From the NCBI RefSeq assembly GCF_000380985.1, contig NZ_KB905694.1:124001-188000 (forward strand): a stretch of 64,000 bases of DNA, in the 5' to 3' direction. Numbering within the stretch: position 1 is the stretch's first letter; every line of letters begins with the position of its first letter. A program made the translations under genes and the position numbers. This DNA is from Proteiniphilum acetatigenes DSM 18083. Lineage in GTDB: Bacteria; Bacteroidota; Bacteroidia; Bacteroidales; Dysgonomonadaceae. The notes beneath the pieces were generated by a model. The model was not told the DNA's origin and searched no databases. It saw only the letters and a list, made by a program, of their open reading frames with translations. Positions 1 through 64,000 of the stretch are shown piece after piece.

Positions 1-611
1 GACGTTGTGAAAAATGCGGCGGCAACGGATATAAAACCATTGAGATGAATTTCCTGCCCGACGTAATGGTTCCTTGCGAAGAATGTCATGGCAAACGATA
101 CAACCGCGAAACACTGGAAGTACGATTTAAAGGAAAATCGATTGCGGATGTATTGGACATGACTATCAACGAAGCGGTGGATTTTTTTGAAAATGTGCCA
201 AACATATTGCATAAAATTAAAGTATTGCAGGAGGTTGGATTAGGATATATTAAACTGGGACAATCCTCCACTACCCTGTCCGGAGGAGAGAGTCAGCGGG
301 TGAAACTGGCTACTGAACTGGCCCGTATCGATACGGGGAATACCCTGTATGTGCTGGATGAACCTACGACGGGACTGCACTTCGAAGATATTCGCGTACT
401 CCTGGGAGTATTGAATAAATTGGTGGAAAAAGGCAATACCGTGATTGTCATTGAACACAATCTCGATATTATCAAGTGTGCCGATTATATCATTGATCTG
501 GGGCCGGAAGGAGGAGAAAGAGGGGGGCAGATCCTCGCTAAAGGGACTCCTGAAGAGATTGTCAATAACGGAAAAAGTTATACTGCGGTTTATCTTAAAG
601 AGGAATTATAA
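1..611 (+). CDS. uvrA: UvrA, excinuclease ABC subunit A (3' end only)
   Basis: C-terminal part of the damage-sensing ATPase of nucleotide excision repair. The gene enters from outside the window; the reading frame is open from base 3. The second zinc module is visible as a CxxC pair near base 6 ([10 protein letters not shown]) and another CxxC after the conserved FLPDV stretch ([12 protein letters not shown]). The second ATPase half follows: signature [12 protein letters not shown], Walker [12 protein letters not shown] and the switch histidine in VIEHNLD. The end (stop at 609-611) is the normal UvrA end, so nothing is lost at the 3' side. An internal ATG at 45 is not the start, because conserved UvrA sequence precedes it. 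Known family function; identification is secure. Confidence 0.97.
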
Positions 612-913
612 TAACTTGCATTTAAAGTTAAAAATGTAATAGCCATGAACATTTAAATAAACTCTTTGTTTAGAGATTACAGAAAAGGGACAATTAAAAA
701 TGTTTTCGTTAAGCTATAAGAGAAAGTCAAACTTGTTTGAATGTTTTCGTTGAGGATACTTGAACTTTCCCATAGCGAGAATTGAAAATCGAGAAGCAAA
801 GGCGACTCAATTAACAAAGAGAGAAGCAAAGGCGACTCGATTAACAAAGAGAGAAGCAAAGGCGACTCAAAACGACTAATGAAATTGAATAAATTTAAAT
901 AAGCAATAATATA
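612..913 (+). repeat. Intergenic region with dispersed element copy A, tandemly amplified
   Basis: The 302-base gap between uvrA and tpx has no gene. From about 701 to 887 it holds the first of four related elements in this window. It starts with TGTTTTCGTTAAGC, carries a small hairpin at 727-740 (TCAAAC, TT, GTTTGA), then a second GTTTTCGTT at 743-751, and a 30-bp unit present three times at 781-810, 811-840 and 841-870, each ending in GGCGACTC(A/G)A. It closes with AACGACTAATGAAATTGAA. The units have no unique spacers between them, so this is not a CRISPR. The element is in the same orientation as tpx and ends about 25 bases before its start codon. No clear promoter motif was found here. 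Confidence 0.85.
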
Positions 914-1414
914 ATGGCAAGTATTACATTTAAAGGCAATCCCGTTCAGACAAGCGGAGAGTTGCCCGTAAAAGGCGCGGTGGCACCCGATTTCACGTTG
1001 GTAAAGGGTGACCTTTCGGAAGCCGGGTTATCGGACTTCAAAGGGAAATATGTTGTTCTCAATATCTTTCCGAGTATCGATACCGGTGTATGCGCCGCTT
1101 CGGTGCGTCGCTTCAATCAAGAAGCCGCTTCGCTGAAAAATACGGTAGTGCTTTGTATTTCTGCGGATCTGCCCTTTGCAGCCGGAAGATTCTGTGCTGC
1201 AGAAGGTATTGAAAATGTTGTCACACTTTCCAGTTTCCGCAACAAGTCATTTGGAGAAGATTACGGTCTGCTGATGACCGACGGCCCGTTGAAAGGTCTT
1301 TTAGCCCGGGCTGTGGTAGTAGTAGACCCGGAAGGAAAGGTAGTATATACCGAACTGGTTCCTGAGATTGCACAGGAGCCGGATTATCATTCTGCAATCA
1401 ACTCGATAGTGTAG
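914..1414 (+). CDS. tpx: Thiol peroxidase (Tpx, atypical 2-Cys peroxiredoxin)
   Basis: Reduces hydrogen peroxide and alkyl hydroperoxides with electrons from thioredoxin; cytoplasmic or periplasmic, though no signal peptide is present here. At 166 aa it matches the family length. The peroxidatic cysteine is C60 in [14 protein letters not shown] and the resolving cysteine is C94 in GRFCAAEG, the same spacing as in E. coli Tpx. The start ATG at 914 is preceded by dispersed element copy A. A strong hairpin follows the stop, so it is probably monocistronic. Thioredoxin reductase, which would recharge its reductant, lies 10 kb downstream and carries the same dispersed element, which is suggestive but unproven. 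Confidence 0.96.
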
Positions 1415-1443
1415 TTTGTTTCATGAAGATTGTGTTAACAAGG

Positions 1444-1475
1444 AAGGTCTGCGAAGTGATTCGCGGACCTTTCGC
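1444..1475 (+). terminator. Probable rho-independent terminator after tpx
   Basis: Twelve-base-pair stem (1444-1455 with 1460-1471, one G-T pair) with a GTGA loop, followed by a T-rich run TTCGCTTTTAA. It sits 30 bases after the tpx stop codon and before the YihY gene. Confidence 0.75.
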
Positions 1476-1562
1476 TTTTAAGCAGGTAAGATTATTCCAT
1501 ACATCGAAGGAAGAACAATGAACAGGAAAACTTTGTTATACAGGCAGTAGCTAACTGTTATT

Positions 1563-2558
1563 ATGGCAAAAGAACATATCCGTAAGAGAATTTCATCCCG
1601 ATCGATCCTTAATATCATTAGGTTGACCATAAAAGGATTTACAAATGACGGGGTAACCAAGCTAAGTGCCTCTTTAGCTTATGCCACTATTTTTGCCCTT
1701 GTGCCCTTTCTTACTTTCATCGTTACTTTCGGTACCTGGTTTGATCAGGATATCTCATCTCAAGTATACGGAACAATGAATGAGTTGATGGGCAGCGAAG
1801 TTACTACGCAGGTTCAGGCCATTATAAGAAATACATCGGAATCAGACAGTTCCTCTCTGGCGAGACTTATAAGTTTAGGAGTAATGATCTTCGGTGCCAC
1901 AGCCATTTTTGCGGAGATGCAAACTTCCTTGAACACCATATGGGGCATAAAACCCAAGCCTAAAAAAGGATGGTTGCACTATTTAAGAAACAGAGTGCTC
2001 TCTTTCTCCATTATTCTGATCCTGGGATTTCTATTGCTGATCACCTTATCCGTTTCCACCCTGATAAACAGTTTGAGGCAACAATTAATTGCTTATTTCC
2101 CGGATATAACAGCCATTCTTTTTCAGGTTATCGGGATGGTTCTGAATATCCTGGTCGTATCTTCTCTATTCATATTGATCTTCAAAATATTGCCCGATGC
2201 TAAAATAAAGTTTCAGGATGTAATGGTAGGAGGCATTGTTACAACTATCTTTTTCCTGATCGGCCAATTTGCCATATCCGTTTATCTCGGGACACGCAAT
2301 ACCATGTCGGTATACGGTGCCGCCGCATTTCTCATTATCCTTCTTTCATGGATATACTATTCGTCCATTATTGTCTATATCGGTGCCGAATTCACAAAAG
2401 CATGGGCCAATGAAATCGGAGGAAAGATCTATCCCGACGAATACGCTGTTTCCACGAGGATTGTAGAAATAATAGGCGATAAGCCGATTGAAGTCATCAA
2501 CAAAACAGAAACAGATCATTCATCCGACAACAAAGAGGATGAGCATATCACAAATTAA
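1563..2558 (+). CDS. YihY/BrkB (UPF0761) family inner-membrane protein
   Basis: A 331-residue polytopic membrane protein of the YihY/BrkB family, often mis-annotated as ribonuclease BN; its biochemical function is not established. The family hallmark is visible near the N-terminus (TKLSASLAYATIFALVPFLTF), and the helix carrying GATAIFAEMQTSLNTIWG and the C-terminal SWIYYSSIIVYIGAEFTKAW are also typical. About six hydrophobic segments can be counted. The charged tail after residue 290 is probably cytoplasmic. It is followed 10 bases later by a small membrane protein gene, which suggests co-transcription. Family assignment is confident; role is unknown. Confidence 0.9.
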   Translation: MAKEHIRKRISSRSILNIIRLTIKGFTNDGVTKLSASLAYATIFALVPFLTFIVTFGTWFDQDISSQVYGTMNELMGSEVTTQVQAIIRNTSESDSSSLARLISLGVMIFGATAIFAEMQTSLNTIWGIKPKPKKGWLHYLRNRVLSFSIILILGFLLLITLSVSTLINSLRQQLIAYFPDITAILFQVIGMVLNILVVSSLFILIFKILPDAKIKFQDVMVGGIVTTIFFLIGQFAISVYLGTRNTMSVYGAAAFLIILLSWIYYSSIIVYIGAEFTKAWANEIGGKIYPDEYAVSTRIVEIIGDKPIEVINKTETDHSSDNKEDEHITN

Positions 2559-2568
2559 AAATAATCAT

Positions 2569-2784
2569 ATGAAAACTATTATTGGTATCATTCTTATTGG
2601 AGGAGCAATTTTTTTAGGATATCTGGGGATAACCGGATTACAGGAAAGTTCCAACTCGGTGGAAATATTAGGTGTAGAGATCACTGCCGAAGATAAGGGT
2701 TCCAAACAAACGGCTTACATTCAACTCGCGGGGGCTGTTATTCTCCTGATCGGAGGTATCTATCTGGCAGGCAAGAAGAAATAG
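2569..2784 (+). CDS. Small two-helix membrane protein, DUF3185-like
   Basis: A 71-residue protein with two hydrophobic segments (residues about 3-21 and 47-66) separated by a polar loop, ending in GKKK. This pattern, together with KTIIGIILIGGAIFLGY at the start and the glycine-rich second helix, resembles DUF3185 small membrane proteins. The ATG at 2569 was chosen because the hydrophobic segment begins there; an open frame runs 27 codons further upstream but overlaps the end of the YihY gene and is polar. Likely co-transcribed with the YihY gene. No function is known for the family. Confidence 0.72.
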   Translation: MKTIIGIILIGGAIFLGYLGITGLQESSNSVEILGVEITAEDKGSKQTAYIQLAGAVILLIGGIYLAGKKK

Positions 2785-2804
2785 GCGTTCTTTGCGGACA
2801 TCCT

Positions 2805-3647
2805 TCACCAATTATTAGTATACGCTTTCACTAACCGATCGGTCCTTTCCCGCTGTTTTTCTGAACTTTCATAGAATAGACCAAAGTTAAATTTCGGTAC
2901 TATATAATAGACACTTTCCCATCTTCGCAGCCAGGGATTAAACTCCCGTCTCATACCGCCCTCCAGGCTGAACTTGTCCGTAAATTTATATTCCAGGCTT
3001 CCACCAAAATAAGAACTGGGCGCGAATGGCGACTTCGTGTCAACTCCCCCGACCATATTTTTCATTGCATTCATTGAATAACCCCCAAATATATTTATTC
3101 CCCAGTTATCTGAAAGGGCGATATAGGTAGAGGCGTTGATGGTAAAATCATTGTGAATGTCAATAAAATCCTGGTATTTAACGGCAGAACCACTTATATT
3201 GATGATCCAATTGTCCATTGGTTGCATCATAAAACCTGCCGTCATACTATTCATGGAAGATATTCCAGGCATAAAATCCTGTGTACCGGACAGGTAAAAA
3301 GTATTTTTGCCCAATACCGGATAAGAAATGAGGTTGGAATTCAGTAATCTTCCCAGTAAATTCATATCATTATACATTGGCCTATGCCAGATTTCATAGA
3401 GTGACGGTTCGTATGGAAGAGGAGTCCCTGAGAGGATATTTTCTTTTATGAGTTTATTTGGCCTCATCAGATCCGGATTTAAACCCTGTATCAATTTAGG
3501 GTGGTACTCTAATTTAAATTCACGGCCGGGCAGTATGGAAAACGGGAATGAATCCCCATAGTTTTCCCTATGTTGAGCATAGGCTTCCCCTAAAAAAGAG
3601 AAGAGGATAACAGTAATGACAAGTACCTGTTTAAACAATTCAGACAT
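2805..3647 (-). CDS. Secreted envelope protein of unknown function, possibly a small outer-membrane beta-barrel
   Basis: 280 residues with a clear signal peptide (cleavage predicted after AYAQ, near residue 25). I do not recognise the family. The mature part alternates aromatic and polar residues in short strands (for example SSYFGGSLEYKFTDKFSLEGGMRREF and YYIVPKFNFGLFYESS), as in outer-membrane barrels, but strand prediction by eye is uncertain. The protein ends in a charged helix-like tail. It converges on the small membrane protein gene, with 20 bases between the two stop codons. It seems to be a single-gene unit; the 305-base upstream region is shared with the divergent DUF2723 gene. Confidence 0.65.
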   Translation of the reverse strand: MSELFKQVLVITVILFSFLGEAYAQHRENYGDSFPFSILPGREFKLEYHPKLIQGLNPDLMRPNKLIKENILSGTPLPYEPSLYEIWHRPMYNDMNLLGRLLNSNLISYPVLGKNTFYLSGTQDFMPGISSMNSMTAGFMMQPMDNWIINISGSAVKYQDFIDIHNDFTINASTYIALSDNWGINIFGGYSMNAMKNMVGGVDTKSPFAPSSYFGGSLEYKFTDKFSLEGGMRREFNPWLRRWESVYYIVPKFNFGLFYESSEKQRERTDRLVKAYTNNW

Positions 3648-3952
3648 GATATACTATAAAATAACGCAATCAACTCTATGAAGCCTGTATATACTCCCCG
3701 ATACACATACTTGCTATATAGATGCAATTGCTTACTAAAATACTGCATCAAAAAGGTTAAACTATTCTAATCTGATCTATAAAAGCATCTAATTTACAAA
3801 GGAAGATAATTTATCATGAGCTCTATTATTTTTTTATTTCGTAATTCATAACATAGGAATTTACATTATACTTTAATTCCAATTCTATTGAATTTGAACA
3901 GTATTCTTTATGGTTTTTCTTATCTTTGCATATCATGTAAAACGTACCTAAG
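3648..3952. other. AT-rich divergent intergenic region
   Basis: 305 bases between two divergent genes. It is strongly AT-rich and has no reading frame or repeat that I can support. The only recognisable signal is a Bacteroidetes-type -7 element, TATCTTTG at 3921-3928, 24 bases before the start codon of the DUF2723 gene. Confidence 0.6.
3921..3928 (+). promoter_or_regulatory. -7 promoter element for the DUF2723 gene
   Basis: TATCTTTG fits the Bacteroidetes primary-sigma consensus TAnnTTTG. A TTTG lies upstream at 3893-3896, but the 24-base gap is longer than the usual 19-21, so only the -7 element is convincing. The predicted 5' leader would be about 15-20 bases. Confidence 0.55.
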
Positions 3953-6900
3953 ATGAAGGGATATAAACTAATTAATTTAATATCAGGCTGGAGCGTCTTT
4001 CTTGTATCTGCAATCGTATATCTAATGACTATTGAACCCACGGCCAGTTTCTGGGACTGCGGAGAATTCATCACCCAGGCCTATAAGCTGGAAGTGGGTC
4101 ATCCCCCCGGTGCACCTATTTTCATGCTGGTGGGTAATCTCTTCACCCAGTTAACACAGGATCCGTCGCAGGTGGCCAAAATGGTCAACAGCATGTCGGC
4201 ATTGATGAGTGCGCTTACCATCCTGTTCCTTTTCTGGACCATCACCCATCTGACCCGTAAGCTCATTATTGCAAAAGAGGGAGGTGAACTCAGTATGGGC
4301 CAAACGATCGCAGTGATCGGCAGCGGCCTTGTGGGTGCACTGGTCTACACTTTTTCCGACACATTCTGGTTCTCGGCCGTAGAGGGTGAAGTATACGCCT
4401 TCTCATCCATGCTCACCGCCCTGGTGTTCTGGCTGATCCTTAAATGGGAGGATAATGCCGACAAACCCCATTCCGACAAATGGATCGTACTGATCGCCTA
4501 TGTCATGGGGTTATCTATCGGCGTGCACCAGCTCAACCTGTTATGCATCCCGGCAATTGTGCTGGTCTACTACTTCAAGAAGAATGAAAATCCCGACTGG
4601 AAAGGCGGGATCAAGGCCCTTCTGTTGTCCTTCGGACTTATCGCTATATTAATGTGGGGGATCATCCCCGGTTTCACAAAAGTAGGCGGATGGTTCGAAC
4701 TCTTCTTTGTGAACACGTTGGGATTTTCATACCATACAGGCACACTTGTCTATATTATTCTTCTGGTAGGCGTGATCGGATGGACACTCTATGAAACGTT
4801 CTCCCCGAAAGGGCAGGAACGCCGTGCCAGGACTGCTTTCTTTATCAGCCTGGGTATGACGGGAGTCCTTTTCATCGGCAGCAATGCCCGGCTATGGGTA
4901 TTACTCATTGCCGCAGGTGCTTATTTTGCATTCAGATATAAAAAATTAGAGGTCAGATTTATCAATCTTGCGGCAACCTGCCTGATGGTCATCGTTATAG
5001 GTTTCTCAGCCTATGCAATAATCCCTATCCGGTCAAACGCCAATCCTCCACTCGACCTGAATAAACCGGAGAATATCTTTTCGCTCGGAGGTATGCTGAG
5101 CCGTGAACAGTACGGACAGAGACCTCTTCTCTATGGAACTACTTATGCCTCTCAACCAGCAAGGAATGCCGACGGATCGTATATTGTAGAGAGTGAACGT
5201 ACGTCCTATCGGCCGGTAGTGAAAACTTCGCCCGAACAAAAAGACCGATACGAAAAGAAAGTGACATCGATCAACTATAAATACACCAATACCATGTTGC
5301 TCCCCAGGATGCACTCGCACTCCGGGAATCCGTCGTTTAGGAACCATAGCATGGGATACGAACAATGGGGAGGTGTGACCGACCTGAACCAAAAGCCCAC
5401 TTTCTGGCAGAACCTGAAGTTCCTTTTCAGCTACCAGGTCAACCACATGTACTGGCGCTATTTCATGTGGAATTTCTCCGGCAGGCAGAACGATATACAA
5501 GGCCACGGCAGTATTACCGCCGGTAACGGGATCACCGGAATTCCTTTCTTCGACGAGCATGTGCTGGGATTGGGACCTCAGGATAATATCGCGCCCGATA
5601 TCGTCGACAACAAGGGGCATAACAAATACTATATGCTGCCCCTGCTGCTCGGCATTATCGGTATCCTTTACCAGCTACAACTGAAAAAGAGAGGAAAACA
5701 GAGTTTCGCCATAGTCTTCATGCTCTTCTTTATGACCGGCCTGGCCATCATCCTCTACCTCAACCAGACGCCATATGAGCCGAGGGAACGGGACTACGCC
5801 TATGCAGGGTCCTTTTATGCCTTCTCCATCTGGGTCGGGATGGGAGTGGCCGGTATCAGCTACTTCTTAAGGAAATATATAAAGAATACCACTGCTGCTA
5901 CGATGCTTGCTACAGTGGCAACCCTCTGCGTTCCTGTACAGATGGCCTCGCAGAACTGGGACGACCACGACCGTTCGGGAAGGACCCTGGCAAGGGATAC
6001 CGGGATGAATTTCCTGAGCTGCGTGGGTGAGAACGCCATTCTCTTCACCAATGGCGATAACGACACCTATCCGCTTTGGTACGTACAGGAAACCGAAGGC
6101 TTCCGTACCGACGTGCGGGTCACCAACCTCAGCTTCCTCCAGACGGAATGGTATGTGGACCAACTGTTGCGTCAGACATACGAGTCGGAACCGCTCCCTA
6201 TAAAGTGGACACGCCGGCAGTATGCAGGTAAAGAAGGAAGCGGTGCACTCGTAATTACAAGGCAAGCCCAGGAAGATATACTCCGTCAGAATAATATTCC
6301 ATCCATTTCTTTCGGATCCTATTTCGATGTGAATGCCTTTAAAGACACGCTTTCCCTGAAGCATACGATGGAGAACCTGAAGACGGGACAAAACAAACCG
6401 ATGACTCAACTTTACAATATCGATGATATGCTTGTTATCCCAGGCAACGTTCTTTCGTTAGATGTGGATACTGTGCGGGTAAACTGGAAAAGCCTTGCGG
6501 CAAAACCCTCGGACAAGATGTATATTGATCTTAAAGGTAAGTCGTATGTCTCTTTTAGTGAGCAGATGATCCTGGAGATGCTCGACAATATCAATGACGG
6601 TCACTGGCAGCGCCCCGTCCATTTCGCAACCACCGTCACCCCGTCGCTCTATATGAACCTGAAAAACCGCAACTTCTCGCTCAACGGCCTTACTTATCAG
6701 GTAGTGCCCGGTACGCCTCTTTATAACGGAGTGAATATAGAAGCCGCATACGACAATATGGTGAACAAATTCAGGTGGGGAGGGCTTGAAAAGAATCCGG
6801 ATATCTACCTCGATGAAACCAGCCGGGGGATGCTTTCCTCCTACCGCCTTTCTTTCACACAACTGATCGATACCCTGATTGATGAGGGAGAGAACGAAAA

Positions 6901-7423
6901 AGCGCTCACAGCACTGGATAAAGTCACAACCATGATTCCCTCGTCGGCCGTGGCTTACGGTCCTGACGAGATAATTTTTGCCAGGGCATACTACCGTCTG
7001 GGCGAAAGAGAGAAGGCAGAAGCGCTTATTGCAGACATCAGCGATAGAATAAACAGGAACCTCGACTGGTTCGTACGGTTAAATCCTATACAGCTATCAA
7101 ATACACTCTCTGATGTGATCTGGAACAACATTAATCCCCTGCTGCAGATCACAAGTATTTATCAACAATATGACAAGGAGAAATACACTATACTGGTCGA
7201 CAACCTGCTGCAACGGGCGCAGACCTTCTATACGCTCGGCGTTCCCTATGTCGGAGATACCCTTTTAAAAGAGATCACCGACGGTTCGGTACGCGGATAC
7301 TATTCCACTTCTGCTAACGATACATTACACCGGGCTACGGAAGAAGAGACTATGCAGAAGGCGCTCAACATGATGCAGCAATTCAGCCCGAGATTGTTAG
7401 AACAATATTCTGGAAAAGAGTAA
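3953..7423 (+). CDS. DUF2723 (TMEM260-like) membrane protein, putative glycosyltransferase
   Basis: A 1156-residue protein. The first two thirds hold about a dozen membrane segments; near the start is the diagnostic PTASFWDCGEFITQAYKLEVGHPPGAP region, with acidic residues D35 and E38 positioned like those of GT-C O-mannosyltransferases. The periplasmic middle and C-terminal parts include paired helices after about residue 960 that look TPR-like. The DUF2723/TMEM260 family has been linked to protein O-mannosylation, and Bacteroidetes glycosylate many periplasmic and surface proteins, so such a role is plausible, but the substrate here is unknown. Full length for the family, single gene with its own promoter. 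Confidence 0.88.
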   Translation: MKGYKLINLISGWSVFLVSAIVYLMTIEPTASFWDCGEFITQAYKLEVGHPPGAPIFMLVGNLFTQLTQDPSQVAKMVNSMSALMSALTILFLFWTITHLTRKLIIAKEGGELSMGQTIAVIGSGLVGALVYTFSDTFWFSAVEGEVYAFSSMLTALVFWLILKWEDNADKPHSDKWIVLIAYVMGLSIGVHQLNLLCIPAIVLVYYFKKNENPDWKGGIKALLLSFGLIAILMWGIIPGFTKVGGWFELFFVNTLGFSYHTGTLVYIILLVGVIGWTLYETFSPKGQERRARTAFFISLGMTGVLFIGSNARLWVLLIAAGAYFAFRYKKLEVRFINLAATCLMVIVIGFSAYAIIPIRSNANPPLDLNKPENIFSLGGMLSREQYGQRPLLYGTTYASQPARNADGSYIVESERTSYRPVVKTSPEQKDRYEKKVTSINYKYTNTMLLPRMHSHSGNPSFRNHSMGYEQWGGVTDLNQKPTFWQNLKFLFSYQVNHMYWRYFMWNFSGRQNDIQGHGSITAGNGITGIPFFDEHVLGLGPQDNIAPDIVDNKGHNKYYMLPLLLGIIGILYQLQLKKRGKQSFAIVFMLFFMTGLAIILYLNQTPYEPRERDYAYAGSFYAFSIWVGMGVAGISYFLRKYIKNTTAATMLATVATLCVPVQMASQNWDDHDRSGRTLARDTGMNFLSCVGENAILFTNGDNDTYPLWYVQETEGFRTDVRVTNLSFLQTEWYVDQLLRQTYESEPLPIKWTRRQYAGKEGSGALVITRQAQEDILRQNNIPSISFGSYFDVNAFKDTLSLKHTMENLKTGQNKPMTQLYNIDDMLVIPGNVLSLDVDTVRVNWKSLAAKPSDKMYIDLKGKSYVSFSEQMILEMLDNINDGHWQRPVHFATTVTPSLYMNLKNRNFSLNGLTYQVVPGTPLYNGVNIEAAYDNMVNKFRWGGLEKNPDIYLDETSRGMLSSYRLSFTQLIDTLIDEGENEKALTALDKVTTMIPSSAVAYGPDEIIFARAYYRLGEREKAEALIADISDRINRNLDWFVRLNPIQLSNTLSDVIWNNINPLLQITSIYQQYDKEKYTILVDNLLQRAQTFYTLGVPYVGDTLLKEITDGSVRGYYSTSANDTLHRATEEETMQKALNMMQQFSPRLLEQYSGKE

Positions 7424-7819
7424 TATAGTTAACTCTGTCATCTGTTTGCTAAGATATAATTTATATGTAAATAAGCAATGGATTGAAGCAATTTATTTCA
7501 GCTATATCAAACACAAAAGGTTTATCATCCGGTAATCCGGTGAAAAGCATTTCAGCAGTTTCCGGAATAAGAACAGGAAAGGGAATAGATAGACATTGCT
7601 CAGCTAAAAAGGAAAAGCCGTTGGATAATTCTTCATTTTTACATACCAGAAGAATATAGCGGAACAACGCTCAACTAACTTATTTTCCAGACACTTAGTT
7701 TGTTTACCTACATTCTTCTGTTATACAGTATTTTTTTATTACTTTTGTACTAACGTTTTTGCAAAGCGTTTATGTTATAGATTGCAGCAATTACAAACAG
7801 TCCAGGAAATATATCCTAT
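7424..7819. other. Intergenic region upstream of ftsK, with a possible small reading frame
   Basis: 396 bases. A minus-strand frame of 68 codons (7461-7667) has a protein-like composition, but I recognise no family, it has no obvious promoter or ribosome site, and no neighbouring gene continues it; it could be a small gene, a decayed fragment or chance. The right-hand end carries the ftsK promoter. Nothing else was seen. Confidence 0.4.
7717..7747 (+). promoter_or_regulatory. Promoter of the ftsK gene
   Basis: TCTG (one mismatch to TTTG) at 7717-7720, exactly 19 bases, then TACTTTTG (fits TAnnTTTG) at 7740-7747. The start codon of ftsK follows at 7820, giving a leader of about 65 bases. Confidence 0.6.
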
Positions 7820-10357
7820 ATGGCCAGAAGAAAGAAAAAAAGACAAAGACAAAAACCAAAACAAGGACAAAAGAAGAGGATTGTCTCCTTTTTGAAGAAT
7901 GAACGGGTACATTTCATCTCGGGGGTGATTATCGCCTTCATGGGTATCTTCATGTTGCTTGCTATTGTATCATTCTTTTTTACCGGCGCAGACGACCAAA
8001 GCAAAGTAATAAACAAAACATACTTAGAGGTAGTACGCTCGGGCGCATCCGAGATAGATAACTGGACGGGTGCAGGCGGTGCCTACATTGCAGAAAGACT
8101 GGTGAATGACTGGTTTGGCCTGTTCTCTGCACTTATTCCCATCTTCCTGATCTATATCGGATTGCGTATAATGAATGTTACGAGTCTCTCATTCCTGAAA
8201 GCCCTTTTTATCACCGCATTCGGTCTTATCGGCGGTTCAGTCTCCAGCGCCTTCATTCTGGACAGGCTTTTTCCGGATACTCATGTAAAATGGGGTGGCT
8301 CACATGGTATCCAGATTGAACAGATATTGGAAAACAGTGTAGGATGGCCGGGCATTATATTGCTTATCTTATTGTTCATCACGATTATTGTAGTGGCATT
8401 CCGGAAGAGTTCGATGTACAAGATACAGGAGACACTGATCAATAGTACATCCTCTTTTGCTCCGCAAAACGAAATATCCTCTACCATTGAAGAAGACGAC
8501 TGGGATGAGCCTGAAAAAGAGAAAAAGCCGGGATTGATCAGGCGGTTCTTCACATGGTTGAAGAAAGTAAAGCCTTTCAGGGAAGAGGAGCACGAACAGG
8601 AAGCATATGAGCAGGATAAAGAAACACCTCAGACAGTGCAACGGGAAACCCCAACTGCCAATACTACACACAACTTTACGGAGTCCACGACTATATCTCC
8701 AAAGCCATCCGTAACAAAGAAGCTACTTCAGGTAGAGGATGATTTCGAAGTGATCGTTCCGGAGGATGATGAAGCTATCCACACACCCCATGCGGAAGAA
8801 AATAAGCAAAAAGAAGAAACCGGGCTTCCGGAATTGACACCGGAGTTGGAAGAAGATTACGACCCGCGGAAAGATCTCTCTTCATTCAGATTCCCCACTA
8901 TGAACCTGTTGAAGATATATAATACAGGCGACAGAGCTGTGGATATGGACGAGCAGAATGAAAATAAAGAAAAGATCATTCACACATTACGCAATTACGG
9001 TATCGAAATAACCTCTATCAAAGCGACTGTAGGTCCTACTATTACGCTTTACGAGATCGTACCTCAAGCGGGCGTACGTATTTCAAAGATCAGGAATCTT
9101 GAAGATGATATTGCACTCAGCCTCTCCGCACTGGGTATCCGTATCATTGCACCCATGCCCGGAAAGGGAACCATCGGTATTGAAGTTCCCAATAAAGACC
9201 CGCAGATCGTTTCGATGCAATCGGTGATCAGCTCCAAAAAGTTTCAGGAATGTGACTACGAACTACCTGTAGCATTGGGAAAGACCATTACCAACGAAGT
9301 CTTTATCTTCGACCTTACCAAAATGCCCCACCTGTTAGTGGCAGGGGCCACCGGGCAAGGAAAATCGGTCGGCTTGAACGCCATCATTACCTCTTTGTTG
9401 TATAAAAAGCATCCGTCGGAGATGAAGATGGTACTGATCGACCCCAAGATGGTGGAGTTCAATATCTATTCCGCTGTCGAAAAGCACTATCTGGCGAAAC
9501 TGCCGGATGAAGAGAAAGCCATTATCACCGATGTGACCAAAGTGACCCAGACACTGAACTCACTCACCAAAGAGATGGACGACCGTTATGAGTTGCTGAT
9601 GAAGGCGCACGTCCGTACCGTCAAGGAATATAACGAAAAGTTTGTCAAACGCCGTCTGAACCCCGAAAAGGGACATAGGTATATGCCTTACATCGTGGTA
9701 GTGATTGATGAGTTTGGTGATCTGATCATGACGGCCGGAAAAGAGATCGAGATGCCTATCGCCCGTATTGCACAGAAAGCGCGTGCCGTAGGGATGCATA
9801 TGGTAATCGCCACACAGCGTCCTACTACCAACATCATCACCGGAACCATCAAAGCGAACTTTCCTGCCAGGATGGCCTTCCGGGTTACTTCCCAGATCGA
9901 CTCCCGCACCATTCTCGACATGAGCGGGGCCAACCAGCTCATCGGACGGGGGGATATGCTCTTTTCACAAGGAAGTTCGCTTATCCGTATCCAGTGTGCA
10001 TTTGTGGATACTCCCGAAGTGGAAGAGATCTCCCAATACATCGGAAAACAGCGGGGGTATGATGCTGCTTTCGCACTTCCGGAGGTGATTTCCGATATGG
10101 AAGCCGGACCCGGTGCTGCCGACCTGGGTGACAGGGATCCTCTTTTTGATGAGGCCGCCCGCCTTATCGTAGTACATCAGCAGGGATCTACCTCGCTTAT
10201 ACAGCGTAAGTTCTCTATCGGCTATAACCGTGCCGGAAGACTGATGGATCAACTCGAAGCCGCAGGAATAGTAGGTGCCGTACAGGGCAGCAAGCCCCGC
10301 GAAGTATTCATTGCCGATGAATATTCACTGGAAAAGTTGTTGGATTCATTGAGGTAA
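7820..10357 (+). CDS. ftsK: DNA translocase FtsK/SpoIIIE
   Basis: Septum-located DNA pump that clears and resolves chromosome termini during division. In order: a very basic N-terminus (MARRKKKRQRQ), four membrane helices (to about residue 195), an acidic linker (about 220-350), then the motor with the alpha, beta and gamma parts. Walker A is GATGQGKS with K515; Walker B is VVVIDEFGDL. The C-terminal winged helix that reads polar chromosome sequences is intact (RLIVVHQQGSTSLIQRKFSI, SKPREVFI). 845 residues, normal for Bacteroidetes, which have a shorter linker than E. coli. Followed after about 95 bases by a LolA-like gene, a conserved neighbourhood in this phylum. Confidence 0.97.
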   Translation: MARRKKKRQRQKPKQGQKKRIVSFLKNERVHFISGVIIAFMGIFMLLAIVSFFFTGADDQSKVINKTYLEVVRSGASEIDNWTGAGGAYIAERLVNDWFGLFSALIPIFLIYIGLRIMNVTSLSFLKALFITAFGLIGGSVSSAFILDRLFPDTHVKWGGSHGIQIEQILENSVGWPGIILLILLFITIIVVAFRKSSMYKIQETLINSTSSFAPQNEISSTIEEDDWDEPEKEKKPGLIRRFFTWLKKVKPFREEEHEQEAYEQDKETPQTVQRETPTANTTHNFTESTTISPKPSVTKKLLQVEDDFEVIVPEDDEAIHTPHAEENKQKEETGLPELTPELEEDYDPRKDLSSFRFPTMNLLKIYNTGDRAVDMDEQNENKEKIIHTLRNYGIEITSIKATVGPTITLYEIVPQAGVRISKIRNLEDDIALSLSALGIRIIAPMPGKGTIGIEVPNKDPQIVSMQSVISSKKFQECDYELPVALGKTITNEVFIFDLTKMPHLLVAGATGQGKSVGLNAIITSLLYKKHPSEMKMVLIDPKMVEFNIYSAVEKHYLAKLPDEEKAIITDVTKVTQTLNSLTKEMDDRYELLMKAHVRTVKEYNEKFVKRRLNPEKGHRYMPYIVVVIDEFGDLIMTAGKEIEMPIARIAQKARAVGMHMVIATQRPTTNIITGTIKANFPARMAFRVTSQIDSRTILDMSGANQLIGRGDMLFSQGSSLIRIQCAFVDTPEVEEISQYIGKQRGYDAAFALPEVISDMEAGPGAADLGDRDPLFDEAARLIVVHQQGSTSLIQRKFSIGYNRAGRLMDQLEAAGIVGAVQGSKPREVFIADEYSLEKLLDSLR

Positions 10358-10453
10358 GCGATCGGTATAATCTTCGGATGTAGACTGTCAAAATAAACTA
10401 ACTCCCGTTTTTGCAGTCCAATCCATCAAACAAATAAAACCAAAACAGCTAAA

Positions 10454-11098
10454 ATGAAGACGATCACATCCATATTATTAATTTTTCTCCTGTCAGGATA
10501 TACATTCGCCCAGAATTCAAACGATGCCAGGGCGCTTTTGGACAAAGCATATGCCACTTACGAGGCTTCCGACGGTATCAGATTATCATTCAAATCGACA
10601 CTGACCGATAAGGATGGAACAGCCTATATACCCCAGTCAGGAGAAGCCTATATAAAAGGCGATAAATTCAAACTCGAGATGGAAGCGATGGATATCTGGT
10701 TCGACGGAAAAACTCAATGGGTATTGATGAAAGATGTGAACGAAGTGAATATCAGTGCTCCTACAACCAGTGAAATAGCTTCTATCAGCCCGCTGGCGCT
10801 TCTGGGGATATACAAGAACGGATTTACGTTGAAAACACCTGCTTCCAAAACAATCAGCGGAAGGAGCACACACCTGATCGACATGGTTCCCGCCAGTCAG
10901 AATAAAGATTTTAAATCTATCACTGCAGCCATTGATAAGGAGAGCGGCAATATCATACAAGTGATCCTTACCATGGCCGATGGAATGAAAAATAAAATCG
11001 ATATTTCCGGCTACAACACTAATCATCAATTTAGTGATACCATATTCAGATTCGACAAAAACGATTATCCCGGCGTTGAAATAGTGGATCTCAGGTAA
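10454..11098 (+). CDS. LolA-like periplasmic lipoprotein carrier
   Basis: 214 residues with a signal peptide ending at about TFAQ (residue 20). The LolA fold is indicated by the DGIRLSFKSTLTDKDGTAYIPQSGEAYIKGDKFKLEM beta strands, by WFDGKTQWVLMKDVNEVNIS and by the C-terminal KNDYPGVEIVDLR. LolA ferries lipoproteins from the inner-membrane Lol transporter across the periplasm; Bacteroidetes rely on many lipoproteins, including the Sus proteins encoded further on. It lies between ftsK and trxB, the usual order in the group. The family tie is confident; direct evidence for lipoprotein carriage in this lineage is only by homology. Confidence 0.85.
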   Translation: MKTITSILLIFLLSGYTFAQNSNDARALLDKAYATYEASDGIRLSFKSTLTDKDGTAYIPQSGEAYIKGDKFKLEMEAMDIWFDGKTQWVLMKDVNEVNISAPTTSEIASISPLALLGIYKNGFTLKTPASKTISGRSTHLIDMVPASQNKDFKSITAAIDKESGNIIQVILTMADGMKNKIDISGYNTNHQFSDTIFRFDKNDYPGVEIVDLR

Positions 11099-11166
11099 GT
11101 CCATATTTTCCGTTTACTGCAAATAGATTATGATAATAACCGATGCGGTATATGGAAGAAAAGTTG

Positions 11167-11174
11167 TAACTTTG
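11167..11174 (+). promoter_or_regulatory. Candidate -7 element for trxB
   Basis: TAACTTTG fits TAnnTTTG. No TTTG is found at the expected -33 position. If used, the trxB leader would be about 175 bases and would contain dispersed element copy B as RNA. Confidence 0.45.
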
Positions 11175-11239
11175 AACTAATTAATAACCCATACACCTTC
11201 TCCCGGTATAACAACAGTGAAGAAGGATTTTAAATTCAA

Positions 11240-11347
11240 CGTTTTCATTAAGCTAAATGATTAGAGGCCAAACAAGTTTGGCCTCTACCATAGCGAGAAT
11301 TGGAAATCGAGGAGCGAAGGCGACTCAAAACGACTAATGTAATTGAA
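11240..11347 (+). repeat. Dispersed element copy B, just upstream of trxB
   Basis: Single-unit copy of the element seen at four places. It begins with CGTTTTCATTAAGC, has the longest hairpin of the family at 11262-11287 (12 base pairs closed by AA), then ATAGCGAGAATTGGAAATCG, GAGGAGCGAAGGCGACTCAA and AACGACTAATGTAATTGAA. It ends 8 bases before the trxB start codon and is in sense orientation. Confidence 0.85.
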
Positions 11348-11355
11348 AAATAAAT

Positions 11356-12297
11356 ATGAGAAATAAAACACGTTGCCTGATCATCGGATCAGGACCGGCC
11401 GGCTATACAGCTGCCATTTACGCTTCACGAGCAAATCTCGAACCCATTCTTTATGAGGGTTTGGAGCCGGGAGGACAGCTAACGACTACCACCGAGGTAG
11501 AGAATTTCCCCGGTTATCCCGAGGGGATTACAGGGCCGGAGATGATGGAAGATCTTAAAAAACAGGCGCAAAGATTCGGCACGGAAGTCCGTTCCGGAAG
11601 AGCTACTGCTGTCGACTTTTCGGTACGTCCGCTCAAAGTAACCATTGACAATGAACAGGTGATTGAGGCTGACACAGTCATTATCTCTACCGGAGCATCT
11701 GCCAAATACCTCGGCCTACTGGATGAAATCAAGTACGCCGGACAAGGAGTGTCGGCCTGTGCTACCTGCGACGGTTTCTTTTATCGTAAGAAAGTGGTAG
11801 CTGTAGTCGGCGGCGGCGATACTGCCTGTGAAGAGGCTACCTATCTGTCAGGCCTGGCTAACAAAGTCTACATGATTGTCCGCAAGGATCACCTGCGTGC
11901 TTCGAAGATCATGCAGGAGCGTGTAATGAATAATCCCAAAATTGATATCCTTTTCGAACATAATGCGGTAGGTCTCTACGGTGAAAACGGAGTGGAAGGC
12001 GTCCATTTGGTAAAACGCATGGGTGAACAGGATGAGGAACGGTACGACCTCCCCATCGACGGATTCTTCCTCGCTATCGGCCACACTCCCAACACTGATA
12101 TATTCAAAGATTTCATCAAGATGGACAAGGTAGGTTATATTATTACTGAACACCCTACTGCAAAAACCAATGTCGGAGGTGTTTTCGCCTGTGGCGACGC
12201 AGCCGATCCCATTTACCGTCAGGCTGTCACGGCAGCCGGAACCGGATGCAGGGCTGCTATAGATGCGGAACGTTATCTTGCAGAAAAAGGATTGTAA
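11356..12297 (+). CDS. trxB: Thioredoxin reductase
   Basis: NADPH-dependent flavoenzyme that reduces thioredoxin. 313 residues, the normal length. The FAD-binding motif GSGPAGYTAAIYA is at the N-terminus, the redox-active pair is C135/C138 in CATCDG, the NADPH motif is VVGGGDTACEEA, and the C-terminal FAD motif GVFACGDAAD is intact. The start ATG lies immediately after dispersed element copy B, with only AT-rich bases between, so any effect of that element on translation would fall on this start. Third member of the conserved ftsK, lolA, trxB order, though probably with its own promoter. Confidence 0.97.
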   Translation: MRNKTRCLIIGSGPAGYTAAIYASRANLEPILYEGLEPGGQLTTTTEVENFPGYPEGITGPEMMEDLKKQAQRFGTEVRSGRATAVDFSVRPLKVTIDNEQVIEADTVIISTGASAKYLGLLDEIKYAGQGVSACATCDGFFYRKKVVAVVGGGDTACEEATYLSGLANKVYMIVRKDHLRASKIMQERVMNNPKIDILFEHNAVGLYGENGVEGVHLVKRMGEQDEERYDLPIDGFFLAIGHTPNTDIFKDFIKMDKVGYIITEHPTAKTNVGGVFACGDAADPIYRQAVTAAGTGCRAAIDAERYLAEKGL

Positions 12298-12340
12298 AAA
12301 ACAGTTTACTACTGCTTATCCTATTCAATAACCGGGAAGG

Positions 12341-12374
12341 AGGAGAACCACTGGATTTTTCTCCTTCTTTGTTT
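12341..12374 (+). terminator. Probable terminator after trxB
   Basis: AGGAGAA (12341-12347) pairs with TTCTCCT (12359-12365), followed by TCTTTGTTTT. Seven-base-pair stem with an 11-base loop, 44 bases after the trxB stop. Confidence 0.6.
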
Positions 12375-12436
12375 TGAGACGATTCATAGTAGAGTTGAAA
12401 GATATCCGTGATAAGGACCGTTTTAACATTTCATTT

Positions 12437-12467
12437 TTTTTCATCACGAATATTAATCGTATTTTTG
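12437..12467 (+). promoter_or_regulatory. Candidate promoter for the secreted protein gene at 12498
   Basis: TTTT (one mismatch to TTTG), 19 bases, then TATTTTTG (fits TAnnTTTG) at 12460-12467. The start codon follows 30 bases later. Confidence 0.5.
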
Positions 12468-12497
12468 TCTTTTATAATACATGACACGTAAACGAGC

Positions 12498-13205
12498 ATG
12501 AAAAAATTTCTGTTACTTACAGGTATACTCTTATCGGGAATATCTCTCTTTGCACAACAATTTGATGGAACCTATAAAAACGGAGCCGACTCTATTGCTT
12601 TTTCGAATGAAAAAGTAATATTCCGCATAAGCGGTTTCGGAGGACTTTCTTCAGCGCACGCAGGAGAAGGCACCTATGAATTGGCCGGTGATTACCTGTT
12701 TATTCATACATCCGATTATTCCGGGAATAAGACTACCTATGAGTTACTGGATAGTTCCGGAAAAGACACTTGCGTTGTTCATACGGTCAGTCCGCAGAAT
12801 TATGCTGTTCAGGGCATATTGGTGGAATCACGAAGTAAATCGGGTAAACTCATCAGCGGTAAGGTAACAGGCAATGATGGAAAAGTATTCTTTACACCTT
12901 GCAATAAAATCTCCTCCATTTCAGCTACTTCACTGGGGTATAACTCCATCTCCCTTGATTATACGCCGGGAAAAGATTATAGGATAAAACTTGCAGAGAA
13001 CGATATAATAGAAAACAGGACAGTTGCTTTCAAGATCAATTTCATTGACGAGGAAACCCTCTCCCTGCTGATGCTGACGGACGATTTTAATACCGGCAGA
13101 AACAGAGACAAAGAGTTACAGAAATTAGAGAATAGAGCACGAAAAACCAATAAACTGGATAAACGGTTAAAAAAGGTCTATATACCCTATAACAGGAGAA
13201 ACTAA
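12498..13205 (+). CDS. Secreted protein of unknown function with a beta-rich, regulatory-domain-like part
   Basis: 235 residues with a signal peptide (cleavage near LFAQQ, residue 20). I do not recognise a named family. The middle (about residues 95-165: SKSGKLISGKVTGNDGKVFF, SATSLGYNSISLDY) resembles the carboxypeptidase-regulatory/CNA-B-like beta-sandwich common in Bacteroidetes secreted proteins, where a SLGY motif recurs. The C-terminal 50 residues are basic and helical (KELQKLENRARKTNKLDKRLKKV), which is unusual for an exported protein and could bind nucleic acid, peptidoglycan or membrane surfaces. Single gene with its own promoter and a shared bidirectional terminator. Confidence 0.65.
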   Translation: MKKFLLLTGILLSGISLFAQQFDGTYKNGADSIAFSNEKVIFRISGFGGLSSAHAGEGTYELAGDYLFIHTSDYSGNKTTYELLDSSGKDTCVVHTVSPQNYAVQGILVESRSKSGKLISGKVTGNDGKVFFTPCNKISSISATSLGYNSISLDYTPGKDYRIKLAENDIIENRTVAFKINFIDEETLSLLMLTDDFNTGRNRDKELQKLENRARKTNKLDKRLKKVYIPYNRRN

Positions 13206-13215
13206 TTCCTTGTAC

Positions 13216-13248
13216 AAAACGTTTGCCGGTTATGCCAGCAAACGTTTT
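13216..13248. terminator. Bidirectional terminator between the secreted protein gene and yqeY
   Basis: Perfect 11-base-pair stem AAAACGTTTGC / GCAAACGTTTT with an 11-base loop; A and T tracts on both sides let it work for either strand. The right arm overlaps the last codons of yqeY (stop at 13230-13232). Confidence 0.8.
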
Positions 13249-13679
13249 ACTGTTTCGGAGATATCTTTTCCTTCGGCCTTGCCTGCAAGTTGTTTGGACG
13301 CAATCCCCATCACTTTCCCCATCTCTTTCAGGGAAGATGCCCCTACCTCCTCAATAATACGCTTCACAGCGGCTTCCAGTTCTATAGGCGAAAGTTGTGC
13401 CGGAAGGAATTCCCGGATCACCTCCATTTGTGCGATCTCCGGTTCGGCAAGATCATCCCGTTTTTGTGCAGTATAAATCTCCGCACTGTCCCTACGCTGT
13501 TTCACCATCTTCTGCAAAAGAGCTGTCGTCGCCCCTTCCGTAAGTTCATCGCCCGCTCCTTTGGCTGTTTTAGCTTCCAGCAATTCTTTCTTGATTGCCC
13601 TCAATGCCTCCAGCCGCACCTTATCCTTGGCCAGCATGGCTTTCTTTATCTCGTCGGTAATGGTATCTATTAGTGACAT
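13230..13679 (-). CDS. YqeY (GatB/Yqey domain) protein
   Basis: 149 residues, full length for the GatB/YqeY family, whose helical domain is also the tail of the amidotransferase subunit GatB and is thought to contact tRNA. Typical segments: MLAKDKVRLEALRAIKKELLEA, the YTAQKRDDLAEPEIAQMEVIREFLP block and the C-terminal MGKVMGIASKQLAGKAEGKDISETVKRLL. No catalytic role is known for stand-alone members. It is the last gene of the division cluster, 62 bases after ftsZ, and this ftsZ-yqeY link is common in Bacteroidetes. Confidence 0.92.
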   Translation of the reverse strand: MSLIDTITDEIKKAMLAKDKVRLEALRAIKKELLEAKTAKGAGDELTEGATTALLQKMVKQRRDSAEIYTAQKRDDLAEPEIAQMEVIREFLPAQLSPIELEAAVKRIIEEVGASSLKEMGKVMGIASKQLAGKAEGKDISETVKRLLA

Positions 13680-13741
13680 ATTTTTGATTTGTTGATGTGA
13701 TAATGTGATGATTTGTTGATTTCAAAATCTCATGATACAGA

Positions 13742-15046
13742 TTAATCGAACAGAGAGGATGATTGTTGTTGCTGCACATCAGATGAGAAAATACGGGGAT
13801 TAAAGGTGGACTCCCGTTTAAACACAGGTGTCTTTTCCAATGCCTCCAATACTTTATCGTCATCCAGTTCGTCGATAGTCAATACGAAAGGCTCTAATCG
13901 GTAGTTAACACTGGTCAGTGTTTTCAGCCCGGTTTTGCCGTAATATTTCTCGATCAGATCCTTGTCTTTTTTCTCCTGTGCCAGTTTCGCATCCTTTTCG
14001 ATCTGTTGCTGGATCTGCTCGGCTCGGCTCTTTTCCTGTTCATGCTCTTCGATACCCGGCACGCTAGTAATCGAAAAACCGGTAGCGAGCAATGTCACCT
14101 TCACCTCTTCGTCGAGCGACTCTTCCACGGCAGCTCCCCAGATAACCTCTATCTCTCTGCTAAATTTCGACATAAAGTCGTGGAGCGCATTCATCTCTTC
14201 CATCATCAGCGGATGTGCTTCGCCAAAAGAGAGATTGATAAGTATCTTCTTGGCACTGAAGACATCGTTATTATTGAGTAACGGTGAGTGCAGCGCATTC
14301 TTTATCGCATCGTTGATCCTGTCCTCTCCTTTACCCAGACCACTACTCATAATAGCCACACCACCGTCTTTCAGTGTGGTGTTCACATCGGCAAAGTCGA
14401 GGTTCACATGTCCGTGCACGGTAATGATCTCGGCGATGCTCCTGGCGGCTGTAGCCAAAGTATCATCCGCTTTGGCAAAAGCATTCAACATAGTCAGGTC
14501 GCTGTAGATATCACGCAGGCGTTCGTTATTGATCACCAGCAGCGCATCTACGTTTTTCGCCATCTCTTCCACCCCTTTCAATGCCTGCACGATTTTCCTT
14601 GGGCCTTCAAACATAAAGGGAATGGTTACAATACCAACCGTGAGCACTCCCATATCTTTTGCCACACGAGCCACCACGGGAGCAGCTCCTGTTCCTGTTC
14701 CACCACCCATCCCGGCAGTGATAAAAACCATCCGCGTGCCGTCGTTCAGGAGATCTTCAATCAGATCGACACTCTCTTCAGCTGCACGCTGTGCAATCTC
14801 GGGTTTATTCCCGGCTCCAAGTCCTCCGGTGGTCTGACCGCCCAGTTGTACCTTTACGGGTACCGGCGATTCCATCAACGCCTGGTTATCAGTATTACAC
14901 AAAGCGAAAGAGACATCGTGTATCCCCTCTTGAAACATATGGTTCACAGCGTTACCGCCGCCGCCACCCACACCGATTACTTTGATAATAGCGTCAGTGC
15001 GGCTCTCTATCTGAAAATCCAATAATTCGTCGTCCATCTGTTGCAA
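13742..15046 (-). CDS. ftsZ: Cell division protein FtsZ
   Basis: Tubulin-like GTPase that forms the Z ring. 434 residues. The nucleotide-binding loop VIGVGGGGGNAVNHM is at residues 23-37, the tubulin signature GGGTGTGAAP at 114-123 and the synergy loop NLDFADVNTTLKDGGVAIM is intact. After the core (to about 320) there is an acidic linker and a short C-terminal region with the KTPVFKRE segment, which probably corresponds to the FtsA-binding peptide, then a glutamine/serine-rich tail. An alternative start is the Met three codons downstream. The gene lies 12 bases after ftsA, so the pair is surely co-transcribed. Confidence 0.97.
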   Translation of the reverse strand: MQQMDDELLDFQIESRTDAIIKVIGVGGGGGNAVNHMFQEGIHDVSFALCNTDNQALMESPVPVKVQLGGQTTGGLGAGNKPEIAQRAAEESVDLIEDLLNDGTRMVFITAGMGGGTGTGAAPVVARVAKDMGVLTVGIVTIPFMFEGPRKIVQALKGVEEMAKNVDALLVINNERLRDIYSDLTMLNAFAKADDTLATAARSIAEIITVHGHVNLDFADVNTTLKDGGVAIMSSGLGKGEDRINDAIKNALHSPLLNNNDVFSAKKILINLSFGEAHPLMMEEMNALHDFMSKFSREIEVIWGAAVEESLDEEVKVTLLATGFSITSVPGIEEHEQEKSRAEQIQQQIEKDAKLAQEKKDKDLIEKYYGKTGLKTLTSVNYRLEPFVLTIDELDDDKVLEALEKTPVFKRESTFNPRIFSSDVQQQQSSSLFD

Positions 15047-15058
15047 ATAAAAACAGTG

Positions 15059-16405
15059 TTATTCATCATCATCTTCAGAGAAAATACCTCCGAATACATC
15101 TTCCATTTTCGAGAAAAATCCTCCCTCCTGTTTCTCAGACTTGGATTTCTTCGCTTTAGGAGGTTTCGGTTTTTTTTCGGGTTTCGAATTTCGTCCTATC
15201 CCGCTGAACCAACCGGAAGCACCGGATCTGCCGCTTTCCTCATCTTCAATTTCGACAGGTTCTGATTTTATCATCTCACAATTCTCTTCACCAAAAAGAA
15301 GCATTCCCAACGCCTGGGTAAAGGCGGGGTCATGCATCAGATCGGGAAAATTATTGACCAATGTTTTTTTGGCAGATGCTCTTCTTACCGGCATCTTCAG
15401 TTTCTGTGTGAGATAGAGGTCCAGGTTTTTGAGTTGCGAGGCACCCCCTGTAATAATCAATCCTGCCCCCAACTGGCCTTCATATCCCGACAGAGAGATC
15501 TGTTCCTTGATATTGGCCGTTATTTCATCCAGCCGCATGCCTATCACCTTATTCAGTTCGGTAAGATCGACATCCGGTTTCGAAGAAAAAGGAGACAAGA
15601 ACACAGGTCCGTCCTGACTTTCGAAAGCTTTTCCGAATTTTATCTTAAGTTGTTCAGCATCGTTCTCGGTAAAGTTCAACGCACAGATATCTTTCGTGAG
15701 ATTCTTTCCGCCAAAAGGAATGACTATCATCCGACGGAGTATTCCACCTTTGTAGACCGACAGCGTGGTAGTGCCCGCCCCAAAATCCAGAAAAACACAA
15801 CCTAACTCTTTTTCCTCATCATTTAACGCAATGGATGCCGATGCCATCGGCCCTACGATATAATCTGCAATCTCCAGATCGGTTTTGGCAGTAATACTCT
15901 TCTCTATGTTTACGAGTAGATTGGGACGCCCGACAATCAGCTTGAAACCGGCCTCTATCTCGGAGCCTGTTACTCCCACCGGACCCGGTTCCGGTTTATC
16001 GTCGATATAATATTCCACATCTGCAATCCTGTAATTGCGTTTCAGTTCGGGCTGGAATTTTTCGGCCGATTTACGTAACCGATTCACCTCTTCCTCTGTG
16101 ACCATCCCGGATGAGATCCGCAGCATCTCACTGAATTCCATCGTATGCAATGATTGCCCTGAGAGAGTAACATATACTTTACCGATTCTTCGCTCCAGGC
16201 TATTTTCGAGCATCATGATCAGTTTATGTACATTCGCTCCGGCCTGTTCGATATTGTAAATCATACCTCTGCGGATCGAGTTCCCGGAATCGATGGAACT
16301 GCTTGCCAGAATGGAGATAACCCCATTTTCGTTTTTACGGCCAACAACTCCTTTGATCTTGGAAGTGCCAAGATCAATTACAGCTATAAATCCTGATTGC
16401 GTCAT
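15059..16405 (-). CDS. ftsA: Cell division protein FtsA
   Basis: Actin-like ATPase that anchors FtsZ to the membrane. 448 residues. The actin-family phosphate-1 motif AVIDLGTSKIKGVVG begins at residue 9, the phosphate-2 motif FLDFGAGTTTLSVY and adenosine motif GLIITGGASQLKN follow. The tail after about residue 390 is lysine/proline-rich and ends in acidic residues and a possible amphipathic segment (GGFFSKMEDVFGGIFSE), a plausible membrane-targeting helix. Directly upstream of ftsZ. A 149-base spacer with a hairpin separates it from ftsQ. Confidence 0.96.
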   Translation of the reverse strand: MTQSGFIAVIDLGTSKIKGVVGRKNENGVISILASSSIDSGNSIRRGMIYNIEQAGANVHKLIMMLENSLERRIGKVYVTLSGQSLHTMEFSEMLRISSGMVTEEEVNRLRKSAEKFQPELKRNYRIADVEYYIDDKPEPGPVGVTGSEIEAGFKLIVGRPNLLVNIEKSITAKTDLEIADYIVGPMASASIALNDEEKELGCVFLDFGAGTTTLSVYKGGILRRMIVIPFGGKNLTKDICALNFTENDAEQLKIKFGKAFESQDGPVFLSPFSSKPDVDLTELNKVIGMRLDEITANIKEQISLSGYEGQLGAGLIITGGASQLKNLDLYLTQKLKMPVRRASAKKTLVNNFPDLMHDPAFTQALGMLLFGEENCEMIKSEPVEIEDEESGRSGASGWFSGIGRNSKPEKKPKPPKAKKSKSEKQEGGFFSKMEDVFGGIFSEDDDE

Positions 16406-16521
16406 ATTATTCAGTCAAAGATGAACCTTGGTTACAGTTACATTATTTTTTTAACAAACGTCCTGACAATGCCTTTTGTTTGCTTTTTAACATCATTTGC
16501 ACCAAAGCAATTTACGTATAC

Positions 16522-16549
16522 CAGCCGGAAATGAAATTTTCACCGGCTG
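16522..16549. other. Hairpin between ftsQ and ftsA
   Basis: CAGCCGG (16522-16528) pairs with CCGGCTG (16543-16549) across a 14-base loop, six bases after the ftsQ stop. No T run follows on the minus strand, so it is more likely an RNA-stability or attenuation structure than a strong terminator. It would separate ftsAZ from the upstream mur/ftsQ transcript. Confidence 0.45.
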
Positions 16550-16554
16550 CATAC

Positions 16555-17286
16555 CTATTTTTTCGTACAAACCACCTGGTTATCATACTTCAGATTGATG
16601 GAAGAATAGCGATTCCATCCCACCACATTGAGTCCTTCCTCCACAAAACGGGCAAATTTGGCCAGCTTTGCCTGATAATCGTCGAGACTTCCCATAATGA
16701 TCCTGAAATCACCTGCCCTCGGGATCAACTCCACATCCTGATTCTTTTGCACTACTATCTGCTCTATCCATGCATCCCAATCGGGATGGGAACTGAGGAA
16801 GAGGGCAAAGTCATACAGTTGGTTCCGGGCAAATTCCTCGTCAATAACCCCGGTGGCGACAGGTACATACACAGCGAAATTACCGGATACAGGCATGATA
16901 CGTCGCTCATTATCCACATAGAAATTGCCCTTTATATCAGAGATAACTCTCAATACCGGTTTTCGTTGAGATACCGTCGCCATAACAGAACCACCCGGGG
17001 TGATGAACACCCTTGCAGACTCCACCAGCCTGTTGGTAAGGATGGTATCCCGGATGGCCAGCGTGTTGATCTCACCGAATGTCTTGCCGACCGGATCGAG
17101 GTCGTACCGCTTTACCAGATTCACAATATCCTGCGTCGATACAAACCGGTAGTGGGCACTGTCTTCAATCACTACGCCAAAACTCTCACATACTCTGTTC
17201 CTCGACATATCCCTGAAATAGGATGTCGAAAAGATCAGGTAGCCAATGACCACCGCCGCAATCAATATGATGAGAATTTTTTTCAC
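16555..17286 (-). CDS. ftsQ: Cell division protein FtsQ (DivIB-like)
   Basis: 243 residues: one N-terminal membrane helix (residues 3-20), then a periplasmic part. The POTRA-like start is seen as VIEDSAHYRFVSTQDIVNLVK and the conserved beta domain as SARVFITPGGSVMATVSQRKPVLRV followed by NFYVDNERRIMPV. Sequence conservation of FtsQ is low, so the call rests on topology, length and position between murC and ftsA, where ftsQ is expected. It links the early Z ring to FtsL/FtsI/FtsW at the septum. Confidence 0.9.
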   Translation of the reverse strand: MKKILIILIAAVVIGYLIFSTSYFRDMSRNRVCESFGVVIEDSAHYRFVSTQDIVNLVKRYDLDPVGKTFGEINTLAIRDTILTNRLVESARVFITPGGSVMATVSQRKPVLRVISDIKGNFYVDNERRIMPVSGNFAVYVPVATGVIDEEFARNQLYDFALFLSSHPDWDAWIEQIVVQKNQDVELIPRAGDFRIIMGSLDDYQAKLAKFARFVEEGLNVVGWNRYSSINLKYDNQVVCTKK

Positions 17287-17351
17287 CTGATAAAAATATT
17301 TATCACCTGCAAAGATACAATTTGTTATTCAATCGCATGAACTCTTCAAAA

Positions 17352-18734
17352 TCATTTACTTCCCGACAGATATTTCTCTTTCAACACCTGCTCTATTTCG
17401 GGAAGAAGCCTGTCGATATCTCCCGCTCCGAACGTCACCAATACTTCCACATCCTTATTCCGGAGCAGATCGGTCAATTCCTGTTTTGTGCAAAGCGATT
17501 TCTGTGCCGATGTTATCTTTTCGAAAATGATCTGTGAGGAGACTCCCTCAATGGGTTCTTCCCTGGCCGGATAAATATCCAGTAGTACCACATCATCCAA
17601 AAGCGATAAACTATCCGCGAATTCCTGTGCAAAATCACGGGTACGTGAATAGAGATGTGGTTGGAAAACAGCTGTTATTTTCTTATCTGTATAGAGCGCT
17701 TTGATCGATTCAATGGCTGCCGACAGTTCCCGCGGGTGATGGGCATAATCATCGATAAAAACTATCCGGTCGGTCTTGATATGAAAATCGAACCGCCTTC
17801 CGGCTCCCTGGAACGTATGTATGGCTTCCCGGATCTCGTCCGGTGTAACACCGCATAGCAGCGCTGCAGCGGCAGCAGCCACGCCATTCTCAATATTGAT
17901 CTTCACCGGAACACCCGGTGAAATATCTCTGATAACCTCCGAAGGTGTCACCAGGTCGAACAGAATTTCTCCATTCCCTATACGGATATTCTCTGCATGA
18001 AAATCACCCTCTGATTCTCCGTAGCTCCATATCTTCACCGTCTCTCCGGTACGTGGAGTCATCGGTATCCCCTTTTTCATGATCAGGTGCCCATTAGGCC
18101 GGATCAGCGAGGTAAACTTCTCAAAGCTCTCCCTGTACGCCTCCTCCGTACCATAAATGTCCAGATGATCGGGATCAGCCGAAGTGACGACAGCGATCCA
18201 CGGCTTCAGCCAGTGGAAGGAGCGGTCGTATTCATCGGCTTCCACAACCGTGATATTACTCTTCTCCGAGAGCAGCAGATTATTGTTATAATTTTTCAGA
18301 ATACCTCCCAGAAAGGCATTGCAATCCACTTGCGACTGCCGTAACAGGTGAGCGATCATGCTCGACACGGTAGTCTTTCCGTGGGTTCCCGCTACACAGA
18401 TAGCATCGCTGCTGCCGGTGATCTCACCGAGCAACTGCGCCCTTTTCATCACCACATATCCGTTCTCACGGAAATAGAGAAGTTCACTATGTGATGCGGG
18501 GACGGCAGGCGTATAGACTACCAATGTTTTCTCTTTATCGAAAAATGGTGCCGGAATAGAATGAATATCATCCTCATAATGGATAAATGCGCCTTCTTCC
18601 TGCAACGAGCGGGTAAGCAGGGATTCGGTACGGTCATAACCTCCCACCTTTTTCCCTTTCGAAAGAAAATAGCGGGCCAGGTTGCTCATGCCGATGCCAC
18701 CAATACCTATAAAATATATCGATTCATAGTTCAT
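17352..18734 (-). CDS. murC: UDP-N-acetylmuramate--L-alanine ligase
   Basis: First amino-acid-adding ligase of peptidoglycan precursor synthesis. 460 residues. The N-terminal dinucleotide-like fold carries FIGIGGIGMSNLARYFLSKG; the ATP loop is CVAGTHGKTTVSSMIAHLL near residue 115; the central EADEYDRSF and the C-terminal FIDDYAHHPRE and FQPHLYSRT are diagnostic for MurC. The start ATG overlaps the murG stop by 4 bases (18731-18734), a sign of translational coupling. Confidence 0.97.
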   Translation of the reverse strand: MNYESIYFIGIGGIGMSNLARYFLSKGKKVGGYDRTESLLTRSLQEEGAFIHYEDDIHSIPAPFFDKEKTLVVYTPAVPASHSELLYFRENGYVVMKRAQLLGEITGSSDAICVAGTHGKTTVSSMIAHLLRQSQVDCNAFLGGILKNYNNNLLLSEKSNITVVEADEYDRSFHWLKPWIAVVTSADPDHLDIYGTEEAYRESFEKFTSLIRPNGHLIMKKGIPMTPRTGETVKIWSYGESEGDFHAENIRIGNGEILFDLVTPSEVIRDISPGVPVKINIENGVAAAAAALLCGVTPDEIREAIHTFQGAGRRFDFHIKTDRIVFIDDYAHHPRELSAAIESIKALYTDKKITAVFQPHLYSRTRDFAQEFADSLSLLDDVVLLDIYPAREEPIEGVSSQIIFEKITSAQKSLCTKQELTDLLRNKDVEVLVTFGAGDIDRLLPEIEQVLKEKYLSGSK

Positions 18735-19834
18735 TTCTGAATTATCTTTTCTATTTCGTCGACGATCCGTTTTGCCGAATCGTGTTGTGCCAGTTTCGCA
18801 ATATTATCGCTAAGTCTTTTCAAATCTTCATCATTTCTTATCAGTGCTATCGCCTTATCGAACAGGATATCAGAAGCATCAGCATCCGGAATCATAATGG
18901 CTGCACCCTTGTCCACCAGCGCCTGGGCATTCTTTGTCTGATGGTCTTCGGCTACATTGGGGGAAGGCACCAGAATGACTGCCTTTCCCAACAGGCTGAA
19001 TTCAGAGATAGACCCGGCACCGGCACGGGATATTATCAGGTCAGCCACTGAATAAGCGTAATCCATCCGCGAGACGAAATCAAACAGATGTACGTTTGAC
19101 GGTATCTTACCTTCCGCTTGTAGTTGCTGCATCTCCTTATAATAATATTTTCCGCATTGCCAGATCACCTGTAGATCATCAGCTTCAGCCAGTTTTGGGA
19201 ATGCGTGTGTTATACTTTGATTGAGCGTACGGGCACCAAGACTCCCCCCTAACATCAGAATAGTCCTCTTACCGGGATCCAACTGAAACTGAACGTATCC
19301 CTGCGCCCGATTCTCTTCCGATATCACCAGATCCTGCCGACAGGGATTACCGGTAAGGACGATCTTCTCTTTCGGGAAAAATTGTTCCATCCCTTCATAG
19401 GCCACACAAATAATGGCCGCCTTACGGGCCAGCATCTTATTGGTTACGCCTGCATAAGAGTTCTGTTCCTGAAGGAGGGTCGGCACACCTTTCACTGATG
19501 CCGCCTTCAATGTAGGACCACTGGCATATCCTCCCACGCCCACAGCTATATCAGGCCTGAAATCATTTATGATCTTACGTGCCTTCTGCATGCTTTTGAA
19601 AAGCTTTACCATCACAGAGAAATTCTTCAGAAGATTCTTCCGGTCGAATCCGGCCACCGGCAGACCGACAATTTCATACCCGGCTGCCGGCACACGCTCC
19701 ATCTCCATCCTGTCTTCCGCTCCTACAAAAAGTATTTCACAGTCGGGCCATCGCTCCTTCACGCCATTGGCAATACTGATTGCGGGAAAAATATGTCCGC
19801 CCGTGCCACCGCCGCTGATAATTACTCGCTTCAT
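18731..19834 (-). CDS. murG: UDP-GlcNAc:undecaprenyl-PP-MurNAc-pentapeptide GlcNAc transferase
   Basis: Makes lipid II from lipid I on the cytoplasmic membrane face. 367 residues, GT-B fold, GT28. The N-terminal glycine loop ISGGGTGGHIFPAISIA, the GVGGYASGPTLKAA loop and the C-terminal donor site region (LISRAGAGSISEFSLLGKAVILVP, EDHQTKNA) are all present. The gene overlaps both murC and ftsW by 4 bases, so these three are translationally coupled. Confidence 0.97.
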   Translation of the reverse strand: MKRVIISGGGTGGHIFPAISIANGVKERWPDCEILFVGAEDRMEMERVPAAGYEIVGLPVAGFDRKNLLKNFSVMVKLFKSMQKARKIINDFRPDIAVGVGGYASGPTLKAASVKGVPTLLQEQNSYAGVTNKMLARKAAIICVAYEGMEQFFPKEKIVLTGNPCRQDLVISEENRAQGYVQFQLDPGKRTILMLGGSLGARTLNQSITHAFPKLAEADDLQVIWQCGKYYYKEMQQLQAEGKIPSNVHLFDFVSRMDYAYSVADLIISRAGAGSISEFSLLGKAVILVPSPNVAEDHQTKNAQALVDKGAAIMIPDADASDILFDKAIALIRNDEDLKRLSDNIAKLAQHDSAKRIVDEIEKIIQK

Positions 19835-21192
19835 ACCTGAATAATTTCAAATTCAACCTTATCTTCCAATTTGTCGACCGATTCTTTTATTTCATTTGCA
19901 GGATTGTGAAGATCATTCTCCTTATCCTGGCCAGGTTCTGTTTCAGGAGCTTTCTCCTCTTTCTTCTTTCCAATACCGAAACGGTCGGCACTCAGGATCA
20001 ATCCAAAATAAGCACAGGTGATCAGCGTGGAAGTTCCACCGCGACTCACTAATGGTAACGGCTGTCCGGTGACCGGGATCAGGTTGACTGCCACCGCCAT
20101 ATTGACAAAAGCCTGTATAGAGAGCATCAATGCCGATCCCAGGACGAGGTACTTGGGAAAGAGTTTCTCAGTCTTCCGCGCGATCATTCCCGCGCGAATC
20201 AGAATAATTACATAGAGCAACAGGACAAAAAGCCCTCCCAGAAGTCCCATCTCTTCAATAATAATAGCATAGATAAAGTCGGAATAGGCTTGTGGCAGAA
20301 AATCGCGTTCGGTGCTGTTGCCGGGAAAGACTCCCAATACACCACCGTTGGCAATGGCTATCTTGGCATGTGCCACCTGATAATTTTCGTCGGTAATCGT
20401 AAAGTACTCCTCTTCCGATAATTCTTTATGCGTACTGAAATTCGCAATGCGGTTTTTCCATGTACCCATGCGGTTCAGGGGTCCGGAATCGGTCCAGTTT
20501 TCCGGAATCACATTCAACAGCAGAATAAACAGGAGTACTGCTCCTATCCCCACCCCTGCAACTTTCAACAACCGCAGGAATTTCACATTACCGATGAACA
20601 TCAGCAGATAACAGATTCCAAACAGCAACACAGCTGTCGACAGGTTATCCATGGCGATGATTCCACAGACAACCACCATCAATCCAATCATCCATCGGAA
20701 GAGAAGACCCTCATTCTCTCCGTTCTGTTTGCTCAGAAGAAAAGCGATGGTTCCCATCAGTGATATCTTGGCTATTTCCGAAGGCTGAATAGTGAAGCCC
20801 ATAAAAGATATCCACCGGTCGGCTCCATTGACACTCGTACCTATAAACGGTGTCAGGATCAGCAACACAATAGCCCCGATCAATACAAATATCAACGATG
20901 AAAAGTAACGGTAGGGTATATTATGAATAAGCAGGATCACTCCCACCCCGCCTATCAGAAACATGGCATGTCTCAGTATCGGCCCCCACATATTTTGTTG
21001 ACGGTAGACTATGGTGCTGGTAGCACTGAATATCTCCACCAGTGAAATAACACACAGAATGATAAAGACCAGCCAGATCACTTTATCACCTTTGAATATC
21101 TTACGTCCGAAATCACCTAACGAAGATTCCGTTTCTGCTACCCCATCATACAATCGATCGGGATCAGCCATTTGATTACTGTCGTTAAGCAT
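19831..21192 (-). CDS. ftsW: FtsW, septal lipid II polymerase (SEDS family)
   Basis: Polytopic SEDS glycan polymerase working with FtsI. 453 residues with about ten membrane segments. Diagnostic blocks: NGADRWISFMGFTIQPSEIAK, the HAKIAIANGGVLGVFPGNSTERDFLPQAYSDFIYAIIIEEMG region holding the catalytic-loop residues, and NLIPVTGQPLPLVSRGGTS. The C-terminal tail after residue 400 is long and charged (rich in E, K and P). The ORF start has an in-frame alternative Met eight codons later. A 117-base spacer with short tandem repeats separates it from murD. Confidence 0.96.
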   Translation of the reverse strand: MLNDSNQMADPDRLYDGVAETESSLGDFGRKIFKGDKVIWLVFIILCVISLVEIFSATSTIVYRQQNMWGPILRHAMFLIGGVGVILLIHNIPYRYFSSLIFVLIGAIVLLILTPFIGTSVNGADRWISFMGFTIQPSEIAKISLMGTIAFLLSKQNGENEGLLFRWMIGLMVVVCGIIAMDNLSTAVLLFGICYLLMFIGNVKFLRLLKVAGVGIGAVLLFILLLNVIPENWTDSGPLNRMGTWKNRIANFSTHKELSEEEYFTITDENYQVAHAKIAIANGGVLGVFPGNSTERDFLPQAYSDFIYAIIIEEMGLLGGLFVLLLYVIILIRAGMIARKTEKLFPKYLVLGSALMLSIQAFVNMAVAVNLIPVTGQPLPLVSRGGTSTLITCAYFGLILSADRFGIGKKKEEKAPETEPGQDKENDLHNPANEIKESVDKLEDKVEFEIIQV

Positions 21193-21309
21193 AATTTGAT
21201 TTGTTGATTTACTAATTTATTGATTTGCTGATTGAACAAGATTGAACAAGATTGAATGAGATTGATCAAATTATAAAAACCTTTCCACTTTCCCACCATT
21301 CCACCTCAA
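21193..21309. repeat. Spacer with short degenerate tandem repeats between murD and ftsW
   Basis: First a TTGATTT-like heptamer series, then GATTGAACAA twice, then a 23-base block (21249-21271) that recurs inverted at 24032-24054, on the other side of murD-mraY. No gene fits here. Confidence 0.7.
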
Positions 21310-22653
21310 TCACAACCGTCTGACGCATTCCCTGAACTGGTCGCCGCGGTCTTCGTAGTTTTTAAACAGGTCGAAGCTGGCACAACAGGGTGAGAGTAAT
21401 ACTGTGTCGCCTTTCTGCGCCAGTTGATAAGCTGCCTCCACCGCTTCTGTCATAGAACCGGCATCTCTAATCTCATCCACTTTACCATCGAAGAATGCGT
21501 GCAGTTTACTATTGTCTTTTCCCAGAAAGACCAGTGCCCTTACCTTTTTACGTACCAGCTCTTCAATTTCGGTATAATCGTTCCCTTTGTCAGTTCCTCC
21601 GAGGATCAATACTGTTTTCGTATGCATACTTTGCAAGGCATACCAGCATGAATTCACATTGGTCGCTTTGGAGTCGTTGATATACTGTACTCCACGTACC
21701 GTAGCCACTTTTTCGAGCCGGTGCGGGACTCCTTTGAAATCGGACAGGGATATACGTAACTGTTCATCGCTGACATCCATCAGTTTTGCGACAATACCCG
21801 ATGCCATCGAGTTGTACACATTATGCATCCCTTCCAAAGCAAGCAATTCCAGTTCCATATCAAATATATTTTCTTTCGTTTGAATGTACAGTTTCCCGTT
21901 TTCGGTATATGCAACCATATGACCGTTTTTTTTCTCTCCAAAGGGATAAATGGTGGCTGCTGGCTTCAACTTCTCAATTTCTTTCGTTACTAAAGGATCA
22001 TCTATCCAGTAAATGAAGGCATCGTCGGTTTTCTGATTCCGGATGATCCTCATTTTGGCATCCACGTAATGTTGCAGGTTATGATCGTAACGATCCAGAT
22101 GATCGGGGGTAATATTCAGAAGTACTGCAATATCGGCTTTAAAATCACACACTCCTTCCAATTGAAAACTACTCAACTCCAACACGTAATAGTCATAAGA
22201 CTCTTCTGCCACCTGGCGGGCAAAACTCTTTCCTATATTACCGCCTAGTCCCACATTCAATCCTGCCGAGCGAAGGATATGGTAGATCAGGCTGGTTGTG
22301 GTGGTTTTACCATTACTTCCGGTAATACAGATCATCTTCGCATCCGTGTATCTTCCGGCAAACTCAATCTCGGAGATCACAGGAATACCTTTTGCCAATA
22401 TCTTCTGCATGATGGGAGCAGTGTCGGGGATACCGGGACTTTTCACAATTTCATCGGCCGTCAATATAGATTCCTCGGTATGTCCTTTTTCCTCAAAATC
22501 GATCCGGTATGTTTCCAGTGTTTCACGATGTGTGTCGCTCAGGATATTACTGTCGGAAAGAAATACCCTGAACCCTTGCTTCTGTGCCAGTATAGCAGAA
22601 CCCACACCGCTTTCACCGCCACCAAGGATTACTATTAGTTTTTTATCCATCAT
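21310..22653 (-). CDS. murD: UDP-N-acetylmuramoylalanine--D-glutamate ligase
   Basis: Adds D-glutamate to UDP-MurNAc-L-alanine. 447 residues. The N-terminal nucleotide fold starts VILGGGESGVGSAILA; the ATP loop is ITGSNGKTTTTSLIYHIL near residue 110; ELSSFQLEG and the downstream NITPDHLDRYDH are the MurD-specific metal and substrate loops; the C-terminal INDSKATN and LSPCCASFDLFKNYEDRGDQF blocks are complete. A second Met at position 2 is an equally possible start. Lies between ftsW and mraY in the standard order of this phylum. Confidence 0.97.
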   Translation of the reverse strand: MMDKKLIVILGGGESGVGSAILAQKQGFRVFLSDSNILSDTHRETLETYRIDFEEKGHTEESILTADEIVKSPGIPDTAPIMQKILAKGIPVISEIEFAGRYTDAKMICITGSNGKTTTTSLIYHILRSAGLNVGLGGNIGKSFARQVAEESYDYYVLELSSFQLEGVCDFKADIAVLLNITPDHLDRYDHNLQHYVDAKMRIIRNQKTDDAFIYWIDDPLVTKEIEKLKPAATIYPFGEKKNGHMVAYTENGKLYIQTKENIFDMELELLALEGMHNVYNSMASGIVAKLMDVSDEQLRISLSDFKGVPHRLEKVATVRGVQYINDSKATNVNSCWYALQSMHTKTVLILGGTDKGNDYTEIEELVRKKVRALVFLGKDNSKLHAFFDGKVDEIRDAGSMTEAVEAAYQLAQKGDTVLLSPCCASFDLFKNYEDRGDQFRECVRRL

Positions 22654-22739
22654 TCCTTTATTTAATTGAACAAACCAATCGGTTCAACAGGCGTTACCGG
22701 TGTACTCAATCCCTGTCTCTCTTTTACCGCTCAATATCA

Positions 22740-23999
22740 TTACCGCATCTTGAGTGTCGCCAGCGCCAATACGGCCAGAATCATCCCTACTAACCAGAAG
22801 CGGCTCACGATCTTCGGCTCGGCCAACGGAGCAAAAGGCTTCTGAATAAGTGCATCGATACTTCCATCACCCGGTTTCTGGTAATGATGATGCAGGGGTG
22901 TCATCTTAAAGATACGCTTACCCACACCATATTTCTTCTTCGTAAATTTAAAATAGAATACTTGTGCAATCACCGATAACGCCTCCACAAAGAATACCCC
23001 ACATAGAATGGGCAGCAGCAGTTCCTTGTGGATCAACACGGCAAAAACACCAATAATACCTCCCATCGTCAGACTACCAGTATCGCCCATGAATACCTGG
23101 GCCGGATAAGCGTTATACCACAGAAAACCGACACAAGCGCCAACAAAGGCAGAGGCAAACACCATCAGTTCGTCTCCCCCCGGTATATACATGATATTCA
23201 GATAAGAGGCAAAATCGACACGTCCCGAGACATAAGCAAGGATACCCAATGCCACCCCGATAATAGCCGAAGAGCCGGAGGCCAGTCCATCCAGTCCATC
23301 CGTCAGATTGGCACTGTTGGAGACCGCTGTCACTATAAGAATCACCACCAGAATAAAAACGATCCATACCGCAGTATCGGCAAAGTCGCCCATCCAGTTG
23401 ACAAGCCATCTGTAATCGAAATTGTTATTCTTTACAAAGGGGATAGTGGTGCTGGTGGTCTTCACATCTTCATTCTGATAAGTGACTTCCTCTATCACGT
23501 TATTCACCCGGATCTCGGTATTCTCCCGGACAACCATTTCAGGGCTGAAATAGATGGTAAGTCCGACGATAAGCCCCAATCCAATCTGTGCGACGATCTT
23601 AAACTTCCCTTTTAATCCCTCTTTATCCTTTTTGAACACTTTGATATAATCATCAGCAAATCCCAATGTACCTAACCAGACGGTGCTGACAAGCATCAGG
23701 ATAATATAGATATTCTCTAATTTCCCGAAGAGCAGTGTGGATGCCAAAATGGAAAGGATCACAATAACTCCTCCCATGGTAGGTGTACCCCGCTTACTGT
23801 ATTGTCCTTCCAGATCTAAATTCCGGATAGTCTCCCCTATCTGTCTGCGTTGTAGCGCACTGATAATCCTCTTCCCCGCAAAAATTCCGATCAGCAGGGA
23901 GAAGATCGCTGCCATTGCAGAACGGAACATCACGAACTGGAACATGCCCGCTCCGGGAAAATCGAGTTGGTCTAAATATTCAAATAGATAATATAACAT
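22740..23999 (-). CDS. mraY: Phospho-N-acetylmuramoyl-pentapeptide transferase
   Basis: Transfers phospho-MurNAc-pentapeptide to undecaprenyl phosphate, forming lipid I. 419 residues, about ten membrane helices. Catalytic signatures: [23 protein letters not shown], the [12 protein letters not shown] aspartate loop, and [11 protein letters not shown], with the histidine triad in MTPLHHHYQ. It is about 60 residues longer than the E. coli enzyme because of a polar insertion near residues 160-205, which is usual in Bacteroidetes. Upstream are murE and a heptamer-repeat spacer. Confidence 0.97.
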
Positions 24000-24001
24000 A
24001 C

Positions 24002-24054
24002 AAATTTAGGATTTGGGATTTGAGATTTAGGATTTGATCAATCTCATTCAATCT
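24002..24054. repeat. Heptamer array and inverted block upstream of mraY
   Basis: GGATTTG-type heptamers run exactly in phase at 24009-24036 (GGATTTG, GGATTTG, AGATTTA, GGATTTG). They merge into a 23-base block (24032-24054) that is the inverse of 21249-21271. Confidence 0.75.
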
Positions 24055-25535
24055 CATTCAATCTTTTCACTTTTAGTTTTTAGTTTATCAAATATTTTTT
24101 CTACTTCTTCCTTATCATCGAAATGGTGTTTCACTCCTTTTATTTCCTGATAATCTTCATGACCTTTTCCGGCAATGAGAATTACATCCCCCGGTTGCGC
24201 CAGTGCACAGGCAGTTTTAATTGCTTCCCTGCGATCGGTAATAGTAAGCGTATTACTTTTCTGTTCTTCAGTAAGCCCATTAAGCATATCCTGAAGAATC
24301 TCTCCCGGTTCTTCAAACCGGGGATTGTCAGACGTAAATACTGCTTTATCACTAAGCTGTACTGCTTCACGTGCCATAATAGGCCGTTTGGTTCTGTCGC
24401 GATTCCCTCCGCACCCCACTACGGTGATAATCCGGCCCTTCTTGTTCAGCACACCATTGATAGCGTTCAGCACATTGCTCAGCGCATCAGGTGTATGCGC
24501 ATAGTCCACGATAACAGTATAATCCTGCGGTGAACGGAGGGTCTGGAATCTCCCTGCTACCGGTTTTAACAGCGAGAGCGTGCGGAGTAACTCCTCTTCA
24601 TCGAGTCCGAGCAGGATACCCGCTCCGTATACTGCCAGCAGGTTATAAACATTAAAAGTTCCCACGAATTGAACGGTCAGCTCTTTTCCGTTTATCTCTA
24701 TATCTGTACCGTCGAAATGCTTTTCAAAGATGCGGGCTTTAAAATCGGCCATTCCTGTCACCGAATAGGTATATTGGGTAGCTTTCGTATTCTGCAGCAT
24801 CACCGTACCGTTCTTGTCATCGATGTTGGTCAATGCAAAAGCATCAGACGGAAGGTCGTCAAAAAAGGCCTTCTTCACATTACGGTATTCCAGCATATTT
24901 TTGTGATAATCGAGATGATCCTGAGTAAGATTCGTAAAAATACCTCCTGCAAACCAGAGACCATGCACGCGTTTCTGGTGGATGGCATGGGAACTCACCT
25001 CCATAAAAGCATATTCGCATCCGGCATCCACCATTTTGCGCAGATAATCGTTGAGAGTGATCGGATCGAGTGTGGTATGCGTAGTGGGATACCGTTCACC
25101 ATTCACATAATTGGCTACTGTAGACAGCAATCCGGAAGGGTAACCCAGATAGCGGAACGTATCGTACAACAATGTGGCAATAGTCGTCTTCCCATTTGTT
25201 CCGGTAACACCGACCAGTTTCAGCAATGACGACGGGTGTCCATACCATGCAGAAGCTACCTGTGCAAGAGCTATTGTACTCTGTTTTACCTGCACATAGG
25301 TAATACGGGAAAAATACTCCTCGATCATTGGCTTGTCGTACACTACCGCTACGGCTCCCTGTTCTATCGCTTTACCGATATAAGCATGCCCGTCGGTAAA
25401 GATCCCTTCTACCGCAATAAAAAGGGACCCCGGAGTTACCATACGCGAATCGGATGTGATGGATGTCACCTCCGCCTCACCGTTACCACGCAGAGCAACA
25501 ATATCACAAGCTTCGATCAATTTATTTAAGTTCAT
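24054..25535 (-). CDS. murE: UDP-N-acetylmuramoyl-L-alanyl-D-glutamate--diamino acid ligase
   Basis: Adds the third residue of the stem peptide, almost certainly meso-diaminopimelate: the DNPR motif ([13 protein letters not shown]) that recognises it is present. 493 residues from the chosen ATG at 25535. The ATP loop is [34 protein letters not shown] and [14 protein letters not shown] are also diagnostic. The open frame extends 34 codons further upstream, but that part is encoded by a low-complexity AAAAGTG-type repeat and has no family counterpart, so the later Met is preferred; an AAAGGA lies unusually close to it. Confidence 0.95.
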
Positions 25536-25550
25536 ATCCTTTAGTAAATT

Positions 25551-25703
25551 AAAAGTGAAAAGTGAAAAGTGAAAAATTAAAAATGAATTCTCAACTTCTT
25601 TACTTCTTAACTTCTGACTTCTTTTTTCATTAGCCACTACTTCCCGATAAATCGGGGCAAGTTATCCCGACTTGTCGGGATTGGCACATTATTCATATTG
25701 GCA
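25551..25703. repeat. Repeat-filled spacer between ftsI and murE, with two palindromes
   Basis: 25551-25627 is a degenerate heptamer array: AAAAGTG three times in exact phase, drifting into AACTTCT-like units. Then two perfect palindromes sharing the core CCCGA/TCGGG: CCCGATAAATCGGG at 25643-25656 and ATCCCGACTTGTCGGGAT at 25664-25681. After that come TTGGCACATTATTCA-type words that recur near 28535 and 37320. Confidence 0.75.
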
Positions 25704-25711
25704 CATTGAAT

Positions 25712-27910
25712 CTATCTCATCGTAATGGTGACGGTAGTACCTTTCATCAATTTCTGACCGGGTGAAAGCGATTGGGACACCACCTTTCCCGCTCCGATCA
25801 GGTTTACCCTCAACCCCGACTTCTCCAACAGATAAATTGCATCGCGGGCGCCCATTCCCCTAACATCGGGGATCAGAGCACTGTTCAGTGCAATTGGTTC
25901 CGATCGGTAAGTGGTACTGTCGTATTTCATCTTCACCCAATCAGCAGCTTCTGCCGGACCTTCCGCCGGTAAATTCAATGTGCTCAACAACGACCTGTTA
26001 CGATCCCAGTTGCCGTTTTTCAGCAAAGGTTGTTTTTGCAGCGTAGAGTCTATCCTGCAAGCCTCCACATCTAACCGCACCTTCCTTAAATAGGTCTGCT
26101 CGGCTATATTTTTAAAGACCATACCAGCCATTCCTCCACCCGAAGGCACACCTTTCGGTTTTCTCAGTCCTACAAAGATGGTGTACATCGGTTCTTCTGC
26201 CGGGAAATAACCGCAGAACGAAACGTAATAGCCTCCATAGCCTCCTCCGGAAGCGATTTGTGCCGTACCGGTCTTACCGGCTATGGTGAAATAGTCGGAA
26301 TCCACCACTTTGGCTGTACCATTTTCCACCACTTTCAACAGCATCTGATGGATTTGCTCCAAGGTGGTTTCCTTACACATTTTCGGATTTACTACCTCAG
26401 CCTCCACGTTCTTCACCACTTTTCCCTTTTCGAAAAACTGCTTGGCGATAAAGGGTTTTATCATTGTTCCGCCGTTAGCGATTCCGTTATAGAACATCAA
26501 CATATAGATTGGCGGCACCTGGGTTTCATATCCAAACGACATCCAGGGGAGAGTGGTTTTCGACCAGTAATTGGTTTTGTCATTGGGGAAACGGATAGAT
26601 GAAGTACCTTCGATCCCGTTAAGCGGCACATCCCATGTGAGCCGTTTTCTCAAACCGATACGGTCTATTCCCTCTACAAATTTTGTTGGGTTGTTTTCAT
26701 ATCCTTTTAATGCGATTTTACTCATCACCACATTCGATGAGACGGCCATCCCCTCGGCCACAGTCATGTAGCCCCTGTCTTGTCCTCTACGCCAGTAATG
26801 ATCCCGCACCCATCTCTTGTTATATTGAAAGAGTCCGTTCCCTACATAAAATGAATCGGTAGGAGTGATTACTCCGTCATCGAGCGCCACCATCGTAGTC
26901 ACTGTCTTAAAAGTAGAACCCGGTTCATTCATATAGGAGAATGCGTTAGGATTTCCCTCGGCATAATCCCCGTTACTCATACGGTCGAGGTTGACAATTC
27001 CTTTTATTTCTCCGGTCTTCACCTCCATGATGATGGCTGTACCCGACTCGGCCTCCGTCTCAATCAACTTCTCCCGCAAGGCACGCTCGGTAATATCCTG
27101 TATGGCTGCATCGATAGTAGTAACAATATCCCAACCCTCTTCGGCCGGTTTCTCTACCACATCCATCCATTTACCTTGTATCTTCTGGCGGAATTTTATA
27201 CCGGGAACGCCCCTGAGCAACGAGTCGTATTTCAACTCCAGACCGCTGGCACCTCCCTTATCAATATCTTTATAGACACTGCCGACTGTACGGTTGGCCA
27301 GGTTACCGAAAGGTTTTTTACGGGCATTTCGCTCTTCAGCGATCAGTCCGCTACGGTTAGAGCGCTGGTTCCAGAACGGATAGGTACGAATCTCCTTTAA
27401 ATCGACATAAGAGATATCGGCCCTCAATATTCTTACATAACGCGAACGGATCGGCACCCGCTTATCGATCCCCTTCTCCTGATTTTCACGGATCTGACGT
27501 TCTTCTTTTTCGCGCATCGACCACCCGTTCATAATCACATTCTTATACTGGGCAGCGGTCCTGTCGGGAAATTTCTTAGCTAACGTCACCGACAGGTCAT
27601 CCACATACTTGATAAGTGTATCTTTCTGCATCCCATCCGCCCAGAAATCCATATAAATATTGTATAGCGGTTCTGTAGTTGCCAGGAGTTTACCATCGTG
27701 TGTGTAGATATTACCTCTTTTGGGGAGGATCACACGATCCCTGATCACAGTCTCTTTTTCGCCTACCTCACGCCATTTTTTTCCTTCGGCGGTAAAAACG
27801 ATCTTACCTGCAGAAACAATAATCATTACGGCAAACAACATCAACAGGGCAACGATAAATCCGTATCTGCCTAAAATAGCCCGTTTGTTATTCCGATTTT
27901 GTCGTTTCAT
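25712..27910 (-). CDS. ftsI: FtsI, septal peptidoglycan transpeptidase (class B PBP with PASTA domain)
   Basis: Cross-links septal peptidoglycan. 732 residues from the chosen ATG at 27910. One N-terminal membrane helix (about residues 15-35), a pedestal domain, then the transpeptidase domain: SxxK as EPGSTFKTV, SxN as AVSSNVVMS, KTG as IAGKTGTAQ. A single PASTA domain ends the protein (ALIPDVRGMGARDAIYLLEK onward). The frame is open for 29 more codons upstream, but those codons (reading ARIENRGAKATQ) come from dispersed element copy C, which at other loci is non-coding; the start after the element is therefore preferred. Annotation pipelines are likely to choose the longer form wrongly. Confidence 0.95.
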   Translation of the reverse strand: MKRQNRNNKRAILGRYGFIVALLMLFAVMIIVSAGKIVFTAEGKKWREVGEKETVIRDRVILPKRGNIYTHDGKLLATTEPLYNIYMDFWADGMQKDTLIKYVDDLSVTLAKKFPDRTAAQYKNVIMNGWSMREKEERQIRENQEKGIDKRVPIRSRYVRILRADISYVDLKEIRTYPFWNQRSNRSGLIAEERNARKKPFGNLANRTVGSVYKDIDKGGASGLELKYDSLLRGVPGIKFRQKIQGKWMDVVEKPAEEGWDIVTTIDAAIQDITERALREKLIETEAESGTAIIMEVKTGEIKGIVNLDRMSNGDYAEGNPNAFSYMNEPGSTFKTVTTMVALDDGVITPTDSFYVGNGLFQYNKRWVRDHYWRRGQDRGYMTVAEGMAVSSNVVMSKIALKGYENNPTKFVEGIDRIGLRKRLTWDVPLNGIEGTSSIRFPNDKTNYWSKTTLPWMSFGYETQVPPIYMLMFYNGIANGGTMIKPFIAKQFFEKGKVVKNVEAEVVNPKMCKETTLEQIHQMLLKVVENGTAKVVDSDYFTIAGKTGTAQIASGGGYGGYYVSFCGYFPAEEPMYTIFVGLRKPKGVPSGGGMAGMVFKNIAEQTYLRKVRLDVEACRIDSTLQKQPLLKNGNWDRNRSLLSTLNLPAEGPAEAADWVKMKYDSTTYRSEPIALNSALIPDVRGMGARDAIYLLEKSGLRVNLIGAGKVVSQSLSPGQKLMKGTTVTITMR

Positions 27911-27917
27911 TTTCTGT

Positions 27918-28014
27918 AAGTCGTTTTGAGTCGCCTTCGCTCCTCGATTTTCAATTCTCGCAACGGCATAATCCAAACAAGTTTGGCTTCTGCTCATATT
28001 GCTTGACGAAAACG
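27918..28014 (-). repeat. Dispersed element copy C, upstream of ftsI
   Basis: Single-unit copy, minus strand, in sense with ftsI. It begins CGTTTTCGTCAAGC, has the hairpin CCAAAC-TT-GTTTGG (plus-strand 27973-27986), then GCGAGAATTGAAAATCGAGG, AGCGAAGGCGACTCAAAACG. It fills almost all of the ftsL-ftsI spacer and begins six bases after the ftsL stop codon. Confidence 0.85.
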
Positions 28015-28020
28015 TTCTGC

Positions 28021-28353
28021 TTATTTATCCAAATAATAAACAGGCTCATTTGTCACTTTCAGTTCCAAACCAGCCTCCTCAATACGTCGCTCAATCTCGC
28101 CCTGCCTGCTCGCTTCGGTAAGACTCGAGGAAATAGTGAGCGATTCATATTTTGCATCCCTGAGTTCCTGTTGCAGCTTTTCTATCTCCGCCATCTGCTG
28201 AAGCACTTTATAGCGATGACTGATAAACAAGAACATCACCAGCACGATAGCAATAACAAATCTCATGTTTTTGAGGAAGAAGTCCTCAGTGAGGACACTC
28301 CCCCCAAAAACACGGACAAACGATTTGCGTATGTTATCGAACTTAAATTTCAT
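28021..28353 (-). CDS. ftsL: FtsL-like cell division protein
   Basis: 110 residues: a basic cytoplasmic start, one membrane helix (about 30-48, NMRFVIAIVLVMFLFISHRYK), then a coiled coil (VLQQMAEIEKLQQELRDAKYESLTISSSL) and a short periplasmic end. That is the FtsL/DivIC architecture; sequence identity in the family is always low, so position between rsmH and ftsI carries the call. It would form the FtsQLB-type activator of FtsI and FtsW. Confidence 0.85.
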   Translation of the reverse strand: MKFKFDNIRKSFVRVFGGSVLTEDFFLKNMRFVIAIVLVMFLFISHRYKVLQQMAEIEKLQQELRDAKYESLTISSSLTEASRQGEIERRIEEAGLELKVTNEPVYYLDK

Positions 28354-28550
28354 TTTCTTTTAGAGCCAAGAATCAAGACACAAGAATCAAGACTTTATTA
28401 ATTGACAATTGACAATGAATTGCAAATCGACGTAGTCAACTAACAATAGGCGTAAGCCAAATCTTAACTTCAGACTTCTCCACTTCTCATTTCCAACTTC
28501 TTCACTTCTCAACTTCTTCACTTCTTTTTTAATTATTCACATTGGCACAT
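28354..28550. repeat. Spacer of low-complexity repeats between rsmH and ftsL
   Basis: About 200 bases. 28366-28395 repeats AAGAATCAAGAC-like words; 28398-28420 repeats AATTGACA; 28463-28530 is a CACTTCT/AACTTCT array like the one at 25593-25627, and the end shares TTCACATTGGCACATTC with other spacers. No gene. Confidence 0.65.
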
Positions 28551-29477
28551 TCACTTCTTTTCCACAATTCGCAGCTTGGCGCTTCTTGAGCGCGGATTAC
28601 GCTGCATCTCTTCCTCCGAAGGAACAATCACCTTGCGGTTTATCACCGTGAAAGGCGTCTCCACATTTCCGTAGAAATCCTTCACCAGTTCCCCTTTGAA
28701 ATTGGCTGTCTTGAAAAAATTCTTCACCAAACGGTCTTCCAGCGAATGATATGAGATCACACAAAGGCGTCCACCCGGCTTTAATAACTGTAAAGCCTGT
28801 AAAAGCATCTCCTTCAATGCTTCCATCTCACCGTTCACTTCAATACGAAGTGCCTGGAATGCCTGCGCCAGCACCTTTTTTTCTTTTTCCCTACGGGTGA
28901 AAGGCTCCAGAATTGCAAGCAGGTCGTCAGTCTCCCTGATTTGTTTATCCTGTCGATATCGTATCACAGCCGAGGCTATCTGTCGCGCATTTCTCAATTC
29001 ACCGTACCGAAAAAAAATTTCGGACAGCTGCTCCTCCTCATATTCATTGAGGATATCGGCAGCCTTCTTTTGGGCATTGCGATTCATACGCATATCCAAC
29101 TCACCTGGCAAACGGAATGAAAAACCACGTTCGGAAATATCAAAATGATGTGACGATACACCCAGGTCAGCCAAAAGACCATCCATTGCCTCCACGCCGT
29201 GATATCGAAGAAAGTTCCTCAGGAAGCGAAAATTGCCGTGTACAAAGGTAAAACGGGGATCGGCAGATATATTCCCGGCAGCATCTTCATCCTGATCGAA
29301 TGCGATAAGCCGTCCATCTTCAGCTAATCTGCTCAGTATCTCACGGGAATGCCCTCCACCGCCGAAAGTGACATCGACATACACTCCGTTGGGACAAATA
29401 TTCAGTCCGTCGACGCTTTCTTCAAGTAACGCCGGCGTATGATACACCGTTCCATTTTGTCCGCCTTGTGAAGACAT
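28551..29477 (-). CDS. rsmH: 16S rRNA (cytosine1402-N4)-methyltransferase
   Basis: S-adenosylmethionine-dependent enzyme (formerly MraW) acting on the ribosomal P-site region. 308 residues. N-terminal YHTPALLEESVDGL and VDVTFGGGGHSREIL form the cofactor loop; DGLLADLGVSSHHFD, QAFQALRIEVNGE and CVISYHSLEDRLVKNFF are family signatures. It pairs functionally with RsmI, encoded at 58.4 kb, which methylates the ribose of the same nucleotide. Second gene of the division cluster, 29 bases after mraZ. Confidence 0.97.
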   Translation of the reverse strand: MSSQGGQNGTVYHTPALLEESVDGLNICPNGVYVDVTFGGGGHSREILSRLAEDGRLIAFDQDEDAAGNISADPRFTFVHGNFRFLRNFLRYHGVEAMDGLLADLGVSSHHFDISERGFSFRLPGELDMRMNRNAQKKAADILNEYEEEQLSEIFFRYGELRNARQIASAVIRYRQDKQIRETDDLLAILEPFTRREKEKKVLAQAFQALRIEVNGEMEALKEMLLQALQLLKPGGRLCVISYHSLEDRLVKNFFKTANFKGELVKDFYGNVETPFTVINRKVIVPSEEEMQRNPRSRSAKLRIVEKK

Positions 29478-29506
29478 AATTTTAATCCTATTCTACTCCT
29501 TATACC

Positions 29507-29950
29507 CTATTCCATTAATTGCTGTAATTTCGAAGAAAATTCGTCGGGATCGACCAACGGTTTTTCCAATTTCTCTTTGGCCCAGACCTCAATGGTTTCA
29601 TCCACACCGAGAAAACGAACATCCGATTCAATAGAAACCATTTGCAGATAACGCTTTGGTATAAGTATCCGTCCGTTTGCATCCATCTCAAGCCTTTCGG
29701 CATCCAGCACAAACTGGCGGAAAATCTGCTGCTGTTCCTTATTCCATTTATTCAATCTTCCACGGAGTATCCCAATCTCTTTCTCCCATACACTCCCGGG
29801 ATACAGGACAAGACATTCCTGGAAAATATCTTTACGGAGTACAAGAAACTCTTCACCCTCGCCCTGTAAACGCTTGCGAAAGATAGCCGGCACAAAGATT
29901 CTCCCTTTTGCATCGGCTTTGGCTTCCATATTTCCCAGAAACTGCAGCAT
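29507..29950 (-). CDS. mraZ: MraZ, transcriptional regulator of the division cluster
   Basis: 147 residues from the ATG at 29950, with the two tandem AbrB-like SpoVT halves: NMEAKADAKGRIFVPAIFRKRL near the start and AERLEMDANGRILIPKRYLQM in the second half, each with the DxKGR/DxNGR signature. MraZ forms a ring and binds direct repeats before its own operon to repress it. The open frame extends 20 codons upstream, but those are not family-like and run into the promoter region. Candidate binding repeats lie at 29984-30012. Confidence 0.95.
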   Translation of the reverse strand: MLQFLGNMEAKADAKGRIFVPAIFRKRLQGEGEEFLVLRKDIFQECLVLYPGSVWEKEIGILRGRLNKWNKEQQQIFRQFVLDAERLEMDANGRILIPKRYLQMVSIESDVRFLGVDETIEVWAKEKLEKPLVDPDEFSSKLQQLME

Positions 29951-29983
29951 ATTTATACTTATAACGCGGTAAAAGTACAAAAT

Positions 29984-30012
29984 AATCCACTTTCCCCCAC
30001 ATTTCCACACAA
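29984..30012 (-). promoter_or_regulatory. Candidate MraZ-binding repeats upstream of mraZ
   Basis: On the minus strand GTG occurs in three consecutive 10-base steps (plus-strand CAC at 29988, 29998 and 30008), the last two steps reading TGGAAATGTG and GGGGAAAGTG. Known MraZ sites are TGGG- or AAAGTG-type direct repeats phased by about 10 bases. They lie 35-60 bases before the mraZ start. Confidence 0.45.
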
Positions 30013-30147
30013 AAATTTATAAAAAAGTTTTCAACAATCCTCATATCTTCAGTAAATCATTAACTGTCAAACATTTAATCATTGGAGTGAAAGTGGAAAT
30101 TATACCCACTTTTTTCTAAAATGTTCTCTATTTCTATCTAAAAAGAA
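30013..30147. other. AT-rich intergenic part between mraZ and element copy D
   Basis: No gene or clear structure seen; together with the flanking MraZ repeats and element copy D it makes up the 436-base divergent region between the division cluster and the acyltransferase genes. Confidence 0.5.
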
Positions 30148-30309
30148 CTATTTCGTTAAGCGAATACATAGTCAAAACAAGTTTTGCCTCTGTTGAGCGT
30201 AGAATTGAAAATCGAGGAGCGAATGCGACTCAATTGAAAATCGAGGAGCGAATGCGACTCAATTAACAATCGAGGAGCGAATGCGACTCAAATAGTCTAA
30301 TGTAATTGA
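30148..30309 (+). repeat. Dispersed element copy D, tandemly amplified, upstream of the glsA-like gene
   Basis: Begins ATTTCGTTAAGC; hairpin CAAAAC-AA-GTTTTG at 30173-30186; then a 29-bp unit three times at 30204-30232, 30233-30261 and 30262-30290 (ATTGAAAATCGAGGAGCGAA then TGCGACTCA); ends AGTCTAATGTAATTGAA. Sense orientation to the downstream gene. Confidence 0.85.
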
Positions 30310-30342
30310 AGATTTTTTTGTCGATCGCTATCTTATATGCAC

Positions 30343-30358
30343 TATTTTTGTACATTTG
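30343..30358 (+). promoter_or_regulatory. -7 promoter elements for the glsA-like gene
   Basis: Two overlapping candidates: TATTTTTG at 30343-30350 and TACATTTG at 30351-30358, both fitting TAnnTTTG. A TTTG occurs at 30317-30320. Transcription would start about 25 bases before the ATG at 30387, so here dispersed element copy D lies upstream of the promoter rather than in the leader. Confidence 0.55.
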
Positions 30359-30386
30359 CGACAAATTAGAAGGAGAAGACGATGTA

Positions 30387-31208
30387 ATGGATCACAACGC
30401 ATTTCGGGTTGATATTGACCGTATTTTAAGAGATAAATCACCCAGATATTACAATAAAATTCCGAAATTTCTAACCAACTACCTCAAGCGGACTGTCCAT
30501 CAGGATGATATTAACGGCATTCTGGAGCGGAATCAAGGGCTTGAAGGGGTAGCTTTTATGCGTGCCCTCATCGACAAAGAGTTCAAACTTACCCTTCAAA
30601 CCAGAGGAGAAGAGAATATACCCGATGAGGGAAGATTTATTTTCGCATCTAATCATCCGTTGGGCGGACTCGACGGCATTTGTCTTTCTGCCATTCTGGG
30701 TGAAAGATATAACGGGAAGATTCAGTATCTTGTAAATGACGTGCTCTACTATATTGATCCGCTGAAACCTATCTTTGTTCCCATCAACAAATACGGTTCC
30801 CAGGCTAAAGATTCGGCACGTGCAATCAACGAGGCTTATGCATCTGACAACCAGATGATCACTTTCCCGGCCGGCCTCTGCTCCAGAAAGCAGAGGGGTG
30901 TAATCAAAGATCCGGAATGGTTGAAGAGTTTTATTATTAAAGCAGCTGAATATGAAAGAGATATTATCCCGGTACATTTTGCAGGCAGGAATTCCAACTT
31001 TTTCTACAATTTTGCCAATCTTCGCAAGGTATCGGGTATAAAATTCAATATAGAACTGATCTATCTGCCGGACGAAATGTTCAAGAATAGCAACCAGTCG
31101 TTCACCATCACCTTTGGGAAGCCCATTCGCCGGCAAATGTTCGACAAATCCAAAACACCAGCCGAGTGGGCTCAATACGTAAAAGAAGTGGTTTACTCGA
31201 TGGCTTAA
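30387..31208 (+). CDS. glsA: GlsA-like O-acyltransferase (PlsC-type)
   Basis: 273 residues of the lysophospholipid acyltransferase fold; the catalytic block is FASNHPLGGLDGICLSA (H90, D96, one residue more than the classical HX4D) and the downstream ITFPAGLCSRKQRGVIKD holds the acyl-acceptor loop. In Bacteroides thetaiotaomicron the corresponding gene beside an OlsB-type gene (glsB) makes glycine lipids by adding a second acyl chain; the next gene here is of that OlsB type. The start at 30387 follows AGGAG and lies just behind a promoter; an open frame upstream from a TTG crosses the promoter and is rejected. Substrate is inferred from the gene pair. Confidence 0.8.
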   Translation: MDHNAFRVDIDRILRDKSPRYYNKIPKFLTNYLKRTVHQDDINGILERNQGLEGVAFMRALIDKEFKLTLQTRGEENIPDEGRFIFASNHPLGGLDGICLSAILGERYNGKIQYLVNDVLYYIDPLKPIFVPINKYGSQAKDSARAINEAYASDNQMITFPAGLCSRKQRGVIKDPEWLKSFIIKAAEYERDIIPVHFAGRNSNFFYNFANLRKVSGIKFNIELIYLPDEMFKNSNQSFTITFGKPIRRQMFDKSKTPAEWAQYVKEVVYSMA

Positions 31209-31243
31209 TGACGACTCATTAAAAATAAAAAAGAAAAAGTATT

Positions 31244-32284
31244 ATGGAGAAGATCATAGATCCTATCGATAAAAATCTGATAAAAAGCGAGCTGACCGTT
31301 CAGAAGAGGGTCAGGACAACCAACAAAGCCAATAACGAGATTTATGTGTTCACTGCGCACGATTCACCCAACCTGATGAAAGAAGTAGGGCGACTTCGTG
31401 AGATAGCTTTTCGTCACTATGGCGGAGGAACAGGATTAGAGGCCGATATCGATCAATATGACACAATGGATGTGCCCTATCGACAGTTGATTGTATGGGA
31501 TCCCGAAAATGAAGAAATATTGGGTGGATACCGTTTTATCTATGGTTCGGATGTGGAGTTTGACGAGCAAAACAAGCCTATGCTTGCCACCGCTCATCTC
31601 TACAATTTTTCACAACAATTCATATCAGAATACCTGCCGCATACGGTGGAATTGGGTCGGTCCTTCGTCTCACTCGAATATCAGTCGACATTACTGGGCA
31701 GAAAGGGTATCTTTGCACTTGACAACTTGTGGGACGGATTGGGAGCGCTCACCGTTATCGATCCCAGAATCAGGTATTTTTTTGGAAAAGTAACCATGTA
31801 CGGCACCTACAATAAGGATGCACGCAATATGATACTTTATTTCCTTCACAAGCATTTTCCCGATAACGAAAAACTGGTAATCCCCATCGATCCGCTTATG
31901 ACAAATACCGATGTCAACCAAATGAGGCGACTCTTTACAGGGAAGAAATTCAGTGAAGATTACAGGATACTCAACAAAGAGGTCCGGGCCCTCGGTTACA
32001 ATATACCTCCACTGATTAATGCCTATATGAGTTTATCACCTACCATGCGCTTCTTCGGTACTGCCGTCAACGATGAATTCGGCGACGTGGAAGAATCAGG
32101 TATCCTCATTGAGATAGACCAGATACTGGAAGAAAAACGTGCCCGCCATATTGAGTCTTACCTGAAGAGTAATCCCAGCAAACGTTTTCTTATGCTGCTC
32201 AGGAAAAGGATCGCAGGCACAGGAAGAAGAAAAGTAGCACTCCCTAAATTAAAGCGCGTAGAAAAAAGAAAAAACAAAAGATAG
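31244..32284 (+). CDS. glsB: GlsB-like N-acyltransferase (GNAT/OlsB type)
   Basis: 346 residues. The GNAT/OlsB core is recognisable in LREIAFRHYGGGTGLEADIDQYD, LIVWDPENEEILGGYRFIYG, and HTVELGRSFVSLEYQ, the acyl-carrier-dependent acyltransferase pattern of ornithine-lipid and glycine-lipid synthases. It would attach a 3-hydroxy fatty acid to the amine of glycine, and GlsA would then esterify the hydroxyl. The C-terminus is very basic (KLKRVEKRKNKR), probably a membrane anchor. It follows the glsA-like gene after 35 bases, in the same transcript; the order is O-acyltransferase first. Confidence 0.8.
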   Translation: MEKIIDPIDKNLIKSELTVQKRVRTTNKANNEIYVFTAHDSPNLMKEVGRLREIAFRHYGGGTGLEADIDQYDTMDVPYRQLIVWDPENEEILGGYRFIYGSDVEFDEQNKPMLATAHLYNFSQQFISEYLPHTVELGRSFVSLEYQSTLLGRKGIFALDNLWDGLGALTVIDPRIRYFFGKVTMYGTYNKDARNMILYFLHKHFPDNEKLVIPIDPLMTNTDVNQMRRLFTGKKFSEDYRILNKEVRALGYNIPPLINAYMSLSPTMRFFGTAVNDEFGDVEESGILIEIDQILEEKRARHIESYLKSNPSKRFLMLLRKRIAGTGRRKVALPKLKRVEKRKNKR

Positions 32285-32436
32285 CAGCCCCCGGATCATT
32301 CTTCACATATCAAAAAGACAGGAATATACTAAATATTCCTACTTCAGACATACATTTCATCTCCCTGAAGAGGCATTTTTACACCTTCACCCGCAAGAAC
32401 ACAACTAACTGATAATTTAATCTTTATCATTCAAAA

Positions 32437-32452
32437 GTGCAATCGTTTGCAC
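32437..32452. promoter_or_regulatory. LacI-family operator before the sus operon
   Basis: GTGCAATCGTTTGCAC: perfect 6-base half sites GTGCAA/TTGCAC around a CG core, the classical LacI-family operator shape. A near twin (ATGCAATCGTATGCAT) lies before the MFS permease at 54298-54313, next to a LacI gene. The centre is 61 bases upstream of the TAATTTTG -7 element. Confidence 0.7.
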
Positions 32453-32505
32453 AAGCAAACCGAGTTAATTAACTTCTTTTCAATACCGTTCCATTTAAGA
32501 AAATC

Positions 32506-32513
32506 TAATTTTG
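32506..32513 (+). promoter_or_regulatory. Candidate -7 element for susC
   Basis: TAATTTTG fits TAnnTTTG. It would give a leader of about 130 bases. CAACTTTG at 32592-32599 (one mismatch) is an alternative that would give a shorter leader. Confidence 0.4.
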
Positions 32514-32647
32514 ATGCTGGTAGTGAGGTGACAATATTATAATAAATGAAAAATGTCTATTAACCTTTCATTTTTTATTATATGATACCCGCAACTTTGT
32601 AGAGGATGAAGTGAGTATTAATCAGTTAATCTTATAATGTTAGCAAC

Positions 32648-35600
32648 ATGTATGTAAATTTCAAAAAAATTACGAAAGCGTTCCTGATGACGATGTTATC
32701 GGTTATGCTAATGATTTTATCGGCCAACGCCCAAACCGGCGTTACGATAAATGTGAGAGGGACGGTAACGGATATTGCCGGCGAACCGATTATCGGCGCC
32801 AATATCCTTGTACAAGGCACCTCATCGGGAACAATTACCGATTATGACGGTAACTTTACGCTTCAGGTTCCTGCAGACGGCATACTGGAGATAAGTTACA
32901 TCGGCTACAGGCCGCAATCCATCCCCGTCAACAACAGAACGACCATCAATATAACGATGGAGGAAGATACGGAATTGCTGGAGGAAGTGGTGGTAATCGG
33001 TTACGGAACCGTACGGAAAGATGACGCAACGGGCTCAGTAGTCGCTGTAGACGCAACAAAAATAAACAGGGGACTTGCCACCTCTCCTTCCGCATTACTG
33101 GCGGGACAAGTGGCAGGTTTGAGCGTAGTTTCATCAGGCGGGGCTCCCGGATCGTCTTCCAGCATCCGTATCCGTGGTGGTTCGTCCATGTCGGCCAGTA
33201 ACGATCCGCTGATCGTGATCGACGGCGTGCCTGTAGATACTGAAGGTATCAACGGGATGGACGATCCGTTAAGTACTATCAATGCAAATGACATCGAAAC
33301 ATTCACCGTATTGAAAGATGCGTCTGCTACTGCTATTTATGGTTCACGTGCATCAAACGGTGTGATTATCATTACAACCAAAAAAGGGCATAGTGGAAAA
33401 TTACGGGTGGCTTACAACGGGAATGTGTCTGTCAGCACCAGAACAGGATTGGTGGATGTAATGGATGCACCCACTTTCAGGAATTATGTTATTGACTCTT
33501 TCGGTGAAGGCAGCCAGCAGGCGGCCGCGTTAGGCAATACCGAAACCAACTGGCAGGATAAAATTTTCAGAACTGCTGTCAGCACCGATCATAATCTCAG
33601 TGTTTCCGGCGCCATAACAGATTTCCTGCCCTATCGCGTGTCCGTAGGATATACCAATGAGAACGGCATTCTGAAAACCTCCGGTTTAGAAAGATACACC
33701 GGAAGCATCAACCTGTCGCCAACCTTTCTCGACGGCTCACTGAGAGTGCAGTTGAACGCGAAAGGGGTGTACAATACCAATCGTTTTGCCGATCGTGGCG
33801 CCATCAATTCTGCCACTCAGTTCGATCCGACTATGCCGGTCTATTCTGAGACCAATTCTCCTTATGGAAACGGATATCATATGTCACTCAAAGCCGACGG
33901 GACCCCTATCGATATCGGGTTGGCCAACCCATTAGCTATACTGGAACAGAAATCTGACAAATCCAAAGTGTACAGGAGTATCGGTAATATGCAGGTCGAT
34001 TATAGTCTGCCCTTTTTAGAAGGATTGAGAGCCAACCTCAATATGGGTTATGATATTTCCGAAAGTAATGGCGATGTGATTATTACAGACAACTCTCCCA
34101 TGAGTTGGGTCTGGGGAGATTATAAGGCCGGCTGGGGTGAAAATTCCACCTATTATCAACACAAGAGCAATACTCTGCTCGATTTCTATCTGAATTATAC
34201 GAACAATTTCGGCGTACACAGAATCGACGCTATGGGGGGTTACTCCTGGCAGCGCTTCTATCGTGAAGAAGAAAATACATATCCCTATTCGGCTGCGATG
34301 GCTGCCCAAACAGGGAATGAATTCTACAAGGAAGGGAATGATTATTCTACGGAGAGCTATGTAATCTCTTTCTTCGGCCGTTTGAACTACTCGTTGCTGG
34401 AGCGTTACCTTCTTACACTCACATTGCGTAACGACGGTTCTTCCCGGTTTAGTCCGGGCAATAAGTGGGGATTGTTCCCATCTGCAGCCTTCGCATGGCG
34501 TATCATCAACGAACCATTTATGGAAAATGCCGGTGATGTGATGTCCGACCTGAAACTACGGTTAGGATATGGAGTTACCGGACAGCAGAACCTGGGTAAC
34601 GGAGATTATCCGTGGATGGGAAGATATAGTTACAGTAAGGCGGGAGCTAATTATTTCTTTGGCAACACCAAAGTTCCCCTGATTCGACCGTTGGCATACG
34701 ACGAAAACCTGAAGTGGGAAGAAACAGCCACTTATAATGCCGGATTGGATTTCGGGTTCCTCAATAACCGTATCAGCGGTACATTCGATGTGTACTACCG
34801 TAAGACCACCGACCTGCTGAATACTGTAGGTATAGCTGCCGGAACAAACTTCAGCAACGAGTTACTCACTAACGTAGGGGAACTGGAAAACAAGGGAGTT
34901 GAGTTCAGCATCACGGGTCGGCCCATCGTAAGCAAGGATTTAAACTGGAATGTCAGTTACAACATCACTTATAATAGAAACAGAATCACTAAGTTGACCA
35001 TTAATGATGATCCCAGCTATGTGGGTGTACGTTTCGGTGGCATCGACGGCGGTACGGGTAACAATATCGCCATCCACAGCGTAAATTATCCTTCTGGTTC
35101 TTTTTATGTATATGAACAGGTATATGATAATGACGGAAGACCTCTGGAAGGAGTGTTTGTGGATCAAAACGCAGACGGACAGATCAATGAAGAAGATATG
35201 ATCGTTTATAAAAACGCAGCACCTGACCTGTTTATGGGACTATCTTCTCAGTTGTCATACAAAAACTGGGATCTCAATTTCTCACTGCGGTCCAATATCG
35301 GAAATTATGTATACAATAACATACAATCGAATCGTGAGTCAAGGTCAATCACCTACGATCCTTCGGGTTGGCTGAAGAACAAAGTGAATAGTGCTACTTT
35401 CACCAATTTTGATGCCGTCCACTATCAGTCAAGTTATTATATCCAAAATGCATCCTTCTTAAAGATGGATAACATCTCAGTGGGGTATAATTTCAATAAT
35501 GTATCCAATTGGCTGCAATCCGCAAGGCTTCATTTAACCGTACAGAATCCGTTTGTGATCACCAAATACAAAGGACTCGATCCGGAATTCACCAACGACG

Positions 35601-35665
35601 GTATCGACAACAATATCTATCCTCACCCACGCGTATTTATCCTTGGGTTTAATTTAAACTTTTAA
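32648..35665 (+). CDS. susC: SusC-like TonB-dependent outer-membrane transporter
   Basis: 1005 residues. Signal peptide to about residue 28 (SANAQ), then the carboxypeptidase-regulatory beta-sandwich (RGTVTDIAGEPIIGANILVQ), the plug (EEVVVIGYGTVRKDDATGSV, IRIRGGSSM, DVLKDASA-like FTVLKDASATAIYGSRASNG) and the 22-strand barrel ending NFNF-like at ILGFNLNF. It imports oligosaccharides captured by the SusD lid, energised by TonB. Given the neighbouring GH13 enzymes the ligand is probably maltooligosaccharide. First gene of the sus operon, with susD 12 bases behind. Confidence 0.95.
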   Translation: MYVNFKKITKAFLMTMLSVMLMILSANAQTGVTINVRGTVTDIAGEPIIGANILVQGTSSGTITDYDGNFTLQVPADGILEISYIGYRPQSIPVNNRTTINITMEEDTELLEEVVVIGYGTVRKDDATGSVVAVDATKINRGLATSPSALLAGQVAGLSVVSSGGAPGSSSSIRIRGGSSMSASNDPLIVIDGVPVDTEGINGMDDPLSTINANDIETFTVLKDASATAIYGSRASNGVIIITTKKGHSGKLRVAYNGNVSVSTRTGLVDVMDAPTFRNYVIDSFGEGSQQAAALGNTETNWQDKIFRTAVSTDHNLSVSGAITDFLPYRVSVGYTNENGILKTSGLERYTGSINLSPTFLDGSLRVQLNAKGVYNTNRFADRGAINSATQFDPTMPVYSETNSPYGNGYHMSLKADGTPIDIGLANPLAILEQKSDKSKVYRSIGNMQVDYSLPFLEGLRANLNMGYDISESNGDVIITDNSPMSWVWGDYKAGWGENSTYYQHKSNTLLDFYLNYTNNFGVHRIDAMGGYSWQRFYREEENTYPYSAAMAAQTGNEFYKEGNDYSTESYVISFFGRLNYSLLERYLLTLTLRNDGSSRFSPGNKWGLFPSAAFAWRIINEPFMENAGDVMSDLKLRLGYGVTGQQNLGNGDYPWMGRYSYSKAGANYFFGNTKVPLIRPLAYDENLKWEETATYNAGLDFGFLNNRISGTFDVYYRKTTDLLNTVGIAAGTNFSNELLTNVGELENKGVEFSITGRPIVSKDLNWNVSYNITYNRNRITKLTINDDPSYVGVRFGGIDGGTGNNIAIHSVNYPSGSFYVYEQVYDNDGRPLEGVFVDQNADGQINEEDMIVYKNAAPDLFMGLSSQLSYKNWDLNFSLRSNIGNYVYNNIQSNRESRSITYDPSGWLKNKVNSATFTNFDAVHYQSSYYIQNASFLKMDNISVGYNFNNVSNWLQSARLHLTVQNPFVITKYKGLDPEFTNDGIDNNIYPHPRVFILGFNLNF

Positions 35666-35677
35666 TTCTTGAAAAAT

Positions 35678-37309
35678 ATGAAACGAGTAAAATATAAATT
35701 TCTGTTCATCGTAACAATCAGTCTAATGATTGCAGGACTCTCATCCTGTCTCGATGACTTAAACACCATCCCGCTCGACAAGGAAGAGTTAGTGTCGGAA
35801 GTGGTTTTCGGAAGTGAAATAGGCCCCTATCAGGAACTGCTCGCCAAGATTTATGCCGGTCTGGCTATCAGTGGTAACGAGGGCGGCGACGGTGATCCCG
35901 ATGTGGCTGGTGTAGACGGAGGAAGCCAGGCATCTTTCCTGAGAGGGCTTTGGAACCTGCAAACCCTCCCTTCCGACGAAGCGTTATGTGCGTGGAATGA
36001 CGTAGGTATCCCTGATCTGAATTATATGACCTGGACAGCAAACAACGTATTTATCAAAGGATTTTACTATCGTCTCTATTATCAGATTAACCTGGCTAAC
36101 GCATTGTTGAGAGAAACAACCGAAGAAAAACTCTCTTCAAGGGGGGCAAGTGAGGAAGTGAAAGCGCAAATCAAAACCTACCGCGCCGAAGCCCGCTTTG
36201 CCCGGGCTCTCTCTTACTACTACCTGTTGGATATGTTCAGGAATGTGCCTTTTGTGAATGAAGATAGTCCGGTAGGCAGTACGCTTCCTCCACAGATCAT
36301 GGCGGAAGACCTGTTTGATTATATCGAAAAAGAACTCACAGAATGTGAAGCGGATATGCTCGATCCATTTGTGGGTTATCACCCAACCTACTACGGACGT
36401 GCACATAAAGCCGCCAACTGGGCATTGCTCTCACGTCTCTACCTCAATGCGGAAACATATATGGGAGTGAATAAGTATACGGAAAGTATTACTTACAGCA
36501 AAAAGGTACTCGACGAAAACTTTGCCCTTGACCCGGTGTATAAGAATGTATTCACGGCTGACAACGAAAATTCGGTAGAAATGATCCTTCCAATCCGTTA
36601 CGAAGGGGAAGATACCCAGACCTGGGGAGGAATGACTTTCCTGATGAGCAGTACGGTTCCTTCCGCCCTGCAGGCCGAAATAAATTCAGTGGGCGCATGG
36701 CAGGGTAACCGTGCGTTGGTTTCCCTGTTACGCTTTTTCGAAAGAGAAAACAGACATGAAGATGATACCCGTTTCTCTATGGTACGTACCGACCAAACCG
36801 AGAACAATGAAATTGTAGACCCTTCCCTGTTCACCAATAACGGAATACCGATCGTGAAATACTACAATACCTACAGCGACGGGACACTCCCGCCCAGTAA
36901 TATTGTGTATACCGATTTCCCGCTCTTCCGCCTGGGCGAGATCCATCTCAATTATGCGGAAGCTGTCCTAAGAGGCGGAACAGGAGGTGATCAGGCCACT
37001 GCACTGCAACTGGTAAACGACCTTCGCCGACGCGCCTATAAAAATGAGGCAGCGACAGCAGCCACAATTACCGCCGGCCAGCTTACGCTCGATTTTATCC
37101 TGGACGAGAGAGGTCGTGAATTTTTCTTCGAGGCACAGCGTCGCACCGACTTGGTCCGTTTCGGGAAATTTACCGGCTCCTCCTATATATGGCCGTGGAA
37201 AGGCAATGTACCCGCAGGAAGATCCATTGCCGACACTTATAAGGTGTATCCCATTCCTTCCGACGATATAGGAGCTAATCAAAACCTGACGCAAAATCCG
37301 GGATATTAG
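35678..37309 (+). CDS. susD: SusD-like nutrient-binding lipoprotein
   Basis: 543 residues from the ATG at 35678; a TTG three codons upstream is also possible. Lipoprotein signal ending LSSC, followed by LDD, the acidic pattern that directs lipoproteins to the cell surface in Bacteroidetes. The TPR-rich SusD/RagB fold is visible in KTYRAEARFARALSYYYLLD and the C-terminal LDFILDERGREFFFEAQRRTDLVRFGKF with the usual FPIP-like ending KVYPIPSDDI. It forms the hinged lid on SusC. Confidence 0.95.
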   Translation: MKRVKYKFLFIVTISLMIAGLSSCLDDLNTIPLDKEELVSEVVFGSEIGPYQELLAKIYAGLAISGNEGGDGDPDVAGVDGGSQASFLRGLWNLQTLPSDEALCAWNDVGIPDLNYMTWTANNVFIKGFYYRLYYQINLANALLRETTEEKLSSRGASEEVKAQIKTYRAEARFARALSYYYLLDMFRNVPFVNEDSPVGSTLPPQIMAEDLFDYIEKELTECEADMLDPFVGYHPTYYGRAHKAANWALLSRLYLNAETYMGVNKYTESITYSKKVLDENFALDPVYKNVFTADNENSVEMILPIRYEGEDTQTWGGMTFLMSSTVPSALQAEINSVGAWQGNRALVSLLRFFERENRHEDDTRFSMVRTDQTENNEIVDPSLFTNNGIPIVKYYNTYSDGTLPPSNIVYTDFPLFRLGEIHLNYAEAVLRGGTGGDQATALQLVNDLRRRAYKNEAATAATITAGQLTLDFILDERGREFFFEAQRRTDLVRFGKFTGSSYIWPWKGNVPAGRSIADTYKVYPIPSDDIGANQNLTQNPGY

Positions 37310-37471
37310 TAATGTGAATAATGTGCCAATGAGACTAATGAGATGATTTGATAATGTAACGATGTGATAATTCAATGACTATTCATTAGCTAATTTTACC
37401 ATTTACGAATCATCACATCAGTAAATCAACTAATCAAATATATTCTTGACTCTAAACAAATAATCAATCAT
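37310..37471. repeat. Spacer with degenerate repeats between susD and susE
   Basis: 162 bases containing AATGTGAATAATGTGCCAAT and GATGATTTGATAATGTAACG type words related to spacers in the division cluster (the first is the inverse of words near 25690 and 28540). No gene, no strong terminator; transcription could continue into susE. Confidence 0.55.
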
Positions 37472-38629
37472 ATGAAGAAGATATTTAGTTTAATAATTCT
37501 ACTGGCCGGTATAGGATTTTTCCATGCATGCGAGGATAATGAAAAAATTGTCCTGCAGCAGCCGGAGAGTTTCGTGCTCAACATACCCAAGTACGCTTCG
37601 GGGATATATGACCTGAAGAATACGGAAACGATCGAGTTTACCACTTCTCAGCCCAACTATGGGTTTACTGCCGCAACCCTTTATGCAGTGCAGATTTCCC
37701 TCTCGCAGAATTTCGCGGAATATACCACCCTGCCGGGTACTTATTCCGCAGCCAAATTCGACATATCTGCACAGGATGTAGCCGTAGCATTGGTCGCCTT
37801 GCATGACGTGGAAGAGGAAAGTGATTATCCCGCGGATCCGCATCCCCTGTACGTTCGTCTCACTGCCACCATCGCGGGGAGCAAGGTGGAACCGGTCTAT
37901 TCAAATGTGATCCAACTCCCTCAGGTACTCGGTTATTTTGCACTTGAAGCAATGACGATGCCCGAAGAGATGTACCTGATCGGTAACGTGGCCGGTAACT
38001 GGGATTGGAACAGTGCCACCGAGATGATCCCCGTATGGGGATCCCCCGGAAAGTTCTGGGCAATGCAATATCTCGGACAAACCGAAGGTGGCGATAATGC
38101 GGAAATCAAATTCAATTACGCTATGGCGTGGAATGGAAATGAGTTTGGCTACAATGAGGTAACCATTGGTGAAGGTTCTGCCGGATTGGCCGGTACATCC
38201 GACGCCGGCGGCAATATAGGAATAGGGAATCCCGGATGGTATATCGTAGTGGTGACCACCTCTATAGAAGGGCGCGATTACAAGTATGCCGTTGATTTTT
38301 ATCCTCCGCATGTCTATCTGCAAGGCCCTGTGAACGGGGGGAACTGGGGAACAACCGATCAGGCTTACCGGTTCGCGATACCTGATCTTTCATTGGAAGC
38401 CGATGCCGAGTTCGTGTCACCTGTATTTACCGCGCCTGCAACCGCTGACGACGGGGGAATACGTGCCAGCATTAAACTGCCCGACCATGAATGGTGGCAT
38501 ACTGAGTTCATGGTGTTTGACGGCGTATTCGTACCCCGCGGTGCAGGAGACGACCAGGCTCGTGTAGCCGGAACAACGGGACAGAGATTATCCATTAACT
38601 TTACCAAGAGGACAGGTAAAATAGAATAA
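37472..38629 (+). CDS. susE: SusE-like surface glycan-binding lipoprotein
   Basis: 385 residues. Lipoprotein signal ending FHAC, then EDNE, the surface-export pattern. The N-terminal SusE domain (residues about 25-140) is followed by two starch-binding-like beta sandwiches: YLIGNVAGNWDWNSATEMIPVWGSPGKFWAMQYL and the region around VYLQGPVNGGNWG. These aromatic-rich repeats are typical of SusE/SusF modules that bind helical starch. It comes 8 bases before susF. Confidence 0.87.
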   Translation: MKKIFSLIILLAGIGFFHACEDNEKIVLQQPESFVLNIPKYASGIYDLKNTETIEFTTSQPNYGFTAATLYAVQISLSQNFAEYTTLPGTYSAAKFDISAQDVAVALVALHDVEEESDYPADPHPLYVRLTATIAGSKVEPVYSNVIQLPQVLGYFALEAMTMPEEMYLIGNVAGNWDWNSATEMIPVWGSPGKFWAMQYLGQTEGGDNAEIKFNYAMAWNGNEFGYNEVTIGEGSAGLAGTSDAGGNIGIGNPGWYIVVVTTSIEGRDYKYAVDFYPPHVYLQGPVNGGNWGTTDQAYRFAIPDLSLEADAEFVSPVFTAPATADDGGIRASIKLPDHEWWHTEFMVFDGVFVPRGAGDDQARVAGTTGQRLSINFTKRTGKIE

Positions 38630-38637
38630 CTATAAAA

Positions 38638-40185
38638 ATGTGTACAATGAAACCTAAAATATACCTTTTGACAACCCTGCTCGCATTGGTCGGCTTCGGA
38701 GCATGCGATGATGTATACGACCATATGGCCGCCCCACCGCAAGCCTATGAACAGGAAGATGCACAATCGGTCGACGGATTCACCATTGCCCTGGGATCAG
38801 GTTTTGGTTCGGCGATAGTATTGACGGAGGAAGCACTGGAAGAAAACACTCCTTTCGAAGCGGTCAAAGCAACAGCTACTCCACAATTGGCGGAAGGCGC
38901 CACCGTGACGTTTAAACTGGAATTGTCCGACACGGAAAATTTTGACCAGGTAGAGGAACTTCCATCAGTGAGCGGGGAAAATGCCGCAACCGTTACGCCC
39001 GGTGATCTGGATGAAGCAGTGAAAGGCCTCTATGGGAAAGCACCCAACCCACGTGAACTTTTTATACGGGTAAAATATTATATCAACGACGGTACTTCGT
39101 CGGTGATGATGCCCACTCCCGCTGTTTTGGGTCCCGTTACCGTTACGCCCGTAGGACCCGTCATTGAAGAGGAGTATTACCTGATTGGCAATATCAATGG
39201 ATGGAATATTGAAGATCTCGATGACTACAAATTCAACCATAGTGGAAAAGACGTATATGAAGATCCTATCTTTACTATTTTGGTGGAAATGAAAAAACCG
39301 GAAAGCGAAGATTTCAACGGATATTTCAAGATCGTTCCCAAATCGGGTAAAGAGGCCGCTTCGTGGGATGGTGTGCTAGGTAACCCCGTAGACGGGAATA
39401 CTGAACTGGAAGGGGATCTTATCATTGAAAATTCCCAGGCCATGCGGGTAATGGAACCGGGTTGGGTGAGGATTACGCTCAATATGATGGAGTATACCTA
39501 TACAATCCAACTTTTAGGCTATACGAAAGATGTTGTTTATATGACGGGAAACGCTATTACCGGTTTGCCGGAGTGGAACAATGAGATTGCTGCAATCGGA
39601 AACGGCCTGCAAATCCTCTTCGCCGACAATAGCTCGGCTGATTCGAAATATACCTTCACGGCACATTTTACAGGAGGAAGGGAGCAGAAGTTTCCGATTA
39701 AAGCCGGAGTGTGGGATCCTTGCTGGGGATATAGGGATGGTGCATTGGTGCTGGAAAACAACTCTCCCAATCTACCCGGCCCCGCTACCGATGGTTATTA
39801 CACCTTAAAGTTAGACTTGGGGACTTTAGCAGCTGAATATATACCCTATACAGGTGATGTTAGCGTTACCTATAATTCAATGGGGGTAATTGGAACGGCA
39901 ACGGCCGGCGGATGGGATACCGATACGGATTTAACCCAGGTAGCCGAACATATCTGGACTTCAAATGCAATAGAGCTTACGGTAGGCGAATTGAAAATCC
40001 GTGCGAATGATGCCTGGGATGTCAGTTGGGGAGCCACTGCCGAAGATAATCAGTCTCTCCCGTTCGGAACAGGCACAACGAATAATGGAGCAAACATAGC
40101 AATAGAAACAGCAGGAACCTATTATATTGCTTTAAATGATTTGACGGGACATTATATTATCATACCGACCTCAGAGTTACCATAA
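38638..40185 (+). CDS. susF: SusF-like surface glycan-binding lipoprotein
   Basis: 515 residues; a Met three codons later (38647) is an equally good start. Lipoprotein signal ending FGAC followed by DDVYD, again the surface pattern. It has an N-terminal SusE/F domain and three binding-module-like repeats starting YYLIGNINGWNIEDLDDYKF, VYMTGNAITGLPEWNNEIAAI and VIGTATAGGWDTDTDL, each with tryptophans placed for sugar stacking. Three modules here against two in the SusE-like protein mirrors the SusE/SusF pair of B. thetaiotaomicron. Followed by a strong terminator. Confidence 0.87.
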   Translation: MCTMKPKIYLLTTLLALVGFGACDDVYDHMAAPPQAYEQEDAQSVDGFTIALGSGFGSAIVLTEEALEENTPFEAVKATATPQLAEGATVTFKLELSDTENFDQVEELPSVSGENAATVTPGDLDEAVKGLYGKAPNPRELFIRVKYYINDGTSSVMMPTPAVLGPVTVTPVGPVIEEEYYLIGNINGWNIEDLDDYKFNHSGKDVYEDPIFTILVEMKKPESEDFNGYFKIVPKSGKEAASWDGVLGNPVDGNTELEGDLIIENSQAMRVMEPGWVRITLNMMEYTYTIQLLGYTKDVVYMTGNAITGLPEWNNEIAAIGNGLQILFADNSSADSKYTFTAHFTGGREQKFPIKAGVWDPCWGYRDGALVLENNSPNLPGPATDGYYTLKLDLGTLAAEYIPYTGDVSVTYNSMGVIGTATAGGWDTDTDLTQVAEHIWTSNAIELTVGELKIRANDAWDVSWGATAEDNQSLPFGTGTTNNGANIAIETAGTYYIALNDLTGHYIIIPTSELP

Positions 40186-40208
40186 ACAATATGGTAAATG
40201 GGATTATT

Positions 40209-40240
40209 AAAAGCACGGTGACTGTGCCGTGCTTTTTGTC
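40209..40240 (+). terminator. Strong rho-independent terminator after susF
   Basis: Ten-base-pair stem AAAAGCACGG / CCGTGCTTTT with an 8-base loop, then TGTCGCTTTT. It separates the binding and import genes susCDEF from the enzyme genes downstream. Confidence 0.85.
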
Positions 40241-40339
40241 GCTTTTCGCTTGCTGCACGGCAAAGCAGAATTATCACAGCATTTTATCTAACGAATTACG
40301 ATAGAATAGTGCCGCTCAGGTATTTAAATTGGACAAACG

Positions 40340-41374
40340 ATGAAAAAGCTTTTTCTCTTTTGCTTTTATCTATTGGTTCTGTGCCTTTCCTGCCAACAAA
40401 CGACAACGGAGGTAAAACCGGAAGATATGTTTGCCAAAGGAGCCGATATCAGTTGGCTGCCACAGATGGAAGCTGCCGGATACATTTTCTACAACGACAA
40501 CGGCACTCCCGAAGATTGTTTCAAGATACTCAAAGACCACGGCATCAATTCTGTCCGGTTACGCACGTGGGTGAATCCTTCGGATGATCCGCACAGCGGC
40601 CATTGCAGCAAAGAAGAAACAGTGGCTATGGCGAAAAGAGCTAAGGATTGGGATATGCGTGTCATGATCAATTTCCATTATAGCGACAGTTGGGCCGATC
40701 CGGGCAAACAACACAAACCCAAAGATTGGGAAGGATTCGATTTCGATCAACTCAAAGAAACACTGTATGATTATACCGAGGGAGTGATGACTGCTTTGAA
40801 AGAGGCTGGAGTAACTCCGGAATGGGTGCAGGCAGGCAATGAAATCCCTTCCGGAATGATTTATCCTGAAGGGCATACCGATAACTGGGATCAACTGGCG
40901 CAACTGATCAACTGCGGATATGATGCCGTCAAGGCAGTCAGCCCGGCTACCAAAGTGATTTTACATATAGATCAGGGAAATAATAACGGGCGGTTTCGCT
41001 GGTGGTTTGACCATGCGAAGGAATATGGTGTCAAATATGATGTTATTGGCATGTCGTTTTACCCTTACTGGTTAGAGGATAAACCCGATTACAGTGAGAT
41101 CATTGACGATCTGGGATATAATCTGAACGATATGGCAAGCCGTTACAGGAAAGAGGTGATGGTCGTGGAAACAGGAGATGAGGATACCAAACCGCAAAAT
41201 ACGTATGAGATGTTACGTGCCGTGATCCGGAAAGTGAAGGAAGTACCCGACGGCAAAGGAACGGGCGTCTTTTACTGGGAGCCGCAGGGAGCCCGTTCAT
41301 GGAGCCGTTATCCGCTCAGTGCATGGGGTGATAACGGACGGCCGACAAAAGCAATGGACGCTTTTATAGAGTAA
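40340..41374 (+). CDS. GH53 endo-beta-1,4-galactanase (arabinogalactan hydrolase)
   Basis: 344 residues. Lipoprotein signal ending LCLSC; the following QQTTTEV lacks the acidic surface signal, so it may face the periplasm. The GH53 barrel is clear: KGADISWLPQMEAAGYIF at the start, acid/base E168 in VQAGNEIPSGM, nucleophile E277 in VMVVETGD, and RLRTWVNPSDDPHSGHC. GH53 enzymes cut beta-1,4-galactan side chains of pectin and type I arabinogalactan. Its placement between Sus-type starch genes is unexpected, since no beta-galactosidase or arabinose gene accompanies it. It begins after the susF terminator, so it may have its own promoter, though none was found. Confidence 0.92.
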   Translation: MKKLFLFCFYLLVLCLSCQQTTTEVKPEDMFAKGADISWLPQMEAAGYIFYNDNGTPEDCFKILKDHGINSVRLRTWVNPSDDPHSGHCSKEETVAMAKRAKDWDMRVMINFHYSDSWADPGKQHKPKDWEGFDFDQLKETLYDYTEGVMTALKEAGVTPEWVQAGNEIPSGMIYPEGHTDNWDQLAQLINCGYDAVKAVSPATKVILHIDQGNNNGRFRWWFDHAKEYGVKYDVIGMSFYPYWLEDKPDYSEIIDDLGYNLNDMASRYRKEVMVVETGDEDTKPQNTYEMLRAVIRKVKEVPDGKGTGVFYWEPQGARSWSRYPLSAWGDNGRPTKAMDAFIE

Positions 41375-41457
41375 TGATAAGATCATCAGAGGAATTAAAA
41401 ATATAAATCCCTAATCTTTTTTTCAATCTACTTATCCGCATTAAATATAATAATCGT

Positions 41458-43290
41458 ATGAAGAAAATAATTTTACTTTTTTCCCTTATTGTAATAGCAA
41501 TATCTACGGCACACGCCCGTGAGGTGCATGTCGAACCCTCGTTTTGGTGGAGTGGCATGGAAGAGCCGGAATTACAGTTGATGGTATATGGCGAAAACAT
41601 TGCCGGTTATATTCCGGAAGTGACTTCAAAAAATGTGAGAATCAAAGAATCGGTACGGCTGGAAAGTCCGAATTACCTGATCCTTTATCTCGATATCTCG
41701 GAAAGCAGTCCCGAAACATTCGATATCCTGTTCACCGACGGAAAGGAGAAAATCACTTATTCTTATGAATTGAAAGAACGTAATCCGGACAGATATAATA
41801 TAAAAAGTTTCGATGCATCAGATGTGCTCTACCTGATCATGCCCGACCGTTTTGCCAATGGAGATCCTTCTAACGACCAGATCCCGATGCGAATGCCATA
41901 CAAGGTAGACCGCAATCACCATAGTGCACGACATGGAGGCGACCTGAAAGGTATATCGGGCCGGTTGGATTACCTGTCTGACCTGGGCGTAACCGCTATC
42001 TGGCTCAATCCGGTGCTGGAGAATGATATGGAGGGCGGATCGTACCACGGATACGCTACCACCGATTACTACCGCGTAGATCCCCGTTTCGGCACCAATG
42101 AAGAGTACGCGAACCTGATCGCCGACGCCCATTCCAGAGGAATGAAAGTGGTGATGGATATGATCTTCAACCATTGCGGAAGCGATCACCCATGGGTGAA
42201 AGACGTACCCTCGACGGATTGGTTCAACAACATGGGTGAATATGTGCAGACTTCGCACATGAAAGAGATGTATTTCGATCCCTACGCCTCGAAATATGAC
42301 AAAAGCAAAATGGTGGACGGCTGGTTCGTACCCAGCATGCCCGACCTCAACCAACGGAACCGGCATGTGGCAAAATATCTGATCCAGAACAGTATCTGGT
42401 GGATCGAATACTCGGGAGTGGATGGCATCCGGCAGGATACCTACCCCTATGCCGATTATGATATGATGGTCGACTGGATTGAAGCCGTAGAGAAAGAATA
42501 TCCCCAATACAATATCGTAGGAGAGGCATGGCTCAACAACCCTATCGGCACCTCTTTCTGGCAGAGGAACAGCCCGATCAACCCGAACAACACCAAATTG
42601 AAATCAGTGATGGACTTCCGCTTTATGGGATTGTCGCACAGCGCTTTCTTTGAAGAAACGGGTGAATGGAACGGGGGACTGCACGGTATCTACGACCACA
42701 TGACCTACGATTTTATCTATCCCGATATCTATAATGTGCTGCGCTTCCTGGACAACCACGATACTGACCGGTTCCTGAAAGAGTATCCCTCCGGTCTGTC
42801 CGGATGGAAGCAGGGAATCACTTTCCTGCTCACCATGCCCGGTACTCCCCAGATCTACTATGGCACCGAATTGCTGATGTACGGAAACAAAAGCCGAAGC
42901 GACGGCGATATCCGCCTCGACGTGCCGGGCGGGTGGCCCGGGGATAAGACGGACCATTTCACTGTAAAAGGGCGCGACAAGTTACAGAATGAAGCGTTCA
43001 ATTTCATGAAGAAATTGCTCCACTGGCGGCAGGGCAACGACGTAATCGCCTATGGCGACATGAAACATTATGTGCTGCAAAAAGGCGTCTATGTCTATGA
43101 GCGTTACTTAGGGAATGAAAGCGTATTGATCTTTATGAACGGGACATCCGGCCGGGTGGAGATAAACCTTGACCGGTACACCGAGTCAATAAGAGACAGA
43201 ACCGGATGGACTGACCTGCTCTCGGGTAGAAATGTTTCGCTGGAAAAAACGCTGACACTTGCGCCCAAAGAAGTGCTTGTGCTGGAATAA
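41458..43290 (+). CDS. susA: SusA-like periplasmic neopullulanase/cyclomaltodextrinase (GH13)
   Basis: 610 residues. Signal peptide ending at AHAR (no lipobox), so periplasmic. An N-terminal immunoglobulin-like domain (about 22-125) precedes the GH13 barrel: region I DMIFNH, nucleophile D327 in GIRQDTY, acid/base E356 in VGEAW, and transition-state D435 in LDNHDTDRF. A C-terminal beta domain ends KEVLVLE. This layout matches SusA, which cleaves imported maltooligosaccharides, pullulan and cyclodextrins. The next gene is a surface GH13 enzyme, 56 bases on. Confidence 0.93.
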   Translation: MKKIILLFSLIVIAISTAHAREVHVEPSFWWSGMEEPELQLMVYGENIAGYIPEVTSKNVRIKESVRLESPNYLILYLDISESSPETFDILFTDGKEKITYSYELKERNPDRYNIKSFDASDVLYLIMPDRFANGDPSNDQIPMRMPYKVDRNHHSARHGGDLKGISGRLDYLSDLGVTAIWLNPVLENDMEGGSYHGYATTDYYRVDPRFGTNEEYANLIADAHSRGMKVVMDMIFNHCGSDHPWVKDVPSTDWFNNMGEYVQTSHMKEMYFDPYASKYDKSKMVDGWFVPSMPDLNQRNRHVAKYLIQNSIWWIEYSGVDGIRQDTYPYADYDMMVDWIEAVEKEYPQYNIVGEAWLNNPIGTSFWQRNSPINPNNTKLKSVMDFRFMGLSHSAFFEETGEWNGGLHGIYDHMTYDFIYPDIYNVLRFLDNHDTDRFLKEYPSGLSGWKQGITFLLTMPGTPQIYYGTELLMYGNKSRSDGDIRLDVPGGWPGDKTDHFTVKGRDKLQNEAFNFMKKLLHWRQGNDVIAYGDMKHYVLQKGVYVYERYLGNESVLIFMNGTSGRVEINLDRYTESIRDRTGWTDLLSGRNVSLEKTLTLAPKEVLVLE

Positions 43291-43346
43291 TAGTGTGGAA
43301 TAGTAGAAAGGTCATATGTATAGATTTTTTTAGCTCTAATAATAAT

Positions 43347-45677
43347 ATGAAAATATTCTCAAAAGCATTTTACTTGCTGCTAATCCTGTTTCTCGCTGTT
43401 GCCTGCGGGGAAGATCCGGTGGTTATTCCGGAGCCGGAACCAGAACCGGAGCCACCTGCTGTAATTCAGCCGGGACTCTCATGGAACCTCGAAGAGGCGG
43501 ATGCCGACAAAGAACTGACAATCTGGTTCAAACCGCGTTCGGGTACAGCACTCTATAATTACAAAGAAGACGTCTATATCCATACGGGCGTTATATCTGA
43601 AGGGGTGTGGGAATTCGTTCCCGCCGAATGGAATGAAAACCTGGAGAAGTGCAAAATGACGAGGGTAGAAGGTGAACTGAGCACATGGTCCATCAAGCTC
43701 TCCCCCTCCATTCGTCAATGGTATGGTTCAGGTGAAACTCCCGTCAACAGACTGGGTATTGTTGTCCGCTCTCACGATGGGTCGAAACAAACCGAAGATC
43801 TATTTATCCCTGTCACCGATACGCAGTTCAAAGGCTTCGAACCGGCACAGGCAAAATTCGGGGATATGCCGGCAGGTCTGAAACATGGCATCAATATAGT
43901 GAACAATAACACCGTCACATTAGCACTATACGACAAAGATAAAAATAATGCAAGAAAAGACTTTGCCCATGTGGTAGGAGACTTCAATGGCTGGACATTG
44001 AGTAACGACGAGAAATCGCAGATGTTCCGTGACGAAGATGCCGGTTGCTGGTGGATCACGATTGATGGATTAAGCGCCAATGAAGAATATGCTTTCCAGT
44101 ATTATGTCGGCAAAAGAGACGGAGACCCTATCCGTGTAGCCGATCCATATGCCCGGAAGATACTTGATCCTAATAACGATAAATACATCTCTTCAACTAC
44201 CTATCCAGGAAATCTGAATTATCCGGAAGGAGCGAGAGGTATTGTTTCGGTATTCCAAACCCAACCGGAAACTTATACATGGAAGGAGCCTAATTTTGAG
44301 ATCCCTTCACGGGACAATCTGGTAATCTACGAGATGTTGTTGCGTGATTTTACAGAGAGCGGTGATATCAACGGCGCTATGGCCAAACTCGATTACCTGC
44401 AATCCCTCGGTATAAATGCCATTGAACTGATGCCTGTACAGGAGTTCGACGGCAACGACAGTTGGGGATACAACCCTACATTCTTTTTTGCGATGGATAA
44501 GGCTTATGGAACCGACAGGATGTATAAGGAATTTATCGACGAATGTCACAGACGTGGAATAGCGGTAATTCTTGATGTGGTATATAACCATGCTACCGGC
44601 GCCAATCCCTTCGCCAGAATGTGGTGGGATTCCGCGAACAACCGTACGGCAGCTAATAATCCTTACTTTAACGTAACAGCACCTCACCCTTGGAGCGTAT
44701 TTCACGATTTCAATCATGAGTCGCCACTGGTAGTCGATTTTGTAAAACGTAACCTGCAATTCTTGCTGGAAGAGTACAATATAGACGGCTTCCGTTTCGA
44801 CCTGACTAAAGGTTTTACACAAAATAAAAACGGAAATCCTAATAATGATAATAGTGCATATGATCCGACCCGCATTGCTATCCTGAAGTATTACAATGAA
44901 GCAGTAAAAGAGGTAAAAGAGGATGCATACGTGATTCTGGAGCATTTTTGTGATGATCGTGAAGAGTTTGAACTAAGTGAGGAGGGAATGATGGTATGGC
45001 GTAATATGAATCATGCATTCCGGAATTCTGCTGCGGGTAAAAGTTCTGATTTCAGAGGAACTTATTACAAGACCTCTTCCCGCCCCGCTAATAGCTTGAT
45101 AAGCTATATGGAAAGTCACGACGAAGAGCGAATGGCGTACGAACAAACGCAAGAAGGTGTTGGTATTTTAAGGACGAACCTTAATACCCGCATGTCACAA
45201 CTTGCGACCAATGCCGCCTTTTTCTTTACCGTACCCGGCCCGAAAATGATCTGGCAATTCGGCGAGTTGGGATATGATGTTTCGATCGATTATAACGGAC
45301 GTACCGGAAAAAAACCGGTGAAGTGGGAATATATGGATGTACCACAGCGAAAGGAACTACACGATACTTACACAAAACTGGTTTCCCTCCGTTTCGATCA
45401 TCCGGAACTGTTCAACGCGACCGCAGAACTCGATTGGAAAGTAACACCCTCATTCTGGGAGGACGGCCGCTTTATCACCCTTTCCTCTTTTGGCGAGGCG
45501 AAACAGGTAGTGGTGATAGGGAACTTCACCAATGGCCCTATCTCGGCCACCTTCCCGAAAACCGGTACTTGGTATAATTATATGACGCCCGGCGAACCGC
45601 CGTTGAATGTAACATCGACCACAAACATCACCGTCCCGGCGAACAGTTTCAAAATGTATACCAGTTTCACAGAATAA
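43347..45677 (+). CDS. Surface GH13 alpha-amylase/pullulanase lipoprotein (SusG-like role)
   Basis: 776 residues from the ATG at 43347. Lipoprotein signal ending AVAC, then GED and a run of E-P pairs, fitting surface export. Two N-terminal beta domains follow; the second (HVVGDFNGWTLSNDEKSQMF) is a CBM48-like E-set module. GH13 barrel: DVVYNH, nucleophile D485 in GFRFDLTKG, acid/base E532 in VILEHF, and D592 in ESHDEER, where serine replaces the usual asparagine before HD, as in a known Bacteroidetes group. It probably makes the first cuts in starch outside the cell, the task of SusG, but its domain layout differs from SusG. An open frame upstream of the ATG is rejected because the lipobox fits only this start. 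Confidence 0.9.
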   Translation: MKIFSKAFYLLLILFLAVACGEDPVVIPEPEPEPEPPAVIQPGLSWNLEEADADKELTIWFKPRSGTALYNYKEDVYIHTGVISEGVWEFVPAEWNENLEKCKMTRVEGELSTWSIKLSPSIRQWYGSGETPVNRLGIVVRSHDGSKQTEDLFIPVTDTQFKGFEPAQAKFGDMPAGLKHGINIVNNNTVTLALYDKDKNNARKDFAHVVGDFNGWTLSNDEKSQMFRDEDAGCWWITIDGLSANEEYAFQYYVGKRDGDPIRVADPYARKILDPNNDKYISSTTYPGNLNYPEGARGIVSVFQTQPETYTWKEPNFEIPSRDNLVIYEMLLRDFTESGDINGAMAKLDYLQSLGINAIELMPVQEFDGNDSWGYNPTFFFAMDKAYGTDRMYKEFIDECHRRGIAVILDVVYNHATGANPFARMWWDSANNRTAANNPYFNVTAPHPWSVFHDFNHESPLVVDFVKRNLQFLLEEYNIDGFRFDLTKGFTQNKNGNPNNDNSAYDPTRIAILKYYNEAVKEVKEDAYVILEHFCDDREEFELSEEGMMVWRNMNHAFRNSAAGKSSDFRGTYYKTSSRPANSLISYMESHDEERMAYEQTQEGVGILRTNLNTRMSQLATNAAFFFTVPGPKMIWQFGELGYDVSIDYNGRTGKKPVKWEYMDVPQRKELHDTYTKLVSLRFDHPELFNATAELDWKVTPSFWEDGRFITLSSFGEAKQVVVIGNFTNGPISATFPKTGTWYNYMTPGEPPLNVTSTTNITVPANSFKMYTSFTE

Positions 45678-45704
45678 ACAGGATATCTCAGTGACTGTCG
45701 CAAT

Positions 45705-45752
45705 AATGCCCCCAAAAGATCTTTGTCTAACCTTTGGGGGCATTTCACTTTT
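45705..45752. terminator. Terminator after the surface GH13 gene
   Basis: AATGCCCCCAAAAG (45705-45718) pairs with CTTTGGGGGCATT (45732-45744), then TCACTTTTG. About 13 pairs with a 13-base loop; may also serve the convergent M23 peptidase gene. Confidence 0.8.
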
Positions 45753-45842
45753 GTGGTATACCCTTCTTTTTATTTCATAAACGGAGCGGGTGACACGCTC
45801 AGGATCCATGTGAGACGATCAGGAACGGGATAGTGGACGATT

Positions 45843-47150
45843 TCAGGAGTGGGACGGTATAAGGGTTAAGGAATCAGGGACCTGCTCCTCTTCCGCGAAC
45901 AACTGTCCTGCCATCCGTAAACTATCCAGTTGAAACATCACCCTGTCCTGCACAAGCATAAAGCTATCCCTCAATTCAGGCCTCACCGGCAGGCAGGGGG
46001 GCGACTCGATGGTAAGGGGATTGACGGGCTGATTGTTCTTGTGTACCCGGAAATCGAGATGAGGGCCGGTAGAGAGTCCGGTAGAACCTACGTAAGCGAT
46101 CACATCCCCCTGCTTTACCCGACTCCCTTTCTCAATCCCTTTGGCAAAGCGGCTAAGATGCATATAAGTGGTCGTATAGGTGGCATTGTGTTTTATCTTC
46201 AGAAAATTCCCCGCTCCACCACGTTGAAATCCTTTTTCAACTACTACCCCGTCGCCAATCGTCTTTACGGGCGTACCCACCGGTGCGGCATAATCCACGC
46301 CATGATGCGGACGATGACGTTTCAATATGGGATGGAAGCGGGAGTTGGAAAACTTCGACGTAATGCGGAAAAAATCAAGAGGATTTTTTAAAAATGCTTT
46401 CCGCAGACTATTTCCCTCTTCGTCAAAAAACTCCATGATGGAATCCTGTTGAAACGGGATCGCCCGGAACTTCTTCCCCTGATGCGTGAAAACTGCCCCT
46501 TCGATAGAAGAGATTCCTACCCTAGTAGTATCGTCTATATAGGCTACGTCATACATCAAGCGGAACGAATCGCCTTTTTTGACATCAAAGAAGTCGACCT
46601 GCCAGGCATATACATCCGAGAGTTTAAGTGCCAGCAAAGCCGGGGCACCGGTATCCATAATCGCATTCCACAGAGAAGAGTTAATTGTTCCTTCTGCATA
46701 TTCACGTTTCAGGGTAACCGGTTTTGTATAATCATATACACTGATTGTATCGCCACTTAAATCTACTACAGCGTAATCGGTACGCGACTTTTCAAAAACA
46801 ACATATTTCACGGTCGATGTAGAGTCGGTGATTGCCGCATATGAATTTCCAACCTGCAATCTTGAAGGAGGATAAATGGAAGATACCGCATCTATAATCT
46901 TCTCCCTTTTATTGGCTTCAAATCCCAGATTAGACAAAATAGTGGCAAGATACTCCCCACGCCCTATTTCATAATGGGTTACATCCAGCGAATCGACGCA
47001 TATCCCATATTCATACACACAACTTGTCTCTTCCTGATCAGTCTGGTCAACCTGTTGTTCCTCCTTTTTTAATCCACATGAAACAACAGCGACTATTAAC
47101 AAAGAATAGATAATCGACTGAATCGTTTTTTTTCTGTTTGTCTTATACAT
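45843..47150 (-). CDS. M23 family peptidoglycan metallopeptidase lipoprotein
   Basis: 435 residues. Lipoprotein-type signal ending VVSC, then GLKKEE, which lacks the acidic surface motif, so it is expected on the periplasmic side. An OapA/LysM-like and SH3-like middle region precedes the LytM domain: HRPHHGVDYAAPVGTPV carries the first zinc ligands and GLSTGPHLDFRV the final H-x-D type pair, with YTTTYMHLSRFAKG between. Such enzymes cut stem peptides or cross-links during growth and division. It is alone on its strand, converging on the sugar operon. Confidence 0.92.
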   Translation of the reverse strand: MYKTNRKKTIQSIIYSLLIVAVVSCGLKKEEQQVDQTDQEETSCVYEYGICVDSLDVTHYEIGRGEYLATILSNLGFEANKREKIIDAVSSIYPPSRLQVGNSYAAITDSTSTVKYVVFEKSRTDYAVVDLSGDTISVYDYTKPVTLKREYAEGTINSSLWNAIMDTGAPALLALKLSDVYAWQVDFFDVKKGDSFRLMYDVAYIDDTTRVGISSIEGAVFTHQGKKFRAIPFQQDSIMEFFDEEGNSLRKAFLKNPLDFFRITSKFSNSRFHPILKRHRPHHGVDYAAPVGTPVKTIGDGVVVEKGFQRGGAGNFLKIKHNATYTTTYMHLSRFAKGIEKGSRVKQGDVIAYVGSTGLSTGPHLDFRVHKNNQPVNPLTIESPPCLPVRPELRDSFMLVQDRVMFQLDSLRMAGQLFAEEEQVPDSLTLIPSHS

Positions 47151-47340
47151 AACTGGTTACATTTACCATTTCCCTGGTTCCGGAACAGGCAAGAAAAACA
47201 GATAATCACCTGACAAATTCACAGATACAGCCTGTATTACGCGCTTTTGGATACCGGGAGGCAGAATGGATCCGACTTAGTTAATCTGAGTACAAAGATG
47301 CACAAAAATCTCAGACAAGCAAAAAAATATCGGTGTTCTG

Positions 47341-48303
47341 TCACCTTGAGCGTACCTCTTTCCTCATAAATGAAATGTAAGCAAACATAAAAAAGAGGAG
47401 CGTGATGGAGATTAATCCTGTGAGTTGAGGCCATACCACCAGTAAACTCTGCCCCAATGACAGAGGACTTGGGATAGCACCATCCATCTGTTCGAATGTG
47501 AGTGGTCCAAGACTCCTCACCGAAGGCATCAACATGGTCATAGTGATCTCCTGGAACAATTCCCCGGGTGAAAATCGTAGTAAATTCAACATAAACTTCT
47601 GGTAGCGGACGACCTGATCAGGCATAGCCATAGGCGAGGGACTCAGTGCTTTACCCACCACATTCATGATAATATTATAGAAGAGACTGAAAAACAACCA
47701 TACGGCTATCCCCGACAATGCGGATGTTGCAGGTTGTTTGCTCTTGATAGAGAAGAAGAGCGCCAGATTGAGCCAGAGCGCAATGTAGACCATTGAAAGC
47801 AACAGGAAGACCACAATACGGCAGAACTCCTCAGCAGTCGGCGGTATACCGATAAATATCAATCCGAAGCCCATCACCAGAAAGCCGAGAGCAAAAAGCA
47901 TGATGCCAATCACAAAAAGTGCAGCTATCCATTTTGCATTTAAGATATAGTCCCTGTAGATAGGTTGCGACAGCAGGCGACTTAAAGTCCCTTTGTTCTG
48001 TTCGGTATTGATTGCATCAAATCCCAGCGCGATCCCCAGCAAGGGGCCGAGGAAACCTATAAAAACAGCGAACGAAGGTAAAGCGCCGTCTGAAGCTGTA
48101 AACAGTTTTAAAAAAAGAAAATTATCATCGGTACTCCCCTGTTTCACAGCTTCACCTATATTGCTCAGAGCCGTATAGAGTGAACCCATACAGGTCAGGG
48201 CAATAAGAATGATCAGGATAACTGCTTTCCAGCTTTTCATATAATCGGATATCTCTTTCCGCACTATTACCCAGAAAGGCTTTGATATATTATTCATGTT
48301 CAT
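47341..48303 (-). CDS. ABC transporter permease (ABC-2 type)
   Basis: 320 residues, six membrane segments with a large extracytoplasmic loop after helix 1, the pattern of ABC-2 permeases with a separate ATPase. The start (FWVIVRKEISDYMKSWKAVILI) is typical of exporters such as the NosY/GldF type. Its start overlaps the ATPase gene by 14 bases, so the two are translationally coupled. With the NEW3-domain gene upstream they make one operon. Substrate unknown. Confidence 0.88.
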   Translation of the reverse strand: MNMNNISKPFWVIVRKEISDYMKSWKAVILIILIALTCMGSLYTALSNIGEAVKQGSTDDNFLFLKLFTASDGALPSFAVFIGFLGPLLGIALGFDAINTEQNKGTLSRLLSQPIYRDYILNAKWIAALFVIGIMLFALGFLVMGFGLIFIGIPPTAEEFCRIVVFLLLSMVYIALWLNLALFFSIKSKQPATSALSGIAVWLFFSLFYNIIMNVVGKALSPSPMAMPDQVVRYQKFMLNLLRFSPGELFQEITMTMLMPSVRSLGPLTFEQMDGAIPSPLSLGQSLLVVWPQLTGLISITLLFFMFAYISFMRKEVRSR

Positions 48304-49027
48304 TCCCTCCTAAATAATGGTTATATACCTCTTCCAATTCTCCCGGTTTATTATGCAACTCATTTATATCGATCAGGGTAAGCAACCGTCCTTTTCCGAA
48401 CAGCCCGACCCGGTCACACAGTTGCTGTACCTGATGCAAATGATGCGAAGAAAAGAGCACAGTCAATCCGTTTTCATGACTCAGGTGGCGGATCAGATGA
48501 ATAAAATCCTGCACACCGGTAGGATCAATACCGGAAGTGGGCTCATCGAGAATGATAATTTCCGGATCTTTGATCAGGACATCAGCCAATCCGAGCCTTT
48601 GCCTCATCCCTTTTGAATATTTTCCGGTCCGTTTATCCGTTTCGTTACCCAGCCCCACACGATGAAGGAGGGAAGTGGCTTTTTCACAGGCCACAGATCG
48701 GGGAATCCCATTCAGTTCTGCCGTATAAATGAGGTTCTCCATTCCCGTCATATCTTCATAAAATCCGACATCTTCAGGGAGATAGCCTACTTTTCTTTTT
48801 ACTTCGACGGGAGAAGTGGTAGAATTGATTCCGCAGACCGAAACATTGCCTGCGGTAGGCTCCGTCAAGCCCAGAATCATCAGGATGGTAGTCGATTTTC
48901 CGGCTCCATTGGGTCCAAGCAGGCCAAAAATCTCCCCCTTTCGTATGTTCAGGTCAAGATTGTCTACCGCCGTAAAATCTCCGTACCGCTTTGTCAGGCC
49001 GGTTAACTCAATTACATGCTGAGCCAT
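48290..49027 (-). CDS. ABC transporter ATP-binding protein
   Basis: 245 residues. Walker A GLLGPNGAGKST, signature YSKGMRQRLGLA (the SxGMxxR variant usual in ABC-2 exporters), Walker B IIILDEPTSGIDP and the H-loop FSSHHL are all intact. It pairs with the overlapping permease gene. The nearest relatives by pattern are NosF/GldA-type and antibiotic-type exporters, but no GldG partner is present, so a gliding role is not supported. Confidence 0.92.
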   Translation of the reverse strand: MAQHVIELTGLTKRYGDFTAVDNLDLNIRKGEIFGLLGPNGAGKSTTILMILGLTEPTAGNVSVCGINSTTSPVEVKRKVGYLPEDVGFYEDMTGMENLIYTAELNGIPRSVACEKATSLLHRVGLGNETDKRTGKYSKGMRQRLGLADVLIKDPEIIILDEPTSGIDPTGVQDFIHLIRHLSHENGLTVLFSSHHLHQVQQLCDRVGLFGKGRLLTLIDINELHNKPGELEEVYNHYLGGNEHE

Positions 49028-49029
49028 TT

Positions 49030-50169
49030 CTACCTCCTTCCATATTTACGGAACAGATAAAAAATTGTTCCTGCTACTGCCAGAATAATTACTACACCTA
49101 TCCATCCCCAGAGCAGCGGTGTTTTCACGGTCATCCTGAAACTGGCACTTTTGTTCACCTCAGGCGTATTAGCACTGATATTCAACACATAATCGCCGGG
49201 GATAGCTTTTTTCGAGGCCCTGACAACAGCCTGGATATTTGCAGTTTCACCGGCTTTCAACGCCTCTACTGAAACAGGTTCAAAACTTACCTCCCAGCCG
49301 GTGGGTTTACTCGACGACAGTTTGATATCTTTCAATTCTGCAGATCCGGTATTGTTGACGACCAGGTCAATACGTTTCGTGTCTCCGGCCGTGATATCCG
49401 AACTTAACAAGCCCCGTGGAGTGGTAAGTTCCATATCGTAAGAACCAGTCACTACCACTTCAAGTTCCAACTCGTCGGAAGTGGTTCCGGTGGTTGCCTG
49501 AACAGGGATTTTATAGGTTCCCGCCTCCACATTGCCGGGCGGCGTGATCTCAATACTGATGTTCTCAGTAGTGTTCGGCTCCACCTGTGCCGACGTGGCC
49601 TGCTTTCCTCCGGCACGGAAAATAACATTCCATCCCCGGGGTGCAGCCGCCATTAAGGCATAGAGTTGTGTCTCGGCAGTCTTGTTGTTCAGATTGGCAT
49701 TGAAGTTAAAATTAGATCTGGCATTGCCCTGCATATTGGGCTGGTTGGTAGTAAACTCGGTTTTAAAAGTCCCCTGTGAAGATACCGTTACTGAAAGGGG
49801 TAATTCAGCTTCACCCGCACGTACGACAAAACGGTAGTTTCCTTTGTTCACCTGCAGCGGAACAGTCACCTGAAGATTAAACGATTTTTTATCGTTGGGC
49901 ATGACGGCAAGCTGATTGACGACATAGCTGCCCGACTTTATCTCCCACTCCCATCCGCGGGGTATACCGCTGACGGAAATGTCAGGATTTTTGAGACTCT
50001 CCGTCTCATTCACAATGTCGATACTGTAATTAATGGTTTCTCCCGGCGGTACGGAAATTTTGGTGTAAGGCGTGTAGAGCAGCATCTGCTTTTCCTTTTC
50101 TTCCGCATGTAACAGGCCAACGAAGCCCACAAAAAAAATCATCCAAAAATTCAATCTACATTTCATCAT
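49030..50169 (-). CDS. NEW3-domain protein with a C-terminal membrane anchor
   Basis: 379 residues: signal peptide (to about LLHAEEK), three consecutive immunoglobulin-like NEW3 domains (each with the pattern GxW/GW...NT...G-x-Y: SVPPGETINYSIDIVN, SGIPRGWEWEIKSG; AAPRGWNVIFRAGG, GNVEAGTYKIPV; GLLSSDITAGDTKRIDLVVNN, SKPTGWEVSFEP), then a single membrane helix (about 350-370) and a short basic tail. It begins the operon with the ABC ATPase two bases away. Such proteins are thought to sit outside the membrane beside their ABC exporter, perhaps gathering or delivering substrate. Confidence 0.85.
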   Translation of the reverse strand: MMKCRLNFWMIFFVGFVGLLHAEEKEKQMLLYTPYTKISVPPGETINYSIDIVNETESLKNPDISVSGIPRGWEWEIKSGSYVVNQLAVMPNDKKSFNLQVTVPLQVNKGNYRFVVRAGEAELPLSVTVSSQGTFKTEFTTNQPNMQGNARSNFNFNANLNNKTAETQLYALMAAAPRGWNVIFRAGGKQATSAQVEPNTTENISIEITPPGNVEAGTYKIPVQATTGTTSDELELEVVVTGSYDMELTTPRGLLSSDITAGDTKRIDLVVNNTGSAELKDIKLSSSKPTGWEVSFEPVSVEALKAGETANIQAVVRASKKAIPGDYVLNISANTPEVNKSASFRMTVKTPLLWGWIGVVIILAVAGTIFYLFRKYGRR

Positions 50170-50233
50170 AGCTCATTCACAATTACGATATATTATTATA
50201 ATATTACTTTTATAGCCTATACCGTGCAAAATC

Positions 50234-50262
50234 TTAGCGCAGAGTTCTAAGCCGTGCGCTAA
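50234..50262. repeat. Inverted repeat TTAGCGCA...TGCGCTAA
   Basis: Perfect 8-base arms at 50234-50241 and 50255-50262 with a 13-base centre, two helical turns apart. It lies 65-93 bases before the NEW3 gene start and could be a regulator site or an RNA hairpin. Confidence 0.5.
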
Positions 50263-50587
50263 CAAAATCCTGATTAAAGTGAATCAGTCAAAATATATAT
50301 GTTATTCAGAATGAAAGCTGCGAAAACAGCCGTACAAAATTAAAAAGAAGAAAGAGGCAAAATTGTTAATTTTTCCAAAAAAACAAAGCTTAACATTTAA
50401 TTATTTTTAAACATCCCCCCTATTAAAAGAAAAACTCCTACCGGAGGAATATAAACGGAGTATCAGAGCATTTTATTTTCAGTTGCCCTAATTTGAAAGT
50501 AACCGGATAAGCCTAAAAGAACATTTCTGATTTTTTGGGAAAGGAGGAACGGTTACATAGGATTATTCGATAATTATGTCCCCTGTT

Positions 50588-50618
50588 TTTGGCTGTTTTA
50601 AAACTTATATTAACTTTG
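50588..50618 (+). promoter_or_regulatory. Consensus Bacteroidetes promoter for the flavodoxin gene
   Basis: TTTG at 50588-50591, exactly 19 bases, then TAACTTTG at 50611-50618: a full match to TTTG-N19-TAnnTTTG, the best promoter in the window. The leader would be about 100 bases. Confidence 0.75.
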
Positions 50619-50727
50619 CGTAATTAACAAGGCAAAATCACGGTTGGGAAACAAACATACACTGAAATGTAAAATAATCGTATGAAACAGTAGATGTTTA
50701 TTCCGAACATAAAAAATGAATAATCTT

Positions 50728-51234
50728 ATGAAGTCGATCGCAATTATTTACGGTTCAAGCACCGAACACACCAAGAATGCGGCGGAAAAAATAGCCGAAT
50801 TGCTGGCTGATTACTCCCCCACCCTTGCCGATATTTATGAAGGTGATGAAACGCCGTTCCTAACTCATGATGTGTTGATCCTGGGCGTATCTACCTGGGG
50901 AGTACAGGACTTACAGGACGATTGGAATGATTTCTATCCCAAGTTGGAAAAACTGGACCTGTCGGGAAAAACCGTAGCACTTTTCGGATTGGGTGATGCT
51001 TCTATCTATCCCAGCTCCTACGTGGATGCCATGGGTATATTATATGAAATTGTCATTCAAAAAGGAGCAACCGTTATCGGGGAAGTTTCTCCCGAAGGAT
51101 ATGATTTCGAATATTCCAGGGCATTCAAAGACGGTAAATTCATCGGGCTACCGCTCGATGACGATTACGAACCCGACCTGACGGAAGGGCGTATCATTAA
51201 CTGGATAGAAAAGCTGAAACCCTATTTGGAATAG
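50728..51234 (+). CDS. fldA: Flavodoxin
   Basis: 168 residues from the ATG at 50728 (an in-frame ATG four codons earlier is less typical). FMN phosphate loop IIYGSSTEHTKNAAEKIAEL, the first isoalloxazine loop GVSTWGVQDLQDDW and the second loop FGLGDASIYPSSYVDAMG are all visible; long-chain flavodoxin. It carries electrons in place of ferredoxin, often under iron limitation. Strong own promoter. The 3' end overlaps the convergent GH13 gene by 13 bases. Confidence 0.94.
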   Translation: MKSIAIIYGSSTEHTKNAAEKIAELLADYSPTLADIYEGDETPFLTHDVLILGVSTWGVQDLQDDWNDFYPKLEKLDLSGKTVALFGLGDASIYPSSYVDAMGILYEIVIQKGATVIGEVSPEGYDFEYSRAFKDGKFIGLPLDDDYEPDLTEGRIINWIEKLKPYLE

Positions 51235-52577
51235 ATCCTGTATTCCCAGGGTTTCAATTCCATTTCTTCCACAGGGAGCACTTGGGATGTGTCGGGAAAA
51301 GAAGAAAATCCTTCACCCGGCACATTTCCGTTAAATTGTACATTTACGATTTCATTGCTGAAATTGAAAACGCAAACCACTTCGTTTCCATTGTTCACCC
51401 GTTTGAACGACCACACCTTTTCAGTACAATCGTTAGGTATCTCTGTCATCTCCCCGTCACGCTCCTGAGCTGAGAGTGCTTTATTCTTCTTTTTGAATCT
51501 GTTCAGCTTCCTGTAGAAGTCACTGAAGCTACCCTCATCTTCCCATTCAATAATATCCTTCTCAAAAAATTCCAGCCGGCGGTTCAATCCCACTTCCTGT
51601 CCACTGTATATCAGGGGAATTCCGGGGAGCATATAGGTCAGTGCCGCGAAAGGTTTTGCTGCTTCACCCATCCGTTCGAATTCGGTACCACTCCATGAAT
51701 TCTCATCGTGATTAGAAGTAAAATACATCGGTATGGCATGGGATGAAAAACGTTCATTCATTCTTTGCAGGGAAGCGCGTAATGAATCGACAGGCTCTTT
51801 TCCCTGTGCTATACTATTCATTTTATGATGGAAGTCCCAGGCGTAATAGGCATCGAACACCGATTCGTTCAATTCCGGTTTTTCCGCCTCGGCTAACAGA
51901 AAGATATCCGGATTCAGCATGACCAGGGAATCCTTTGCCACCTCCCAGAAATCAGTAGGTATTTCACCGGCCACGTCGCAACGAAAGCCGTCGATACCAG
52001 TCTCCCGGATCCAGAATTTCATCGCATCGATCATCGCTTCACGCATCTCGGGAACAGAGTAGTCCAACTGGGCAATATCAGTCCAGTCGTACATAATATT
52101 CAGATTTCCCAAACTGTCCCTTACATACCATTCGGGATGAGCTTTCACCCATATAGCATCGCGGGAAGTATGATTGGCTACCCAGTCGAGAATCACCTTC
52201 ATTCCCTGGTCCTGTGCTTGCTTCACTACAGCCTTAAAATCGGCCAGCGTACCGAACTCACTGTTGACCTCAGTATAATCCTTGATGGAGTAATAACTAC
52301 CCAGCGAACCCTTTCGATCCTCTTTACCGATAGACTGTACCGGCATAAACCAAAGGATATCTACTCCCAGCTTCTTTAATCTGGGCAGATGCTCCGAAAA
52401 AGCATGGAGTGTCCCTTCCGGCGTATACTGTCGTATATTTACCTCATATATTACTGCATTGTAAACCCATTCAGGATGTGCACTTTTAACAACATTCCCG
52501 TTTTCGTGACTCCTGTCCCGATTGCCGCATGCCACCAACAGCACCGACAAAAGAAATAATAGAAATATTTTTTTCAT
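51222..52577 (-). CDS. GH13 alpha-amylase family lipoprotein
   Basis: 451 residues. Lipoprotein signal ending LVAC, followed by GNRDR, which lacks the acidic surface motif, so probably periplasmic. GH13 barrel: DWVANH as region I, nucleophile D201 in GFRCDVAG, acid/base E230 in LLAEAEK, and D291 in SNHDENS. Short C-terminal beta domain. Compared with the two other GH13 enzymes it lacks N-terminal binding domains. It precedes nothing else on its strand and follows the MFS permease gene by 96 bases, so it probably belongs to the permease transcript as a further maltooligosaccharide-processing enzyme. Confidence 0.92.
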   Translation of the reverse strand: MKKIFLLFLLSVLLVACGNRDRSHENGNVVKSAHPEWVYNAVIYEVNIRQYTPEGTLHAFSEHLPRLKKLGVDILWFMPVQSIGKEDRKGSLGSYYSIKDYTEVNSEFGTLADFKAVVKQAQDQGMKVILDWVANHTSRDAIWVKAHPEWYVRDSLGNLNIMYDWTDIAQLDYSVPEMREAMIDAMKFWIRETGIDGFRCDVAGEIPTDFWEVAKDSLVMLNPDIFLLAEAEKPELNESVFDAYYAWDFHHKMNSIAQGKEPVDSLRASLQRMNERFSSHAIPMYFTSNHDENSWSGTEFERMGEAAKPFAALTYMLPGIPLIYSGQEVGLNRRLEFFEKDIIEWEDEGSFSDFYRKLNRFKKKNKALSAQERDGEMTEIPNDCTEKVWSFKRVNNGNEVVCVFNFSNEIVNVQFNGNVPGEGFSSFPDTSQVLPVEEMELKPWEYRIYSK

Positions 52578-52673
52578 TTTTAAGAATAAAGACTATTTTA
52601 AATTTGGGATTTGGGATTTCGGATCTGAGACTTGGAAATTCAAAATCTCCCGGTCTCCTCAATCACCTCAGTC
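52578..52673. repeat. Heptamer array between the MFS and GH13 genes
   Basis: TTTGGGA, TTTGGGA, TTTCGGA, TCTGAGA, CTTGGAA in exact phase at 52603-52637, on the plus strand; the same family as the array at 24009-24036. No terminator was found, so read-through from the permease gene is possible. Confidence 0.7.
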
Positions 52674-54200
52674 TCATTTACGCAGCCGATACACATCATC
52701 CCTGTCCTGGACAAAAAAGACGGAAAGTCCCCCCAAGACAAGTGAACAACCGGCAAGCACCATCGTCAGAATCACCTGTCCATGGAACAGATCGCGGGTA
52801 ATAGAACCCAGGATACTGGCGGCCAGTATCTGGGGTATCACGATAAAGAAATTAAAGATTCCCATATATGTACCCATTTTAGCTGCCGGTAATGAACCGG
52901 TAAGGATCGCATAAGGCATAGAAAGGATGCTGGCCCAAGCGAAGCCCACTCCTATCATCGGAATAAGCAGCATCATGGGATCTTTGATAAAATAGAGTGA
53001 GATAAAGGATATTCCTCCTAATGCCAACGCTACCGCATGGGTTGCTTTCCGGCCTACCTGCCGGGCAATCAATGGCAGAAGAAAGGCAGTCACAGCTGAA
53101 ACGGCATTGTACACGGCAAACAATACCCCTACCCAATTGGCACCCTGGTTATACAAAACCGATGTAGAATCGGTCGTACCATATACATGCTGCGTAATGG
53201 CCGGTGTAGTATAGATCCACATAGCATAAAATGCCAGCCAGGAAAAAAACTGCACGACAGCCAACTGCCCCATAGTCTTCGGCATATGTAACAGATCGTT
53301 CATGATCCCTACCAGTCCGGTCGGTTGATCCGATTTTCCCCTGATAAAGCCTGAAATAATCAGGATAATGCCGAATACAAGTAACAGACCTCCCACAATA
53401 TAAAGCTGTTCATTTTGATTTCCCAGGTCGGTAAACATGATCAGCAAAGTGGCGGCAAGACCTATGACAGTCCATACGGCTCCGTTCTTTAAGAACTGAG
53501 GCGGAGTCACCGGCGCTTTCACCACCATCTTTACACCGGTAGTCCTCTCTCTCTCCTCCTCACAAGCAGCCAGCTCTTCAGGGGAATACTCCTTCGATGT
53601 AAAAACGGTATAAAGCACTGAAGCAAGCAGTACTACACCACCTATATAAAATGAGAGTTTTACCGACTGGGGAATGACTCCCTCTTCGGCTATATTGGAA
53701 ACGCCGAACCAGTTGGTTAATATATAGGGTAATGCAGAAGCCACTACGGCACCGGTACCGATAAAGAAACTCTGCATGGCAAAACCCATTGTCCTCTGTT
53801 CGGTAGGGAGGTTATCACCGACGAATGCCCTGAACGGCTCCATGGAGATATTGATGGATGCGTCCATGATCCACAGCATCCCGGCAGCGATCCAAAGGGA
53901 GGGGGAGTTGGGCATAAAGAATAGTGCCAGCGTAGTAAAAAGAGCACCTATCATGAAATAGGGCCGTCGGCGTCCAAAACGGTTCCAGGTTTTGTCACTC
54001 AAATGTCCGATAATGGGTTGCACGATCAACCCGGTAATGGGAGCGGCGATCCACAGAATGGGTATATCTTCCACTCTTGCACCGAGCGTTTCGAAAATAC
54101 GGCTCACGTTCGCGTTCTGCAAAGCAAAACCGAATTGGATACCCAAAAAACCGAAACTCATGTTCCAGATCTCCCAAAAAGATAAGCGCCTTTTCTTCAT
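52674..54200 (-). CDS. Sugar permease of the major facilitator superfamily (SLC45/SUT-like)
   Basis: 508 residues, about twelve membrane segments. The N-terminal half shows the SLC45/GPH-like signature: [40 protein letters not shown] and [13 protein letters not shown], the last being the classic MFS loop motif. A cytoplasmic insert near residues 215-235 divides the halves. Members of this group move maltose, sucrose or similar disaccharides with protons. It is preceded by the second copy of the LacI operator, so it is very likely the inner-membrane importer for the sus system. Confidence 0.9.
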
Positions 54201-54236
54201 GTTGTAAGATTATTGAATGATATAAATTTAATGAAG

Positions 54237-54244
54237 TAAATATA
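54237..54244 (-). promoter_or_regulatory. Candidate -7 element for the MFS gene
   Basis: On the minus strand TATATTTA, one mismatch to TAnnTTTG. Its first base is 61 bases from the centre of the operator at 54298-54313, the same distance as in the susC region. Confidence 0.35.
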
Positions 54245-54297
54245 CTTCCCTTTCAATATCCGGAAACGGTTTTTCATAAAAACCAATTATTTTTTTC

Positions 54298-54313
54298 ATG
54301 CAATCGTATGCAT
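54298..54313. promoter_or_regulatory. LacI-family operator before the MFS permease
   Basis: ATGCAATCGTATGCAT, dyad-symmetric, sharing TGCAATCGT-TGCA with the site before susC. It lies between the permease and the LacI gene, 98 bases from the permease start, and after the LacI stop. Confidence 0.72.
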
Positions 54314-54400
54314 TTCTCCACTCGCCCTACCCATACTATTCGGCTTCGCCGTTGTTCATTCGTTACGTTTATGTTTAACAACTGAACAACTATTGAATAA

Positions 54401-55411
54401 CTATTTTCTGGTCGAACCCTTGATCACCAGGTCAGTTTTGATCAGCCGGCTAACGATCCCCGGTTTGGTCTCTTTCCCTTCAATACGGTTAATCAGCAAT
54501 CGTGCAGCAACTTTTCCCATTTCGAATCCATGCTGGTCTACCGTAGTCAGTGTAGGATCCGTCACTTCGGTGATGTAACTGTTGGTAAAACCGCACACCG
54601 ATATCTCCTCCGGTATTGTATAACCGGCAGATTTCGCGATCTGCATACAATAGGCAGCCACCTCATCATTAATACAAAAGAAGGCATCGGGGTACGGATT
54701 GAAGCGCAACATTTCCGGCACTACTTTTTTTGCCAGCTCAGGCGTATCACACACCCTGTTCATCTCCTTCAAAATAGGCAATTTATGCTTCCTTAATGCG
54801 TCTTCATAACCCATACGACGGTTATTGGCGATAGGCATCGATGGATGGGAGCCAAGAAAAGCAATCCGGCTACATCCCGTATTTATCAGGTATTCAACTG
54901 CGTTAAAGGCACCCGCATAGTCATCCACCACTACTTTATCAGTATTGATTCCGGTACATATCCTGTCAAAAAACACAAGGTAAATATTATTGTCGATGAT
55001 TTCCTGAAAATGGCGGTATTGCTGTGTCTCTTTCGACTGTGACGCCAAAATTCCACATACCCGTGCATCAAGCAGGGTTTCCACACTTTTCACTTCACGT
55101 TCGTAATCTTCCTGGGAATGGCAGAAAAGCAGTTTATAGCCTTCACTCTCGGCCTCCTCCTGGATCCCTGAAAGTACAGTGGAAAAGAAATAATGTACAA
55201 TCTCAGGCACAATAACTCCGATGGTATTATTTCTGTTGGTGCGGAGCTGCATCGCAAGCGTATTGGGTTTATATTTGTGCTCTTCTGCATATTTTTGTAC
55301 AAGTCTCCTGGTATCCTCACTGATGGCAGGATGGTCTTTCATCGCTCTTGAGACAGTGGATGGAGAGAGATTAAGCGCCTGGGCAATATCTTTCAGGGTT
55401 ATTCGTCCCAT
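54401..55411 (-). CDS. LacI-family transcriptional regulator of the sugar genes
   Basis: 336 residues from the ATG at 55411; the open frame extends 16 codons further, but the helix-turn-helix always starts close to the N-terminus. DNA-binding domain: ITLKDIAQALNLSPSTVSRAMKDHPAISEDTR, then the hinge helix PNTLAMQLRTNR and the periplasmic-binding-protein-like core (NTIGVIVPEIVHYFFSTVLSG onward; FCINDEVAAYCMQIA, DPTLTTVDQHGFEMG). The ligand is presumably a maltodextrin-derived sugar, by context. Candidate operators lie before susC and before the adjacent permease. In B. thetaiotaomicron the starch locus is instead controlled by SusR. Confidence 0.93.
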   Translation of the reverse strand: MGRITLKDIAQALNLSPSTVSRAMKDHPAISEDTRRLVQKYAEEHKYKPNTLAMQLRTNRNNTIGVIVPEIVHYFFSTVLSGIQEEAESEGYKLLFCHSQEDYEREVKSVETLLDARVCGILASQSKETQQYRHFQEIIDNNIYLVFFDRICTGINTDKVVVDDYAGAFNAVEYLINTGCSRIAFLGSHPSMPIANNRRMGYEDALRKHKLPILKEMNRVCDTPELAKKVVPEMLRFNPYPDAFFCINDEVAAYCMQIAKSAGYTIPEEISVCGFTNSYITEVTDPTLTTVDQHGFEMGKVAARLLINRIEGKETKPGIVSRLIKTDLVIKGSTRK

Positions 55412-55470
55412 ATATAAAATAGTTTCCTCAAAAATAGAGAAAAAATGGGAAGAAAGCAATAGATATTTCC

Positions 55471-55478
55471 TACTTTTG
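55471..55478 (+). promoter_or_regulatory. -7 promoter element for the arginine deiminase gene
   Basis: TACTTTTG fits TAnnTTTG. No -33 TTTG at the expected place. The start codon follows after 22 bases. Confidence 0.5.
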
Positions 55479-55500
55479 TTATAATTATTGAATTACCGCT

Positions 55501-56772
55501 ATGACCGAGAACAGAAAATGTACTTTACAGGTTCAGTCGGAAACCGGAAAACTGGAAGCCGTACTGATCCATTATCCCGGTGCCGAGGTGGAAAATATGA
55601 CTCCACGGCATGCACAAAGGGCTTTATACAGCGACATATTGAATCTTTCCATTGCACGCAGGGAATATGATCAGCTGTTGGCTGTATTGAAAAAAATATC
55701 GGATGTGTACGAAGTTGCTGACTTATTGGAAAAGGTATTGGAACATGAACATCTGAAAGACGACCTGATCCGGAAGATATGTACCACGGAACAGGCAACG
55801 GAATATATCGATTATCTAATGGATCTTTCCGCCCTTAATCTTACGAAAGTACTGATTGAGGGACTTCCTCTGCAAATTAATACCCTGACTGATTTCCTGC
55901 GCGAAGAATATTACGCGCTGAAACCGCTTTACAACTATTATTTCACACGCGATCCGTCGGCCGTTATCGGGAATAATGCACTGGTCTGCAAGATGGCCAA
56001 CAGTGTCCGTATACGGGAATCGCTGATCATGGATGCCATTTTTAAAAGCGATCTCTTTTTTAGTGGAAACATAGTGAACAGTTATGACCTGTCGCAAAAC
56101 GACCCTCTGGTAAAGATGGAGGGTGGTGATATCTTAGTGGTAAGGGACGACATCCTTCTGATCGGTAACGGCATGCGAACCAGTGCACAGGGAATAGACT
56201 TTCTGGTACGGGAATTCTGTAAGACCGGATCGGGGAAGAAGCATGTGATCGTGCAGCAACTGCCGGAATCTCCCGAATCGTTTATCCATCTCGACATGGT
56301 TTTTACCATGCTCGACAACGACAAGGCAATGGTTTACAAACCACTGATCATGAACGACTCACCTTATCAGACAGTGCATATGCAGATCGATAATGGTAAA
56401 GTGACAAAAATTTCTTCGGTGAGCGGTATCCTCAGCGTTTTACGAAAATTGGGAATCGACCTGATGCCGATAGTTTGTGGTGGTAAATCCGACGATTGGG
56501 ATCAGGAACGGGAACAGTGGCATAGCGGTGCAAATTTCTTAGCACTCGCACCCGGTAAAGTGATCTCCTATGCAAGGAATATCCATACATTGGAAGAGTT
56601 GAACAAGAACGGGTTTGAAGTAGTGAAAGCAGCCGATATTATTAACGGCCAACGGGATATTGTCTCCGCAGGTAATTGCGTAATTACCCTCGAAGGATCT
56701 GAACTTCCCCGCGGGGGTGGCGGCCCACGATGTATGACTATGCCGTTGCGACGAACTACAGAATATCTTTAA
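55501..56772 (+). CDS. arcA: Arginine deiminase
   Basis: Hydrolyses arginine to citrulline and ammonium. 423 residues. Catalytic set of the guanidino-modifying superfamily: FTRDP near residue 149, EGGD, H263 in HLDMVF, and nucleophile C411 in RCMTMPL near the end. Start region LEAVLIHYPGAEVENMTP is also typical. The ornithine carbamoyltransferase and carbamate kinase that complete the pathway are not beside it, so the role may be acid resistance, citrulline supply or pathway completion elsewhere. The 3' end overlaps the convergent HAD gene by 17 bases. Confidence 0.95.
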   Translation: MTENRKCTLQVQSETGKLEAVLIHYPGAEVENMTPRHAQRALYSDILNLSIARREYDQLLAVLKKISDVYEVADLLEKVLEHEHLKDDLIRKICTTEQATEYIDYLMDLSALNLTKVLIEGLPLQINTLTDFLREEYYALKPLYNYYFTRDPSAVIGNNALVCKMANSVRIRESLIMDAIFKSDLFFSGNIVNSYDLSQNDPLVKMEGGDILVVRDDILLIGNGMRTSAQGIDFLVREFCKTGSGKKHVIVQQLPESPESFIHLDMVFTMLDNDKAMVYKPLIMNDSPYQTVHMQIDNGKVTKISSVSGILSVLRKLGIDLMPIVCGGKSDDWDQEREQWHSGANFLALAPGKVISYARNIHTLEELNKNGFEVVKAADIINGQRDIVSAGNCVITLEGSELPRGGGGPRCMTMPLRRTTEYL

Positions 56773-57448
56773 TCTCAGCCAGCCTTTTCACAGTGTAAGT
56801 AGGTTCAAAGCCATCCGAAGCTATCCCTTTCGGGTTAAACCATATCTGTGCAATCCGGCTTTGGTGTGCCCCGACGATATCGGCATCCCAACTGTCACCG
56901 ATCATCACTGTCTGATCGCGTCGGGAATTGGTATTCTTCAGGGCATAGGTAAATATATCGGGATGTGGCTTATTGATGGCTGCATCCTCCGAAAGGATTA
57001 TCTTATCAAAATAGGGCTTTAGCCCCGAATTTTTGATCTTCTTGAACTGCACCTCCCGGAATCCATTGGAGAGAATATGCATTCTGTATTTCGATTTCAG
57101 GTAATCCAACAGATCCAGAGCTCCAGCGATCAGTTTCGTCTTACGGGTAGTTCTTTCCAGAAAATCGTCACTCAATTTCTTTGCATATTCAGGGTCATCA
57201 ATTCCGAATGCTCTCACCGGTGCCAGAAAACGCTCCACAGTGAGCATTTCCTTAGTGATCTCTCCCTGCCCGTATAAGCCCCAAAGATGGTAATTTCCGG
57301 GCAAATAGACACGGTAATATGCTTCGAACGTAGGATAGAATTCCTCATATCCGTAATCACGATAAATTTCCTCCAGGCACTCTTTCCCGTTTCTATGAAT
57401 ATCCCAGAGGGTATCGTCCAGGTCAATAAAAAGATTTTTGTATTGCAT
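56756..57448 (-). CDS. HAD-family nucleotidase, YjjG-like
   Basis: 230 residues from the ATG at 57448; 14 upstream codons are open but overlap the terminator hairpin of the next gene and are not family-like. HAD motif I LFIDLDDTLWD, motif II HILSNGF, the lysine in DAAINKPHPDIF and motif IV MIGDSWDADIVGA are complete. The helical cap and the pattern YKNLFIDLDDTLWDIHRN suit the YjjG group, which dephosphorylates non-canonical pyrimidine nucleotides; exact substrate is inference. Confidence 0.9.
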   Translation of the reverse strand: MQYKNLFIDLDDTLWDIHRNGKECLEEIYRDYGYEEFYPTFEAYYRVYLPGNYHLWGLYGQGEITKEMLTVERFLAPVRAFGIDDPEYAKKLSDDFLERTTRKTKLIAGALDLLDYLKSKYRMHILSNGFREVQFKKIKNSGLKPYFDKIILSEDAAINKPHPDIFTYALKNTNSRRDQTVMIGDSWDADIVGAHQSRIAQIWFNPKGIASDGFEPTYTVKRLAEIKDIL

Positions 57449-57452
57449 CAGT

Positions 57453-57486
57453 AAAAAATCACGGAGTGGTTTCAGGCCACTCCGCA
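57453..57486 (-). terminator. Terminator of the coiled-coil lipoprotein gene
   Basis: On the minus strand CGGAGTGG (57484-57477) pairs with CCACTCCG (57469-57462), 7-base loop, followed by TGATTTTTTAC. It sits 38 bases after the lipoprotein stop. Confidence 0.82.
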
Positions 57487-57522
57487 ACATTTATTTTCAG
57501 TTTGACATCATCTACCTGTTGA

Positions 57523-58377
57523 TCAATTCACTTCAATAATCAAGTATTTAGTAAGGCTCCAGAAACGCTGAGTATCGGTAATCTGGAAAGTGAGATTTCC
57601 GTCGCTTCCTTTTACAAACTCGTAAGTCCCTTCAGGATGTGTAGACCAGAGTTTACCTTTTGATGCATACAATGGAATCTCCGTCACCTCACGAATATCG
57701 ATCTTCAGAAAATAATCCTTATTGAATGTATCCTGCAACACACGCGTCTGTTGGAGAAATCCACCGGAAAGTATCTTCTGGTCTTTCAGTTCGCTGGCTG
57801 TACCAAAAACATAATAAGCCGTATGCAATGACCTGTCCTGTTCACGGATAGTGAGTGATTGCTGTTCAGCTTCAACAGCGAGGGAAGCGATATCTTGCGA
57901 CAGTTGGGTGATCTGCTCATCTTTCTCTGCCAGTTGGGTCTGTAATTCAGCCAGTCGCGTTGAACTCTCCCTCATCTCGTTATTCAAACGGTTAATGGTA
58001 TTTTTCAACGACGCTATCTCTTTATTGCTCCCGCTGTATTTCCTATTCAGTTCATCCAGTTGAGTCTTGTTTCTCTGTAATATTTCGTTGATCATCTTGA
58101 AATTATCATTTACCCTGTCCCGGGTAGCCTGGCTCATCTCACCACCTTCCGCCGACTGTGTAGAGATATATTTTTCCGCTTCCCTGATTTTAGCGAAGTT
58201 TTCTTCCACCTCGCTGATCACAGCCATCATCTCGGCTGCCTCAGCTTCCGTTCCGGCAGACTGCTGCAACAAAGAATCACGTTGAGCCTGAAGCTCTTTA
58301 TACTCTTTCGATTCCCTTACATTTGTACATGAGACAATGAGTCCGATGACAAAAAACAGTATTCCAATCTTCTTCAT
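57523..58377 (-). CDS. Coiled-coil lipoprotein of unknown function
   Basis: 284 residues. Lipoprotein signal ending IVSC, followed by TNVRES (no acidic surface motif, so probably periplasmic face). Residues about 25-185 form a long, almost unbroken coiled coil (repeated heptads such as NRLNNEMRESSTRLAELQTQLAEKDEQI). The C-terminal 95 residues are globular and beta-rich (TAYYVFGTASELKDQKILSGG, WSTHPEGTYEFV, RFWSLTKYLIIEVN). I do not recognise a named family. Single gene with its own strong terminator. It could span the periplasm or bind peptidoglycan, but the sequence does not show this. Confidence 0.75.
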   Translation of the reverse strand: MKKIGILFFVIGLIVSCTNVRESKEYKELQAQRDSLLQQSAGTEAEAAEMMAVISEVEENFAKIREAEKYISTQSAEGGEMSQATRDRVNDNFKMINEILQRNKTQLDELNRKYSGSNKEIASLKNTINRLNNEMRESSTRLAELQTQLAEKDEQITQLSQDIASLAVEAEQQSLTIREQDRSLHTAYYVFGTASELKDQKILSGGFLQQTRVLQDTFNKDYFLKIDIREVTEIPLYASKGKLWSTHPEGTYEFVKGSDGNLTFQITDTQRFWSLTKYLIIEVN

Positions 58378-58446
58378 ATGATTAAAAATTTTCTTCTCTA
58401 TTAAACGATTGATGCTATAAAATAGTTTGATTCGTAGATTTTACTT

Positions 58447-59115
58447 TTATTTTCCTGCCACTACAATAACAAATTCCCCCCTTGGTTCATTTTCGGTAAA
58501 ATGGGAGATCAACTCTCCAAGAGTACCTCTCACGGTTTCTGCATAGAGTTTCGATATCTCTCTCGACACCGAAGCCGCACGGTTATTACCCATATTCTCT
58601 GCCAGTTGGGAGAGCGTTTTCACTACACGATACGGTGATTCATAGAAAATCATAGTCCGGGTCTCCTCCGCCAGTTGTTTCAACCGTGTCTGCCTTCCTT
58701 TCTTCTGTGGCAGAAAGCCTTCAAAAGAAAAACGCTCAGAAGCCAATCCCGACTCTACAAGGGCAGGTACAAAGGCGGTTGCCCCGGGGAGACACTCTAT
58801 CTCCATCCCCTCCTGCACACAGGCGCGTACAAGCAAAAAGCCGGGGTCGGAGATAGACGGTGTACCGGCATCCGATATCAAAGCGATACAATCTCCTGCT
58901 TTTATCCTCTCCACAATATGCACCACCGACCGATGTTCATTGAATTTATGGTGGGATTGCATACGTGTTTCTATACCAAAGTGCTTCAACAGTATGCCGC
59001 TGGTGCGTGTATCTTCTGCCAGAACCAGATCACATTCCTTCAGTACTCTGATTGCTCTCAGCGTCATATCTTCCAGATTGCCTATCGGCGTGGGCACCAC
59101 ATACAGTTTTCCCAT
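58447..59115 (-). CDS. rsmI: 16S rRNA (cytidine1402-2'-O)-methyltransferase
   Basis: 222 residues from the ATG at 59115 (a GTG seven codons upstream overlaps the next gene by 4 bases). Tetrapyrrole-methylase fold with LYVVPTPIGNLEDMTLRAI at the start, VLAEDTRTSGILLKHF, ISDAGTPSISDPGF and FEGFLPQKKGRQTRL: all diagnostic for RsmI. It finishes the modification of C1402, the base also methylated by RsmH from the division cluster. Likely co-transcribed with the upstream unknown gene, 17 bases away. Confidence 0.95.
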   Translation of the reverse strand: MGKLYVVPTPIGNLEDMTLRAIRVLKECDLVLAEDTRTSGILLKHFGIETRMQSHHKFNEHRSVVHIVERIKAGDCIALISDAGTPSISDPGFLLVRACVQEGMEIECLPGATAFVPALVESGLASERFSFEGFLPQKKGRQTRLKQLAEETRTMIFYESPYRVVKTLSQLAENMGNNRAASVSREISKLYAETVRGTLGELISHFTENEPRGEFVIVVAGK

Positions 59116-59132
59116 GTTCACTGCTTTTGCGC

Positions 59133-59939
59133 TCACTCAAACCCTTTTTTGATAATCAGAAGAAACTCCTTTACCGTCTGATTTTCAAAATTCCAACTCT
59201 GCTCTCTCTTCAAATAAGTCTCAGCTTCCTCAAAACTCCCCAGCCTGTTTAACGTCTCCATTACTCTATTCATCTCCAAGCGGTTGTTATTGAACAATTC
59301 CCTCTGGAACAGAAAGCGGTCGTTGAGACTGATTCCTCTTCTCAAATCCAGTAACGCAGGTGGTACCTGAATAATATCATTCAAAGAACGTGCGACCTGT
59401 TTTCCCTCTCCGTTTTTTTCAGGAAGAATTTTCCCTACTCCTGCAGGAGACGGCACCCCTTCACTAATCCGCGGATCCCGGTATTCAGGCAAGATGATTC
59501 TTTCTGTAAAACTGACTCTTTCTTGTTCTATGACAATCTCATCCATCCCTTGCGAAGGATACTCCGACGATTCAGAATCTTTTGATTGTTCTGAGTCTTC
59601 CGGTTGATCTTCGTAATCGGGTTGTTCTGAATACTCCGGTCGGTCTGAATAATCCGGCGTGGTTTGTTGTACACCCGGATCCGCTTCCTTGACAGCATTA
59701 CCCCGTCCATCCGACTCTGACAGGAATCGTACCAACCGCTCCATCTGCTCCTTCATCTCTCCGATCTGCATCAGTTCCAGTTCATGGAGCGACCGTGAAA
59801 TCTTCTCTATCCGGTCGAAAGAGGCGCTGAAAAATGAGAAAGGCAACGTGTCGCTTTCCTGGACTGAAAGGAGTCGTTGTTCCAACAATTTCAGATCGCT
59901 CAAAAGCTGATCAATATATTCATTTCTTTTTTTCGACAT
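59133..59939 (-). CDS. Lineage-specific cytoplasmic protein with acidic repeat linker
   Basis: 268 residues, no signal peptide or membrane helix. N-terminal coiled-coil-like helices (DQLLSDLKLLEQRLLSVQ, LHELELMQIGEMKEQMERLV), then a low-complexity acidic region around residues 90-125 built of short D/E-Y-x-x-Q-P repeats that are also tandem at DNA level (59570-59660), and a compact, conserved-looking C-terminus (SLNDRFLFQRELFNNNRLEM, NRLGSFEEAETYLKREQSWN). I recall this C-terminal pattern in Bacteroidetes hypothetical proteins but know no function. Possibly an adaptor or scaffold; co-transcribed with rsmI. Confidence 0.72.
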   Translation of the reverse strand: MSKKRNEYIDQLLSDLKLLEQRLLSVQESDTLPFSFFSASFDRIEKISRSLHELELMQIGEMKEQMERLVRFLSESDGRGNAVKEADPGVQQTTPDYSDRPEYSEQPDYEDQPEDSEQSKDSESSEYPSQGMDEIVIEQERVSFTERIILPEYRDPRISEGVPSPAGVGKILPEKNGEGKQVARSLNDIIQVPPALLDLRRGISLNDRFLFQRELFNNNRLEMNRVMETLNRLGSFEEAETYLKREQSWNFENQTVKEFLLIIKKGFE

Positions 59940-60021
59940 CTGATATTCTTTTTGCCGGTGATTTCCCTTACACGCTCACCTTGAGCAATGTTCCGATCTT
60001 TACAACTTACAAAAGTAATCA

Positions 60022-61446
60022 TTATTTGGAAAGCTCCACAAAATCATCAGGCAAATTCACAAGAAATAACTTCCGGGAGCTCCGGGTGATAGAGGTATAA
60101 AGCCAGCGATAAAAGTTCTCACCCATATAGGATTGCTGGATATATCCCAGATCGAGGAATACATTCTTCCACTCTCCGCCCTGCGCCTTGTGACAGGTAA
60201 CAGCATATCCGTATTTCACCTGCAAGGCATTGAACCAGGGATTTGCTTTCACCTTCTTATATTTTTGCTGTTTACGCGGTATGTCGGTATAATCCTCCAT
60301 CACGTTGAAAAAGAGACGATCGCTCTGTTCACGCGTAAGTCCCGGAACTTCGGTATACAGTACATCCAAAATGATTTTCGCCTCAAATTCAATTTCATAA
60401 TCACGATGATACAATAGCACATTACAGAATCTAAAACCATACATCTCTTCCTCGCCCCTCACGCGCTGTACCTCTACAAATTCACCGTTGGCCAGAAAGT
60501 CAAGATCCTCGAAATTGTCCACCCAGAAATAGTTATTTTTGGTAATCATCAGGATGTCCCCTGCAGAAATCTCCTCCTCACGGTACAAGACCCTATTCCT
60601 GATCCCGTTATTATAGGCATTCACCCGTTTATTGGAACGGGAAATGACAATAGTCTCCTCCATACCCTCCTTCTGGTAAGCATGGGATATCTCATCTATC
60701 AGTTCTGTTCCTGTAATACGTACTACATCTGCAAAGCCTTCCAATTTTAGTTTCGGATACTCTTCCGTCATCTGAAACCTCAATGCATTCCTCAGTATCG
60801 TGGCATTGTACAGGATACCCGACTCTTCCTCCTGGCGCACGATTTGGGTCAGCGTCGCTTCCGTTACTTCAAGCGAATAGGAACGTAACATATCCCTGTC
60901 AAGGGCAGGACTGTTTTCCTGTTTCACCGGAGGTAACTGGGCACTGTCTCCCACGAACAGTATCCTGCACCCCTGGGCAGAGTAGACATACTCTATCAGA
61001 TCGTCCAATAATCTTCCGGTTCCGAAAATAGAAAAATCGGGCGATTCATTACTGATCATCGATGCTTCATCTACAATAAAAAGCGTATGCTTATGCAGAT
61101 TCTCAGAAAGAGAAAAATGAGGCGATCCCTCTGCAAACTTCTGCTGACGATATATTTTCTTGTGGATAGTGAATGCCTGTTGGGCCGCATAACCTGAGAA
61201 AACTTTTGCAGCCCTTCCGGTAGGCGCCAACAGAACGGTTTTTTGCCTGAATTCAGTCATTGTCTTCACAAGACTTCCGATAAGTGAGGATTTCCCTGTA
61301 CCTGCATATCCGGTCAGTAAAAAAATATGATCGTCGATCCCTGAAAAAAGAAAACCGGCGATCTTTTCCAGGGCTTTCATCTGGTCGTCCGTGAAGTTAA
61401 ACGGGAAATTTTCGCTGATTTTCTCAATAAAAAACCGATTTACCAT
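60022..61446 (-). CDS. RecD2-like ATP-dependent DNA helicase (SF1B)
   Basis: 474 residues from the ATG at 61446 (14 upstream codons open, not conserved-looking). Motif I LLTGYAGTGKSSLIGSL, motif Ia APTGRAAKVF, motif II LFIVDEASMIS, motif III FVGDSAQLPPV, motif IV-like TIVISRSNKRVNAYN, then the UvrD_C_2 end with VTCHKAQGGEWKNVFLDLG and LYTSITRSSRKLFLV. These are short RecD/Dda-type 5'-3' helicases without the RecB/RecC partners, common in Bacteroidetes. Role in repair or replication restart is by family only. Divergent from the 61563 gene. Confidence 0.9.
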   Translation of the reverse strand: MVNRFFIEKISENFPFNFTDDQMKALEKIAGFLFSGIDDHIFLLTGYAGTGKSSLIGSLVKTMTEFRQKTVLLAPTGRAAKVFSGYAAQQAFTIHKKIYRQQKFAEGSPHFSLSENLHKHTLFIVDEASMISNESPDFSIFGTGRLLDDLIEYVYSAQGCRILFVGDSAQLPPVKQENSPALDRDMLRSYSLEVTEATLTQIVRQEEESGILYNATILRNALRFQMTEEYPKLKLEGFADVVRITGTELIDEISHAYQKEGMEETIVISRSNKRVNAYNNGIRNRVLYREEEISAGDILMITKNNYFWVDNFEDLDFLANGEFVEVQRVRGEEEMYGFRFCNVLLYHRDYEIEFEAKIILDVLYTEVPGLTREQSDRLFFNVMEDYTDIPRKQQKYKKVKANPWFNALQVKYGYAVTCHKAQGGEWKNVFLDLGYIQQSYMGENFYRWLYTSITRSSRKLFLVNLPDDFVELSK

Positions 61447-61496
61447 TTTTTTTGGTATTTTTTCCTGTAAAAGTAGCACAATTATCATTCTTTTTC

Positions 61497-61504
61497 TAAA
61501 TTTG
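61497..61504 (+). promoter_or_regulatory. -7 promoter element for the 61563 gene
   Basis: TAAATTTG fits TAnnTTTG; no TTTG at the ideal -33 position. AAGGAAAA lies a few bases before the start codon, giving a leader of about 50 bases. Confidence 0.5.
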
Positions 61505-61562
61505 TAGTCTAAAATCAGAAAATCAGAATTAAAACAGTATAAATATTAAAAAGGAAAAGTCC

Positions 61563-62267
61563 ATGAAAGTTGTAATGAGAGTGCTTTTAGCAGTAGCCAT
61601 TATTCTTTTGGCTTATGTTAGCTGGAGAAGTATCCAAGGACAGGTTGATTTTGATGCAGAAGTAGCAAAACGTGACAAGGCAGTTATCCAGCGCCTGGTG
61701 GATATCCGTACAGCGCAAGTCGCTTTACGTGCTCAGTCCGGATCTTACACAGCCAGTTTTGACACACTGATCCAGTTCGTAAAAGATGGAAGAATTGCTA
61801 CCGTAGTAAAAGCAGGAGATCTCACTGAAGCTCAGTTGGAAGCAGGTATGACAGAGGTAAAAGCCATGCAGATCATCAATTCAGGGAACGAAAAAGCCAT
61901 TAGGGATGCTGGTCTTTGGGATGAAACAAAGAATGCTCCTCAATTGGTAAGAGACTCTATCTATTCCCCGGCCGTTCAGGTTTTGTATCCGAATCGTCGC
62001 AATTTTATCCCTGATTCTCTGGCATTCGTACCTTATGGAAACGGAGCTAAATTCGAAATGGGAGTCGATTCACTGATCACCGCATCGGGTTACCCCATCC
62101 AGGTATTCGAAGCAAAAACTCACTACTCAGTTTATTTAGGAGATCTCGACAAGAGATTAGTGGATCAGAAAATCCAGGAAGTACTCGATCGTCCGGGTAA
62201 CAGATATCCCGGCTTGCAGGTGGGTTCGCTTGAAATGGCTAACAATAACGCCGGTAACTGGGAATAA
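61563..62267 (+). CDS. Single-helix membrane protein with pseudopilin-like layout, function unknown
   Basis: 234 residues. One N-terminal membrane helix (about 4-21) that runs on into an amphipathic helix (QVDFDAEVAKRDKAVIQRL), followed by a segment (DIRTAQVALRAQSGSYTASFDTLIQFV) whose pattern recalls pseudopilins and major pilins after their helix. The prepilin cleavage glycine and the E5 residue are absent, so it is not a standard pilin. The rest is beta-rich. I know no named family; similar proteins occur in Bacteroidetes next to DUF3822 and rsmD, as here. Likely first gene of that operon. Confidence 0.72.
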   Translation: MKVVMRVLLAVAIILLAYVSWRSIQGQVDFDAEVAKRDKAVIQRLVDIRTAQVALRAQSGSYTASFDTLIQFVKDGRIATVVKAGDLTEAQLEAGMTEVKAMQIINSGNEKAIRDAGLWDETKNAPQLVRDSIYSPAVQVLYPNRRNFIPDSLAFVPYGNGAKFEMGVDSLITASGYPIQVFEAKTHYSVYLGDLDKRLVDQKIQEVLDRPGNRYPGLQVGSLEMANNNAGNWE

Positions 62268-62287
62268 CAGTTTCCCTATATCACAGT

Positions 62288-63103
62288 ATGTTCTTACCTG
62301 AAAATATTGATCTGGCATATTCGGAAAGATACAATTTATCCATTCGGCTGTCGCCGAATGGATTTTCTTTTTGTATTTATTGTCCGGGTGACCCGTCTAT
62401 TTTTCATTTTCAGGAAACCGGACTAAGTGGTAAACTCTCCTATATAGACAACATCAAAAAACTGATTTTTGACCTTGGTTTTTTTAGTCAGACATTCAAT
62501 CAGGTAACAGTTACTGTCGTTTCTCCTTTTTATACGCTTGTTCCCGAAGCTTATTTTGAAAAGAAGCGGATTGAAGAGTTGTTCCGGTTCAATTTTCATG
62601 AAACGAACGGTGTTATTCTTACAGATAGTCCTCTGGAAAATGATCTCCGGACTCTTTTCAATGTAGATGAAGAGGTACATTCATTCCTTTCACGGAATTT
62701 ATGGAATCCTACATTCCACCACCACTCTTCTATTCTTACCCGTCTGTTCATATCTCATAGAGGTGATGAAACCGGAAAGTGTTGCTTCGCCGATTTTCAC
62801 GACAAATATGTCACCATAGTTTGTTTCTCAGGAAACCGGCTGCTCTCTACAAATACGTTTCTGGCAACCGATCCTCATGACACTACTTATTTTATCGCAA
62901 GCGTGTGGGAAAAACTCACTTTCGACCAGTCTACAGACAGGCTTTTTCTTTCCGGCGATATCGATTCCCAAAGAGCGACGATAGACCTGCTCAAAAAACT
63001 GATCCGATGGGTGGAGCAAATGGAATTGAGTCCGAAAGTGATATTGACAGAAGAGCAAAAAAGAATGCTTCCCACTGATATATTGGCTGCCTTATGCGTA
63101 TAA
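62288..63103 (+). CDS. DUF3822 family protein
   Basis: 271 residues, cytoplasmic. The pattern LAYSERYNLSIRLSPNGFSFCIY, PFYTLVPEAYFEKKRIEELFRFNF, RLFISHRGDETGKCCFADFHDKYVTIVCF and DRLFLSGDID matches DUF3822, a Bacteroidetes family with the actin-like (ASKHA) two-lobe layout; the function is unknown. It lies 20 bases after the preceding gene and overlaps rsmD by 10 bases, so it is translationally coupled to the methyltransferase, a link conserved in the phylum that hints at a ribosome-related role. Confidence 0.88.
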   Translation: MFLPENIDLAYSERYNLSIRLSPNGFSFCIYCPGDPSIFHFQETGLSGKLSYIDNIKKLIFDLGFFSQTFNQVTVTVVSPFYTLVPEAYFEKKRIEELFRFNFHETNGVILTDSPLENDLRTLFNVDEEVHSFLSRNLWNPTFHHHSSILTRLFISHRGDETGKCCFADFHDKYVTIVCFSGNRLLSTNTFLATDPHDTTYFIASVWEKLTFDQSTDRLFLSGDIDSQRATIDLLKKLIRWVEQMELSPKVILTEEQKRMLPTDILAALCV

Positions 63104-63627
63104 TCGGAGGAAAATACAAATCCAGACGTATTCAGGTTCCACCAAATCTGAAAGCCCGTCCTACGACTGATTTTGCCAAAGAAGGGCTTTTTAATGTCCT
63201 CAATAATCTTTTGGATTGGGAAGAAATAACCGCCTTAGATCTTTTTTCCGGAACAGGAAGTATTGCTTTTGAGTTGATTTCAAGAGGATGTACCTATGTA
63301 GTGAGCGTGGAACAGAATCAAAACCATTTTAATTTTATATACCGGGCACAGGAAAAACTCGAAGCAAAGGAATTGTTTCCTGTAAAAGCGGATGTGTTTA
63401 AATATCTGCAATCTCTGAAACAACAATTCGATTTTATTTTTGCCGACCCTCCTTATGACCTTCCCGACCTGGAAAAAATCCCCGAAATCATCCTCAATAA
63501 ACAATTGGTCAAAGAGGGAGGATTCTTTGTCATGGAACACTCCAAAAACCATCACTTCTCACACCTCCCGCATTTCAAAGAAGAGCGGAAGTACGGGAAT
63601 GTGCATTTTTCCTTTTTTGAATTTTAG
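63094..63627 (+). CDS. rsmD: 16S rRNA (guanine966-N2)-methyltransferase
   Basis: 177 residues, full length. RIIGGKYKSRRIQVPPN at the start, LKARPTTDFAKEGLFNVL, cofactor loop ALDLFSGTGSIAFELISRG and the catalytic FIFADPPYDLP (N6/N2-methylase DPPY motif) are diagnostic of RsmD. The enzyme modifies assembled 30S subunits. Last gene of the operon starting at 61563; 200 bases separate it from mgtE. Confidence 0.95.
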   Translation: MRIIGGKYKSRRIQVPPNLKARPTTDFAKEGLFNVLNNLLDWEEITALDLFSGTGSIAFELISRGCTYVVSVEQNQNHFNFIYRAQEKLEAKELFPVKADVFKYLQSLKQQFDFIFADPPYDLPDLEKIPEIILNKQLVKEGGFFVMEHSKNHHFSHLPHFKEERKYGNVHFSFFEF

Positions 63628-63695
63628 ATCCTGCTTTTTTCTATAAATCAGAGGGCATTTCCATCTCTCCGCATGGTTTCTACAAGAAAATAACG

Positions 63696-63703
63696 TATAT
63701 TTG
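63696..63703 (+). promoter_or_regulatory. -7 promoter element of the mgtE transcript
   Basis: TATATTTG, a clean fit to TAnnTTTG. Transcription would start near 63710, about 20 bases before the leader reading frame and 108 bases before mgtE. Confidence 0.6.
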
Positions 63704-63728
63704 CCACAGTAAAGTAACAAATTGTCAA

Positions 63729-63779
63729 ATGGACGAAGATTCCCGAAAATATAATAACAGTAATATCTTTGACCTGTAA
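63729..63779 (+). CDS. Candidate leader peptide upstream of mgtE
   Basis: ATG to TAA, 16 residues: MDEDSRKYNNSNIFDL. Three acidic residues directly follow the start Met. It begins about 20 bases after the predicted transcription start and its stop overlaps the base of a small GGG-AATA-CCC hairpin that competes with the hairpin over the mgtE Shine-Dalgarno. No Shine-Dalgarno of its own is apparent, which is common in Bacteroidetes. Not in frame with mgtE. No database family is known to me; the peptide is proposed from position and sequence only. Confidence 0.5.
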   Translation: MDEDSRKYNNSNIFDL

Positions 63780-63788
63780 GGGAATACC

Positions 63789-63814
63789 CTCCTTTCAGGC
63801 AAAGCAGAAAGGAG
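63789..63814 (+). promoter_or_regulatory. Hairpin sequestering the mgtE ribosome-binding site
   Basis: CTCCTTTC (63789-63796) pairs perfectly with GAAAGGAG (63807-63814), which is the Shine-Dalgarno of mgtE; 10-base loop. A shorter stem AGGG/CCCT (63779-63782 with 63787-63790) shares two bases with it, so the two cannot both be complete. Confidence 0.6.
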
Positions 63815-63817
63815 AGT

Positions 63818-64000
63818 ATGATGACAGATACCCGAATCAATTTTCAGAGACTCATAAAAGAGAGGGCATGGACTACCCTGAAAACGGAACTCACTAAACT
63901 GGATGTTCCCGATATCACTTACCTTATTGAGCATAGTAACCAGCTCCACTCTATTATCTTATTCCGGCTGCTTCCAGGAGAAGAAGCAAAAGAGGTCTTC
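63818..64000 (+). CDS. mgtE: MgtE-type magnesium transporter (5' end only)
   Basis: The first 61 codons; the gene runs off the window. The N-terminal cytoplasmic MgtE_N domain is recognisable: LKTELTKLDVPDITYLIEHS followed by IILFRLLPGEEAKEVF, the helical superhelix that senses magnesium and gates the channel. Two adjacent ATGs (63818 and 63821) follow AAAGGAG. Only the regulatory domain is seen, so the CBS and membrane domains cannot be confirmed. The leader contains a short acidic reading frame and a ribosome-site hairpin. Confidence 0.8.
   Translation, partial: MMTDTRINFQRLIKERAWTTLKTELTKLDVPDITYLIEHSNQLHSIILFRLLPGEEAKEVF

Follow-up and report, generated by a model that had tools for sequence, protein, structure and literature searches.

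A conserved short-peptide leader upstream of mgtE in Proteiniphilum acetatigenes: a candidate Mg2+-responsive translational attenuator of transporter genes in Bacteroidota

The window analysed here, a stretch of 64,000 nucleotides from Proteiniphilum acetatigenes DSM 18083, ends within a gene for a putative Mg2+ importer, and the gene order at this locus is rsmD - leader - mgtE. Whilst rsmD (PF03602) occupies positions 63094-63627, upstream of a promoter box, mgtE is identified by its match to TIGR00400 (394 bits) and by MgtE_N, CBS and MgtE domains; the mgtE of Proteiniphilum sp. X52 shows 94% identity to it. On the 5' side of rsmD the window holds two further genes (61563-63103), one for a 234-aa protein with no Pfam match and one for a DUF3822 protein. 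The leader and its surroundings comprise the following features:

63696..63703, + strand: promoter -7 box TATATTTG (Bacteroidota pattern TAnnTTTG), from sequence and conservation of the box in relatives
63729..63779, + strand: leader peptide frame MDEDSRKYNNSNIFDL, 16 codons (ATG 63729-63731, TAA 63777-63779), from conservation of the acidic start, codon periodicity and a pinned stop
63739..63744, + strand: segment 1, AUUCCC within codons 4-6, pairing with GGGAAU at 63780-63785 (stem 1:2, a helper of the OFF state)
63767..63783, + strand: segment 2 (CUUUGACCUGUAAGGGA), the leader's final codons, stop and next bases, pairing with segment 3; from covariation
63790..63804, + strand: segment 3 (UCCUUUCAGGCAAAG), the pivot, with either segment 2 or segment 4 as partner; from covariation and folding
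63807..63814, + strand: segment 4 (GAAAGGAG), the mgtE Shine-Dalgarno (SD) sequence, sequestered by segment 3; from covariation and folding
63784..63819, + strand: sequestering hairpin 3:4, which takes in the first mgtE ATG; from folding
63821..64000, + strand: mgtE, running past the window end (L002:1819-3162), with its start at 63818 or, more likely, 63821

The second ATG (63821) is favoured as the mgtE start because two relatives (L040, L051) have that ATG only. An initial annotation of this DNA had proposed a promoter at 63696, a 16-codon acidic frame 20-25 bases beyond it and a hairpin burying the mgtE SD. The TATATTTG box is indeed present at that position, and 40 of 44 related elements have a promoter box 5' of their frame, as against 2.0 in shuffles, conservation that argues against transcription starting inside the frame, a possibility that the annotation had itself raised. 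The frame is there as described, although its distance from the end of the box is 26 nt. The hairpin also proved to be present (63784-63819, -14.8 kcal/mol, covering GGAG and the first mgtE ATG) and is kept across many families; the folding z-score for 63775-63835 is -2.9.

A conserved acidic-start frame in relatives had been named beforehand as the check on this reading, and such frames were found widely, in many families. The same short frame recurs upstream of mgtE in the same family and in named genomes (MDEDPRKYHYSNILDL, MDDDPYPNNFKYQQLL, MDEDPYPSYRNKTKVLTSL, MDEGPYHSCNINKY, MEEDPYRSYSREKETMC and others), with one MAG each of Azobacteroides and Tannerellaceae among them. The leaders range from 10 to 21 codons and share the consensus M-[DENK]-[DE]-x-P: codon 2 encodes Asp or Glu in 37 of 44 elements (Asn or Lys in the remainder), GAN (Asp/Glu) fills codon 3 in all 44, and 40 have CCN as codon 5, each of the four possible third bases being used at both of the latter positions; Pro5 and Tyr6 are common. 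The stop codon lies between -11 and +12 nt from the start of segment 2 in every aligned element (n=43), falling into two main classes at about -7 and +4, and in both of these a terminating ribosome would cover segment 2. In the control frames the first stop lies near segment 2 (-12 to +9) in only 35% (+1) and 17% (+2) of cases. Codon periodicity and the pinned stop indicate that the leader frame is selected as a reading frame. In the window's own clade Ser has replaced the Pro5 that is retained by nearly every other member, no Pro is left anywhere in the leader, and this leader may therefore be a weaker sensor; L040, the sister of this clade, keeps Pro5.

The wider distribution of the element was analysed with covariance models, the E-values of which are rough. 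Model R1 was built from 17 mgtE leaders of relatives and reached no further than the first few mgtE bases; across 393 Bacteroidales genomes it matched 34, and its matches beyond mgtE lay directly 5' of corA (PF01544) and of mgtA (TIGR01524), the corA leaders each carrying a frame of their own (e.g. MDEGPYHSRINY). A refined model, R2, matched 37 of the same 393 genomes at E<=5e-4 (27 family codes), all directly 5' of a Mg2+-transport gene: mgtE in 20 cases, corA in 15, mgtA in one and a PRC-MgtE_N-CBS gene with an adjacent Nramp gene in one. The unbiased statement is the R1 result, since R2 was trained partly on loci that R1 had found. A 1.2-Mb genome of 99% completeness (G190) is among those matched. 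At weaker E-values the element was also seen before a second mgtA (L186/L195) and a further corA (L180); model matches at E >=9e-4 are for the most part false and lie inside genes. Beyond Bacteroidales, one genus yielded the element, in two genomes and each time ahead of a PRC-MgtE_N-CBS gene (L141, L142), which in the first of the two is followed by an Nramp gene (L193). Since corA, mgtA and an Nramp operon are also preceded by the element, its tie to Mg2+ transport does not depend on mgtE.

Not every candidate from these searches was retained. One class-level match (L144) was judged false, and another (L143) is not a leader, being the N-terminus of a CorC/CNNM-type protein; this protein (GldE-like, by eye) begins MDDDPYPS, which is the start of the leader consensus and is perhaps fused or coincidental. 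A single member precedes an exporter: in genome G036 an acidic leader MNDDPYPSYSSVKTKTSTLL stands before a CzcB/CusB-like RND metal-efflux operon (L137/L197). The same genome also has an mgtE with leader.

Most Bacteroidales mgtE genes have no such leader, mgtE being present in 171 of the 393 genomes, and mgtE loci lacking the element occur even within the same genus (L033, L034, L045-L047). Two corA genes are also encoded in the genome to which the window belongs, and neither was matched by the models. In one genus (L041, L043, L049) inspection by eye suggests that the acidic frame has been lost and the SD hairpin has decayed, leaving the SD unhidden, with segments 2 and 3 partly remaining. 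Leader-like MDEGEY frames that overlap mgtE starts in further members of the family (L008-L029) were not counted as this element: they enter the mgtE coding sequence in another reading frame and are part of a separate conserved leader. The mgtE of these loci is about 41% identical and has its own conserved leader, AGTTCATCCCAAAAAC...GTTTTTGTATT, in which TTCATCC can pair with GGATGAA over the mgtE start; the members scanned gave no Rfam match, and this leader is possibly another start-sequestering switch. Near one of these mgtE loci (L022:2097-2301) lies a cobalamin riboswitch (RF00174, 98.7 bits).

The four segments of the element can form rival helices: 1:2 together with 3:4, in which the SD is hidden, versus 2:3, which leaves the SD free. 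In a typical element segment 1 lies in codons 3-5, segment 2 (TCTGTAAGGG) at or just past the stop, followed by segment 3 (CTCCTTACAGA) and segment 4 (GTAAGGAG), the latter being the SD. Competing stems next to the stop had been anticipated by the initial annotation: they exist, covary and adjoin the stop, but segment 2 (63767-63783), a pivot overlapping the last codons and the stop, had been missed. For helix 3:4, 92% of cells are paired and two-sided changes occur at 8 of 9 pairs, with 28 two-sided cells compared to 8.1 after shuffling (0/500 shuffles); for helix 2:3 the values are 85% of cells paired, two-sided changes at 7 of 10 pairs and 39 two-sided cells versus 15.4 (0/500), all of which are figures that should not be read as probabilities because the shuffles ignore relatedness. 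Sliding controls were far lower for both helices. Segments 2, 3 and 4 change together, with segment 3 common to the mutually exclusive helices 2:3 and 3:4. In case of helix 1:2, native duplexes of segment 1 with the bases that follow segment 2 reach -10.4 kcal/mol compared to -8.3 kcal/mol when permuted (0/10000 permutations, relatedness again being ignored).

In the window, helix 2:3 comprises 15 bp (-16.2 kcal/mol) in a transcript ending before segment 4. For such transcripts a ribosome at codon 5 gives 8.6 expected 2:3 pairs, free RNA 7.5 and a ribosome at the stop 0.1, this last value being so low because the footprint covers segment 2. Equilibrium folding of the full leader gave a different picture: most members favour the OFF hairpin 3:4 whether or not an early ribosome is present, and the switch would therefore have to act co-transcriptionally or kinetically. 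Mean SD access at equilibrium is 0.18 with an early ribosome, 0.08 for free RNA and 0.06 with a ribosome at the stop, the early ribosome giving higher access than free RNA in 39 of 44 members and higher access than the ribosome at the stop in 35 of 44; in the window's own clade the effect is about nil. Folding of the full leader with ribosome footprints was dropped as primary proof, the direction being right in most members and the size small.

We consider it likely, with good confidence, that the element would be best explained as a Mg2+-responsive translational attenuator placed before transporter genes. The mRNA would begin just past the promoter box, at about 63709-63711 in the window, and a ribosome would start on the short acidic leader. 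With ample Mg2+, this ribosome would finish the leader and terminate on segment 2 or immediately 5' of it, masking that segment, such that segment 3 would pair with segment 4, the transporter SD, and import would be off. At low Mg2+, the nascent chain, which is acidic and usually of the acidic-x-Pro type, would cause ribosome pausing or drop-off by the fifth codon at the latest: this would open segment 1, allowing the free segment 2 to pair with segment 3, releasing the SD and permitting synthesis of the transporter. Were the leader left untranslated, stem 1:2 together with 3:4 would hold the transporter off. The placement of the stop codon would let a finishing ribosome block helix 2:3, whilst a ribosome that halts on the acidic codons, or leaves the mRNA there, would let 2:3 form first. 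That low Mg2+ is the ON condition is suggested by the downstream genes being importers and by the enterobacterial precedents. Speaking against this reading are the Ser5 of the window clade, the one member that stands before an efflux operon, the lack of the leader at most mgtE genes and the equilibrium preference for the OFF hairpin. The magnesium-sensing leader-peptide interpretation given in the initial annotation has, then, the support that sequence can give.

Rival helices that covary, together with the participation of leader codons in stem 1:2, could also be expected if the RNA itself sensed Mg2+, in the manner of the M-box or of the structural model of mgtA, and the frame were incidental. 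We regard this as quite improbable: the codon periodicity, the fixed Met-acidic-acidic start, the open frame and a stop pinned to segment 2 in 43 of 43 aligned elements all speak against an incidental frame, no Rfam family matches and a large conserved folded core is absent. It is likewise improbable that the leader is an amino-acid attenuator or a general sensor of translation stress (Pro/Tyr codons, EttA or EF-P activity) that acts on transporters incidentally. Such a role would suit the frequent Pro5 and Tyr6, the EttA encoded in the window's genome and the precedent of mgtP, the Salmonella mgtCBR leader frame that responds to charged tRNA-Pro (PMC8092293); however, the downstream genes are nearly always Mg2+-transport rather than amino-acid genes, the leaders contain no more than one or two Pro codons, and the leader of the window clade manages with none. 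That a stray short frame and a hairpin reflect ordinary translational coupling or chance, with no sensing at all, is barely credible for an arrangement kept in 27 families, before four unrelated transporter types and with covarying rival stems, even though short frames are common and a sigma-70 promoter scan shows no excess here, the sigma-70 pattern being unsuited to this phylum.

Returning to the Mg2+-responsive attenuator, it seems fairly probable that Bacteroidota possess a Mg2+-sensing leader class of their own, probably independent of MgtL, MgtQ and CorL, in the form of a portable cassette (promoter, acidic-Pro mini-frame and four-segment SD switch) that precedes genes of four or more unrelated families of Mg2+ transporter. 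If this is true, ribosome stability on acidic nascent chains would be a general gauge of intracellular Mg2+ across phyla: sensing of Mg2+ by ribosome destabilisation is documented in enterobacteria, and the Bacteroidales element would show that a distant phylum, too, uses the ribosome to sense Mg2+. For annotation, the element represents an uncatalogued family of cis-regulatory elements in roughly a tenth of the sampled Bacteroidales genomes and gives a way to assign a Mg2+ import function to transporters, whilst its leader peptides form a natural set for testing which nascent chains unsettle the ribosome.

An Rfam scan at gathering and relaxed thresholds returned nothing relevant, with no M-box (RF00380) even at E<=5. 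In Firmicutes, Mg2+ transporter genes, mgtE among them, are under the control of the M-box (ykoK), which differs from the present element in having a metal-binding RNA core and no leader peptide. A literature search covering sources outside subscription journals found no paper on such a leader in Bacteroidota. Attenuators of the trp type share the four-segment logic with a leader peptide, in which a stalled or a finished ribosome picks the helix, but here the output would be SD access and not an intrinsic terminator, and there is no run of one amino acid. Only 4 of 44 elements carry a U-run behind the OFF hairpin (>=4 T in the 10 nt that follow the stem), and the window has none. In one corA leader (L176), seven T follow the 3:4 hairpin, resembling by eye an intrinsic terminator right before the ATG.

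Leaders with acidic and Pro residues are established sensors of Mg2+ through ribosome destabilisation (PMC11282234; PMC8092293; PMC11552253). In MgtL, the mgtA leader of Escherichia and Salmonella (MEPDP...), poor leader translation at low Mg2+ turns mgtA on through an effect on Rho-dependent termination (PMC11282234, PMC11552253). The parallel to MgtL drawn in the initial annotation holds in principle, since both have an acidic-Pro start, a downstream Mg2+ transporter and rival RNA folds, but it is not the closest match: MgtL operates through Rho-dependent transcription termination, whereas here a hairpin hides the SD and rut logic is unneeded, and instead of the Pro-acidic alternation of an MEPDP-type start we find M-[DENK]-[DE]-x-P, alike in kind and different in sequence. 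For CorL, the uORF in the corA leader of Escherichia and Salmonella, efficient translation lowers corA expression (PMC11552253); it too precedes corA, but is Rho-dependent, has fewer acidic and Pro residues and belongs to another phylum with another sequence.

The nearest known system is Salmonella mgtQ, which is translational and SD-sequestering, rather than the Rho-dependent MgtL. This 8-aa uORF lies between mgtC and mgtB and requires Asp2 and Glu5; its stems 1:2 and 3:4 oppose 2:3, with the RBS of the Mg2+ transporter gene mgtB in 3:4, as has been shown experimentally (PMC8092293). Common to both are a short acidic frame (Asp2, Pro4 and Glu5 in mgtQ), a Pro codon inside stem region 1, the same stem topology, a transporter RBS hidden in 3:4, an output that is translational in mgtQ and predicted to be so here, and a Mg2+ importer downstream; the energies are also similar, with reported values of -16.4 kcal/mol for 2:3 and -12.3 kcal/mol for 3:4 in mgtQ (PMC8092293) against -16.2 and -14.8 kcal/mol in the window. 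The systems differ in setting: mgtQ, reported from Enterobacterales, lies between two genes of a single operon, whereas the Bacteroidota element forms a 5' leader behind a promoter of its own, serves mgtE, corA, mgtA and Nramp operons, encodes a peptide of the form M-D-E-x-P-Y and has its stop on or just before segment 2. The locus, rsmD - leader - mgtE, is accordingly not orthologous to the mgtC-mgtB interval, although the acidic uORF start, the opposition of 1:2 and 3:4 to 2:3 with the RBS in 3:4, and the Mg2+ transporter downstream are those of the mgtQ-type class, a class in which the ribosome is destabilised at acidic codons and this is countered by bL31. Judged from its sequence, then, the element is a real, conserved regulatory leader, probably representing an mgtQ-like class of translational attenuator in Bacteroidota that is attached to four types of Mg2+ transporter.
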